This document shows positions 1-42,396 of a stretch of 42,396 bases of DNA, piece after piece. The translations under genes and the position numbers were made by a program. Source of the stretch: Oscillospiraceae bacterium (GTDB taxonomy: Bacteria > Bacillota > Clostridia > Oscillospirales > QAMX01); the NCBI GenBank assembly GCA_015067705.1, contig SVLW01000015.1, positions 1-42,396 on the forward strand, read 5' to 3'. Within the stretch, counting starts at the first letter, position 1; every line of letters starts with the position of its first letter. Under the pieces are notes generated by a model. It was given only the letters and a program-made list of their open reading frames with translations. It was not told the origin of the DNA and searched no databases.

Positions 1-1
1 G

Positions 2-1453
2 GTCAACAAGGCCTTCATCGAGATCATGATCGAGGGCGACGCCAACGGCCGCGGCTTCCAGTATCCCATCCCCACCTACTCCATCACCCGCGACTTCGAC
101 TGGTCCGAGACCGAGAACAACAAGCTGCTCTTTGAAATGACCGCCAAGTACGGCACGCCGTACTTCTCCAACTACATCAACTCCGATATGGAGCCCTCCG
201 ATGTGCGTTCCATGTGCTGCCGTCTGCGTCTGGACCTGCGTGAACTGCGCAAGAAGTCCGGCGGCTTCTTCGGCAGCGGCGAGAGCACCGGCTCCGTGGG
301 CGTGGTCACCGTCAATATGCCGCGTATCGCCTATCTGGCCGCGGACGAGGACGACTTCTACCGCCGTCTGGATCATATGATGGATATCTCCGCCCGTTCC
401 CTGCATATCAAGCGTACCATCATCACCAAGCTGATGGAAGAGGGTCTTTACCCCTACACCCGCCGCTATCTGGGCACCTTCAATAACCACTTCTCCACCA
501 TCGGTCTGGTGGGCATGAACGAGGCCTGTCTGAATGCCAAGTGGATCCGCAAGGATCTGACGGACGCACAGGCACAGAAGTTCACCCAGGATGTGCTGAA
601 CCATATGCGCGAGCGTCTCTCCGACTATCAGGAGAAGTACGGCGACCTCTATAACCTGGAGGCCACTCCCGCAGAGTCCACTTCCTTCCGTCTGGCCAAG
701 CACGACGTGAAGCACTATCCGGACATCATCACCGCATCCCAGGGCACCGTCCCCTACTACACCAACAGCTCTCACCTGCCGGTCAGCTTCACCGCCGACA
801 TCTTCGAGGCACTGGACATCCAGGACGAGCTGCAGACCCTTTATACCTCCGGTACCGTCTTCCACGCTTTCCTGGGCGAGAAGCTGCCGGACTGGAAGGC
901 AGCCGCCGCTCTGGTGCGCAAGATCGCCGAGAACTATAAGCTGCCCTACTACACCATGTCTCCCACCTACTCCGTCTGTAAGAATCACGGCTATCTGGCC
1001 GGCGAGCAGTTCGTCTGCCCCGAGTGCGGCGAGTCTGCCGAGGTTTACAGCCGCATCACCGGTTACTATCGTCCCGTCCAGAACTGGAACGATGGTAAGA
1101 GCCAGGAGTATCGCGAGCGCAAGACCTATGACATTGCCAATTCCCACCTGAAGCACACCGGCCCCATCATGGCGGACACCGCTGTGGAGGAGACCTGTGC
1201 CTGTGAGGAAAGCGCAGAACAGCGCGTGATCCTCTTCGCCACCAAGACCTGCCCCAACTGCAAGATCGCCGCCGCCATGCTGGACAAGGCCGGCGTGCAG
1301 TACGAGAAGCTCTTCGTAGAGGACAATGAGGAACTGGCCACTTCCTTCGGCCTCCGTCAGGCCCCCACTCTGGTGGTCACCGACGGCGAGAACGTGGAGA
1401 AGTTCGTCAGCGTCCCGAACATCAAGGCCTTCATCGGCGCACAGGTTCGGTAA
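2..1453 (+). CDS. nrdD: Anaerobic (class III) ribonucleoside-triphosphate reductase, C-terminal part, with fused redoxin domain
   Basis: The gene is cut by the left window edge; 483 residues remain, in frame from base 2. Class III reductases make deoxynucleotides without oxygen, using a glycyl radical. Visible family marks are the MCCRLRLD segment carrying the thiyl-radical cysteine, a zinc-site region with CPEC (about 1018-1029), and the glycyl-radical loop RITGYYRPV, whose Gly codon is at 1061-1063. After the usual NrdD end the frame continues through a short linker containing ETCACEE into a thioredoxin/glutaredoxin-like domain with a CPNC active site (1250-1261) and a cis-proline segment APTLVV. 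The thioredoxin reductase gene starts 14 bases downstream. This suggests a redoxin-reduced rather than formate-dependent enzyme, as known for one NrdD subgroup; that is inference. Strong codon bias suggests high expression. The activase nrdG is not in view. Confidence 0.95.
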   Translation, partial: VNKAFIEIMIEGDANGRGFQYPIPTYSITRDFDWSETENNKLLFEMTAKYGTPYFSNYINSDMEPSDVRSMCCRLRLDLRELRKKSGGFFGSGESTGSVGVVTVNMPRIAYLAADEDDFYRRLDHMMDISARSLHIKRTIITKLMEEGLYPYTRRYLGTFNNHFSTIGLVGMNEACLNAKWIRKDLTDAQAQKFTQDVLNHMRERLSDYQEKYGDLYNLEATPAESTSFRLAKHDVKHYPDIITASQGTVPYYTNSSHLPVSFTADIFEALDIQDELQTLYTSGTVFHAFLGEKLPDWKAAAALVRKIAENYKLPYYTMSPTYSVCKNHGYLAGEQFVCPECGESAEVYSRITGYYRPVQNWNDGKSQEYRERKTYDIANSHLKHTGPIMADTAVEETCACEESAEQRVILFATKTCPNCKIAAAMLDKAGVQYEKLFVEDNEELATSFGLRQAPTLVVTDGENVEKFVSVPNIKAFIGAQVR

Positions 1454-1467
1454 GGAGAAAGAAGAAA

Positions 1468-2376
1468 ATGCATGATATCATCGTCGTTGGCGCAGGGCCC
1501 GCGGGTTTGACCGCGGCGCTCTACGCCCGGCGTATGGGTAAGTCCGTCTTGGTGTTGGAGAAATCCACCTTTGGCGGACAAATTACCTTTTCGCCGAAAA
1601 TAGAGAATTACCCCGGCACCATGCAGATGAGCGGCACAGAGTTTGCCGACCGTCTGGTGGAACAGGTGCTTGCACAGGACGCCGAGATCGAGATGGAGAC
1701 TGTTACCGGCATTGAGGATCACGGTGATACGAAAACAGTAGTTACCGAAGAAGGCCGCCATGACTGCCGCAGCGTGATTATTGCCGCAGGCGTGCGTCAC
1801 CGCCAGCTGGGGCTGTCCCGGGAGAATGAGTTCGTGGGCGAAGGCATCTCTTATTGCGCCGTGTGCGACGGCGCGTTCTATAAAGGGCAGCATGTGGCCA
1901 TGGTGGGCGGAGGCAATTCCGCCCTGCAGGAGGCAATTCTCCTGAGCGAGACCTGCTCCAAGGTCACAGTGGTGCAGAATCTTCCCTTCCTTACCGGCGA
2001 GCAGTCTTTACAGGATGTGCTGGCCACCCGCCAGAACGTGGAAGTGATTCTGAGCACGGTGGTGACCGGACTTTTGGGCGATAGCACACTAACCGGTATT
2101 GAGATTCGGAACGAGGAGAGCGGCGAAGTGTCTACGCTTTCTGTGGACGGCGTATTCGTGGCCATCGGCCTGGAGCCTGTGAATGAGGCCTTTGCAGAGA
2201 TCGCGGCGCTGGACGAGCGCGGCTATTTCGACGCAGACGAGGCCTGCACCACCAAGACCCCCGGCGTGTACGTCGCCGGCGACTGCCGCAAGAAAGGCAT
2301 CCGTCAGATCACCACGGCTGTGGCCGATGGTGCAACGGCCGCATTGGCCGCCTGTCGGTATATTGACAGCTTATAA
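1468..2376 (+). CDS. trxB: Thioredoxin reductase (NADPH, FAD)
   Basis: A 302-residue flavoprotein of normal family length. It has the N-terminal FAD-binding VVGAGPAGLTAALYARR, the redox-active CAVC pair (about residues 130-133), the NAD(P)-binding GGGNSALQEA, and the C-terminal FAD motif VYVAGDCR. The family passes electrons from NADPH through FAD to the CxxC of a thioredoxin or glutaredoxin-like partner. AAGGAGAAAG lies just before the ATG, only 14 bases after nrdD, so the two are surely co-transcribed. The CPNC domain at the end of NrdD is the obvious candidate substrate, which is inference. A strong hairpin terminator follows. Codon use is less biased than in nrdD. Confidence 0.96.
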   Translation: MHDIIVVGAGPAGLTAALYARRMGKSVLVLEKSTFGGQITFSPKIENYPGTMQMSGTEFADRLVEQVLAQDAEIEMETVTGIEDHGDTKTVVTEEGRHDCRSVIIAAGVRHRQLGLSRENEFVGEGISYCAVCDGAFYKGQHVAMVGGGNSALQEAILLSETCSKVTVVQNLPFLTGEQSLQDVLATRQNVEVILSTVVTGLLGDSTLTGIEIRNEESGEVSTLSVDGVFVAIGLEPVNEAFAEIAALDERGYFDADEACTTKTPGVYVAGDCRKKGIRQITTAVADGATAALAACRYIDSL

Positions 2377-2381
2377 AAGAG

Positions 2382-2422
2382 AATCCCTCAGAAATCCAAA
2401 CCCGGATTTCTGAGGGATTTTT
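2382..2422. terminator. Rho-independent terminator after trxB, probably bidirectional
   Basis: A perfect 16-base inverted repeat (2382-2397 with 2404-2419) around a six-base loop, followed by a T run on the plus strand. The minus-strand side also ends in CTCTTTT, so it can stop the converging gene at 2427-3014. Confidence 0.9.
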
Positions 2423-2426
2423 CATA

Positions 2427-3014
2427 TTACGATTCATCAGAAAGCTTCACGTGCCGCAAAACAAATTTCAACATATCTTGTAAACAGCCGACTTTCGTTT
2501 CCTCGCCGGGGGTGCAGCGGATGATCGCATCCATCAGCTGATCCGCCAGTTTTTCGGTATATGCGGTAGAAAATCCGACAGTCGCAGATTGTTTCATATC
2601 CCGATAGATTTCCTGATAGAACTCGATCAGCTTCTGATTTGTGCGCTCCCGTGCTTCCACGGCATTGCCGATACCAATGGCAAACGTACCATCTTCCTTG
2701 CGCTTTAATTGATGGAGCGCATCAATTAAGTAGGCATTATCCGCGGCGATGTTCTCAAGCTGTCGTAATATATAAGCCAGATCATACACCGCAGGAGATA
2801 CCGCGTTATGTGTGGTTTCCTCTATGTTCTGATTCATGATCTCTTCTGTCATGGTTTTGTCCTCCAAATATTGATTCGGCGGACACGCAAGGCATATGGT
2901 GGAGTCATCCACATAGCGTGCCCTGCCGTTTTTGACCAGTCCTTTTGCCCGTTTCGGGTAAGTCACGCCAATTTGATTTCCTTGCTCATCCACAACAATC
3001 ACGTTTTTTTCCAT
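2427..3014 (-). CDS. Unknown protein with RRXRR/PLMP-like N-terminus and helical C-terminus
   Basis: A 195-residue protein with no function I can name. Its first 45 residues, with VIVVDEQGN, then PKRAKGLVKNGRARYV and TICLAC, are arranged like the RRXRR (PLMP) segment at the N-terminus of IscB-type proteins: a V/I-rich strand, a basic R-x-K-x-LVK-x-GRAR element, then a T-I-x-L strand. A polar linker follows, then about 120 mostly helical residues. No HNH or RuvC motif is present, so it is not a nuclease of that family. AAGGGGG precedes the ATG, and the gene has its own promoter and terminator. A counted stretch (2701-2880) is 43 % G+C, against about 60 % in neighbouring core genes, which suggests acquisition. 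I recall similar N-termini in other clostridial hypothetical proteins; that is from memory. Confidence 0.75.
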   Translation of the reverse strand: MEKNVIVVDEQGNQIGVTYPKRAKGLVKNGRARYVDDSTICLACPPNQYLEDKTMTEEIMNQNIEETTHNAVSPAVYDLAYILRQLENIAADNAYLIDALHQLKRKEDGTFAIGIGNAVEARERTNQKLIEFYQEIYRDMKQSATVGFSTAYTEKLADQLMDAIIRCTPGEETKVGCLQDMLKFVLRHVKLSDES

Positions 3015-3092
3015 GGGTGTCGCCCCCTTGTTGTGAGATTACGTTACCGGGCGCAGTTTTTTCTGATGGGTGCCGTCCCCTGCCCTGGTTTC

Positions 3093-3122
3093 ATCATAAC
3101 AGAAGTGCGGGAAGATTGTCAA
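3093..3122 (-). promoter_or_regulatory. Sigma-A promoter for the 2427-3014 gene
   Basis: On the minus strand, TTGACA (3117-3122) and TATGAT (3093-3098) are separated by 18 bases. Transcription would start near 3086, giving a leader of about 70 bases. It lies just beyond the tsf terminator, so the gene is an independent unit. Confidence 0.7.
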
Positions 3123-3142
3123 TCAACTTTCCGTTGCAACAA

Positions 3143-3179
3143 CAAAACCCCGGACGTGCATCTGCACATCCGGGGTTTC
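3143..3179 (-). terminator. Terminator after tsf
   Basis: A long G+C-rich hairpin (3144-3160 with 3163-3178, one mismatch) with a very short loop. On the minus strand it is followed by TTTTGTTGTT. It ends the rpsB-tsf transcript. Confidence 0.88.
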
Positions 3180-3197
3180 TCAAACCGAAACGGTTTC

Positions 3198-4115
3198 TTA
3201 CTTGGTGAGCTTTGCGATTTCTTCTGCAAAGTTCTCTTCGCGCTTTGCAAGGCCTTCGCCCTTCTCAAAGCGAACGAAGTTCACGACTTCGATGGAGCCG
3301 CCCAGTTCCTTAGCGACGTTTGCAACGTGCTGAGCAACGGAGATCTTGTTCTCCTTAACAAATGCCTGGTCAACAAGGCAGTTGTCCTGGTAGAACTTCT
3401 TGATGCGGCCTTCGACGATGCGGGCAGCCACGTTCTCGGGCTTGCCTTCGTTGATGGTCTGCTCCATGAGGATCTTCTTCTCGCTGGCAACGGTCTCTGC
3501 CGGAACAGCAGCGGGATTCAGCCACTGGGGATTCATAGCAGCAGCCTGGAGGGCCACGTCATGAGCCAGTTCGGTGAGAGCGGCCTTGTTGTCGATACCT
3601 TCGGTCTTGAGGGTGACGACGACGCCGATCTTGCCGGCCATGTGGATATAGGAATCATTCAGGATGCCCTCGCCGCCGGGAACGGTGACGAAACGGCGAA
3701 CCTGGATGTTTTCACCAATGGTGAGAACCTTGTCCTTACGGGCGTCTTCGACGGTGCCGCCGGTGGGGTATGCGCAAGCAGCCAGAGCCTCGACATCAGC
3801 GGGCTTCTCGGTGTTGGCAACCTTAGCGACGTTCTCGACGAATGCCTGGAACTCGGGGTTCTTTGCAACGAAGTCGGTCTCGGAGTTGACCTCGACCATA
3901 GCTGCATCGCCGTTCTCGGCGACATAAGCATAAACAACACCTTCAGCAGCGATACGGCTGGCCTTCTTAGCGGCAGCAGCAAGACCCTTTTCGCGCAGCA
4001 GCTCAATTGCTCTGTCAAAATCGCCCTCGGAATCAGTGAGAGCCTTCTTGCAGTCCATCATGCCAACGCCGGTCATCTCGCGCAGGCGCATAACATCTTT
4101 AGCGGTGAATGCCAT
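3198..4115 (-). CDS. tsf: Elongation factor Ts
   Basis: A 305-residue EF-Ts, the nucleotide exchange factor that regenerates EF-Tu-GTP during translation. The N-terminal UBA-like domain starts MAFTAKDVMRLREMTGVGMM and contains the hallmark DCKKAL; the core has SETDFVAKN, the EF-Tu contact region. Length and domain order fit the bacterial family. AAGGAGGAACGAAACC precedes the ATG. It follows rpsB by 20 bases, the standard rpsB-tsf operon, and a strong terminator comes after it. Confidence 0.98.
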   Translation of the reverse strand: MAFTAKDVMRLREMTGVGMMDCKKALTDSEGDFDRAIELLREKGLAAAAKKASRIAAEGVVYAYVAENGDAAMVEVNSETDFVAKNPEFQAFVENVAKVANTEKPADVEALAACAYPTGGTVEDARKDKVLTIGENIQVRRFVTVPGGEGILNDSYIHMAGKIGVVVTLKTEGIDNKAALTELAHDVALQAAAMNPQWLNPAAVPAETVASEKKILMEQTINEGKPENVAARIVEGRIKKFYQDNCLVDQAFVKENKISVAQHVANVAKELGGSIEVVNFVRFEKGEGLAKREENFAEEIAKLTK

Positions 4116-4135
4116 GGTTTCGTTCCTCCTTCGAA

Positions 4136-4870
4136 TTACTCAGCGGCTTCCTCTTCTGCCTCAGCAGCAGCCTTTTCCTCGATCTGCTCGCCCTGTCTGC
4201 CTTCGATCACGGCGTCAGCCATGGTCTGAGCAATGAGCTTGATGGTGCGGATAGCATCATCGTTGCCGGGGATCACATAATCGACCTCGTCAGGATCGCA
4301 GTTGGTGTCAACGATTGCAACGATCGGGATACCCAGCTTGCGGGCCTCGGAGATGGCGTTGCGCTCCTTGCGGGAGTCAACGATGAAGAGAGCGGACGGG
4401 AGCTGACGCATCTCAACGACGCCGCCCAGATACTTTTCAAGCTTCTCGATCTCGCCGTTCAGCTTGATAACTTCCTTCTTGGGAAGGAGATCGAAGGTGC
4501 CGTCAGTGGACATCTGCTTCAGCTGATTCAGACGCTCCACGCGGCGACGCATGGTCTTGAAGTTGGTGAGCATACCGCCGAGCCAACGGGAGTTGACGTA
4601 GAACTGGCCAATACGCAGGGCCTCTTCGCGGATTGCATCCTGAGCCTGCTTCTTGGTACCAACAAACAGGATGGAGCCACCCTCAGCGGTGATCTCGCGC
4701 ACGAAATTGTAAGCTTCCTCGAGCTTCTTAACGGTCTTTGCCAGGTCGATGATGTAGATGCCGTTACGCTCGGTGTAGATGTAGGGAGCCATCTTCGGGT
4801 TCCATCTACGGGTCTGGTGACCGAAGTGAACGCCGGCCTCCAGAAGCTGCTTCATAGAAACAACTGCCAT
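4136..4870 (-). CDS. rpsB: 30S ribosomal protein S2
   Basis: A 244-residue S2 protein of the small ribosomal subunit. I chose the start [20 protein letters not shown] because AAGGAGGAACTTATC stands directly before this ATG and it matches the usual N-terminus; a longer in-frame reading upstream has no ribosome site and lies in the structured leader. Recognisable segments are [20 protein letters not shown] and the C-terminal NDDAIRTI, followed by an acidic Glu/Ala-rich tail common in Firmicutes. First gene of the rpsB-tsf operon. Confidence 0.98.
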
Positions 4871-4987
4871 GATAAGTTCCTCCTTACGGTTTTTCCGCCA
4901 TGCCGCAGCACCCGTGACCTCCGGCAACCGGAAGCACCGCGCGGATGCAGGGTAGGCATGTGTGTTTTTTCTGATGGTAAAACCATC
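4871..4987 (-). promoter_or_regulatory. Structured 5' leader of rpsB-tsf
   Basis: A leader of about 115 bases between the promoter and the rpsB ribosome site. It can form a 5'-terminal hairpin (GATGG/CCATC, 4973-4987), a closing stem CATGCC/GGCATG (4899-4904 with 4955-4960), and within that a TCCGG/CCGGA hairpin (4920-4932). S2 represses its own messenger through the rpsB leader in proteobacteria. A similar role here is inference; I do not recognise a named motif. Confidence 0.45.
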
Positions 4988-4993
4988 TTTGTT

Positions 4994-5022
4994 AATATAG
5001 CATATCCCGAACGATTTTGCAA
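4994..5022 (-). promoter_or_regulatory. Sigma-A promoter of rpsB-tsf
   Basis: On the minus strand, TTGCAA (5017-5022) and TATATT (4994-4999) are separated by 17 bases, with an extended TG one base before the -10 box. The start would be near 4987. Confidence 0.8.
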
Positions 5023-5119
5023 GAGGTTTTTTCAAAAAATCTCAACTTTTTCACGAGAGAATTTCGTACATTTTCCCATTCTCCCCCGCCTTCCGGGCTT
5101 TTATGCCTCCTCCATCTGA

Positions 5120-5581
5120 TCAAAGCTCCAGTTCCAGATACCGGCGGTAGGTTTTCATGCCCATGGCCTCGTAAAATGCCAGGGCAGAGGCGTTGAATTC
5201 CCACATATTGAGCTCGATTCGCTCGAAATCCCGGGTCCGGGCCTCCTCTTTCATATATGCGAAAAGCTCTGTGGCCACGCCCTGACGGTGGTATGCGGGA
5301 TCCACGCCGAACTCCTCGATCTCATAATAACGCCGGGCATAGCTATAGGGGGTCTCTGCCCGTTCCACATAGCTGACGCAGGCAAAGCCGCAGATCACGC
5401 CCTCCCGCTCCGCCACCAGGATGTCATGATTTTCTTCCAGATAAACTTTCGCATGTTCCTGCAGTTCTTCCGGAAAGCCCGCTTTGAAATGATGCGGGCG
5501 GCCTGCCACGTGCAGGTCATTCACCTGCTGCCGCAGTTCATTGACGCGGGGCAGATCCTCGATTGTTGCTATTCGTACCAT
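5120..5581 (-). CDS. GNAT-family N-acetyltransferase
   Basis: A 153-residue acetyl-CoA-dependent N-acetyltransferase. The start MVRIATIEDLPRVNEL is chosen because CGGGAGGAATCTTT precedes it; the frame continues upstream only through a terminator hairpin. The acetyl-CoA loop is visible as VDPAYHRQGVATELF, and the C-terminal part has the usual ALAFYEAMGMK. The substrate is unknown. It lies 66 bases behind tyrS, with the tyrS terminator in between and no space for a promoter, so it may be expressed by read-through from the T-box-controlled tyrS transcript. Confidence 0.88.
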   Translation of the reverse strand: MVRIATIEDLPRVNELRQQVNDLHVAGRPHHFKAGFPEELQEHAKVYLEENHDILVAEREGVICGFACVSYVERAETPYSYARRYYEIEEFGVDPAYHRQGVATELFAYMKEEARTRDFERIELNMWEFNASALAFYEAMGMKTYRRYLELEL

Positions 5582-5597
5582 AAAGATTCCTCCCGAA

Positions 5598-5634
5598 AGA
5601 AAAAAGAGCAGCCGGAACAATGTGTTCCGGCTGC
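5598..5634 (-). terminator. Terminator between tyrS and the GNAT gene
   Basis: A perfect 12-base-pair stem GCAGCCGGAACA/TGTTCCGGCTGC (5608-5619 with 5623-5634) with a three-base loop, followed on the minus strand by TCTTTTTTC. The GNAT start codon is only 16 bases after the T run. Confidence 0.88.
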
Positions 5635-5647
5635 AAATCAATTACAC

Positions 5648-6874
5648 TTATGCGATGGTGGCGCGGTGGAAGACCTTCTTGCCCTTCTTGATGACGATGC
5701 CCTCGCCGGCGAAGTCTGCGGAAGCGAACTTCTTGCCGATGTCGGTCACCTTCTCGTTTGCTGCGGTGATGCCGCCCTGCTGGACAAGACGGCGGGCCTC
5801 ACCCTTGGAGGGTGCCAGGCCGCACTTGACCAGGAGCGTCATGATATCGATCTCTCCGTCGGTGAAATCATCGGTGGAAAGCGCGGTGCAGGGCATGTTC
5901 TCAATGGAACCGCCGCCGGCAAACAGGCCGCGGGCAGTGGTCTGGGCCTTTTCGGCCTCTGCCTCACCGTGGACAAGCTTGGTGAGCTCGTATGCCAGGA
6001 TTTCCTTAGCCTGATTCAGCTGAGCGCCTTCCCAGGAATCCATCTCATCGATCTGCTCCAGCGGCAGGAAGGTGAGCATACGGATGCACTTGAGCACGTC
6101 GGCGTCCTCGATATTGCGCCAGTACTGGTAGAAATCGTAGGGGCTGGTCTTCTCCGGGTCGAGCCAGACAGCGCCGGAAGCGGTCTTGCCCATCTTCTTA
6201 CCCTCGGAAGTCAGAAGCAGGGTAATGGTCATGGCGTGTGCGTCCTTACCCAGCTTGCGGCGGATCAGTTCGGTGCCGCCCAGCATATTGGACCACTGGT
6301 CGTTGCCGCCGAACTGCATGTTGCAGCCGTAGTTCTTGAAGAGGTAGTAGAAGTCATAGGACTGCATGGGCATGTAGTTGAACTCCAGGAAGGAGAGACC
6401 CTTCTCCATACGCTGCTTGAAGCACTCGGCACGCAGCATGTTGTTAACGGAGAAGCAGGCACCGATCTCACGGATAAAATCCACATAGTTGAGATTCAGG
6501 AGCCAGTCGGCGTTATTGACCATCATGGCCTTGCCTTCGCCGAACTCAATGAAACGCTCCATCTGCTTCTTGAAGCAGTCGCAGTTATGCTGGATGGTTT
6601 CCTGGGTCATCATGGAACGCATATCGGTGCGGCCGGAGGGGTCGCCGATCATGGCGGTGCCGCCGCCGATCAGGGCGATGGGGCGGTTGCCGGCCATCTG
6701 CAGACGCTTCATCAGGCACAGAGCCATAAAATGGCCCACATGGAGGCTGTCTGCGGTGGGGTCAAAGCCAATATAGAAAGTGGCCTTGCCGTTATTGATC
6801 ATTTCACGGATTTCTTCTTCGTTGGTCACCTGGGCAATCAGACCGCGGGCAACCAGTTCTTCATAGATCTGCAT
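5648..6874 (-). CDS. tyrS: Tyrosyl-tRNA synthetase
   Basis: A 408-residue class I synthetase that charges tRNA-Tyr. The HIGH motif appears as HVGH (about residues 45-48) after FYIGFDPTADSL; the KMSKS counterpart is KMGKT (about 228-232). The C-terminal S4-like RNA-binding domain contains APSKGEARRLVQQGG. I chose the start MQIYEELVARGLIAQ, which matches family N-termini; GGGAG lies about ten bases upstream. An upstream in-frame ATG at 6913 directly follows the leader terminator T run and has a GAGGA, so a 13-residue extension cannot be excluded. Expression is set by the T-box leader. Confidence 0.97.
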   Translation of the reverse strand: MQIYEELVARGLIAQVTNEEEIREMINNGKATFYIGFDPTADSLHVGHFMALCLMKRLQMAGNRPIALIGGGTAMIGDPSGRTDMRSMMTQETIQHNCDCFKKQMERFIEFGEGKAMMVNNADWLLNLNYVDFIREIGACFSVNNMLRAECFKQRMEKGLSFLEFNYMPMQSYDFYYLFKNYGCNMQFGGNDQWSNMLGGTELIRRKLGKDAHAMTITLLLTSEGKKMGKTASGAVWLDPEKTSPYDFYQYWRNIEDADVLKCIRMLTFLPLEQIDEMDSWEGAQLNQAKEILAYELTKLVHGEAEAEKAQTTARGLFAGGGSIENMPCTALSTDDFTDGEIDIMTLLVKCGLAPSKGEARRLVQQGGITAANEKVTDIGKKFASADFAGEGIVIKKGKKVFHRATIA

Positions 6875-6913
6875 GGTATCTGTCTCCCATTCTTCGTATT
6901 TTCGGAACAGCAT

Positions 6914-6947
6914 AAAAAAGTCCTCTGTTCCGGCAGGAACAGAGGGC
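6914..6947 (-). terminator. Regulated terminator of the tyrS T-box leader
   Basis: A 10-base-pair stem CCTCTGTTCC/GGAACAGAGG (6922-6931 with 6936-6945) followed on the minus strand by a T6 run. It sits just after the T-box sequence, as expected for the terminator form of the switch. Confidence 0.92.
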
Positions 6948-7180
6948 GAAACATTTCGCGGTACCACCTCTGGTTCGCCGCTTTCTCACAAAAGCAGCCT
7001 CACGGAGTGCCATCACACCCCTGCGCAATATCGGGCGCACCCGTCAAGCCCTACTGTGACGAATCGGTTCAGGCCGCCGCTCCCGCGTGTATTCACAAGG
7101 CGTCTTCCGCATTCTTCCACCAACCGAATGCTCTCTGTGAGGCCGCCGCCAGGCTACTCTTCGCGTTCTATGCGTTAACA
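6914..7180 (-). promoter_or_regulatory. Tyrosine-specific T-box leader
   Basis: An untranslated leader of about 265 bases before tyrS. On the minus strand it contains the canonical T-box AGGTGGTACCGCG (plus positions 6957-6969) directly before the terminator. Its TGGT can pair with the ACCA end of uncharged tRNA-Tyr. Upstream, the Stem I region holds AGAGAGC and GGTTGGTGGAAG, and a TAC tyrosine specifier in GTGAATACAC (codon at 7089-7091). Uncharged tRNA-Tyr would favour the antiterminator and permit tyrS transcription. The specifier assignment is by motif, not folding. Confidence 0.93.
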
Positions 7181-7186
7181 TTCGTT

Positions 7187-7215
7187 ATTATATCATCGGA
7201 AATCCGGTTTGTAAA
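7187..7215 (-). promoter_or_regulatory. Sigma-A promoter of the tyrS T-box transcript
   Basis: On the minus strand, TTTACA (7210-7215) and a perfect TATAAT (7187-7192) are 17 bases apart. It begins ten bases after the amidotransferase stop codon. Confidence 0.88.
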
Positions 7216-7224
7216 GGGTATTTT

Positions 7225-7932
7225 TCAAAATCCTTCGGGTTTTCTTTCGTTTTTCTCTCTTTCCGCGCGTTTTTCCACGATCCCCCGCCAGAAACGGAAG
7301 AGCGCGTCCATGTCCCCTGCCATCCGTTCAGGATGCCACTGGACGCCGTAAAGCGGCAGCGTGCGGTGATGAAAGGCCTCGAGGATGCCGTCGGTGGAGA
7401 CCGCATCAGAGACGAGGCCGGGCGCGAGAACGCGGCAGGCCTGATGATGAAAGCTGTTGACGACGCACCGCTCCGGCAGGACGCCCCGCAGGGCGGAATC
7501 CGCGGGCAGGAGGATCGCGTGCCCCGCGCCGCCGGTGTGAGCGGAATTTCCGCACTCGGTCACAAGATCCTCCCACAGTGTCCCGCCCAATGCGGCGTTC
7601 ATGAGCTGCATCCCCCGGCAGATGCCAAAGACCGGCTTTCCCGCCGCGAGAAAGGCATGAAACAGCGCCAGTTCCTGCCGGTCCCGGGCGGGATCATCGA
7701 ACGACAGCGCCGCCATTGGGAGATGGTACGCATAGAATTCCGGCGTCAGGTCGCCGCCCCCTGTCAGAAGCAGCGCATCACAGGCCGTCGCCTGCTGTTC
7801 CGCCGTGGCGCAGGAGGCCAGAAGCGGCACAAGACCCGCATTGGCCAGCGCCATGCAGTACCCGGTGGACAGTCCGGGATAGGGCGAGGCGGGATCTTTG
7901 TCCTTTTGTACGGATACCAGAATGTGGTGCAT
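7225..7932 (-). CDS. Class I glutamine amidotransferase-like gamma-glutamyl hydrolase (peptidase C26)
   Basis: A 235-residue cytosolic hydrolase of the C26/PuuD type, which cleaves gamma-glutamyl bonds. The C26 marks are LLLTGGGDLTPEFY near residue 55, the nucleophile Cys in GICRGMQ, NSFHHQA, and the catalytic His and Glu in GVQWHPE. GGGAGGAACCC precedes the ATG. The physiological substrate (for example gamma-glutamyl-GABA) cannot be told; no polyamine genes lie beside it. It precedes tyrS on the same strand, but tyrS has its own promoter. I found no convincing promoter for this gene. Confidence 0.9.
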   Translation of the reverse strand: MHHILVSVQKDKDPASPYPGLSTGYCMALANAGLVPLLASCATAEQQATACDALLLTGGGDLTPEFYAYHLPMAALSFDDPARDRQELALFHAFLAAGKPVFGICRGMQLMNAALGGTLWEDLVTECGNSAHTGGAGHAILLPADSALRGVLPERCVVNSFHHQACRVLAPGLVSDAVSTDGILEAFHHRTLPLYGVQWHPERMAGDMDALFRFWRGIVEKRAEREKNERKPEGF

Positions 7933-7962
7933 GGGTTCCTCCCTGTTTTTCCGGTTTTCCGG

Positions 7963-7991
7963 TTGTCAAGTGTCGAAAAAGGAAGTATAAT
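7963..7991 (+). promoter_or_regulatory. Sigma-A promoter of the parA-like gene
   Basis: TTGTCA (7963-7968) and TATAAT (7986-7991) are separated by 17 bases. A leader of about 118 bases follows, in which GGATGCGCCGC and GCGGCATCC can pair imperfectly. Confidence 0.8.
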
Positions 7992-8116
7992 GGAATATGT
8001 ATCGGATGCGCCGCGCTTTCTCCTCTTCGTTGCAGTCCCGGCAGGCAGGGCTGCGCCTTTTTGCGGCATCCGGTTTTGACGGAAAAGCAGTTGCCTGATG
8101 ATGCGGAGGACAAGCT

Positions 8117-8887
8117 ATGACAGTGATCTCTGTTGCCAATAATAAGGGCGGCGTGGGAAAGACCACCACGACGCTGAATATCGGGGCGGCGCTGGCGGAC
8201 TTAAACCGCCGGGTGCTTCTGGTGGATCTGGACCCCCAGGCGTCGCTGACAATCTATATGGGCTATGATCCCGCTTCGTTTGAGCGGAACACCTATCATC
8301 TCATGACTCGGCGCGCCTCTCCTTCCGATATCGTGTGCAGCGGAAAGAATACCTATCTGGATCTCCTGCCCGCCTCCATCGAGCTGGCCTCCGCGGAGAT
8401 CGAGATCTCCGCGGCATTCAGCCGGGAAATGATCCTGAAAGAACAGCTTGAGAAAGTCAGCGACTTTTATGACGTGGTGCTCATCGACAATATGCCGTCG
8501 CTGGGCGTTTTCACGGTGAACAGTCTCATGGCCTCCGACTATGTTCTGGTGCCGGTGGAGCCCACCTATCTGGCCTATAAGGGTCTTGAGATGATCTCCA
8601 GCACCATCTCTGCCGTCAGCCGTTATAATCCCCGTCTCTCCATGCTGGGTACCGTCATCACCATGGTGGACGACCGCACCCGCCACTCCCGGGAGATCAT
8701 GCAGAAGATCCGGGAGAGTTATCCCGTGTTCGAGCCGCCGATCCGCCGCAGTGTGAAATTCGCCGACGCCTCCTTAAACGGCGCTTCCATTGCCGATTAC
8801 GCCGGTGATCAGTTCGAGGGCAGTCAGGGCTATGCCCAGATCGCCCGACAGATCGTGGCGCTCATCGACGGCGCGCCCCAGATGTGA
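8117..8887 (+). CDS. ParA/Soj-family ATPase without a ParB partner
   Basis: A 256-residue deviant-Walker ATPase. The P-loop KGGVGKTT (residues 10-17) carries the signature lysine, Walker A' is LLVDLDPQAS, and the Walker B region reads VVLIDNMPSLG, where most ParA proteins have a D-x-P-P-S-L form. There is no N-terminal DNA-binding domain, as in chromosomal Soj. GGAGG lies a few bases before the ATG. No parB, parS-like repeat, plasmid or phage gene is adjacent, and a terminator directly follows, so the gene is monocistronic. ParA proteins form ATP-dependent dimers that position DNA or protein cargo; the cargo here is unknown. Confidence 0.9.
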   Translation: MTVISVANNKGGVGKTTTTLNIGAALADLNRRVLLVDLDPQASLTIYMGYDPASFERNTYHLMTRRASPSDIVCSGKNTYLDLLPASIELASAEIEISAAFSREMILKEQLEKVSDFYDVVLIDNMPSLGVFTVNSLMASDYVLVPVEPTYLAYKGLEMISSTISAVSRYNPRLSMLGTVITMVDDRTRHSREIMQKIRESYPVFEPPIRRSVKFADASLNGASIADYAGDQFEGSQGYAQIARQIVALIDGAPQM

Positions 8888-8901
8888 TCCCAAATGGGTA
8901 C

Positions 8902-8936
8902 AAAGCCCCGGAACAAGCTGTTCCGGGGCTTTTTTC
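8902..8936 (+). terminator. Terminator after the parA-like gene
   Basis: A perfect 14-base stem around AAGCCCCGGAACA/TGTTCCGGGGCTT with a three-base loop and a T6 tail on the plus strand. It lies between converging genes and may also act weakly on the minus strand. Confidence 0.9.
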
Positions 8937-8942
8937 ATGCGC

Positions 8943-9743
8943 TCAGTCGCGGCAGCGTTCCAGATCCGGCGGAGCAAATTCCTCCACCGGGAAGCGGAAG
9001 CGCTCGAACACCTCACAGGGATCCTCGGAGGAGGCGGAGTCGCACTGCTTGTCGGGGATGCAGTTATCATAGACCGGCATCAGCATCTGTACCTCCCGCT
9101 CCAGCTTCACCACGCTGAACTGGCCGATGGTGACATAGAGTGTGCGTCCGCCGGACTCCAGCACCAGCGGCGCATCAAAGGCAGAGAGCACTGCCTCCGG
9201 CACCTCGCCCAGCTCGCAGATGGGACAGGAGGGCATCTGGCTATTTTCCAGGGTCTTCACGGACAGCAGGATGGGCTCCACGGCCTCCACCACGCCGATG
9301 GGCATGGTGAAATTCTCCGGCGAGCGGGTATCGTCGGGATCGGGGTTGTAAGTAGACAGGAAAGTACGCAGCTTTCCTTCGCTGCCATAGAGGATCACCC
9401 GTTTGGAATAGCTGGCGACGCCCTCGATGGTAGTGGGTTTGCCAACGCCGGTAAAGACCTCGGCAGTGATCCGATAGAAGTACACCGCGTCAACGGTATA
9501 AAAGCCTTTGTTGAAGGGGACGGCGTCTACATCCACATAGACCCAGATGAGCTGTGCGCCGCCGGGCCGCACACTGGTGGCGGTGGCCAGGACCGCCTGG
9601 GACGGTTCTGTGAGGTAGACCCGCATATCCTGGATACATTCCTTGTCACGACAGGAGTCGTAGACCTTTCTGGTGTGGACACAAACAGCCTCTTTCACGC
9701 AGGGATTTCCCCGCACGGGGCCGGGGCTCAGCCGTTCAGGCAT
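8943..9743 (-). CDS. Unknown cysteine-rich conserved-looking protein
   Basis: A 266-residue protein of unknown function. It has ten cysteines in three groups: near the N-terminus (CVKEAVC, then KVYDSCRDKEC), a CPIC pair near residue 185, and a C-terminal group (DNCIPDKQC, DPC, ERC). Between them the sequence looks beta-rich, with alternating hydrophobics. There is no signal peptide or membrane segment. I have a vague memory of similar C-x-H-T-x-K-V-Y-D-S-C proteins in clostridia, but no known function. CGGGAGGAA precedes the ATG and lies inside a possible stem (9750-9805). It follows the methyltransferase gene by 81 bases on the same strand. Confidence 0.8.
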   Translation of the reverse strand: MPERLSPGPVRGNPCVKEAVCVHTRKVYDSCRDKECIQDMRVYLTEPSQAVLATATSVRPGGAQLIWVYVDVDAVPFNKGFYTVDAVYFYRITAEVFTGVGKPTTIEGVASYSKRVILYGSEGKLRTFLSTYNPDPDDTRSPENFTMPIGVVEAVEPILLSVKTLENSQMPSCPICELGEVPEAVLSAFDAPLVLESGGRTLYVTIGQFSVVKLEREVQMLMPVYDNCIPDKQCDSASSEDPCEVFERFRFPVEEFAPPDLERCRD

Positions 9744-9749
9744 AAAAAA

Positions 9750-9805
9750 TTCCTCCCGTTTTTGTGGTTTGAAGAACTCTTCATCACCATAGTATGCGGG
9801 AGGAA
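9750..9805 (-). promoter_or_regulatory. Hairpin that could hide the ribosome binding site of the 8943-9743 gene, or end the upstream gene
   Basis: On the minus strand TTCCTCCCG (9797-9805) is perfectly complementary to CGGGAGGAA (9750-9758), the ribosome binding site. The 38-base interval has its own small TGAAG/CTTCA hairpin. The ribosome site is followed by T6 and then the ATG, so the same fold also looks like a large-loop terminator of the upstream methyltransferase gene. Confidence 0.4.
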
Positions 9806-9824
9806 GTCTTTTGTGTGTGTTCTT

Positions 9825-10988
9825 TTATGCCTCGTCAAACTCCGGCAGGCATTCCCGCTCAATGGCAGGGAAAATACGCAGGGTGCGGCACAGTTCGTCG
9901 TATTCGCGCTTGGCCTCGGGATTGGAGTCCGCCACCTTTCGGGCGGTGATCAGGAGATTCTTCGGGGTATCAAGCGGCGAGATATATTCCACCACGCTGG
10001 TCTTATAGCCCATGCTTTCAAGCTTCAGCATCCGCAGGCCATCAGTAAAGAGATCGTTGAAGCGGGCGGCAAATACGCCATGGCGGGTGATGGCGGAGAG
10101 GCCCGGGAACTGGTACTGGCCCAGAAGCTCGTGGTGGCAGCAGGGCACACAGGCGATGCTCTTGGCGCCGCTGCGGACTGCCAGACCCATGGCCATATCG
10201 GTGGCGGTATCGCAGGCATGGAGAGAGATCACCATGGAGGGACGATCTGCCTGATAGGTACGCAGATCGGCGCAAATAAACTCCATATTGGCATAGCCCA
10301 GCTGCTCTGCGGTCTTGCGGCTGGCCTCGATGACGCCGGGGGCGATGTCCACGCCGGTGATCCGGCAGCGGCGGCGCAGCACGTCACGGATGAAGTAGTT
10401 CAGGACAAAGCTTAAGTACGACTTGCCGCAGCCGCAGTCCAGCACCGTGATGGTGTCGGAATCATCTTCCTCCAGAAGCGGACGAACCAGCTCCAGGAAG
10501 TGGTCGATCTGGTTATACTTGCGGATCATGTTGTTGCGGATCTTGCCGTCCGCAGACATGATGCCGATGGCTTTCAAAAGCTCCGGCGCGTCGGAGGCCT
10601 TGATGATATAGTCCCGGTCCGGCAGTACAGAGCTGGCGGCCACGGTCTCGGTGCGTTTGGTATCGGTCTGGCGGCTGCGCACGCCGCGCTCATCCGCCTC
10701 GATGATCATGGTGGCGCCCCGCTCCAGATACTCCAATACGGCAGAGTCATACTTCATGGCCTCTTCGGTATAGAACTTCGTAAAGCCGGTAAAATCCATC
10801 TGGCGGCTCTGGCCGTTAAAGGACAGACGCAGCGCTTCTCCCTCGCCGCGGGCAGCGCGGCCGCGGAAGCTCTTGCGGCCGGAGGTGAAGGTGAATTCAA
10901 TGCCGTTAAAGTAGTCCCGGTTCTCCCGGTAACGGCCGGCAAGGCCGGAGAGAAAAAGCGTCAGCGTGGAAGCGTCCTGTTTCCGCAT
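9825..10988 (-). CDS. SAM-dependent methyltransferase (METTL25/Methyltransf_32-like)
   Basis: A 387-residue protein. The start MRKQDASTLTLFLSGL is chosen for the AGGAGGATCACC before it; the frame is open upstream without a better site. The N-terminal 150 residues are specific to this family. A Rossmann-type methyltransferase domain follows, with motif I as VLDCGCGKSYLSFVLNY, GVDIAPGVIEAS, ISLHACDTATD, and a conserved CVPCCHHEL. That Asp-x-Gly-x-Gly and the H-A-C-D/C-C-H-H pattern point to the Methyltransf_32 type, which acts on protein or RNA; the substrate is not known. It has its own promoter, back to back with that of aspartate kinase. Confidence 0.85.
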   Translation of the reverse strand: MRKQDASTLTLFLSGLAGRYRENRDYFNGIEFTFTSGRKSFRGRAARGEGEALRLSFNGQSRQMDFTGFTKFYTEEAMKYDSAVLEYLERGATMIIEADERGVRSRQTDTKRTETVAASSVLPDRDYIIKASDAPELLKAIGIMSADGKIRNNMIRKYNQIDHFLELVRPLLEEDDSDTITVLDCGCGKSYLSFVLNYFIRDVLRRRCRITGVDIAPGVIEASRKTAEQLGYANMEFICADLRTYQADRPSMVISLHACDTATDMAMGLAVRSGAKSIACVPCCHHELLGQYQFPGLSAITRHGVFAARFNDLFTDGLRMLKLESMGYKTSVVEYISPLDTPKNLLITARKVADSNPEAKREYDELCRTLRIFPAIERECLPEFDEA

Positions 10989-11050
10989 GGTGATCCTCCT
11001 GAAAACGGGGCAGCGGGAAAAGCCGTTTCTGCCCATACTCATCTAATTTT

Positions 11051-11080
11051 ATTATACGCTTTCCCCACCCTTTTCGTCAA
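11051..11080 (-). promoter_or_regulatory. Sigma-A promoter of the methyltransferase gene
   Basis: On the minus strand, TTGACG (11075-11080) and TATAAT (11051-11056) are 18 bases apart. The leader is about 55 bases. Confidence 0.8.
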
Positions 11081-11161
11081 GTGACCGCATTCTCCTCGGA
11101 AAATGCACAAAGTCGTACAAGTTGTGCTTTTCAACAGGAAAGAATATCGCTGTTTTGACTG

Positions 11162-11190
11162 TTGAAATCTGTCACCGCTCCCAATATAAT
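11162..11190 (+). promoter_or_regulatory. Sigma-A promoter of aspartate kinase
   Basis: TTGAAA (11162-11167) and TATAAT (11185-11190) are separated by 17 bases. Transcription starts near 11197, leaving a leader of about 78 bases, too short for a lysine riboswitch. Confidence 0.8.
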
Positions 11191-11274
11191 ATAGTTGCGG
11201 CAGATTCACCGCCGCCCAGTCACGCTGCATTCAGCGCAAGGCCGGGCGACTTCGATATGAGGAGCAGGAAATCT

Positions 11275-12594
11275 ATGTCCTTAAAGGTTGTAAAATTCGG
11301 CGGCAGTTCTCTGGCTGACGCCCGTCAGTTTGAAAAAGTGGCTGCCATCATCCGCAGTGAGGATGACCGCCGTTATGTGGTTCCCTCCGCGCCGGGTAAG
11401 CGCTATGATAATGATACCAAGGTCACCGACCTTCTCTACTCCCTCCACAAGGCCGCCGAGACCGGCGAAGGCTTTGAGGAAATATACGCCCGCATCGTAA
11501 AGCGTTATAACACCATCATCGCCGATTTGGGTCTTTCCCTGGATCTGGGTCAGGAGCTCTCCACCATTCGCGAGAACATCCTGAATGGCGCTTCCCGCGA
11601 TTACGCCGCCTCCCGCGGCGAATATCTCAGCGGTATCGTGCTGTCGAACCTGCTGGGCTATCCCTTTGTGGATGCCGCCGATCTGATCTTCTTTGCAGAA
11701 AATGGCGACATTGATGAAGAGCGCACCTATGAGGCATTCTATGAGCTGACCAAGCGCCTGGATCGCGCCGTGATCCCGGGCTTTTACGGCCGTGCTGCCG
11801 ATGGCAGCGTCAAGACCTTCTCCCGCGGCGGCTCTGACATCACCGGCGCCATCGTGGCCCGCGGTGTGAATGCGGCCATTTACGAGAACTGGACCGACGT
11901 GTCCGGCTTCCTGGTCACCAATCCCCGTATTGTGGAGCGTCCCCGTTCCATCGACGTCATCACCTTCCGCGAGCTGCGCGAGCTGGCCTATATGGGCGCC
12001 AGCGTCCTGCATGAGGACGCCGTGTTCCCGGTAAAGGCCGCCAACATCCCCATCAACATCCGCAACACCAACGAGCCGGATCATCCCGGCACGCTGATCG
12101 TGAATAATCTCCGCGCTGCATCCTCCTCCCCCATCACCGGCATCGCCGGCAAGCGCGGCTTCTCCATCATCCATATCGAGAAGGACGGCATGAACAAGGA
12201 AGTGGGCTTCACCCGCAAGGCACTGTCTGTGCTGGAACAGCACAACATTTCCTTCGAGCATCTGCCCTCCGGCATTGACACTATGGGCTTTATCATCCAG
12301 ACGGATTCCCTGCAGGGGCAGGGCGAGGCCATCACCCGTGAAATCGGCAAGGCCGTCAACGCCGACGAGATCGAGCTGATCTCCGGTCTGGCACTGATCG
12401 CTGTGGTGGGCCGCGGCATGATCCGCGCCAAGGGTACTGCTGCCCGCATCTTCAATGCGATCTCCCGCGCCAACATCAATATCCGCATGATCGACCAGGG
12501 CTCCAGTGAGATGAACATCATCATCGGCGTTGATGAGTATGACTTCCGCTCTGCCGTGAACGCTATCTATGCAGAGTTCTTCCCCCAGGACTAA
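11275..12594 (+). CDS. lysC: Aspartate kinase
   Basis: A 439-residue enzyme that phosphorylates aspartate, the first step toward lysine, threonine, methionine and diaminopimelate. The start MSLKVVKFGGSSLADA follows GAGGAGCAGGAAATCT; the long open frame upstream is promoter and leader. The kinase domain shows KFGGSS, PSAPGKRYDNDTKVTD and SRGGSDITGAIVA. Two ACT regulatory domains follow (about residues 290-439), with FEHLPSGIDTMGF and INIRMIDQGSSEMNIIIGV. Which amino acid inhibits it cannot be told, so the symbol is used loosely. No other lysine or threonine gene is adjacent. A terminator follows. Confidence 0.95.
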   Translation: MSLKVVKFGGSSLADARQFEKVAAIIRSEDDRRYVVPSAPGKRYDNDTKVTDLLYSLHKAAETGEGFEEIYARIVKRYNTIIADLGLSLDLGQELSTIRENILNGASRDYAASRGEYLSGIVLSNLLGYPFVDAADLIFFAENGDIDEERTYEAFYELTKRLDRAVIPGFYGRAADGSVKTFSRGGSDITGAIVARGVNAAIYENWTDVSGFLVTNPRIVERPRSIDVITFRELRELAYMGASVLHEDAVFPVKAANIPINIRNTNEPDHPGTLIVNNLRAASSSPITGIAGKRGFSIIHIEKDGMNKEVGFTRKALSVLEQHNISFEHLPSGIDTMGFIIQTDSLQGQGEAITREIGKAVNADEIELISGLALIAVVGRGMIRAKGTAARIFNAISRANINIRMIDQGSSEMNIIIGVDEYDFRSAVNAIYAEFFPQD

Positions 12595-12605
12595 GGAACA
12601 AAAAG

Positions 12606-12641
12606 GATCCCCGCGCATCGGCCTGATGTGCGGGGATTTTT
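12606..12641 (+). terminator. Terminator between lysC and the second GNAT gene
   Basis: Stem ATCCCCGCGCATC/GATGTGCGGGGAT (one mismatch) with a five-base loop and a T5 tail. The following ribosome site (GGAGGG, from about 12650) begins less than ten bases after the tail. Confidence 0.88.
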
Positions 12642-12660
12642 GCAAAAAAGGAGGGATCCG

Positions 12661-13215
12661 ATGATCCGATTTGATACCGAACGACTGCTCATCCGCCCCT
12701 GGCAGATGGAGGATTTTGACGCCTTTCTTCAGATGGAGGGCAATCCCAACGTGGGCCCCAACGCCGGGTGGGCTCCCTGCAGCGATCCGGAGACGGTGAA
12801 GGAAATCCTGAAAGGCTTTGTGGAGCGGCCGGACGAGGTGGTGGCCATTACGCAGAAGGATTCCGGCCGCGCCATCGGCTCTTTGGGGCTGCACATTGAC
12901 GAGCACCGGGATTATTCCATGAAGGACGAGATCCGGATGCTGGGCTATGTGCTGGACGAACCCTATTGGGGACGTGGCTACATGACCGAGGCGGCACGGG
13001 GCGCGCTGCGCTACGCCTTTGAGACCCTGGGCATGGAGATGGTGACGATCTATCACTTCCCCTTCAATGCCCGCTCCCGCCGGGTGATCGAGAAATGCGG
13101 ATTCACCTATGAGGGCACCCTCCGCCGCACGGTACAGCGCTATGACGGCGTCGTGCTGGACGAGCTCTGCTATTCCATGAACAGAGCGGAATATGAAAAG
13201 CTGACAGAGAAGTAA
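12661..13215 (+). CDS. RimJ/RimL-type GNAT acetyltransferase
   Basis: A 184-residue acetyltransferase of the RimJ/RimL group. The start MIRFDTERLLIRPWQ is the group's usual N-terminus and is preceded by AAAGGAGGGATCCG. The acetyl-CoA site is visible as YWGRGYMTEAARGALRYAF, and the end has NARSRRVIEKCGFTYEG. The group acetylates protein N-termini, or small amines or antibiotics; the substrate is unknown. The gene starts 20 bases behind the lysC terminator with no room for a promoter, so read-through expression is likely. A bidirectional terminator follows. Confidence 0.92.
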   Translation: MIRFDTERLLIRPWQMEDFDAFLQMEGNPNVGPNAGWAPCSDPETVKEILKGFVERPDEVVAITQKDSGRAIGSLGLHIDEHRDYSMKDEIRMLGYVLDEPYWGRGYMTEAARGALRYAFETLGMEMVTIYHFPFNARSRRVIEKCGFTYEGTLRRTVQRYDGVVLDELCYSMNRAEYEKLTEK

Positions 13216-13216
13216 G

Positions 13217-13256
13217 AAAAGAGACCCGAACGGTTTTCGTTCGGGTCTCTTTTTTT
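13217..13256. terminator. Bidirectional terminator between the GNAT and MFS genes
   Basis: Perfect 12-base stem GAGACCCGAACG/CGTTCGGGTCTC (13221-13232 with 13238-13249), T7 on the plus strand and TTTTCTT on the minus strand. It overlaps the end of the MFS gene. Confidence 0.92.
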
Positions 13257-14409
13257 ATACCGCGCGGTTTGTAAACTCCGCGGACAAAAATACGAAGAAA
13301 TACATCAAAAGGAAGATCACCGGGATCAGGATCATGCCGACCCATCCCGCCAGGAACCCCACTATAAAGGGCAGCAGCACCGAGCCCACATAGGCACTGG
13401 CCATCTCAAGACCCATGACCGAGGCAGAGGCACGCTCGCCAAAGCGATGGGGCGTGGCATGGACGATGGTGGGATACACCGGACCGCCGCCGAAGCCCAT
13501 GAGGAAGAGCCCAATCCCCGGCAGCATCCCGGGCAGAGGCAGCAGCAGCAGCGCAATACCGGCACAGCCGATCAGCGCGCCCCAGCGGATCAGATACTTG
13601 GCATCGATCCGGGAAGACACCGCGCCGGCGATCAGGCGGCTGACGATAATCCCGACATAGAACACGCTGCAGCAGGCGGCGGCGTCCGCGGCCGTCATGC
13701 CTCGCACTTCCACGAAGAAGGTGGCCATCCAGACGCCTGTGGCCATCTCGGTGCCGTTATAACAGAGCATGGCCAGCATACAGGACTTGACGCCCCGGAT
13801 GGAGAATGCCTCCCGATTGGACACCGGCTTGCTTTCCTCGCCGTCTGCGCCCTTTGCACGGTCGTTTTTCTGCCAGAAGGACAGAAGCGCCAGCACGGCC
13901 AGAACGATCAGGAAGAGCGCCACCGCAATACTGCGGAAGCCCCAGCGCCACTGATTGCCATGCTCGATACAGAAGGACATGACCAGAGGACCCGCCGTAG
14001 CGCCGATGCCCCAGCAGCAGTGCAGCCAGTTCATGTGTCTGGCCTCATAGTGGAGCGCCACATAGTTGCTGAGCGCCGCATCCACGGCGCCGGCACCCAG
14101 ACCCAGCGGAATCGCACAGAGGAACAAGAACCACGGCGCAGTGGTCAGAGAATACCCTGTTACGGCGATAACGGTCAGCAGAATACTGACGAGCGTCACC
14201 TTGGCGGTGCCGAAGCGGTAAATGAAGCGGCTGGCGCAGAGACTGGATACTACGGTGCCCGCAGATACCACAAACGCCACCATACCGGCGACCTCCGTAT
14301 CCGCGCCGATCTCCAGGCGCATCACCGTCCAGGCACTGCCCAGAAGCGAATCCGGGAGACCCAGCCCCACAAAGGCCAGATAAATCACGAACAGCAGCAA
14401 CACAGTCAT
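13255..14409 (-). CDS. Major facilitator superfamily transporter
   Basis: A 384-residue integral membrane protein with about 11-12 hydrophobic helices, beginning MTVLLLFVIYLAFVGLGLPD. The first half has ASRFIYRFGTAKVTL, an MFS loop 2-3 type segment, and PLGLGAGAVDAALSNYVAL. A charged loop rich in Lys/Glu/Asp lies midway (about residues 180-205), and the second half has LMGFGGGPVYPTIVHATPHRFG. The GLGLPDSLLGSAW and N-Y-V-A-L-H-Y segments resemble fucose/sugar-type MFS permeases, but I cannot name the substrate. GAGGTGA precedes the ATG. It has its own promoter, divergent from the glycoside hydrolase gene. Confidence 0.9.
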   Translation of the reverse strand: MTVLLLFVIYLAFVGLGLPDSLLGSAWTVMRLEIGADTEVAGMVAFVVSAGTVVSSLCASRFIYRFGTAKVTLVSILLTVIAVTGYSLTTAPWFLFLCAIPLGLGAGAVDAALSNYVALHYEARHMNWLHCCWGIGATAGPLVMSFCIEHGNQWRWGFRSIAVALFLIVLAVLALLSFWQKNDRAKGADGEESKPVSNREAFSIRGVKSCMLAMLCYNGTEMATGVWMATFFVEVRGMTAADAAACCSVFYVGIIVSRLIAGAVSSRIDAKYLIRWGALIGCAGIALLLLPLPGMLPGIGLFLMGFGGGPVYPTIVHATPHRFGERASASVMGLEMASAYVGSVLLPFIVGFLAGWVGMILIPVIFLLMYFFVFLSAEFTNRAV

Positions 14410-14443
14410 ATACCGTCACCTCGTAATGAAGAAAAGTACTTGT

Positions 14444-14471
14444 AGTATAACAAATTTTACCAGGAAAACAA
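14444..14471 (-). promoter_or_regulatory. Probable promoter of the MFS gene
   Basis: On the minus strand, TTGTTT (14466-14471) and TATACT (14444-14449) are 16 bases apart. Divergent from the promoter at 14502. Confidence 0.65.
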
Positions 14472-14501
14472 GCGGCGCGTCAGGATATGCGGAAAAAATC
14501 C

Positions 14502-14530
14502 TTGCGTGGGCAGGACGTGGGGACTATAAT
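14502..14530 (+). promoter_or_regulatory. Promoter of the glycoside hydrolase-esterase pair
   Basis: TTGCGT (14502-14507) and a perfect TATAAT (14525-14530) are 17 bases apart, followed by a leader of about 30 bases. Confidence 0.75.
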
Positions 14531-14568
14531 ATGGACAGTATCAGAGCAATTTCGGGAGGGATATCGCC

Positions 14569-15963
14569 ATGATCCATACTGCTGTCACATTCCACACCTC
14601 GGACGAAAGCCTGCAGAAGATCTATCACCGGGCGGAGGAGATCGAGCGGGGTAACATTGCCGTGATGGATGGCCGCCGGGTGCTCATCGAAGGCAGCGTT
14701 TACCGCAACATCTGGATCGAGACCCAGCCCATGGGCGGCGAAATGTATGCCAAGCGGGATATGGACGCCGCATACAATAATCAGTACCTCTTTCTGAAAT
14801 ACCAGCGGGAGGATGGCCGGCTGCCCGGCGTGATCCGTCGGAAGCCAGAGGGCATAGAACCCGCCTATTCCCACCTGCAGGGACTCTCCTTCCCCTATCA
14901 CGCGCTGAACCTCTATTACTGGATGCGGGACGAGAACCGGGAATATCTGGCGCTTTTATACGATGCGTTCTCCCGCTATGACGACTGGCTGTGGCGGACC
15001 CGGGACACGGACGGCGACGGTTGTCTGGAGCTTTTTACCCTGTTTGATACCGGCGAGGACAATTCCTCCCGCTTCCCCGGCGCAGAGGGGCTCTACTGGG
15101 GCGAGGATGCGCCACCAGTTGGGCACGGTCTCCTCCCCTATGAATCCATGGATCTCATGGGCTATTCCTTCGACACCCGCATGATGCTTTCGGAGGTATC
15201 GCGGCTTTTGGAAAACGGCGAGGAAGTACTCTGGCGGCAGAAGGCCGGGGCAGTGCGGCAGAAGATCCGGGACTATCTCTGGCGGGAAGAACGGGACGCC
15301 TGTTATGACCGGGACTGCAAGAACCGTTTTCTGGACACGTTGATTCATAATAATCTCCGGGTCATGTACCACGGCGCATTTTCGCAGGATATGGCGGAGC
15401 GCTTTGTGCGGCGGCATCTCATGAATCCCGCGGAGTTCTGGACGCCCATGCCCCTGCCGTCCATTGCGGCGAATGATCCCCTGTTCCGGAATATCCGGGG
15501 CAATAACTGGAGCGGTGCCGCCGAAGGACTCACTTATCAGCGGGCGATTCGCGCCATGGAGAACTATGGCCTTTATCGTCCTCTCACGTCCATCGGTCTG
15601 AAACTGCTGGAGGCCGTCCACCGTTCCATGATCTTCACCCAGCAGTACGATCCCTTCACCATGGAGCCCACCGGCGACGGCGATGAATACGGCCCTACGG
15701 CGCTGGCGGCGCTTGAGTACATCGCCCGGTTCCACGGCGTGACGCCGATCCGGGATCGGCTGGTCTGGGGGGCGCTGGGCGGATGCGAGAGCGACTATAC
15801 CCAGGTCTGGGGCGAGGACCGTTACCGCATCGTCTCGGACGGCCGTCAGGCAGAGGCCAGCATCAACGGAAAGCCAATTTTGACACTGCCGGCCGGATAT
15901 CGGGCGGAGACGGATCTCTCCGGCAATCTCCTCGGCAAATATGACATCACACCGATTATATAA
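14569..15963 (+). CDS. Glycoside hydrolase with MGH1/GH63-like (alpha/alpha)6 catalytic domain
   Basis: A 464-residue protein without signal peptide, so probably cytosolic. The (alpha/alpha)6-barrel glycosidases of the GH63/GH37/mannosylglycerate hydrolase group share motifs visible here: a substrate-site segment GGEMYAKRDMDAAY, KYQREDGRLPGVI, and DTGEDNSSR at residues 160-168, which matches the group's S/T-G-x-D-x-S-x-R signature with Asp164 as candidate general acid. Near the C-terminus DGDEYGPTALAALEYIARF holds a candidate catalytic Glu/Asp. The tail after about residue 410 may be a small accessory strand domain. GGGAGGGATATCGCC precedes the ATG. It is co-transcribed with the esterase that follows. 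The sugar substrate is unknown. Confidence 0.85.
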   Translation: MIHTAVTFHTSDESLQKIYHRAEEIERGNIAVMDGRRVLIEGSVYRNIWIETQPMGGEMYAKRDMDAAYNNQYLFLKYQREDGRLPGVIRRKPEGIEPAYSHLQGLSFPYHALNLYYWMRDENREYLALLYDAFSRYDDWLWRTRDTDGDGCLELFTLFDTGEDNSSRFPGAEGLYWGEDAPPVGHGLLPYESMDLMGYSFDTRMMLSEVSRLLENGEEVLWRQKAGAVRQKIRDYLWREERDACYDRDCKNRFLDTLIHNNLRVMYHGAFSQDMAERFVRRHLMNPAEFWTPMPLPSIAANDPLFRNIRGNNWSGAAEGLTYQRAIRAMENYGLYRPLTSIGLKLLEAVHRSMIFTQQYDPFTMEPTGDGDEYGPTALAALEYIARFHGVTPIRDRLVWGALGGCESDYTQVWGEDRYRIVSDGRQAEASINGKPILTLPAGYRAETDLSGNLLGKYDITPII

Positions 15964-15991
15964 ACCGATTCAGCAACAGGAGGAACACACC

Positions 15992-16873
15992 ATGGCAGAG
16001 AAACTTCGTTTTCCCAATGAGTATCCCGAAGGGATGCAGGTGCTCTATGCGGATCACAGCCGCCCGCAGCACCCCAACTATTATCCCGACGTCGTCTATG
16101 TGGAGCGTAATCGCCCCCTGAGCCTGCAGATCATCAGTCAGTCAAACCCCGGCGAGCGGAATCCCGCCCTGGTCTTTGTCCAGGGCTCCGGATGGCAGCC
16201 CCAGAAGATCAAGCTCTATATGCCAAAGCTCATGGCCTTTGCAAGGGCCGGATATGTGGTGGTGTCCGTGGAGTATCGCTACAGCGAGGAGGCCGGGTAT
16301 CCGGCACAGATCCAGGACACCCGCACCGCCATCCGGTATGTGAAGGCCCACGCGGAAGAGTTGGGCGTGGACCCGGAGCGGATCGCGCTGATGGGTGACT
16401 CTTCCGGCGGACACACGGTTCTCATGTCGGGTCTCACCGATGCGGCGGATCTTGACACGCCGGAATACGGCGAATATTCTGCCGATGTGGCCGCCGTGAT
16501 CGATTATTATGCCCCCACGGATATGAGCCAGATGTTTGAAATTGCCGGCGAGGGCGAGATCCCGGAGGAAGTCCGGCAAAACCTGCTGCTCTATCGCCAC
16601 GCAAAGACCTATGAGGAGGCCCGGGAGCTGCAGCAACTCTCCAATCCCCTGCGGTATATCAGAAAGGAACGTCCCCTGCCGCCGGTTCTGATCCTTCACG
16701 GCGACGAGGATCCCATCGTCCCCTTCCACCAGAGCGTGATCCTCTTTGAAAAGCTCCGCGCCTGTGGTCACAAGGCGGAGTTTTATAAAATCCTGGGTGC
16801 CGGTCACGGCATGGGCACCTGGATCCCCGAAGTGGACGACGTGGTCATCCGCTTCCTGAAGGCACACGTCTGA
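15992..16873 (+). CDS. Alpha/beta hydrolase, BD-FAE-like esterase
   Basis: A 293-residue cytosolic hydrolase. The start MAEKLRFPNEYPEGMQVLY follows ACAGGAGGAACACACC, 28 bases after the glycosidase stop. The triad is visible: nucleophile Ser137 in GDSSGG, Asp in HGDEDPIVPFHQ (near 238), and His in GAGHGMG (near 271). The oxyanion segment reads VFVQGSGWQ, where many relatives have H-G-G-G. The fold class includes feruloyl and acetyl-xylan esterases and arylesterases. Pairing with a glycosidase suggests removal of acyl groups from an imported sugar or glycoside, which is inference. A terminator follows. Confidence 0.9.
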   Translation: MAEKLRFPNEYPEGMQVLYADHSRPQHPNYYPDVVYVERNRPLSLQIISQSNPGERNPALVFVQGSGWQPQKIKLYMPKLMAFARAGYVVVSVEYRYSEEAGYPAQIQDTRTAIRYVKAHAEELGVDPERIALMGDSSGGHTVLMSGLTDAADLDTPEYGEYSADVAAVIDYYAPTDMSQMFEIAGEGEIPEEVRQNLLLYRHAKTYEEARELQQLSNPLRYIRKERPLPPVLILHGDEDPIVPFHQSVILFEKLRACGHKAEFYKILGAGHGMGTWIPEVDDVVIRFLKAHV

Positions 16874-16887
16874 TGCGACGCAAAGGT

Positions 16888-16925
16888 ATGCGCCCCTGTA
16901 TGCAGGATACAGGGGCGCATTTTTG
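16888..16925 (+). terminator. Terminator after the esterase gene
   Basis: A perfect 14-base stem ATGCGCCCCTGTAT/ATACAGGGGCGCAT with a five-base loop and a T5 tail. Confidence 0.92.
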
Positions 16926-16995
16926 CTGAAATCTTGAGAATTTATAAAGATTTCATTTATATTCGTGATGATCGGATTTTTTTCGGCAAAAAGTG

Positions 16996-17024
16996 TTGTT
17001 AACAATTTAGAAATATGTTAGAAT
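16996..17024 (+). promoter_or_regulatory. Promoter of the E2-like acyltransferase gene
   Basis: TTGTTA (16996-17001) and TAGAAT (17019-17024) are 17 bases apart with an extended TG before the -10. The surrounding 100 bases are strongly A+T-rich. Confidence 0.7.
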
Positions 17025-17052
17025 AAGTGCATCATAAAAAGGAGTTGATTCC

Positions 17053-17925
17053 GTGACCAGAAAACGCCGCCTGGGCGATCGCAGCGACGGCCGCAAATTA
17101 CGTACTTTGGATCCAATGTCGCGTATTGCCATCTTTATTATGAAAGACCGCAATGATGCTTTGAATTATTTTTCCGATTCCATCGACACGGAGGAAATGG
17201 ATCGATATATTCAGAAAAAACGTGCCGAGGGTCTCAAGGGCTTTGGCCTGATGCATGTGCTTCTTGCCGCCTATGTACGCACGGTTTCTCAGTATCCCGG
17301 TCTGAACCGCTTTATCAGCGGACAGACCATCTACGCCCGCAACAAAATCGTCATCGCGCTGACCATGAAAAAGAAAATGGAGCTCAACGCAGATGAGACC
17401 GTGATCAAGCAGGAATTTGCGCCGGATGCCACAGCCGAGGAAGTGTTCCGTTCGTTTTACCAACTGGTGGAACAAAACCGCAAGGAGGAACAGTCCGACT
17501 TTGACGGACTGGTGCGGATTCTGAATTATATCCCCCGTCTGGTACTGAGGGGCCTGGTGGGCTTTTTGAAACTGTTGGACTACTACGGCCTGCTGCCGGG
17601 TTTTTTGACCAATCTCAGTCCGTTCCATGCCTCGTTCTTTATCACTTCCATGGGTTCTCTGGGCATTCCGCCCATTTATCACCATCTCTATAATTTCGGC
17701 AATGTGCCGGTATTCCTGTCTTTTGGCGCCCGCCGCAGCGAATATGTGCTGCAGAAGGACGGCAGTGTGCAGAAGCGCTGGTTCCTGGATATGAAATTTG
17801 TACTGGACGAGCGTATCTGTGACGGTCACTACTACGCGGCCGCACTGAAATGCATCCGTCGCTATCTGAAAAATCCGGAAGAACTGGACAAACGCCCCGA
17901 ACAGATCGTGGAGGACGTGGACTAA
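17053..17925 (+). CDS. Stand-alone 2-oxoacid dehydrogenase E2-like acyltransferase domain protein
   Basis: A 290-residue protein starting at GTG behind AAAAAGGAGTTGATTCC. It is a CAT/E2-type acyltransferase fold: KGFGLMHVLLAAYVRTVSQYP near residues 60-82, the FITSMGSLGI strand-turn that E2 proteins have as F-T-I-S-N-L-G, and the C-terminal motif region. E2 and chloramphenicol acetyltransferases use H-x-x-x-D-G; here the motif is DERICDG (252-258), with Glu253 where the catalytic His is expected while Asp257 and Gly258 are kept. There is no lipoyl or E1-binding domain, and no E1/E3 gene nearby. It is therefore not a normal dehydrogenase core; its function is unknown. The first 120 bases counted (17101-17220) are about 38 % G+C, well below the neighbours. 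Confidence 0.8.
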   Translation: MTRKRRLGDRSDGRKLRTLDPMSRIAIFIMKDRNDALNYFSDSIDTEEMDRYIQKKRAEGLKGFGLMHVLLAAYVRTVSQYPGLNRFISGQTIYARNKIVIALTMKKKMELNADETVIKQEFAPDATAEEVFRSFYQLVEQNRKEEQSDFDGLVRILNYIPRLVLRGLVGFLKLLDYYGLLPGFLTNLSPFHASFFITSMGSLGIPPIYHHLYNFGNVPVFLSFGARRSEYVLQKDGSVQKRWFLDMKFVLDERICDGHYYAAALKCIRRYLKNPEELDKRPEQIVEDVD

Positions 17926-17929
17926 ATAA

Positions 17930-17969
17930 TTCCGCCTGTGTGAATGTTTTTTCACACAGGCGGTTTTCT
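17930..17969 (+). terminator. Terminator after the E2-like gene
   Basis: A perfect 13-base stem CCGCCTGTGTGAA/TTCACACAGGCGG (17932-17944 with 17951-17963) with a T4 tail. It touches the stop of the converging dehydrogenase gene and may serve both. Confidence 0.88.
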
Positions 17970-18895
17970 TATGCACCCAGTTCGTTTTTAGCCGTTCCGC
18001 CGCAGAGCACGGCGACGAGTTCTTCCACCACCCGCATCCCGACCCGGCGCAGCGCTTCGTCGGTATTGGCGCCGATATGGGGCGTGGCGAAGAAATTCGG
18101 CAGCCCGATGAGGGGATTTTCCCGGGTGGGCGGCTCCTGACAGAACACATCACAGGCCGCGCCGGCGATCACGCCGTCCCGCAGCGCCCGGAAAAGCGCC
18201 GCCTCGTCGATGACTGCGCCGCGGCTGGTATTGATCAGCACGGCGGTGGGCTTCATGAGGGACAGTTCCCGCTGTCCAATGAGGCCGCGGGTTCCCGCAT
18301 GCAGCGAGACCCCCAGATTCACCACATCCGCACGGGCAAGCACCTCGTCCATCGTGGCGCAGAATCCGATCCCCAGTTCCTCCGCCTGTCCGGGCGTCAG
18401 GGAGCGGGAATAGCCGATCACCTGCATCCGAAAGCCGTCCCGCAGGATCCGGGCGGCGCGGCGGGCAATATCGCCCACGCCGATGAGGCCCAGGGTTTTC
18501 CCGGCAAGCTCCGTGCCAAAAAGCTCCGGCGGCGCATTGGAGAGCGGCGCACCGGACAGCAGCAGACGATCCGCCAGATGAAGCTTTCTCAGAAGCGTCA
18601 TGGTCAGGGCGACGATGAGCTCCGCCACGGAATCTGCATTCTCATGAGGTACGTTGAATACGCGGATGCCATGCGCCCGACAGTAAGGCAGATCCACACC
18701 GTCGGTGCCGGTACCGTGGATGGCAATGGCCCGGAGCCGGGGCAGTCCCGAGAGCACCTCCGCCGTCAGCTGGAGATTGCGGTTGATGATGCCGTCCGCC
18801 TCCCCCATCCGTGCGGGATCCGAGATGATCTCCACATGGGCGCGCAGAAACGCCAATGCCTCCGGATGAATGGACTCACATAAAAATACTTTCAT
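17969..18895 (-). CDS. D-isomer-specific 2-hydroxyacid dehydrogenase
   Basis: A 308-residue NAD(P)-dependent enzyme that interconverts a 2-oxoacid and a D-2-hydroxyacid. The start MKVFLCESIHPEAL is chosen from family form, with GAGGGA a few bases upstream; the longer frame runs back into the thioesterase gene. The nucleotide-binding loop is GLIGVGDIA (about 135-143), where the third glycine of the usual G-x-G-x-x-G is Ala. The catalytic set is intact: Arg in NTSRGAVIDE, Glu in CDVFCQEPP, His in TPHIGANT. The substrate (phosphoglycerate, lactate, glyoxylate or other) cannot be assigned. It lies 10 bases behind the thioesterase, in one operon. Confidence 0.92.
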   Translation of the reverse strand: MKVFLCESIHPEALAFLRAHVEIISDPARMGEADGIINRNLQLTAEVLSGLPRLRAIAIHGTGTDGVDLPYCRAHGIRVFNVPHENADSVAELIVALTMTLLRKLHLADRLLLSGAPLSNAPPELFGTELAGKTLGLIGVGDIARRAARILRDGFRMQVIGYSRSLTPGQAEELGIGFCATMDEVLARADVVNLGVSLHAGTRGLIGQRELSLMKPTAVLINTSRGAVIDEAALFRALRDGVIAGAACDVFCQEPPTRENPLIGLPNFFATPHIGANTDEALRRVGMRVVEELVAVLCGGTAKNELGA

Positions 18896-18905
18896 TGCTT
18901 CCCTC

Positions 18906-19637
18906 TTATTCTCCGCAGAGGATCCGCACCGTGGTGGCCAGCTTGCCGTCTGCGCGGAACACGCCAATATCGATGGTATTGCCATTCGTCACGCGGCGCA
19001 GGGTCAGTTCCTCGCCCTCGAGACAGGGCAGACGATAATTGATATCCACTTCCCGCACCTGCATGGCGTCAAGCTCTGCACAAGAGAAGGCGCCAAACAC
19101 CATACGCAGATACGCGGCGTTATTCATATGCTGGCCCAGGTCGATATCGGAGGACGTGATGCGATGGCGGGCAAACTCCGGCGCCTCGGAAAACACGTCC
19201 GGCACGCGGGCATAGATGCCATCACAGACCGTATCAGTGAGATGCACAAGATCCTGGGGATACACCTCCGCAATGCGGTGGGGCCGGCCGGTGGAAAGTT
19301 CCATCATGGCCCATTCGCTCTTGCCCTCCACCAGAACCTCCTCGCCATCCCGCAGCAGATAATAGCGGTTGCAGCCGATTTTGCCCGGCGCCTCCGGCCA
19401 GGTTTCCGCCGTGACGGTCTCCATCATGGCCGGGCGGCGGTGGAATCGCACCTTGGTACGCACAGTGACCCAGAAAAGGCCATGCTCCGCCAGCCGGTCG
19501 GAACCCAGCCGAATCTGCGCGGCGTGCTCCGTGGCCAGATCCATAAACAGGGAAAACACCGCCGGAATGCCCAGCCGCGACCGGTGATCGCACACACTGC
19601 TGAGCACCAGATACTCTTTTTGCAGACGATTCTCCAT
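18906..19637 (-). CDS. Acyl-ACP thioesterase
   Basis: A 243-residue double-hotdog thioesterase of the bacterial FatA/FatB-like family, releasing free fatty acids from acyl carrier protein. The first hotdog begins EYLVLSSVCDHRSRLG and has GLFWVTVRTKVRFHRRP; the second carries the active-site region SDIDLGQHMNNAAYLRMVF (about 160-178), the D-x-x-x-H-x-N-N form typical of the family. AAGGAGAATTACC precedes the ATG. It lies 72 bases behind rpsU with a hairpin between and no clear promoter, so part of its expression probably comes from the rpsU promoter. The dehydrogenase gene follows. Confidence 0.92.
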   Translation of the reverse strand: MENRLQKEYLVLSSVCDHRSRLGIPAVFSLFMDLATEHAAQIRLGSDRLAEHGLFWVTVRTKVRFHRRPAMMETVTAETWPEAPGKIGCNRYYLLRDGEEVLVEGKSEWAMMELSTGRPHRIAEVYPQDLVHLTDTVCDGIYARVPDVFSEAPEFARHRITSSDIDLGQHMNNAAYLRMVFGAFSCAELDAMQVREVDINYRLPCLEGEELTLRRVTNGNTIDIGVFRADGKLATTVRILCGE

Positions 19638-19663
19638 GGTAATTCTCCTTATTATTCGGGTAA

Positions 19664-19702
19664 GGTAAAGAGAGGCCCGACAGGCATAGCCTGTCGGGCC
19701 TT
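19664..19702 (-). terminator. Hairpin after rpsU (weak terminator or attenuator)
   Basis: A perfect 12-base stem GGCCCGACAGGC/GCCTGTCGGGCC (19674-19685 with 19689-19700) with a three-base loop. On the minus strand the tail is TCTCTTTACC, a poor T run, so partial read-through into the thioesterase gene is plausible. Confidence 0.75.
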
Positions 19703-19709
19703 AAGCTTC

Positions 19710-19895
19710 TTAGTACTTAAACTTTCTCTTCTTTGCACGAGCTGCCTCGGACTTCTTACGTCTCTTCACGCTGGGGCTCTCGTAGTGCTCACGCTTACGG
19801 AGTTCAGACATAACGCCGCTCTTGGCACAGGAACGCTTAAATCTACGAAGCGCACTATCCAGAGATTCATTCTCCTTGACTCTGACTTCAGACAC
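19710..19895 (-). CDS. rpsU: 30S ribosomal protein S21
   Basis: A 61-residue, highly basic small-subunit protein. It starts [20 protein letters not shown] and ends in a Lys/Arg-rich tail ([18 protein letters not shown]), as in the S21 family. The start codon is GTG, behind GGAGGGAAGAAAG. It has a near-perfect promoter of its own just inside the leuS-rpsU gap, and a 67-base leader with two small hairpins. Confidence 0.97.
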
Positions 19896-19914
19896 CTTTC
19901 TTCCCTCCCCCCGC

Positions 19915-19953
19915 TGCGGTCATGAAACCGCAATTGTGATTCTCGCAAGAATC
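19915..19953 (-). promoter_or_regulatory. Two small hairpins in the rpsU leader
   Basis: GATTCT/AGAATC (19938-19953, loop of four) and TGCGGT/ACCGCA (19915-19932, loop of six) are perfect 6-base-pair stems in the 67-base leader, the second ending about ten bases before the ribosome site. A role in translation control is only a possibility. Confidence 0.4.
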
Positions 19954-19962
19954 AACGAATAT

Positions 19963-19991
19963 ATTATACGCGGAACAGTTGGAAATGTCAA
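19963..19991 (-). promoter_or_regulatory. Consensus sigma-A promoter of rpsU
   Basis: On the minus strand an exact TTGACA (19986-19991), 17 bases, and an exact TATAAT (19963-19968). It begins 13 bases after the leuS stop codon. Confidence 0.93.
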
Positions 19992-20004
19992 GAGAAATCT
20001 CTTA

Positions 20005-22404
20005 TCATTTCACAACAATATTGATAATTTTTCCAGGTACGACAATCTTCTTCACGACGGTCTTGCCTTCCACTGCCTGTGCAATGCGCGGCTCCGCCAG
20101 GGCGATCTCCAGCGCGGCGTCCTTATCGATGTCGCGGGCCATCTCGATGGTGCACTTCACGCGGCCGTTGATCTGGACAGGCATCTCGACGGTATCGCGC
20201 ACCATCTTGGCCTCGTCATACTGGGGCCAGGGCTCGTACACCAGCATATCGCTGTGGCCCAGCATCTCCCACAGTTCCTCAGTCATGTGCGGTGCGAAGG
20301 GGTTCAGCATCTGCACCAGAGTCTGATACTCGGCGCGGTTGCAGCCCTTCTCGTAGAACTCGTTCACCAGAGCCATCATGGCGGCGATGGCGGTGTTGAA
20401 CTTCATGTTCTCAATATCGTCGGTGACCTTCTTGATGGTCTCGTGCATCAGGTGCAGGTTCTTGTCGTACTCGTCGCCGGCCTCTACATTGTCATAGAGC
20501 GCCCAGACGCGGTCGAGGAAGCGGCGGCAGCCCTTGATGGCGGTGGTGGACCAGGGAGCGGTCTTTTCAAAGTCGCCGATGAACATCTCGTAAAGACGCA
20601 GGGTGTCTGCGCCGTACTCACCGATGACCACCATGGGATCGATGACGTTGCCGCGGGACTTGGACATCTTTTCGCCGTTCTCACCCAGGATCATGCCGTG
20701 GGCGGTACGCTTGGCATAGGGCTCGTCATTGGGCACCACGCCGATGTCGTGGAGGAACATATTCCAGAAGCGGGAATAGAGCATATGCAGCGTGGCATGC
20801 TCCATGCCGCCGTTATACCAGTCTACCTGACCCCAGTAATTAATGGCGTCCGGAGAAGCCAGTGCTTCGGAATTATTGGGATCCATATAACGCAGGAAGT
20901 ACCAGGAGGAACCGGCCCAGTTGGGCATGGTATCGGTCTCGCGCTCGGCGTCGGCGCCGCAGACGGGGCACTTCACTTCCACCCAGTCACGGACCTTGGC
21001 CAGGGGGCTCTCGCCGTTATCGGTGGGTTCATAGCTCTCCACATCCGGCAGACGCAGCGGCAGATCCTCTTCCTTCAGCGGGACAAAGCCGCAGTGCGGG
21101 CAGATGACGATGGGGATAGGCTCGCCCCAGTAACGCTGACGGGCAAAGACCCAGTCACGGAGCTTATAATTGACCTTGGACTCGCCAATGCCCTTCTCTG
21201 TGAGGAACTTGATAATGGCGGCCTTTGCGTCCTCTACTTCGAGTCCATCCAGGAAGCCGGAGTTGATGAGCTTGCCGGTGGCAACATCGGTGAAGGCTGC
21301 TTCTTCCACATTGCCGCCTGCCACTACTTCAATGATAGGCAGGTTGAATGCCTTGGCAAACTCCCAGTCGCGGGTATCATGGGCGGGAACGGCCATGATG
21401 GCGCCGGTGCCGTAGGACATAAGGACATAGTCGGAGACGAAGATCGGCACTTCCTTGCCGTTCACGGGATTGATGCCGCGGACGCCGCGGATCTCAATAC
21501 CGGTCTTATCGTGGTTCAGCTCGCTGCGCTCGAAATCGGACTTCTTGGCGGCCTCGGCACGATAGTTCAGGATCTCGTCCATGTTTTCGATGCGGTCCGC
21601 CCACTGATTCAGATAGGGATGCTCAGGGGACATGACCATGTAAGTAACGCCAAAGAGGGTATCCGGGCGGGTGGTGAAGATGCGGAGCTTATCGCCGGCG
21701 GTGGTGTCGAAGTCCACCTCGGCGCCCTCGCTGCGGCCGATCCAGTTACGCTCGGCCAGCTTCACGCGCTCGATAAAATCAACGGTGTCAAGACCGTCCA
21801 GCAGGCGCTGGGCATACTTGGTGATGCGCAGCATCCACTGGCTCTTTTCCTTATGGATGACCTCGCCGCCGCAGCGCTCGCAGCAGCCGTCCACGACCTC
21901 TTCATTGGCCAGAACGATCTTACAGGAGGTGCACCAGTTGACAGTCATATTCTGCTTATAGGCCATGCCGTTTTTATAGAGCTGCAGGAAGATCCACTGG
22001 GTCCACTTGTAGTAATCGGGATCTGCCGTGGAGATCTCACGATCCCAGTCGAAGGAGAAGCCGATGGCCTTGGTCTGCTCGGTGAAATGCTCGATGTTAT
22101 CGTGGGTGACCTTGGCGGGGTGGGTGTGGGTCTTGATGGCATAGTTCTCGGTGGGGAGACCAAATGCGTCCCAGCCAATGGGGAACAGCACGTTATAGCC
22201 CTGCATACGGCGCTTACGGGCCACGATATCCATGGCGGTGTAAGGACGCGGATGGCCGATGTGGAGGCCCTGACCCGACGGGTACGGGAACTCGATCAGT
22301 GCATAATACTTCGGCTTGTCACTGCCGGTCTCGGCATGGAAGGCCTTTTTCTCCTCCCATATTTTCTGCCACTTTTTTTCAATCGGATTACTTTCGTATC
22401 TCAT
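20005..22404 (-). CDS. leuS: Leucyl-tRNA synthetase
   Basis: A 799-residue class I synthetase, within the bacterial size range. HIGH is exact at residues 48-51 (GLHIGHPRPYT), and KMSKS is exact near 578 (GEKMSKSRGN). The CP1 editing domain shows FTTRPDTLFGVTYMV and GTGAIMAVPAHDTRDWEFA. Zinc-type pairs are WCTSCK and CCERCGG, and a second Cys group is ICPHCGF with CPVCGAD. The C-terminal anticodon-binding and tail regions end IINIVVK. The ribosome site is a modest GGAG before ATAGAGTT. No T-box lies in front; it is the last gene of the long minus-strand cluster, 24 bases behind rsfS. Confidence 0.98.
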   Translation of the reverse strand: MRYESNPIEKKWQKIWEEKKAFHAETGSDKPKYYALIEFPYPSGQGLHIGHPRPYTAMDIVARKRRMQGYNVLFPIGWDAFGLPTENYAIKTHTHPAKVTHDNIEHFTEQTKAIGFSFDWDREISTADPDYYKWTQWIFLQLYKNGMAYKQNMTVNWCTSCKIVLANEEVVDGCCERCGGEVIHKEKSQWMLRITKYAQRLLDGLDTVDFIERVKLAERNWIGRSEGAEVDFDTTAGDKLRIFTTRPDTLFGVTYMVMSPEHPYLNQWADRIENMDEILNYRAEAAKKSDFERSELNHDKTGIEIRGVRGINPVNGKEVPIFVSDYVLMSYGTGAIMAVPAHDTRDWEFAKAFNLPIIEVVAGGNVEEAAFTDVATGKLINSGFLDGLEVEDAKAAIIKFLTEKGIGESKVNYKLRDWVFARQRYWGEPIPIVICPHCGFVPLKEEDLPLRLPDVESYEPTDNGESPLAKVRDWVEVKCPVCGADAERETDTMPNWAGSSWYFLRYMDPNNSEALASPDAINYWGQVDWYNGGMEHATLHMLYSRFWNMFLHDIGVVPNDEPYAKRTAHGMILGENGEKMSKSRGNVIDPMVVIGEYGADTLRLYEMFIGDFEKTAPWSTTAIKGCRRFLDRVWALYDNVEAGDEYDKNLHLMHETIKKVTDDIENMKFNTAIAAMMALVNEFYEKGCNRAEYQTLVQMLNPFAPHMTEELWEMLGHSDMLVYEPWPQYDEAKMVRDTVEMPVQINGRVKCTIEMARDIDKDAALEIALAEPRIAQAVEGKTVVKKIVVPGKIINIVVK

Positions 22405-22428
22405 AACTCTATCTCCGTCCCCTCTGAC

Positions 22429-22791
22429 TTATTTCTGCTCGGTGCCCGACCAGAGTCTGTTCAGAGAATAAAATTGTCTGGTATCTCTATGGAAAATGTG
22501 AACCACCATAAAGCCGTAGTCCATCAGCACCCAGTTGGCGGCGCTGTAGCCCTCAATGTGCTGGGGGCGAATGCCGTACTCGGTTTCCAGGTCATGCTCC
22601 ACACGCTCGGAAAGAGAGCGGATGTGGGTGGTGGAACCGCCGGTGCAGATCACAAAATAGTCTGCCATGCTGGTGAGCTTGGCAACATGAAGCACCTCGA
22701 TATCCGTGGCGCGCTGGTCCTCCAGTGCTTCCACCGTGGCCTTCACATACTGTTCCACTTCCTGTTCGGTCATGTTTTTGCGTTCGTCCAT
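22429..22791 (-). CDS. rsfS: Ribosomal silencing factor RsfS (YbeB/Iojap)
   Basis: A 120-residue factor that binds ribosomal protein L14 and blocks subunit joining when nutrients are short. Family segments are KLTSMADYFVICTGGSTTHI and ANWVLMDYGFMVVHIF. AGAGGAGGGCAATT precedes the ATG, 17 bases after the second LCP gene. Its place behind nadD-yqeK is the usual Firmicute order. Confidence 0.97.
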   Translation of the reverse strand: MDERKNMTEQEVEQYVKATVEALEDQRATDIEVLHVAKLTSMADYFVICTGGSTTHIRSLSERVEHDLETEYGIRPQHIEGYSAANWVLMDYGFMVVHIFHRDTRQFYSLNRLWSGTEQK

Positions 22792-22808
22792 AATTGCCCT
22801 CCTCTGCG

Positions 22809-23777
22809 TTACTGCGCAGTGTTCAAGGTAGTAATCGGTTTATGATAGGGATTATATTTTTCATTGATGAGCTTCAGTGCATCCTCCGGATCCACCACAT
22901 AGTCCGCGCCGCTGATATGTCCGGGGAGCCGATCCACGGTAAAGCCCGAGAAATCCATGCCCACGCACCGGACGCCCAGCCAGATGAGCTCCGAAAGCTT
23001 ATAGTCGGTTTCGAGATCCTCATAGAAGATCCGCACCAGATCCGGGATATGGAGCAGGGTGTCGGCGGACATCAGGCTTTTTGCCAGGGACAGGAACAGC
23101 GTCTGCTGGGCGCGGATGCGGCCCAGATCCGCGTCGGCATAGCCCTCGCGGTAGCGCATGAACATGAGCGCTTCCTCGCCGTTCAGAGTCTGGATGCCTT
23201 TTTTCAGGTCAATGACCATATCGTCGGCGATATAGTACATATCCATGGGGACATCCACCACCACGCCGCCGATGGCTTCGATGATCTCTTTGAAATCGCC
23301 GTAGTCCAGCACTACATAATGATCCGGCATGAAACCGATGGTGTTGGCCACCTCGGTCATCATGCGGTCGCTGCCCTTATTATGCGCGGCATTGATCTTG
23401 TGCACTGCGCCGTTTTCCATATAGGAGCGGGTGTCGCGGGGAATGCTCAGCACATTGATGGTGTCCGCCTTGGTGTCGATGGTGACTGCCAGCAGCGTAT
23501 CTGTGCGTGTACCGTCATAATCGGTGCCGGCCACCAGGACCGTATGCACACCGCTGCGGCGATCCTTACCGGAGACATCCGGCTCGGTCCCCCGGTCGGA
23601 ACCGCCCGCCACAGGCAGAGAATCCTGTACGTTATGCAGGAAATTCTCGCCGATCTCAGGCCGGTAGACAAAGGACACGAAGAGGACACTGAGTACCGTT
23701 AATACGGAAAGTGTGATGCAGAACGTCAGGAAGAATTTATATCCTGCGCTCATTTCGTAACGGGTTTTTCTTCTCAT
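22809..23777 (-). CDS. LCP (LytR-CpsA-Psr) family protein, second copy
   Basis: A 322-residue membrane-anchored protein with one N-terminal transmembrane helix (about 13-36) and an outside LCP domain (about 75-310). LCP enzymes attach anionic polymers to peptidoglycan from a polyprenyl-phosphate carrier. Conserved elements are GTDYDGTRTDTLLAVTID, LSIPRDTRSY, EAIGGVVVDVP and MFMRYREGYADADLGRIRAQ, holding the Arg and Asp residues of the pyrophosphate pocket. It starts 11 bases after the first LCP gene with only a weak ribosome site, so translational coupling is likely. The basic start MRRKTRYEM fits a cytoplasmic tail. Confidence 0.93.
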   Translation of the reverse strand: MRRKTRYEMSAGYKFFLTFCITLSVLTVLSVLFVSFVYRPEIGENFLHNVQDSLPVAGGSDRGTEPDVSGKDRRSGVHTVLVAGTDYDGTRTDTLLAVTIDTKADTINVLSIPRDTRSYMENGAVHKINAAHNKGSDRMMTEVANTIGFMPDHYVVLDYGDFKEIIEAIGGVVVDVPMDMYYIADDMVIDLKKGIQTLNGEEALMFMRYREGYADADLGRIRAQQTLFLSLAKSLMSADTLLHIPDLVRIFYEDLETDYKLSELIWLGVRCVGMDFSGFTVDRLPGHISGADYVVDPEDALKLINEKYNPYHKPITTLNTAQ

Positions 23778-23788
23778 AAAGTCTGGAA

Positions 23789-25030
23789 TTATTCCGCGTC
23801 GGCATCCGGGTCACGGCCTGTGACCCAGCCGGGAACGGACTGGTCATCTGCGCCTGACTCCCCTGCTCCACCGGAGCGGGAACGGGAAGTTTCCTCCTCA
23901 TCCTCCGTCTTTTCCTCAGGCACCGCCGCCAGATTCAGACGGGTGATCTCTTCGAGATAAGGATTGAAGGATTCGTTGATCAGATTCAGAAGTTTTCTTT
24001 CGCTGGGCACCACATAGGAGATATCGTTCACATAGGTGGTATAGTGCGGCAGCGTCTCGGTCACCACGTCCGCGGGATCCATGGTCACATAATCGGTGCC
24101 GATCCAGATCAACTCGCCGACGCTCATATCGGTGGTGACATTCTGGGCGATGATGGAGGTGAGACTGGGCAGCCGCAGAATGGTGGTGGGTGTTGCCAGC
24201 TGTTCGATGACAGCCTGGTACACCTGCTGCTGCACGCCGATGCGGTCGATATCCGCATTGCTGTAGCCGCGGTAGCGCATCAGCATCAGGGCGTGCTCGC
24301 CGTCCAGCGTCTGGCGTCCGGCCTTCAGATCAATGATCATATCGCCGGTATTTTTATACATATCCTGGGGCACGTCCACCTCAATGCCGCCGATGGCATC
24401 CACGATCTTGACAAAAGCCGTGAAATTCACCACGATGTGGCGATTTACTTCAAAGCCCAGCAGATTCTTGATCTCCACAATCAGCCGATCCATGCCGTCA
24501 CGGCCGTATGCGGAATTGATCTTGTGGGTCTCGCCGTCGGAGGCGGTGGAGATGGTATCCCGGGGGATATTCAGAAGTGCTACGGATTTCTCATTGGTGT
24601 CAAAGGTGGCCACCACGATGGTATCGGTGAGCGTGCCGGACACGTCCGTGCCCACCACCAGCACCGTGAATACGCCATCCTTCTGGGCGATGCCGGAGAC
24701 GTCGATCTCCTCGGCCTGTGCCTCAATCACGGCCTGCATCTGCGCCAGTTCTTCTTCGGTGGGTTCCCGCTCCGGTTCAGACTCTGCAGGCGTATCATCC
24801 TGCGCCGGTGTATCTGTCTGCACCGGGAGATCCGCCTGATCGGCAACGGGAGGTTTTACAAATATGGTCCAGTAGATCGCCCCTGCCGAGCCAAGAATTG
24901 CCAGCACGGCAATGACACAGATCAGGGCGATGAGTCCTTTGTGGGATTTCTTCTGCGGTTTTTTATGATGAATATAGGGGCCGACAACCCGGCGGTTGCC
25001 GTTCTCCTGTTCAAACTGATTGTGGTCCAT
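23789..25030 (-). CDS. LCP (LytR-CpsA-Psr) family protein, first copy
   Basis: A 413-residue membrane-anchored protein: a basic cytoplasmic stretch (HHKKPQKKSHK), a transmembrane helix (about 32-55), a Pro/Asp/Glu/Thr-rich spacer (about 60-100), then the LCP domain (about 115-350). Key segments are VVGTDVSGTLTDTIVVATFD, LNIPRDTIST, DAIGGIEVDVP and RYRGYSNADIDRIGVQQQ. A 60-residue acidic, Ser/Gly-rich C-terminal tail is absent from the second copy. The ribosome site is a distant GAGG. The gene lies 16 bases behind yqeK. Teichoic acid or capsule attachment is the family role; the polymer is unknown. Confidence 0.93.
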   Translation of the reverse strand: MDHNQFEQENGNRRVVGPYIHHKKPQKKSHKGLIALICVIAVLAILGSAGAIYWTIFVKPPVADQADLPVQTDTPAQDDTPAESEPEREPTEEELAQMQAVIEAQAEEIDVSGIAQKDGVFTVLVVGTDVSGTLTDTIVVATFDTNEKSVALLNIPRDTISTASDGETHKINSAYGRDGMDRLIVEIKNLLGFEVNRHIVVNFTAFVKIVDAIGGIEVDVPQDMYKNTGDMIIDLKAGRQTLDGEHALMLMRYRGYSNADIDRIGVQQQVYQAVIEQLATPTTILRLPSLTSIIAQNVTTDMSVGELIWIGTDYVTMDPADVVTETLPHYTTYVNDISYVVPSERKLLNLINESFNPYLEEITRLNLAAVPEEKTEDEEETSRSRSGGAGESGADDQSVPGWVTGRDPDADAE

Positions 25031-25046
25031 GTCGATCGGTATTGCC

Positions 25047-25628
25047 TCACAAATTTTGGGTCAGATTGGCCTGCTCCACCAGTTCGTTATAGGTCTCCAC
25101 CGTGATGGGATGGACAGGCCGGGATTTCTTCAGATTATAGATCAGGCAGTCTGCCGTGGAACGCAGCACCGCGGCGTCCAGATCCTGAAACGCCAGGGTA
25201 CGGGTATCCTCAAGTCCCGGAAAACTCCGGTTCGGTTCGATATAATCGGCAAGATAGAGGATTTTCTCGAGAAGCGTCATGCCCGGGCGGCCGGTGGTGT
25301 GATAACGGATGGCCAGAACGATGTCCTCTGCCATGTCATACTCGGCCCGCGCGACCGCCGCGCCGGTCTCCGCATGAGCCAGCGCCGGGAAGCGGTCAAA
25401 TGCCGCATCGATTATTATACCGTATTTTTCGACCAATTTCAACTGTTCCGCGTGGGAATATTGCTTGGTCACGTCATGAAGCAGCGCGGCGTACCGCGCT
25501 TTTTCCTCGTCTTCGCCCCAGCGCCGCGCCAATTCCGCGGCCGTTTCTTCACAGCCCAGGATGTGCGCCGCCCGCTGCGGCTGCAGTGCGGTGACCTGCG
25601 CGCGCAGGTCGGAAAGATTTCGATTCAC
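25047..25628 (-). CDS. yqeK: YqeK-type HD phosphohydrolase (symmetrical Ap4A hydrolase)
   Basis: A 193-residue HD-domain protein. I chose the GTG at 25628 (VNRNLSDLRAQV) because it overlaps the nadD stop as GTGA, giving translational coupling and normal family length; a longer frame would overlap nadD by 50 bases. The metal-binding residues are the His in AAHILGCEE, the pair in ALLHDVTKQ, the His in FPALAHAETGA, and AIRYHTTGRPGMT with ILYLADYIEPNR. The YqeK family splits diadenosine tetraphosphate into two ADP. Position between nadD and rsfS is typical. Confidence 0.93.
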   Translation of the reverse strand: MNRNLSDLRAQVTALQPQRAAHILGCEETAAELARRWGEDEEKARYAALLHDVTKQYSHAEQLKLVEKYGIIIDAAFDRFPALAHAETGAAVARAEYDMAEDIVLAIRYHTTGRPGMTLLEKILYLADYIEPNRSFPGLEDTRTLAFQDLDAAVLRSTADCLIYNLKKSRPVHPITVETYNELVEQANLTQNL

Positions 25629-26224
25629 AGGTAAAGCCCCCGTTCTCTGATATACGCAAAAACACGCTCCGGCAGCCATTTTTCCGTGCCGTGATAAAGT
25701 CCCGCCCGAATCTCGGACGAAGAAATCGGCACCGGCTCCGCCTCCACCACGGCGATCTCTGCCTGATACTGCTCCCGCAGCATCTCGGCGGACTCCCGGA
25801 TGCGGACAAGATCGCCCTCATCCCGGGCGATGGCCGCAATGCGCGCCAGACGGAAAATCTTTTCCGGACAGTACCAGCGGTGCAGCGTGCAGAGCATATC
25901 CGTGCCCACAATGAGCCACAGCTCGTCCTCGGGATACTGTACATGAAGCTCCTCCAGCGTGTCGGCGGTATAGCTCCGCTCGCCCCGGCGGAGCTCCATA
26001 TCGGACACGAAAGAGCCCGGCACTTCCTCCGCCGCCAGACGGGTCATTTCAAGACGCTCCGCAGGGGATGCGCTGCCGGCGGGAAGCTCCTTATGGGGCG
26101 GGATGTTGTCCGGGATCCAGAGCACGGAAAGCCCCAGAGAATCGGCGGCTGCCCGGGCGGCATGGACGTGCCCGATATGCGGCGGATTGAAGGTGCCGCC
26201 GAACATGGCAAGACGACGGTTCAT
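25625..26224 (-). CDS. nadD: Nicotinate-nucleotide adenylyltransferase
   Basis: A 199-residue enzyme that joins nicotinate mononucleotide and ATP to make deamido-NAD. The nucleotidyltransferase start MNRRLAMFGGTFNPPHIGH carries the T/H-x-G-H signature, and ISSSEIRAGL near residue 170 is the matching C-terminal motif. WLIVGTDMLCTLHRWY is also typical. The ATG overlaps the stop of yhbY as ATGA, and its own stop overlaps yqeK, so the three genes are translationally coupled. Confidence 0.96.
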   Translation of the reverse strand: MNRRLAMFGGTFNPPHIGHVHAARAAADSLGLSVLWIPDNIPPHKELPAGSASPAERLEMTRLAAEEVPGSFVSDMELRRGERSYTADTLEELHVQYPEDELWLIVGTDMLCTLHRWYCPEKIFRLARIAAIARDEGDLVRIRESAEMLREQYQAEIAVVEAEPVPISSSEIRAGLYHGTEKWLPERVFAYIRERGLYL

Positions 26225-26526
26225 TTCACTTTCATCTGGATGCGCTTTTCCTTGGGCAGAGCCTTGCTCTCCCGGTAAAGCACAAAACGGGTGCCGATGA
26301 CCTGCACCACTTCGCTGCCGGTGGCGTCGGAGATTTCGGCGGCGGCCTCCCGGGCCGTGAGGCCGGAGGTCTCCAGCACGCGCAGCTTGATCAGTTCCCG
26401 GGTATCCAGGGCGCCGTTCACCTGATCAATGAGATTTTCGGAAATGTCGCCCTTGCCCACCTGGAAAATGGTGCGCAGTTCATTGGCAAGGCCGCGCAGA
26501 TAAGCTCTTTCTTTACTGGTTAACAT
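26221..26526 (-). CDS. yhbY: YhbY-type CRM-domain RNA-binding protein
   Basis: A 101-residue CRM-domain protein associated with pre-50S ribosome assembly. The start MLTSKERAYLRGLANEL is the family N-terminus, with TTGGAGTG upstream. The GxxG loop region is GLTAREAAAEI and VVQVIGTRFVLYRES. A longer open frame upstream would overlap rdgB and is not needed. The nadD gene follows with a four-base overlap. Confidence 0.94.
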   Translation of the reverse strand: MLTSKERAYLRGLANELRTIFQVGKGDISENLIDQVNGALDTRELIKLRVLETSGLTAREAAAEISDATGSEVVQVIGTRFVLYRESKALPKEKRIQMKVK

Positions 26527-26542
26527 GATACACTCCAATTTC

Positions 26543-27127
26543 TTACAGTTTTTCAAGACAGGCACGCAGTGCCTGAGACCGGTGGGAAATCTGATTTTTC
26601 AGTTCTGTGGGGATTTCTGCAAAGGTCATCTCATATTCCGGCAGATAAAATGCCGGATCGTGTCCGAATCCGTTTTCGCCCCGCAGCTCCCGCAGCATGA
26701 CGCCGCGGCAATAGCCCTCTGTGGTGATCGTTCTGCCGTCCGGCAGAAGGCACGCAATCGCGCAGGCATACTGAATGCCGCGGTCCGGATCGGCCACATG
26801 GGACATCTGGCCCAGGAGGTAATAAACGCGCTCCCGATCGGTGAGGCCGGGGCCGCCGTTCCGGGCGGAATACACGCCGGGCGCGCCCTGCAGCGCGTCG
26901 CACTGGATGCCGGAATCATCGGCCATGCAGGCATAACGGCCCTCCAGGGCATCAAAGCAGGCCTTTGCCTTGATCATGGCATTTTCCGCAAAGGTGGTGC
27001 CGGTTTCCTCCGGATTGATGGAAAGGCCCACCTCCCGCATGGACAGACAGCGGATGCCCGCCTGTCCCAAAATCGCCTGAAATTCCCGCAGTTTTCCGGG
27101 GTTATTGGTCGCAATTACAATATCCAT
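26543..27127 (-). CDS. rdgB: XTP/dITP diphosphatase (RdgB/HAM1)
   Basis: A 194-residue house-cleaning enzyme that removes XTP and dITP from the nucleotide pool. The family motifs are IATNNPGKLREF (residues 5-16), MADDSGIQCDAL, GFGHDPAFYLPE and SHRSQAL. Its ATG lies inside the 3' end of rph (13-base overlap), the common rph-rdgB pair. Length is normal. Confidence 0.97.
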   Translation of the reverse strand: MDIVIATNNPGKLREFQAILGQAGIRCLSMREVGLSINPEETGTTFAENAMIKAKACFDALEGRYACMADDSGIQCDALQGAPGVYSARNGGPGLTDRERVYYLLGQMSHVADPDRGIQYACAIACLLPDGRTITTEGYCRGVMLRELRGENGFGHDPAFYLPEYEMTFAEIPTELKNQISHRSQALRACLEKL

Positions 27128-27870
27128 TCTCGAATCCCCAGTTCTCTCAGCACTTTCTTCTGCTCGTCGATCACCTGTGCCAGTGCCGGCATGGTGACGG
27201 AGAGCACCATCATCATTTCCTCCATGGTATAGGGGCGGCCTTCGCCGGTGCCCTGCACCTCGGCGATTCTGCCGGAGCCGGTGCCGATGACATTGAAGTC
27301 AGCGATGGAGGTGGAGTCCTCTTCATAGCACATATCCACCACGGCGCGGTCTTCTCCGTCGATATGGAGAATGCCGGTGCCGAGGGCAGCGATATAGTCG
27401 AGGATGGGCATTTTGCGAAGCACACCGGCCTTCACCATCCGGTCACAGGCCATAGCCAGCGCAATGAAGCCGCCGGTGATGGAGGCGCAGCGGGTGCCGC
27501 CGTCGCCCTGCAGTACGTCACAGTCGATGACAATGGTATTCTCGCCGAGGATCGACATATCCACGATGCTGCGCAGGCTTCTGCCCACCAGGCGCTGGAT
27601 CTCGGCGCTGCGGCCGGAGACTTTCAGCTTGGAAATATCCCGGGAGCTGCGCTCACGGTTTGCACGGGGCAGCATATCATATTCGGCCGTCAGCCAGCCG
27701 CGGCCGGTATCTTTCAGGAAACGCGGAACCCCTTCCGTGAAGGAGGCATTGCAGAGCACCATGGTGTTGCCATGCTCAATGAGCACGCTGCCCTCTGCGT
27801 ATTTGGTGAAATCCGGGGTGATGCGCATAGGGCGCAGTTCGTTATATTCTCTGCCATCTATTCTTGCCAT
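27115..27870 (-). CDS. rph: Ribonuclease PH
   Basis: A 251-residue phosphorolytic 3'-to-5' exonuclease that trims tRNA ends. RPMRITPDFTKYAEGSVLIE, AEYDMLPRANRERSSRD, IVIDCDVLQGDGGTRCASI and the C-terminal EVQGTGEGRPYTMEEM are highly conserved in the family. AAGGGAGAGAACAT precedes the ATG. It lies 15 bases after ftsY and overlaps rdgB. Confidence 0.97.
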   Translation of the reverse strand: MARIDGREYNELRPMRITPDFTKYAEGSVLIEHGNTMVLCNASFTEGVPRFLKDTGRGWLTAEYDMLPRANRERSSRDISKLKVSGRSAEIQRLVGRSLRSIVDMSILGENTIVIDCDVLQGDGGTRCASITGGFIALAMACDRMVKAGVLRKMPILDYIAALGTGILHIDGEDRAVVDMCYEEDSTSIADFNVIGTGSGRIAEVQGTGEGRPYTMEEMMMVLSVTMPALAQVIDEQKKVLRELGIREWIL

Positions 27871-27885
27871 ATGTTCTCTCCCTTA

Positions 27886-28815
27886 TTAAAACAATGCACG
27901 TACAAAGGAATCTGCATCAAAGGGCAGCAGATCGTCGATGCCCTCGCCCACACAGACGAAGCGCACCGGCACCTTCAGCTCCCGGCAGATGGCGATGACA
28001 ATGCCGCCCTTGGCAGTACCGTCCAGCTTGGTCAGGGCGATGCCGGTGATACCGGCAGTCTCAGAGAAGCTCTTGGCCTGCATCATGGCGTTCTGGCCGG
28101 TGGTGGAGTCCAGCACCAGCAGATTTTCCCGGTCGGCGCCCGGCAGTTCCCGGTCGATGACGCGGCTGATCTTCTCAAGCTCGCGCATCAGGTTGGCCTT
28201 ATTGTGGAGACGTCCTGCCGTATCGCAGATGATCACGTCACAGCCTCTTGCCTTGGCGGCAGAAATGGCGTCGAACACCACGGCGGCGGGGTCAGAGCCC
28301 TCTTCATGCCGGACGATGTCCACGCCTGCCCGCTCGCTCCAGATCTCCAGCTGATCGGCGGCTGCGGCACGGAAGGTGTCACCGGCGGCCAGGAGCACCT
28401 TGCGGCCCTCGTTTTTCAAAAGATACGCCAGCTTGCCGATGGTGGTGGTCTTGCCCACACCATTGACGCCCACCACCAGAATGATGGAGGGGCGGGTGTC
28501 CAGCTTCAGGCCCAGCGTGCCGCCGTCACTCGTACAATTGCCGCCGTCGGTGACCAGTTCGGCCAGAATGGCGGCCAGGCGATCCTTCACCTGATCGACC
28601 TCTTTCAGACGGCCGCTCTTGACATCGGCGCGCAGACGCTCAATCGTTTCGGATGCAGTCTCCACACCCACATCAGAGAGAATGAGAGCTTCTTCCAGTT
28701 CCTCCAGAAGATCCTCATCCACCTCGCGGAAGGAACTCAGCACATTTTCCACAAATCCGCTGAGCTTATCACGGGTTTTGGTCAAACCCTGTTTAATTTT
28801 ATCAAAAAGTCCCAT
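27886..28815 (-). CDS. ftsY: Signal recognition particle receptor FtsY
   Basis: A 309-residue SRP GTPase that docks ribosome-nascent-chain-SRP complexes at the membrane. It is the short form: an N domain (1-100) without the long acidic A domain of E. coli. The G domain has GVNGVGKTTT (116-125), GDTFRAAAADQL, CDTAGRLHNK and TKLDGTAKGG. A small Cys-containing loop (GGNCTSDGG, near 91-99) separates N and G domains. AGAAAGGAACAGC precedes the ATG. It follows smc by 14 bases, the usual smc-ftsY pair. Confidence 0.97.
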   Translation of the reverse strand: MGLFDKIKQGLTKTRDKLSGFVENVLSSFREVDEDLLEELEEALILSDVGVETASETIERLRADVKSGRLKEVDQVKDRLAAILAELVTDGGNCTSDGGTLGLKLDTRPSIILVVGVNGVGKTTTIGKLAYLLKNEGRKVLLAAGDTFRAAAADQLEIWSERAGVDIVRHEEGSDPAAVVFDAISAAKARGCDVIICDTAGRLHNKANLMRELEKISRVIDRELPGADRENLLVLDSTTGQNAMMQAKSFSETAGITGIALTKLDGTAKGGIVIAICRELKVPVRFVCVGEGIDDLLPFDADSFVRALF

Positions 28816-28829
28816 TTTGCTGTTCCTTT

Positions 28830-31800
28830 CTAATCTTTGATGAAGTCGCGCTCCGCCTCGCTGATATTGAGGGCGAGAAGACGCGAGACGCCCTGCTGCG
28901 GCATGGTGACGCCGTAGAGCATATCCGCCTCTTCCATGGTGCCTCTGCGGTGGGAGATCACAATAAACTGGGTATCATCGGTGAGCTTGCGTAAGTATCG
29001 GGCGAAGCGGCGGACATTCACCTCGTCCAATGCGGATTCGATTTCGTCCAGCACACAGAAGGGCGCGGGCCGGACCTTCAGAATCGCAAAGTAAAGGGAG
29101 ATGGCCGCGAGGGCCCGTTCGCCGCCGGATAAGAGCGAGAGCACCTTGGGGGTCTTTCCGGGAGGCTGGACATAGATCTCGATGCCGCTGCCCAGTAAAT
29201 CCTTGGGATCGGAGAGCTCCACCCGGGCAGAACCGCCGCCGAAGATCTCCACAAAGGTTTTGGAGAATTCCTCCGCGATAATGGTGAACTGCTCCCGGAA
29301 CAGCTCCGTCATCCGGCTGCCGATATCGGCGATGATGTCCTCGATCTCCTTCCGGGAGGTCTCGGCGTCATCCCGCTGAGCGGTCATGAAGGTATAACGC
29401 TCGCTGACGGCCGCATATTCCGCCTCGGCGCCGGGATAGATATTGCCGATGGCGCGGATCTGGCGTTTCAGGGTATCCATGCGGGCGTTTGCCTCGCTGC
29501 GGTTGGGGATCTCGATACAGAACTCTCTGGCGGTGGTGCGGGTAAGCTCATACTGATCCCAGAGACGGGCCACCAGCGTGTCCTGTTCACCCTCAATGGA
29601 TTTCAGTTGATTGTCCGCATAGGCCTTCTCACGTTCTAAGGAGATCATGCGGTTATTTTCATCCCGGATCGCCCGCTGGTTTTCCTCCCGGCGGCGCTCC
29701 AGGTCGTTTCGCTGTTGATTCAGGGCATCGAGAGCGGCCGACTGCCGGACGCCCAGATCTTTCTGAGCGGCAAGGATTTCCTGCAGCTCTTCAATTTTCT
29801 CCCGGCACTGGATATCCCGCTGGTCCAGCGCCAGAAGCTCTGCCTCCCGTCTGCCGGTATCGGCAGCGGCGGAGGCCAGCTGTGCCCGCAGCACCGCGGC
29901 CTGATCACGGGCGGCGCGGCCCTCGGCCGCCAGACGAGTGATCCCTTCACGGCACCGGGCGATGCGCTCCTCGCTGTCCCGCAGCCGTTCGCCCAGGGCA
30001 TTCTGGGCCTCTTCCAGCGCGGCAAGCTGTCCGGCCAGTTCCCCGGCGGACCGGAGATGCATCGCATGGGCGGCAGCGGATTTTTCCCGCTGTTCCTCCG
30101 TCGCGGCGATGCGGCGTTGCATATCCTGCCGCCGCTCCTCTCTCTCTGAGAGGTCGGCGGAGAGCGTTTCGGTAATGGTGCGCAGGTGTTCCCGTTCCGC
30201 GGCGATGCGGACGCGGTCGGCCTCAGCGCTGCGCAGCTCGTTTTCTGCCAGTTCCAGCTGATAGAGCAGGGAGTGGTTCTCCCGGTTGGCCTCTTCATAG
30301 GCCGCCCGCTGATCGGCAAGCTTCTGTTCCATGCCGCCCAGAGAGGCGGAGAGCTTTGCGATTTCGTTTGCACGGCTTAATATACCTGCGGAGCGGTTCA
30401 GGCTGCCGCCGGTCATGGAGCCGCCGGCGTTCATCACCTGTCCGTCCAGGGTCACAATGCGGAAGCGATGGGCATAGACGCGGGCAATGGCGATGGCGTC
30501 CTCCAAAGTCTCCACCAACACCGTTCGTCCCAGAAGATTCTGGAACACGCCGCGATACCGCTCGTCATAGGAAATGATATCGCTTAAAATGCCGAGAAAG
30601 CCCGGCTGGTCCTCAAGGCCCCGCTCGGAAAGGCGGCTGCCCCGCACGGAGGTCAGGGGCAGGAAGGTGGCGCGGCCGGCGTCCCGGCTCTTGAGAAGGC
30701 CAATGGCGCGGCGTGCGGTTTCTTCGCTGTCCGTGACGATATTCTGCATGGCGGCGCCCAGGGCGATCTCCGTAGCGGCCACATAGTCATCCGCCACCTG
30801 CATCAGCTTGGAGATGGGGCCGTGAATGCCCCGCAGTCCGCCGGATGCGCTTTCCCGCATCACCAGACGCACTGCCTTATTGAAGCCCTCGTATTCCCGT
30901 TCCAGATCCCGCAGGAGCCGGACACGGTTCTGGACATCCGCCAGGGCAATGGCCGATGTCTGGATCTGCTCCGCCAGCTGTTCCACGCGGCGGGCGCGGG
31001 AATCCTTTTTCAGGCGGAAGCCATTTACAATATTCTGTAAAGACGGGATCTCCTCGTCTTTTACCCGAAGCGCTGCTTCCGCGGCACGCTGATCCGCTTC
31101 CGCCTTCTCTAAGGCTGCGGCGCGCTGGGGGCCGTCTGCATCCAGCATGGCAAGCTGACGCAGAAGTTCCTCCCGGGATCCTTCGGCGGCGCGGATATCC
31201 TGCATGGCCTGTCCGGCCTGCTCCCGCAGGGCGGCGTCCTGCTGCATCAGGGTCATGCGGCGGGCGGAGAGCTCCTCCGACTCCCGGCGCAGACCTTCCC
31301 GCACGGATTCCAAGGAAAGCGCCTGGCGGCGGGCCTCTTCTTCCTCAGAAAGCTTTTCGGCATATGCCCGCTCGGAGGCGGCGATCTGCTCTTCCGTTTC
31401 CTTCTGGCGTCCCGAGAAGTCCTCCCGCTCTCTTACCATGCGCTCGCGGTCCCGCTCGTTATGCGCGATCTCCGCCGTGAAAAGCGCGATCTCGGATTCT
31501 GCCCGGGAGGCATCCAGTTCTGCCTGACGCACCGCACCGCGCAGCTCCTCAAGCTGACGCTGCAGCTCTGCGGTATCCCGCAGAAGCTGGTCGGACAGAG
31601 CGGAAAGCTCGTCGGCGTGGCGATGACTCTGCTCCAGATCCACCTGGAAGGTCTCACAGGCGCGCTGTGCTGCCGTGAGACGGTCGTTCATGCCATCCAG
31701 GGTCAGCATGATGGTGCTGACCTCAAGGCCCTTTAATTCGCCCCGGAGGGCGTTATAGCGGCGTTCCTTCTCGGCCTCCTTCTCAAGGGGCCCCAGTCGG

Positions 31801-32399
31801 GACTCCAGCTCCGCGATGATATCGCCGATGCGGGTCAGGTTATCCTGTGCATCCTGCAGACGGCGCTGGGCCTCTTCCCGGCGATAGCGGTATTTGGAGA
31901 TACCGGCGGCCTCGTCAAAGACCTCCCGGCGTTCCTCGCTTTTAACGGACAAAATCTCGTCGATCTTGCCCTGACCGATGATGGAATAGCCGTCCCGGCC
32001 AAGGCCGGTGTCCATGAAAAGCTCATGAATATCCCGCAGGCGCACCAGCTTGCGATTGATAAAAAACTCGCTGTCGCCGCTTCTATAGTAGCGGCGGGTA
32101 ACGGTGACCTCCGTATAATCGGTGCGCAGTCCCCCGTCGGTGTTGTCGATGGTGAGGCTGACCTCGGCGCTGGCCATGGCGCGGCGGCTGCCGGCGCCGG
32201 CAAAGACCACGTCCTCCATTTTGGCGCCGCGCAGGGTCTTTGTGGACTGTTCGCCCAGAACCCAGCGGATGGCGTCGGAGATATTGGATTTGCCGCTGCC
32301 GTTGGGGCCCACCACGGCGGTGATGCCGCGATTGAATTCAATATGCGTCCTGTCCGGGAACGATTTGAAACCCTGGATATCAAGACATTTTAATACCAC
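28830..32399 (-). CDS. smc: Chromosome segregation ATPase SMC
   Basis: A 1189-residue full-length SMC. N-terminal head: VGPNGSGKSNISDAIRWVLG Walker A (about 32-41). Two long coiled coils rich in Glu, Arg, Ala and Gln flank a hinge (about 510-660) with the conserved GGSMTGGSLNRSAGILSR. C-terminal head: LLSGGERALAAISLYFAIL signature and FCVLDEIESALDEVNV Walker B (about 1090-1130). It loops DNA with ScpA/ScpB, which are not in this window. The start codon is GTG (GTGGTATTAAAA) with GGAG a few bases upstream, five bases after the radical SAM gene, so the two are coupled. Confidence 0.98.
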   Translation of the reverse strand: MVLKCLDIQGFKSFPDRTHIEFNRGITAVVGPNGSGKSNISDAIRWVLGEQSTKTLRGAKMEDVVFAGAGSRRAMASAEVSLTIDNTDGGLRTDYTEVTVTRRYYRSGDSEFFINRKLVRLRDIHELFMDTGLGRDGYSIIGQGKIDEILSVKSEERREVFDEAAGISKYRYRREEAQRRLQDAQDNLTRIGDIIAELESRLGPLEKEAEKERRYNALRGELKGLEVSTIMLTLDGMNDRLTAAQRACETFQVDLEQSHRHADELSALSDQLLRDTAELQRQLEELRGAVRQAELDASRAESEIALFTAEIAHNERDRERMVREREDFSGRQKETEEQIAASERAYAEKLSEEEEARRQALSLESVREGLRRESEELSARRMTLMQQDAALREQAGQAMQDIRAAEGSREELLRQLAMLDADGPQRAAALEKAEADQRAAEAALRVKDEEIPSLQNIVNGFRLKKDSRARRVEQLAEQIQTSAIALADVQNRVRLLRDLEREYEGFNKAVRLVMRESASGGLRGIHGPISKLMQVADDYVAATEIALGAAMQNIVTDSEETARRAIGLLKSRDAGRATFLPLTSVRGSRLSERGLEDQPGFLGILSDIISYDERYRGVFQNLLGRTVLVETLEDAIAIARVYAHRFRIVTLDGQVMNAGGSMTGGSLNRSAGILSRANEIAKLSASLGGMEQKLADQRAAYEEANRENHSLLYQLELAENELRSAEADRVRIAAEREHLRTITETLSADLSEREERRQDMQRRIAATEEQREKSAAAHAMHLRSAGELAGQLAALEEAQNALGERLRDSEERIARCREGITRLAAEGRAARDQAAVLRAQLASAAADTGRREAELLALDQRDIQCREKIEELQEILAAQKDLGVRQSAALDALNQQRNDLERRREENQRAIRDENNRMISLEREKAYADNQLKSIEGEQDTLVARLWDQYELTRTTAREFCIEIPNRSEANARMDTLKRQIRAIGNIYPGAEAEYAAVSERYTFMTAQRDDAETSRKEIEDIIADIGSRMTELFREQFTIIAEEFSKTFVEIFGGGSARVELSDPKDLLGSGIEIYVQPPGKTPKVLSLLSGGERALAAISLYFAILKVRPAPFCVLDEIESALDEVNVRRFARYLRKLTDDTQFIVISHRRGTMEEADMLYGVTMPQQGVSRLLALNISEAERDFIKD

Positions 32400-32404
32400 T
32401 TACT

Positions 32405-33379
32405 TCACTCCAATAACGTCCTGACGGCGTCTCCCGTCAGACTTTCCTCCTCAATGACCCGGACACGGCGTGCGCCCATGGCCATCAGGCGTTTTCGATT
32501 TTCCTGCCCCACGCCCACCGCCTGGGAGGTGCGGCCCCGGGGCACGAATATAGTCAGGCACCGTCCGGAAAGATCGGCGCCCGCAAGTTCCTTCAAAACC
32601 CGCCGCAGCAGGACCCGGGAACGGGCCATTTCGCCCAGCGCGGGGTGATAGGCCCCGGCCACGGCACTGCCGCCGGACAGTTCCTCCGTGGGATTCAGTC
32701 CGATGCGGATCACCGGGATCTTCTCCCGGAGAAAGACCTCCAGCATATCCGCCGCGGCGTCGGCCCCCTCGGATACGGAAAGCGGCGCGTATCGTCCCGC
32801 CTGCCAGAGATCATAAAGCGCGGTGTCGCGGATCACCACCACAGGATAGATCCGCACGCCGTCGGGATGAAGCGCCGCCGCCGCTTCTGCGGTGTCCCGC
32901 CAGGTATCCCGGTCACCGGGAAGTCCGACCATCACCTGCAGAATCACGGAAAACCCCGCCTGCTGCAAAAGCCCTGTGGCCCAGCGTACATCCGCCGCCG
33001 TATGGCCCCGTGCGGCACGGCGCAGGATTTCGTCATCCATGGATTGTGCGCCCAGCTCCACGGTTTTGACGCCGTGGCGCAGAAGTCGCTGGATCACCGG
33101 CCCGTCAACAGCGTCCGGGCGGGTGGAAAGCCGGATGGATACCGGCAGATCGGATACGGCAGAGAGAAATGCCTCCTGCCGCGCCGCGGGAATTGCCGTA
33201 AAGCTGCCGCCGTAAAAGGCCACTTCGTCGCAAAGTCCCGCACGGATTGCCGCGCAAACCCGCTCCCGTATTTCCGCAGGTTCCGGAGATACAGGTGCGG
33301 CTATGCGCCGCTGGTTGCAGAACACACAGTCATGGGGACATCCCTCATGGGGGATGAACACCGGGCAGATGCGTGCCAT
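32405..33379 (-). CDS. Elp3-like radical SAM protein without acetyltransferase domain
   Basis: A 324-residue radical SAM protein. The 4Fe-4S motif is close to the N-terminus, in HEGCPHDCVFCNQRR (C-x3-C-x2-C). Elp3-type segments follow: EVAFYGGSFTAIP, LSTRPDAVD, VELGAQSMDDEILRRAARGH and VMVGLPGDRDTW. The C-terminal GNAT domain of true Elp3 is missing; the last 80 residues are unassigned. Its ATG shares one base with the rnc stop (TGATG), and smc follows at five bases. The gene is often seen beside rnc and smc in Clostridia, from memory. Substrate unknown, possibly RNA. Confidence 0.9.
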   Translation of the reverse strand: MARICPVFIPHEGCPHDCVFCNQRRIAAPVSPEPAEIRERVCAAIRAGLCDEVAFYGGSFTAIPAARQEAFLSAVSDLPVSIRLSTRPDAVDGPVIQRLLRHGVKTVELGAQSMDDEILRRAARGHTAADVRWATGLLQQAGFSVILQVMVGLPGDRDTWRDTAEAAAALHPDGVRIYPVVVIRDTALYDLWQAGRYAPLSVSEGADAAADMLEVFLREKIPVIRIGLNPTEELSGGSAVAGAYHPALGEMARSRVLLRRVLKELAGADLSGRCLTIFVPRGRTSQAVGVGQENRKRLMAMGARRVRVIEEESLTGDAVRTLLE

Positions 33380-34071
33380 CAGACCCGGATGCCCATGAGC
33401 TTCAGCGCCTCGTGCGCCGCTGCCTGTTCCGCTTCCTTCTTGCTGTGACCGCTGCCCTTTGCCATGACGTTGGAGTTTAGGAGCACTTCCATCACAAAGG
33501 TCTTGTCATGATCGGGGCCGGTCTGGGAGGCCATGCGATAGCTTAAGACCTCTTCCCGGTTCTTCTGCACGATTTCCTGCAGCATGGTCTTATAGTCGTT
33601 GAAATTCTGACGACCCGTTCCGGCGCGTTTCGACACCGAGGGCTTGATAAAGCTCAGCACAAAAGGCTGGGCCGCGGCAAAACCGCCGTCCATATACATG
33701 GCGCCGATGACTGCCTCCACGGCGTCCGCCAGAATGCTGGGGCGCTCACGGCCGCCGCCCGCTTCCTCGCCGCGGCCCAGAAGCAGGAAGGCACTCAGGC
33801 CGATGGACAGCGCCACTTCATGAAGCGCCTGTTCACAGACCACCGCGGCGCGCAGCTTCGTCAGCTCGCCCTCGGGAATATCGGTATAAAGCTTAAAGAT
33901 ATAATCGGACGTCACCATACCCAGCACGCTGTCGCCCAGAAATTCCAGGCGTTCGTTTGACTGGGTATGGCGGTCACGCGCTTCATTTGCATAGGAACTA
34001 TGGGTCAGCGCCGTTTTCAGGAGTTCACGGTTTTGAAAATGATAGCCCAGTTTCTTTTCAAGCTTTTCCAT
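33379..34071 (-). CDS. rnc: Ribonuclease III
   Basis: A 230-residue double-strand-specific endoribonuclease that matures rRNA and some mRNAs. The signature NERLEFLGDSVLG (about 39-51) holds the metal-binding acids, and DAVEAVIGAMYMDGG the second set. The C-terminal dsRNA-binding domain (about 160-230) ends KGSGHSKKEAEQAAAHEAL. GAAAGGAACTTCC precedes the ATG, 15 bases after acpP. Confidence 0.98.
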   Translation of the reverse strand: MEKLEKKLGYHFQNRELLKTALTHSSYANEARDRHTQSNERLEFLGDSVLGMVTSDYIFKLYTDIPEGELTKLRAAVVCEQALHEVALSIGLSAFLLLGRGEEAGGGRERPSILADAVEAVIGAMYMDGGFAAAQPFVLSFIKPSVSKRAGTGRQNFNDYKTMLQEIVQKNREEVLSYRMASQTGPDHDKTFVMEVLLNSNVMAKGSGHSKKEAEQAAAHEALKLMGIRV

Positions 34072-34086
34072 GGAAGTTCCTTTCTC

Positions 34087-34320
34087 TCAGTTCTTGTGTA
34101 CTTCGATGTACTGAATCATGTCCGCCACGGTGGCAAGGGCCCAGGTCTCGGCGCTGTCGGGGATTTCCAGATCGAATTCCTCTTCACAGGCCATGGCCAG
34201 CTCCACCATGTCCAGTGAATCCGCGCCCAGATCCTCATACACATTGGTGGCCCAGGTGATCTCGTCAGGATCCACCTCAAACAGATCAGACAATAACTCT
34301 TTCAAAATCTCCAGCGGCAT
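34087..34320 (-). CDS. acpP: Acyl carrier protein
   Basis: A 77-residue acidic carrier protein for fatty acid synthesis. The phosphopantetheine attachment site is Ser35 in GADSLDMVELAM. It starts MPLEILKELLSDLFEVDPDE rather than the more usual M-x-x-x-F/V-x-x-I form, but helix pattern and length fit. AGGAGGACAGATC precedes the ATG. It sits between plsX and rnc, the standard order, and may serve PlsX and the thioesterase at 18906-19637. Confidence 0.95.
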   Translation of the reverse strand: MPLEILKELLSDLFEVDPDEITWATNVYEDLGADSLDMVELAMACEEEFDLEIPDSAETWALATVADMIQYIEVHKN

Positions 34321-34338
34321 GATCTGTCCTCCTGAATG

Positions 34339-35342
<1,004 letters not shown>

Positions 35343-35346
<4 letters not shown>

Positions 35347-36663
35347 TCTGTTACACCTTCCTGTCCGCGCAGGATCTCTGCGCGATACTCTGCGATCCGC
35401 GCAAGCGCACGCTCCGCAATGGCGCGATAGCGGTCTCTCTTCTTGCGAATCCGCTGTTCATAAGACGCGATAATGCCGAAATTCACATTCATGGGCTGGA
35501 ATTCCGTCTCACCGCCGTGGCTGATATAATATGCCAGCGCGCCGATGGCGGTCTGGGTGCCGAACACCACAGGCGGGAGGCCCAGCATCTCGCGGGCCAG
35601 GGAAAGCCCCGCCACATAGCCGGAGGACGTGGATTCCACATAGCCCTCCACGCCGGTCATCTGTCCGGCAAAGCGGATGCGGGGATCGGATAAAAGCTCA
35701 TAACTCTCGCCCAGCACGCCGGGAGAGGAGATAAAGGTATTGCGGTGCATAACGCCGTAGCGTAAAAATTCCGCATGGGCCAGGCCCGGGATCATGGAGA
35801 ATACCCGCTTCTGCTCCCCGTGGCGGAGATGGGTCTGGAAGCCTACGATATTATAGGCGGTGCCCTCCGCATTATCCCGGCGCAGCTGTACCGTAGCATA
35901 GGCTTCTTTCCCGGTATGGGGATCGATGAGTCCCACCGGCTTCATGGGACCATAGGCAATGGTCTCGTGTCCCCGGCGTGCCATGACTTCAATGGGCATA
36001 CAGCCCTCAAACACCCGGGAATCCTCGAATCCATGGACTTCCGCGCCCTCTGCGGTGATGAGTGCCTCCACAAAGGCGTCGTATTCTTCCTTTTCCATGG
36101 GGCAGTTGATATAGTCCGGCGTGCCGCGGTCATAACGGGAGGCCAGGAACGCATGCTCCATATCGATGCTGTCTGCGGACACAATAGGCGCGGAGGCATC
36201 GTAGAAATGGAGATACCCGCCGCCGATGCGGCCGGCGATATCGTCGGCCAGGGCATCCGCGGTAAGGGGGCCGGTGGCCACGATGACGCGGCCCTCGGGG
36301 ATGGTTTTGATCTCCTCGCTGTGGACGGTGATATAAGGGTGATTCCGGATCTTCTCCGTCACGAGATCGGAGAATTTCTCGCGGTCCACCGCCAGTGCGC
36401 CGCCGGCCTCCACGCGGGTGGCGTCGGCACAGGTCATGATGAGAGAGCCCAGCTCGCGGAGCTCCGCCTTCAAAAGGCCCACGGCATTTTCCAACTGATC
36501 AGAGCGCAGGGAATTGGAGCACACCAGTTCCGCAAAGCCCTGATAGCTGTGGGCAGGGGTATATTTCACCGGCTTCATCTCGTAGAGATCCACCGGGATC
36601 TTATGGGCGGCCAACTGCCAGGCGGCTTCACAGCCGGCAAGGCCGCCGCCGATTACAATCGCT

Positions 36664-36674
<11 letters not shown>
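35343..36674 (-). CDS. trmFO: tRNA m5U54 methyltransferase TrmFO (folate/FAD dependent)
   Basis: A 443-residue flavoenzyme that makes 5-methyluridine at position 54 of tRNA using methylene-tetrahydrofolate. The start [20 protein letters not shown] begins at the FAD-binding [10 protein letters not shown]; the frame is open further upstream inside topA without a ribosome site. [20 protein letters not shown], the Cys-containing [26 protein letters not shown] and [19 protein letters not shown] are family hallmarks. It overlaps the topA end by 11 bases. The topA-trmFO order is typical of Firmicutes. Confidence 0.97.
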
Positions 36675-38787
<2,113 letters not shown>

Positions 38788-38801
38788 TTGTTCCTCCAGG
38801 T

Positions 38802-40322
38802 TTATATGATATGAAACCGTTTTCCCGGGAGCGCCTCTATGAGGCCGTCCATCTCCATCTCCGTCAGAAGCGCCAGGGCCTCTGCGGCGGGAAATCCGGA
38901 TTGATTGACAAGTTCATCGATGTGCGCGGTCTCGTCGGGATGCTCCCGCAGGATCGCAAGAAGCTTCTGCTGTTCCGGCGGATAAACATCGCTGCTGACG
39001 GCCGCAGGCTTCATGGGAGCCTTGGGCGCCGTTTCTTCGGCTGCCGCGTCGGGCGTTGCCGCCGGTGCATTGGAAGGCTTTGGCGCCGCGGGTTTTCGGG
39101 AGATATTTCCCATTTCCGGGAAAATTCTGCTGTCATACTGCTTTACCCGACCCTGTGCCGCCCGGATTTTGTCCACAATATACTGGGACAGATTCCTTTG
39201 CGGCAGCGGAGAGGCAACGATCGGCGCAGGCATCGGTTTTTCCGGCAGCGACAGATACGGCGGTCTTTCCGCCCGCACGGGCTCCGGTTCCTGAGAAGGT
39301 TCCGGGTTCTGCGCGGTTTCCGGTACGGGTGCGGCCGCCGGCAGAGGCGGTTCTTCCGGCCGGATCGCTTCTTCGTCGGGGTCTTTGCGGCGGCGACGAC
39401 GGAGGCCGCTGCCCATATAGCGGGAAATCACCCGATCGTCAAACGCATCGGGGAAACGGGCGTAATAGTACGCCACGATATCTTTCGGGGTCGTAACAGG
39501 GATAGCGCCCTGCTTGATGAGACTGTTGGAGCCGGAGAATTCCGGATCGGTGATGCCGCCGGGCACCACGAAGATCTCTCTCCCCTGCTCCAGCGCCTGA
39601 GACGCGGTGATGAGAGAGCCAGACTTTTGGGGCGCCGCCACCACCAGAATACCGGCGCAGAGGCCGCTGATGATCCGGTTGCGTTCCGGGAAATGATACC
39701 CCAGGGGTTTCGTGCCGGGCGGATATTCTGAGAGAAGACAGCCGTTTCCGGCGAGGATCTGCTCATAAAGATCCCGGTTCTCGGAGGGATAGCATACGTC
39801 CACGCCACAGCCCAAGACCGCCACGGTTCTGCGGCCCGCCTGCAGTGCGCCGCGGTTCGCGGCGGAGTCGATGCCCTTCGCCATGCCGGATACCACAAGC
39901 ATACCCTTATCGGCCAGCTCGTATCCAAAGCGGGAGGCAATCTGTCGGGCGGTGGAGGAGCAGGTGCGGGTGCCCACCACACCGATGGCCGCCTCTTCAT
40001 CAAAAGACGGCAAATGACCGCCTACATACAAAAGTACCGGCGGGTACTCTATATTACGCAGACGGTTGGGATATGCCGCATCCTGCATCGTGACGATGCC
40101 GATATTCTTTTTCACACAGGTGGAGAGAATCGCACGGGCCACATGGAGATCGCGGGGCTGCAGAAGCCGCACTTCCGCATTCTGTTCCAGGTGAAGCGCG
40201 CGGATATCCCGTTCGGGAGCTTCATAGATACGCTGAGGATCGCCAAAGCGATCCAAAAGCTGCAGCATGGCGCGTCGGCTGATATCCAGATTCGAAAGCC
40301 ATACCCAGTGCTCTAACGCCAT
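38802..40322 (-). CDS. dprA: DNA-processing protein DprA with long linker and C-terminal winged helix
   Basis: A 506-residue DprA, which loads RecA on incoming single-stranded DNA. The start MALEHWVWLSNLD has GGGAG eight bases upstream; a GTG five codons earlier lacks a site. The N-terminal helical domain is followed by the Rossmann-like core (about 100-290): GVVGTRTCS, SGMAKGIDSAANRGAL, VLGCGVDVCYPSENR, SEYPPGTKP, and FPERNRIISG. A linker of about 135 residues (300-435), rich in Pro, Ala and Glu and with RRRRRK at its start, separates it from the C-terminal winged helix (440-506). Most relatives are 290-380 residues. Inside the linker, LSQYIVDKIRAAQGRVKQYD looks structured. It overlaps the methyltransferase gene by 10 bases. 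Confidence 0.95.
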   Translation of the reverse strand: MALEHWVWLSNLDISRRAMLQLLDRFGDPQRIYEAPERDIRALHLEQNAEVRLLQPRDLHVARAILSTCVKKNIGIVTMQDAAYPNRLRNIEYPPVLLYVGGHLPSFDEEAAIGVVGTRTCSSTARQIASRFGYELADKGMLVVSGMAKGIDSAANRGALQAGRRTVAVLGCGVDVCYPSENRDLYEQILAGNGCLLSEYPPGTKPLGYHFPERNRIISGLCAGILVVAAPQKSGSLITASQALEQGREIFVVPGGITDPEFSGSNSLIKQGAIPVTTPKDIVAYYYARFPDAFDDRVISRYMGSGLRRRRRKDPDEEAIRPEEPPLPAAAPVPETAQNPEPSQEPEPVRAERPPYLSLPEKPMPAPIVASPLPQRNLSQYIVDKIRAAQGRVKQYDSRIFPEMGNISRKPAAPKPSNAPAATPDAAAEETAPKAPMKPAAVSSDVYPPEQQKLLAILREHPDETAHIDELVNQSGFPAAEALALLTEMEMDGLIEALPGKRFHII

Positions 40323-41107
40323 CTGCTCATCTCCCACATCAAAATCGATGCAGCCACCGCTGCATTTAGGGACTCTGCATTGCCGCTCATGGGGATGATC
40401 CGCGTTCCGTCACATCTTGCGATGGTTTCCGGGCGGACGCCGCGACCCTCGTTTCCCACGATCACGGCCGCATCCCCCAGCGCCTTGTTTCCGATGGGCT
40501 CCGCCCGGTCGGAAAGCGCCGCCGCATAAACCGGCAGCAAAAGCTTCTGCATTGCTTGAAAGAAGTCCTCCGTCGTCACCCGGTAAACCGGGACGCGGAA
40601 GATGGAGCCCATGGCGGCGCGCACCGCCTTGGGCTGGTAAGGATCGGCGGTTCCTTCCAGGAGGAACACGCCGTCCACAGAAAAGGCGTCCGCCGAGCGG
40701 ATCACCGTGCCCACATTACCGGGATCCTGGACACAGTCAAGCGCCAGAAAGCGGCTGCCCTTCTCAGGGATCTTCGGTTCCCGGATCCCGCAGAGAAATA
40801 AAGGGCCGGAAAAGGTCTCAAGAAAGCTGGCTGCCGAAAAAACATTGGCGGGAGCCTCCACCAGGCGGCAGCCCAAGGTCTCCAGAAGCTGCAGCTTCTC
40901 CGGGCGGGCGGCGCGAGCCTCATGAAGAGACTGCTGCTCCCACACCACGGCCTGCAGCGGCACGCCGTCCCGCACGGCTTCCCACAAGAGCTTTTCGCCC
41001 TCGCAGACATAGACGCCGTTTGCCCGGCGATACTTTGCCTCGGAAGCCAGACGGTTCACATGGCGGATCAGTTTATTTTCCTTTGACGTGACAAGTTCCC
41101 ACTGCAT
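40313..41107 (-). CDS. SpoU/TrmH-family RNA methyltransferase
   Basis: A 264-residue 2'-O-ribose methyltransferase. The N-terminal 100 residues form the L30e-like substrate-binding part (YVCEGEKLLWEAV); the C-terminal SPOUT domain has the three motifs: LALDCVQDPGNVGTVIRSAD, VIVGNEGRGVRPETI, and IPMSGNAESLNAAVAASILM. This is RlmB/TsnR-like; whether rRNA or tRNA is the target cannot be told. Its ATG follows the TAA of the membrane protein gene with no space, and its end overlaps dprA. Confidence 0.93.
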   Translation of the reverse strand: MQWELVTSKENKLIRHVNRLASEAKYRRANGVYVCEGEKLLWEAVRDGVPLQAVVWEQQSLHEARAARPEKLQLLETLGCRLVEAPANVFSAASFLETFSGPLFLCGIREPKIPEKGSRFLALDCVQDPGNVGTVIRSADAFSVDGVFLLEGTADPYQPKAVRAAMGSIFRVPVYRVTTEDFFQAMQKLLLPVYAAALSDRAEPIGNKALGDAAVIVGNEGRGVRPETIARCDGTRIIPMSGNAESLNAAVAASILMWEMSRWR

Positions 41108-41764
41108 TTACTGTGCCACCTCAAGAAGCATGGGGGCGATGCCGGCGCGGCGGGCCAGATACTCTTCATTGTCCCGGTCTGCGTCGCCCAGCTTTTTCAC
41201 CACCAGATAGTAGTCGATATATTCATCCACAGAAGTATTGTCCAGCAGGCTGGTCTCGGAGATATTCACGCGATACTCCGTGTCCCCGCCCTCGATCCCC
41301 AGGACAGACAGCGGCTCGATGGCCAGAATGTTCTCGAGATACTGGGAGCAATAGTCGTCCACCAGGAAGAACGCCACCTTGTCATATAAAAGCATGGCCG
41401 TCACGGCGTCATGGGCCGCCACAGAGAATTCATCCGTCATACCGGTGTCGATCTGAATGCAGTTCAGTTCGATATTCACCTTGCCGTCCTCATTGACGTC
41501 CGGCAGTACGGCGGCAAAATTGCTCTTCACGGTTTCATAGTCTTCCTGATCCACACTGAGACAGCTGACAACGGCAACGGTATAGTCGATTTTCTCCTTG
41601 CCCAACACGCTGGTCAGAATGGCGCCCACCAGAAGCAGAACGCCGGCGACGGCCAGGATCGGGATTTTATAATAATACCAATATCCCTGGAACCAGCGGA
41701 TCAGCTTCAGAATCGGGTTTTTGGTTTCAGACTGATACTCTTTGCGGATATCCTCTTCGCGCAT
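41108..41764 (-). CDS. Unknown single-pass membrane protein
   Basis: A 218-residue protein I do not recognise. The N-terminal 32 residues are charged, then an aromatic patch (WFQGYWYYYK) leads into one transmembrane helix (about 34-54, IPILAVAGVLLLVGAILTSVL). The remaining 160 residues are acidic and predicted outside: DYTVAVVSCLSVDQEDYETV, NIELNCIQIDTG and a late YIDYYLVVKKLG. There is no lipobox. AGGAGGAGAACGCC precedes the ATG. It lies 46 bases behind lysS and its stop abuts the methyltransferase start (TAAATG), so it is co-translated. Confidence 0.8.
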   Translation of the reverse strand: MREEDIRKEYQSETKNPILKLIRWFQGYWYYYKIPILAVAGVLLLVGAILTSVLGKEKIDYTVAVVSCLSVDQEDYETVKSNFAAVLPDVNEDGKVNIELNCIQIDTGMTDEFSVAAHDAVTAMLLYDKVAFFLVDDYCSQYLENILAIEPLSVLGIEGGDTEYRVNISETSLLDNTSVDEYIDYYLVVKKLGDADRDNEEYLARRAGIAPMLLEVAQ

Positions 41765-41810
41765 GGCGTTCTCCTCCTATAGACAGCGTTGGGATTTTTT
41801 CGGGTATTTC

Positions 41811-42396
41811 TTACTTTTCAAGGCTCTTCATGGTGGGGAAGAGCAGCACGTCACGGATCGCGGCAGAGTCGGTCAGCAGCATGCACATACGGTCGATGCC
41901 AAAGCCGATGCCGCCCGTGGGAGGCATACCGATCTCAAGTGCGTTCAGGAAGTCCTCGTCGGTGGTGTTGGCTTCCTCGTCGCCCTGGGACAAAAGCTCT
42001 TCCTGTGCACGGAAGCGCTCGCGCTGGTCAATGGGGTCATTGAGCTCGGAGTAGGCGTTCGCCATCTCCCAGCCGTTCATGAAGAACTCAAAGCGCTCCA
42101 CATAGTCGGGATTTCCGGGCTTTTTCTTGGTCAGCGGAGAAATCTCGACGGGATGGTCCATAACGAAGGTGGGCTGAAGGAGATGCTCCTCCACATACTC
42201 TTCGAAGAAGAGGTTCAGGATGTCGCCTCTCTTATGGCGCTCCTCATATTCAATATGATGTGCCTTTGCCAGCTCGCGGGCTTCCTCGGTGGTCTTGACC
42301 TGGGAGAAGTCCACACCGGCATACTTCTTCACGGCGTCCACCATGGTAATGCGCTCAAAGGGCTTGCCCAGATCCATTTCGATGCCGTAGAAGTAT
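41811..42396 (-). CDS. lysS: Lysyl-tRNA synthetase (class II), C-terminal part
   Basis: The gene runs off the right edge; 194 residues of its end remain. The class II core is recognised by [36 protein letters not shown] (motif 2 vicinity and substrate loop), and motif 3 as [20 protein letters not shown], ending [14 protein letters not shown]. This is the classical C-terminus of bacterial LysRS. No clear terminator separates it from the membrane protein gene 46 bases on, so read-through into the following genes is likely. Confidence 0.96.

Follow-up and report, generated by a model that had tools for sequence, protein, structure and literature searches.

A nuclease-free protein with a PLMP-type N-terminal module, tandem RNA elements and probable AUC or AUA start codons

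Results

The gene and its setting

The window, by which we mean the whole stretch of 42,396 nucleotides analysed here, carries on its minus strand an ORF of 195 codons that begins with a plain ATG (3012-3014) and sits between two genes recognised by eye as trxB and tsf (Table 1). The ORF that adjoins trxB (26-1453) is presumably, to judge by eye, an anaerobic ribonucleotide reductase with a glutaredoxin-like tail. At 46.6 % G+C, with 42.2 % in its lowest 180-base stretch, the gene is A+T-rich against trxB (58.9 %), tsf (56.1 %) and the window as a whole (58.1 %), as the earlier note on this DNA had remarked. That note also described an N-terminal strand followed by a basic element and a T-I-x-L segment, then a helical C-terminus, all without a nuclease, and these claims hold. 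Residues 4-46 read NVIVVDEQGNQIGVTYPKRAKGLVKNGRARYVDDSTICLACPP, after which come a linker and a C-terminus made of helices. The full AF2 model places helices between residues 79 and 194 and gives the linker (49-73) mostly pLDDT values below 50. Searches of Pfam, NCBIfam, PHROGs and PDB sequences found no RuvC or HNH nuclease domain; the protein is not an IscB/IsrB nuclease. For the whole protein, Pfam, NCBIfam and PHROGs gave no confident family (best E 0.043-0.37), and no sequence relative was found in the PDB.

The 48-residue N-terminal stretch, hereafter the module, is conserved beyond chance: 11 of the 21 family genomes have it, as do 54 of the 345 genomes sampled from the order. Promoter-like boxes similar to those of the window gene were also seen by eye upstream of the gene in many relatives. 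From the position of the boxes, transcription probably starts near 3086, that is, at the first of the RNA elements described below.

Table 1. Features of the locus in window coordinates
Feature	Position	Strand	Basis
Sigma-70-like promoter: TTGACA (3117-3122), 18-base spacer, TATGAT (3093-3098)	3093..3122	-	read from sequence
RNA element 1: stem P1, hairpin P2 GGG(ACGGCA)CCC, A-rich AUCAGAAAAAA on the 3' side, closing stem; core 3056-3080	3047..3087	-	pattern, alignment, covariation
RNA element 2: same core (3003-3027), flanking stem UCACAACAA/UUGUUGUGG	2990..3036	-	pattern, stem test
Whole gene: PLMP-type module, linker and helical C-terminal domain	2427..3014	-	ORF, translation, AF2
Module with PLMP/RRXRR-like fold, codons 1-47	2874..3014	-	profile-profile comparison, AF2, Foldseek
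Stem P3: GGGCACGC (2916-2923) with GCGUGUCC (2881-2888)	2881..2923	-	covariation, folding
Internal Shine-Dalgarno GGAGG, 8 nt before the internal ATG	2861..2865	-	pattern count
Internal in-frame start ATG, codon 55	2850..2852	-	pattern count; same site in L206
C-terminal protein/domain, codons 55-195, helical	2430..2852	-	AF2, profile search
Intrinsic-terminator-like hairpin AATCCCTCAGAAATCC/GGATTTCTGAGGGATT	2382..2419	-	read from sequence; common to trxB on the other strand

Kinship of the module with the PLMP domain of IscB and IsrB

The earlier note likened the N-terminus to the RRXRR segment of IscB, and profile comparison supports this view. A profile of 23 modules picked from a larger list was aligned by hhalign over 42 columns with a profile of 15 N-domains, out of 20 IscB/IsrB-type domains taken from sampled genomes, at a probability of 96.7 and an E-value of 3.1e-10. 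Against this alignment's score of 44.5, the highest of 200 column shuffles was 18.4, and the reversed profile scored 11.0. When single modules were submitted to hmmscan with a permissive E limit, 18 of the 23 matched Pfam RRXRR (PF14239; best E 0.0021), the window module doing so with an E-value of 0.027 over residues 5-38 on profile positions 1-34; these single-module scores lie under the curated Pfam cut-off wherever a cut-off is given. NCBIfam IscB was matched by 11 of the 23 modules (best E 0.0084), Pfam Diacid_rec by four (best E 0.005) and Pfam IF3_N, weakly, by two (best E 0.06). The hhalign comparison with the IF3 N-domain was likewise weak (22.2, against a shuffle maximum of 21.3). 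A PDB sequence search with the module profile returned TbaIscB in second place (E 0.022), at the position of its PLMP domain; chain 8fjf, which is unrelated (E 0.0049; three short repeats), came first. In a search of 398 genomes from the phylum, the same profile retrieved four true modules. Its five remaining hits, spread over three genomes, all read by eye as IscB/IsrB-type nucleases, and two of them were also found by PF14239.

As for the structure, AF2 predicts a beta-beta-alpha-beta-beta fold for the module (pLDDT 81.6; strands 5-8, 14-18, 32-36 and 39-42, helix 20-28). The comparison with the PLMP domain of IscB envisaged in the earlier note gives the same predicted fold: IscB/IsrB entries make up nine of the ten best Foldseek matches in the PDB (ranks 1-6 and 8-10), with probabilities of 0.98-1.00, TM scores of 0.64-0.75 and E-values of 0.013-0.15, none under 0.001. 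The nudix hydrolase 3dup occupies ranks 7 and 11, and five IF3 entries follow at ranks 12-16 (probability 0.41-0.72). With VIA-align, nine IscB/IsrB entries lead at Z 5.5-7.8, a range in which (under 8) Z can reflect a common arrangement, and the next row is at 3.9. By eye, strand 2 carries QIGV in the window at the place of the P-L-M-P motif, which is found in none of the 23 aligned modules. Profiles and predicted folds together indicate that the module belongs to the PLMP/RRXRR domain superfamily, even though it lacks the PLMP motif. The IscB likeness of the earlier note thus stands, and to that first reading are added here the strand, the non-AUG starts, the internal start, the stem within the coding sequence and the likeness to IF3.

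Two RNA elements at the beginning of the gene

The gene is preceded by two copies, the second reaching into it, of a small RNA element whose consensus is a stem around G-GGG-ANGNCA-CCC-AUNANAAAAAA-C. Element 1 lies at the predicted transcription start, in many relatives as well, and only about 70 nt separate that start from the module. Element 2 contains a Shine-Dalgarno-like G-run, overlaps the start codon and ends within the first codons of the module. A third copy was seen by eye in four loci (L045, L046, L047 and L056), in three of them also by pattern.

Relatives were compared over 56 loci, a set that excludes two duplicates (L007 and L018), a broken module (L050), a distant one without RNA (L059), a masked locus (L060) and a fragment (L062); counts over this set are not independent because some loci are near-identical pairs. 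The pattern for element 1 matched in 51 of the 56 loci, the exceptions being L008, L025, L038, L043 and L058. The 46 copies of standard length (45 distinct) were aligned, and the length variants of L002, L016, L037, L039 and L052 were left unaligned. The upstream RNA structure whose survey the earlier note had suggested does exist. In the 46 sequences, 77.2 % of the pair cells of element 1 are formed, against 29-42 % when the structure is slid, the former percentage being biased upward because the structure was derived from the same sequences. Both sides of the pair have changed in 103 cells (shuffled mean 45.5). Covariation, which is the stronger measure, yet inflated by relatedness, reaches 0.396, compared with 0.147 +/- 0.017 after shuffling, with none of 500 shuffles as high, and with at most 0.126 when slid. 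P2 switches from GGG/CCC to GAG/CTC in several lineages, and RNAalifold, unaided, predicts P2 alone and not P1. The flanking stem of element 2, examined over 53 loci, scores 12.92 on average, and none of 500 shuffles exceeds 10.92; it is variable in register and reaches at least 6 bp in 26 of the 53 loci, against at most 23 in shuffles.

The RNA element accompanies the module in 50 of 54 genomes, usually in two copies; the module genomes G168, G194, G284 and G334 have no core match. Within the family, the core pattern occurs in exactly the 11 genomes that have the module, and within the order the zero-mismatch core occurs in 50 of 345 genomes, every one of them with the module, the reversed pattern matching in two of 345. 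Eight further genomes have the core at one mismatch only and no module; when the loci of five of these were examined, three showed a match and no module and two returned nothing. The genome of the window holds two cores at up to one mismatch, both at the present locus, and trans targets were rejected, as no further core exists in that genome at this level.

Nothing in Rfam exceeded its gathering score at positions 2300-3300 of the window, even at permissive E-values, and six loci searched at gathering thresholds gave only a tRNA. The element is therefore new to Rfam as searched in the window and these loci, and no Rfam family of known omega RNA was found at any of them, although an omega RNA of a new kind may be present. 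By eye, the elements are also unlike the sequences just upstream of the IscB-type genes compared. The thousands of microbiome RNA candidates of PMC8040213 may include the present element.

Probable start codons AUC and AUA

At the start position, the 56 loci have ATC (24), ATG (20), ATA (11) or TTG (one). The start of L055 was set 27 bases further upstream, and the TTG of L041 lies one base out of register. The modules preceded by non-AUG codons are under protein-level selection. Substitutions were compared over 50 of the 56 loci (32 non-AUG, 17 ATG and one TTG), pairs with pS of 0.1 or less being dropped, which left 493 of 496 non-AUG pairs; pN was lower than pS in all 493, with mean proportions of 0.581 (synonymous) and 0.167 (non-synonymous), pairs that are not independent of each other. 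AUC and AUA are likely start codons, because these modules are coding and, at 17 of the 35 non-AUG loci, an upstream in-frame ATG, GTG or TTG is lacking.

By eye and with exceptions, Gly at residue 16 tends to go with an ATG start and Glu with ATC or ATA, a tendency that may reflect lineage only.

A stem within the coding sequence and a probable internal start

Some synonymous codons of the module are nearly fixed (ACC for T18 in 45 of 50, CGC for R33 in 40 of 42, GCG for A43 in 35 of 37), and these positions lie partly in stem P3. Counted on 43 of the 56 loci (11 were excluded, plus L043 and L055), 97.5 % of the P3 cells are paired, against 95.1 % in shuffles and at most 75.6 % in slid versions, and both sides have changed in seven instances, against 0.8 in shuffles; for both measures, none of 500 shuffles was as high. 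In L005, P3 is kept through three changed pairs despite differing amino acids. Folding of seven of the 11 excluded loci gave a long hairpin at the place of P3 every time. A candidate attenuator helix, P3' (GCAGGGCA/UGCCUUGC), which came from single-sequence folding, showed no covariation over shuffles and was discarded.

Shortly after the module, at about codon 55, GGAGG followed by an in-frame ATG or GTG is present in 51 of the 56 loci, at a spacing of 8 in 46 of them and of 5 in the other five. The two other frames gave none, and shuffling gave a mean of 0.21 and a maximum of 2. The site is kept ahead of unlike C-termini. At L206, in genome G017, a C-terminal gene without module and core, behind what by eye is an ABC-transporter-like gene, has this same site (TTGGAGGATAAAACG-GTG) as its only apparent start. 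This arrangement in nature speaks for use of the internal site as a start. The unpaired probability of the internal Shine-Dalgarno averages 0.42 and falls below 0.3 in only 19 of 45 cases, so that a general burial of this sequence was rejected.

The C-termini are mostly helical, with a conserved RExTNQ stretch, and at least two unlike domains occur behind the module. The other type, with DWxWxW...NTDYxFxF, belongs by eye mainly to family f26. The two motifs were observed in L045, L047, L048, L053, L054 and L057, with the same module and internal start. A Pfam scan of ten proteins with other C-termini gave nothing over cut-off, and the same holds for the three of this type that were scanned (L045, L048 and L057). 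Of the 345 genomes, 38 matched a profile of the helical domain, and 37 of these carry the module. Foldseek with the full model returned matches to the module only or weak ones, and the lack of a confident match for the helical part is uninformative. The C-terminal domain is perhaps a partner-binding helical bundle.

Discussion

According to PMC9581776 and PMC9640706, the PLMP domains of solved structures touch terminal hairpins of the omega RNA that belongs to them; in OgeuIscB these contacts are mainly independent of sequence (PMC9640706). The nucleic-acid binding proposed for the module in the earlier note would fit this behaviour. The first of these papers links the PLMP domain to IF3 and reports that the terminal hairpin of the IsrB omega RNA contains the Shine-Dalgarno of isrB, its authors suggesting a possible control of expression; a Dali search in the IscB structure paper is reported to have returned nothing significantly related to that domain (PMC9640706). 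By analogy, the present gene probably works like an autogenously controlled leader: it looks self-regulating because it combines an IscB-type domain, copies of a leader RNA, unusual starts in many relatives and a possible second start inside the gene. We lean, with some reserve, towards the view that the module binds the elements of its own mRNA and controls a weak start, and that the C-terminal protein is also made alone. The 47 N-terminal residues would form an autonomous RNA-binding domain of the PLMP type, placed as an in-frame leader before the C-terminal protein. This domain would bind the tandem elements, the second of which contains the Shine-Dalgarno and the start codon, and binding would throttle the module's own initiation at a weak start, often AUC or AUA. 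Since the downstream domain may also be made alone from the internal Shine-Dalgarno and AUG, there would be two products, a long one able to hold RNA and a short one.

Alternatively, the elements might answer to the level of IF3, to a ribosomal component, a metabolite or a trans RNA, with the module serving as a translated leader only and its passage, aided by P3, setting access to the internal start. AUC and AUA are of the kind of codon that IF3 screens, as it does the AUU start of infC, P3 is conserved at the RNA level within the coding part, and the A-rich strand beside a short hairpin recalls small riboswitches. A GTC start repressed by IF3 is described for sigR (PMC5472188). However, the module is conserved as a protein, with pN below pS in every counted non-AUG pair, its predicted fold is that of an RNA-contacting domain, and the zero-mismatch core never occurs without the module in the 345 genomes. 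We thus regard control by another signal as rather unlikely, and prefer binding by the module itself.

A selfish or mobile single-gene unit, patchy in distribution, found at unrelated sites and equipped with its own promoter and terminator, was also considered. The module is present in only 54 of 345 genomes, the trxB-tsf gap is empty in two congeners, and neighbour genes vary between loci, to judge from 20 scanned proteins of the 24 flanking ones picked. In addition, two unannotated human fecal records filed as phage each carry the module, the RNA core and the internal Shine-Dalgarno. Against mobility, no transposase was found among the scanned flanking proteins, several of which have no Pfam match at all; the module also adjoins tsf in another genus (G003); and the empty gaps are equally explained by loss. 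The module is absent from 72,556 plasmid records, and IMG/VR gave six pattern matches, none of them a relative, and no match to the RNA core. A plasmid or phage gene was rejected on these grounds, the two fecal records notwithstanding, and a mobile unit appears improbable to us.

It is no more plausible that AUN is not a start and that reading of the module begins at canonical codons further upstream, or that the module is made only within a longer product. Eighteen of the 35 non-AUG loci do have an in-frame ATG, GTG or TTG upstream, which in 13 of these is an ATG 9 bases away; however, the other 17 have none, AUN stands at the usual spacing, where 20 loci have ATG, and the ATG at -9 abuts the G-run, too near for a usual Shine-Dalgarno. 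Lastly, a convergent likeness to IscB, to which one might be led by a short and basic module, single-sequence Pfam scores under cut-off, Foldseek E-values not under 0.001 and VIA-align Z under 8, is rejected as very improbable in view of the profile-profile score and its shuffle controls, the same register, the Foldseek matches with the same predicted fold, and the fact that the sole other matches of the module profile in 398 genomes are IscB-type proteins.

The module thus resembles the PLMP domain of IscB and IsrB in its predicted fold, its 42-column profile alignment and its N-terminal position, and the gene resembles isrB in having an RNA structure with a Shine-Dalgarno directly upstream of the start (for IsrB, PMC9581776). 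In contrast with both nucleases, it has no RuvC, no HNH and no PLMP motif (that of IscB contacts RuvC and the omega RNA), two small tandem elements take the place of a known omega RNA, none of which was found, and a weak AUN start at 35 of 56 loci goes with an internal second start. As for IF3, the predicted fold is similar to that of its N-domain (PF05198), and the 35 AUN start codons are of the class it screens, but the sequence link is weak, as noted above, and there is no IF3 C-domain. Control by a non-AUG start would be shared with infC. Leaders of ribosomal-protein genes are similar in that a structured leader precedes and accompanies the protein; here, by contrast, no housekeeping function is known, there are two start sites, and the coding sequence partly takes in the second element and P3.

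We did not find a free-standing PLMP protein in the literature on PLMP/RRXRR, IscB autoregulation, non-AUG starts and candidate structured RNAs. It is possible, though we would not put it at even, that PLMP domains exist outside RNA-guided nucleases as a family of protein and leader RNA, in which an IF3-N-like fold binds its own tandem Shine-Dalgarno elements and governs initiation at AUC or AUA, with a second product from an internal start. If so, the grip of IscB on the terminal hairpin of its omega RNA would either have given rise to this regulator or itself descend from the same self-binding leader, and a route by which a nuclease gained an RNA would come into view. The origin of the PLMP domain and that of the OMEGA protein-RNA pairing could both be tested in a small system, given a PLMP protein that has no nuclease but comes with a cis RNA. 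A bacterial family in which AUC or AUA would be the commonest start (35 of 56 loci) also matters for annotation, as gene callers limited to ATG, GTG and TTG would miss such genes or trim them to the internal start.

Some loci depart from the common pattern. One module lies outside the order (L178, genome G470). It has two RNA elements, and in the second of them a compensated change has turned P2 into GAG/CTC. The distant module at L059:1538-1933 has a plain ATG, no RNA elements and another C-terminus, and matches RRXRR with an E-value of 0.041. Finally, L043 (genome G143) is degenerate: a single RNA element is left, as though the stretch from one tandem copy to the other had dropped out, and its module goes out of frame near codon 38.
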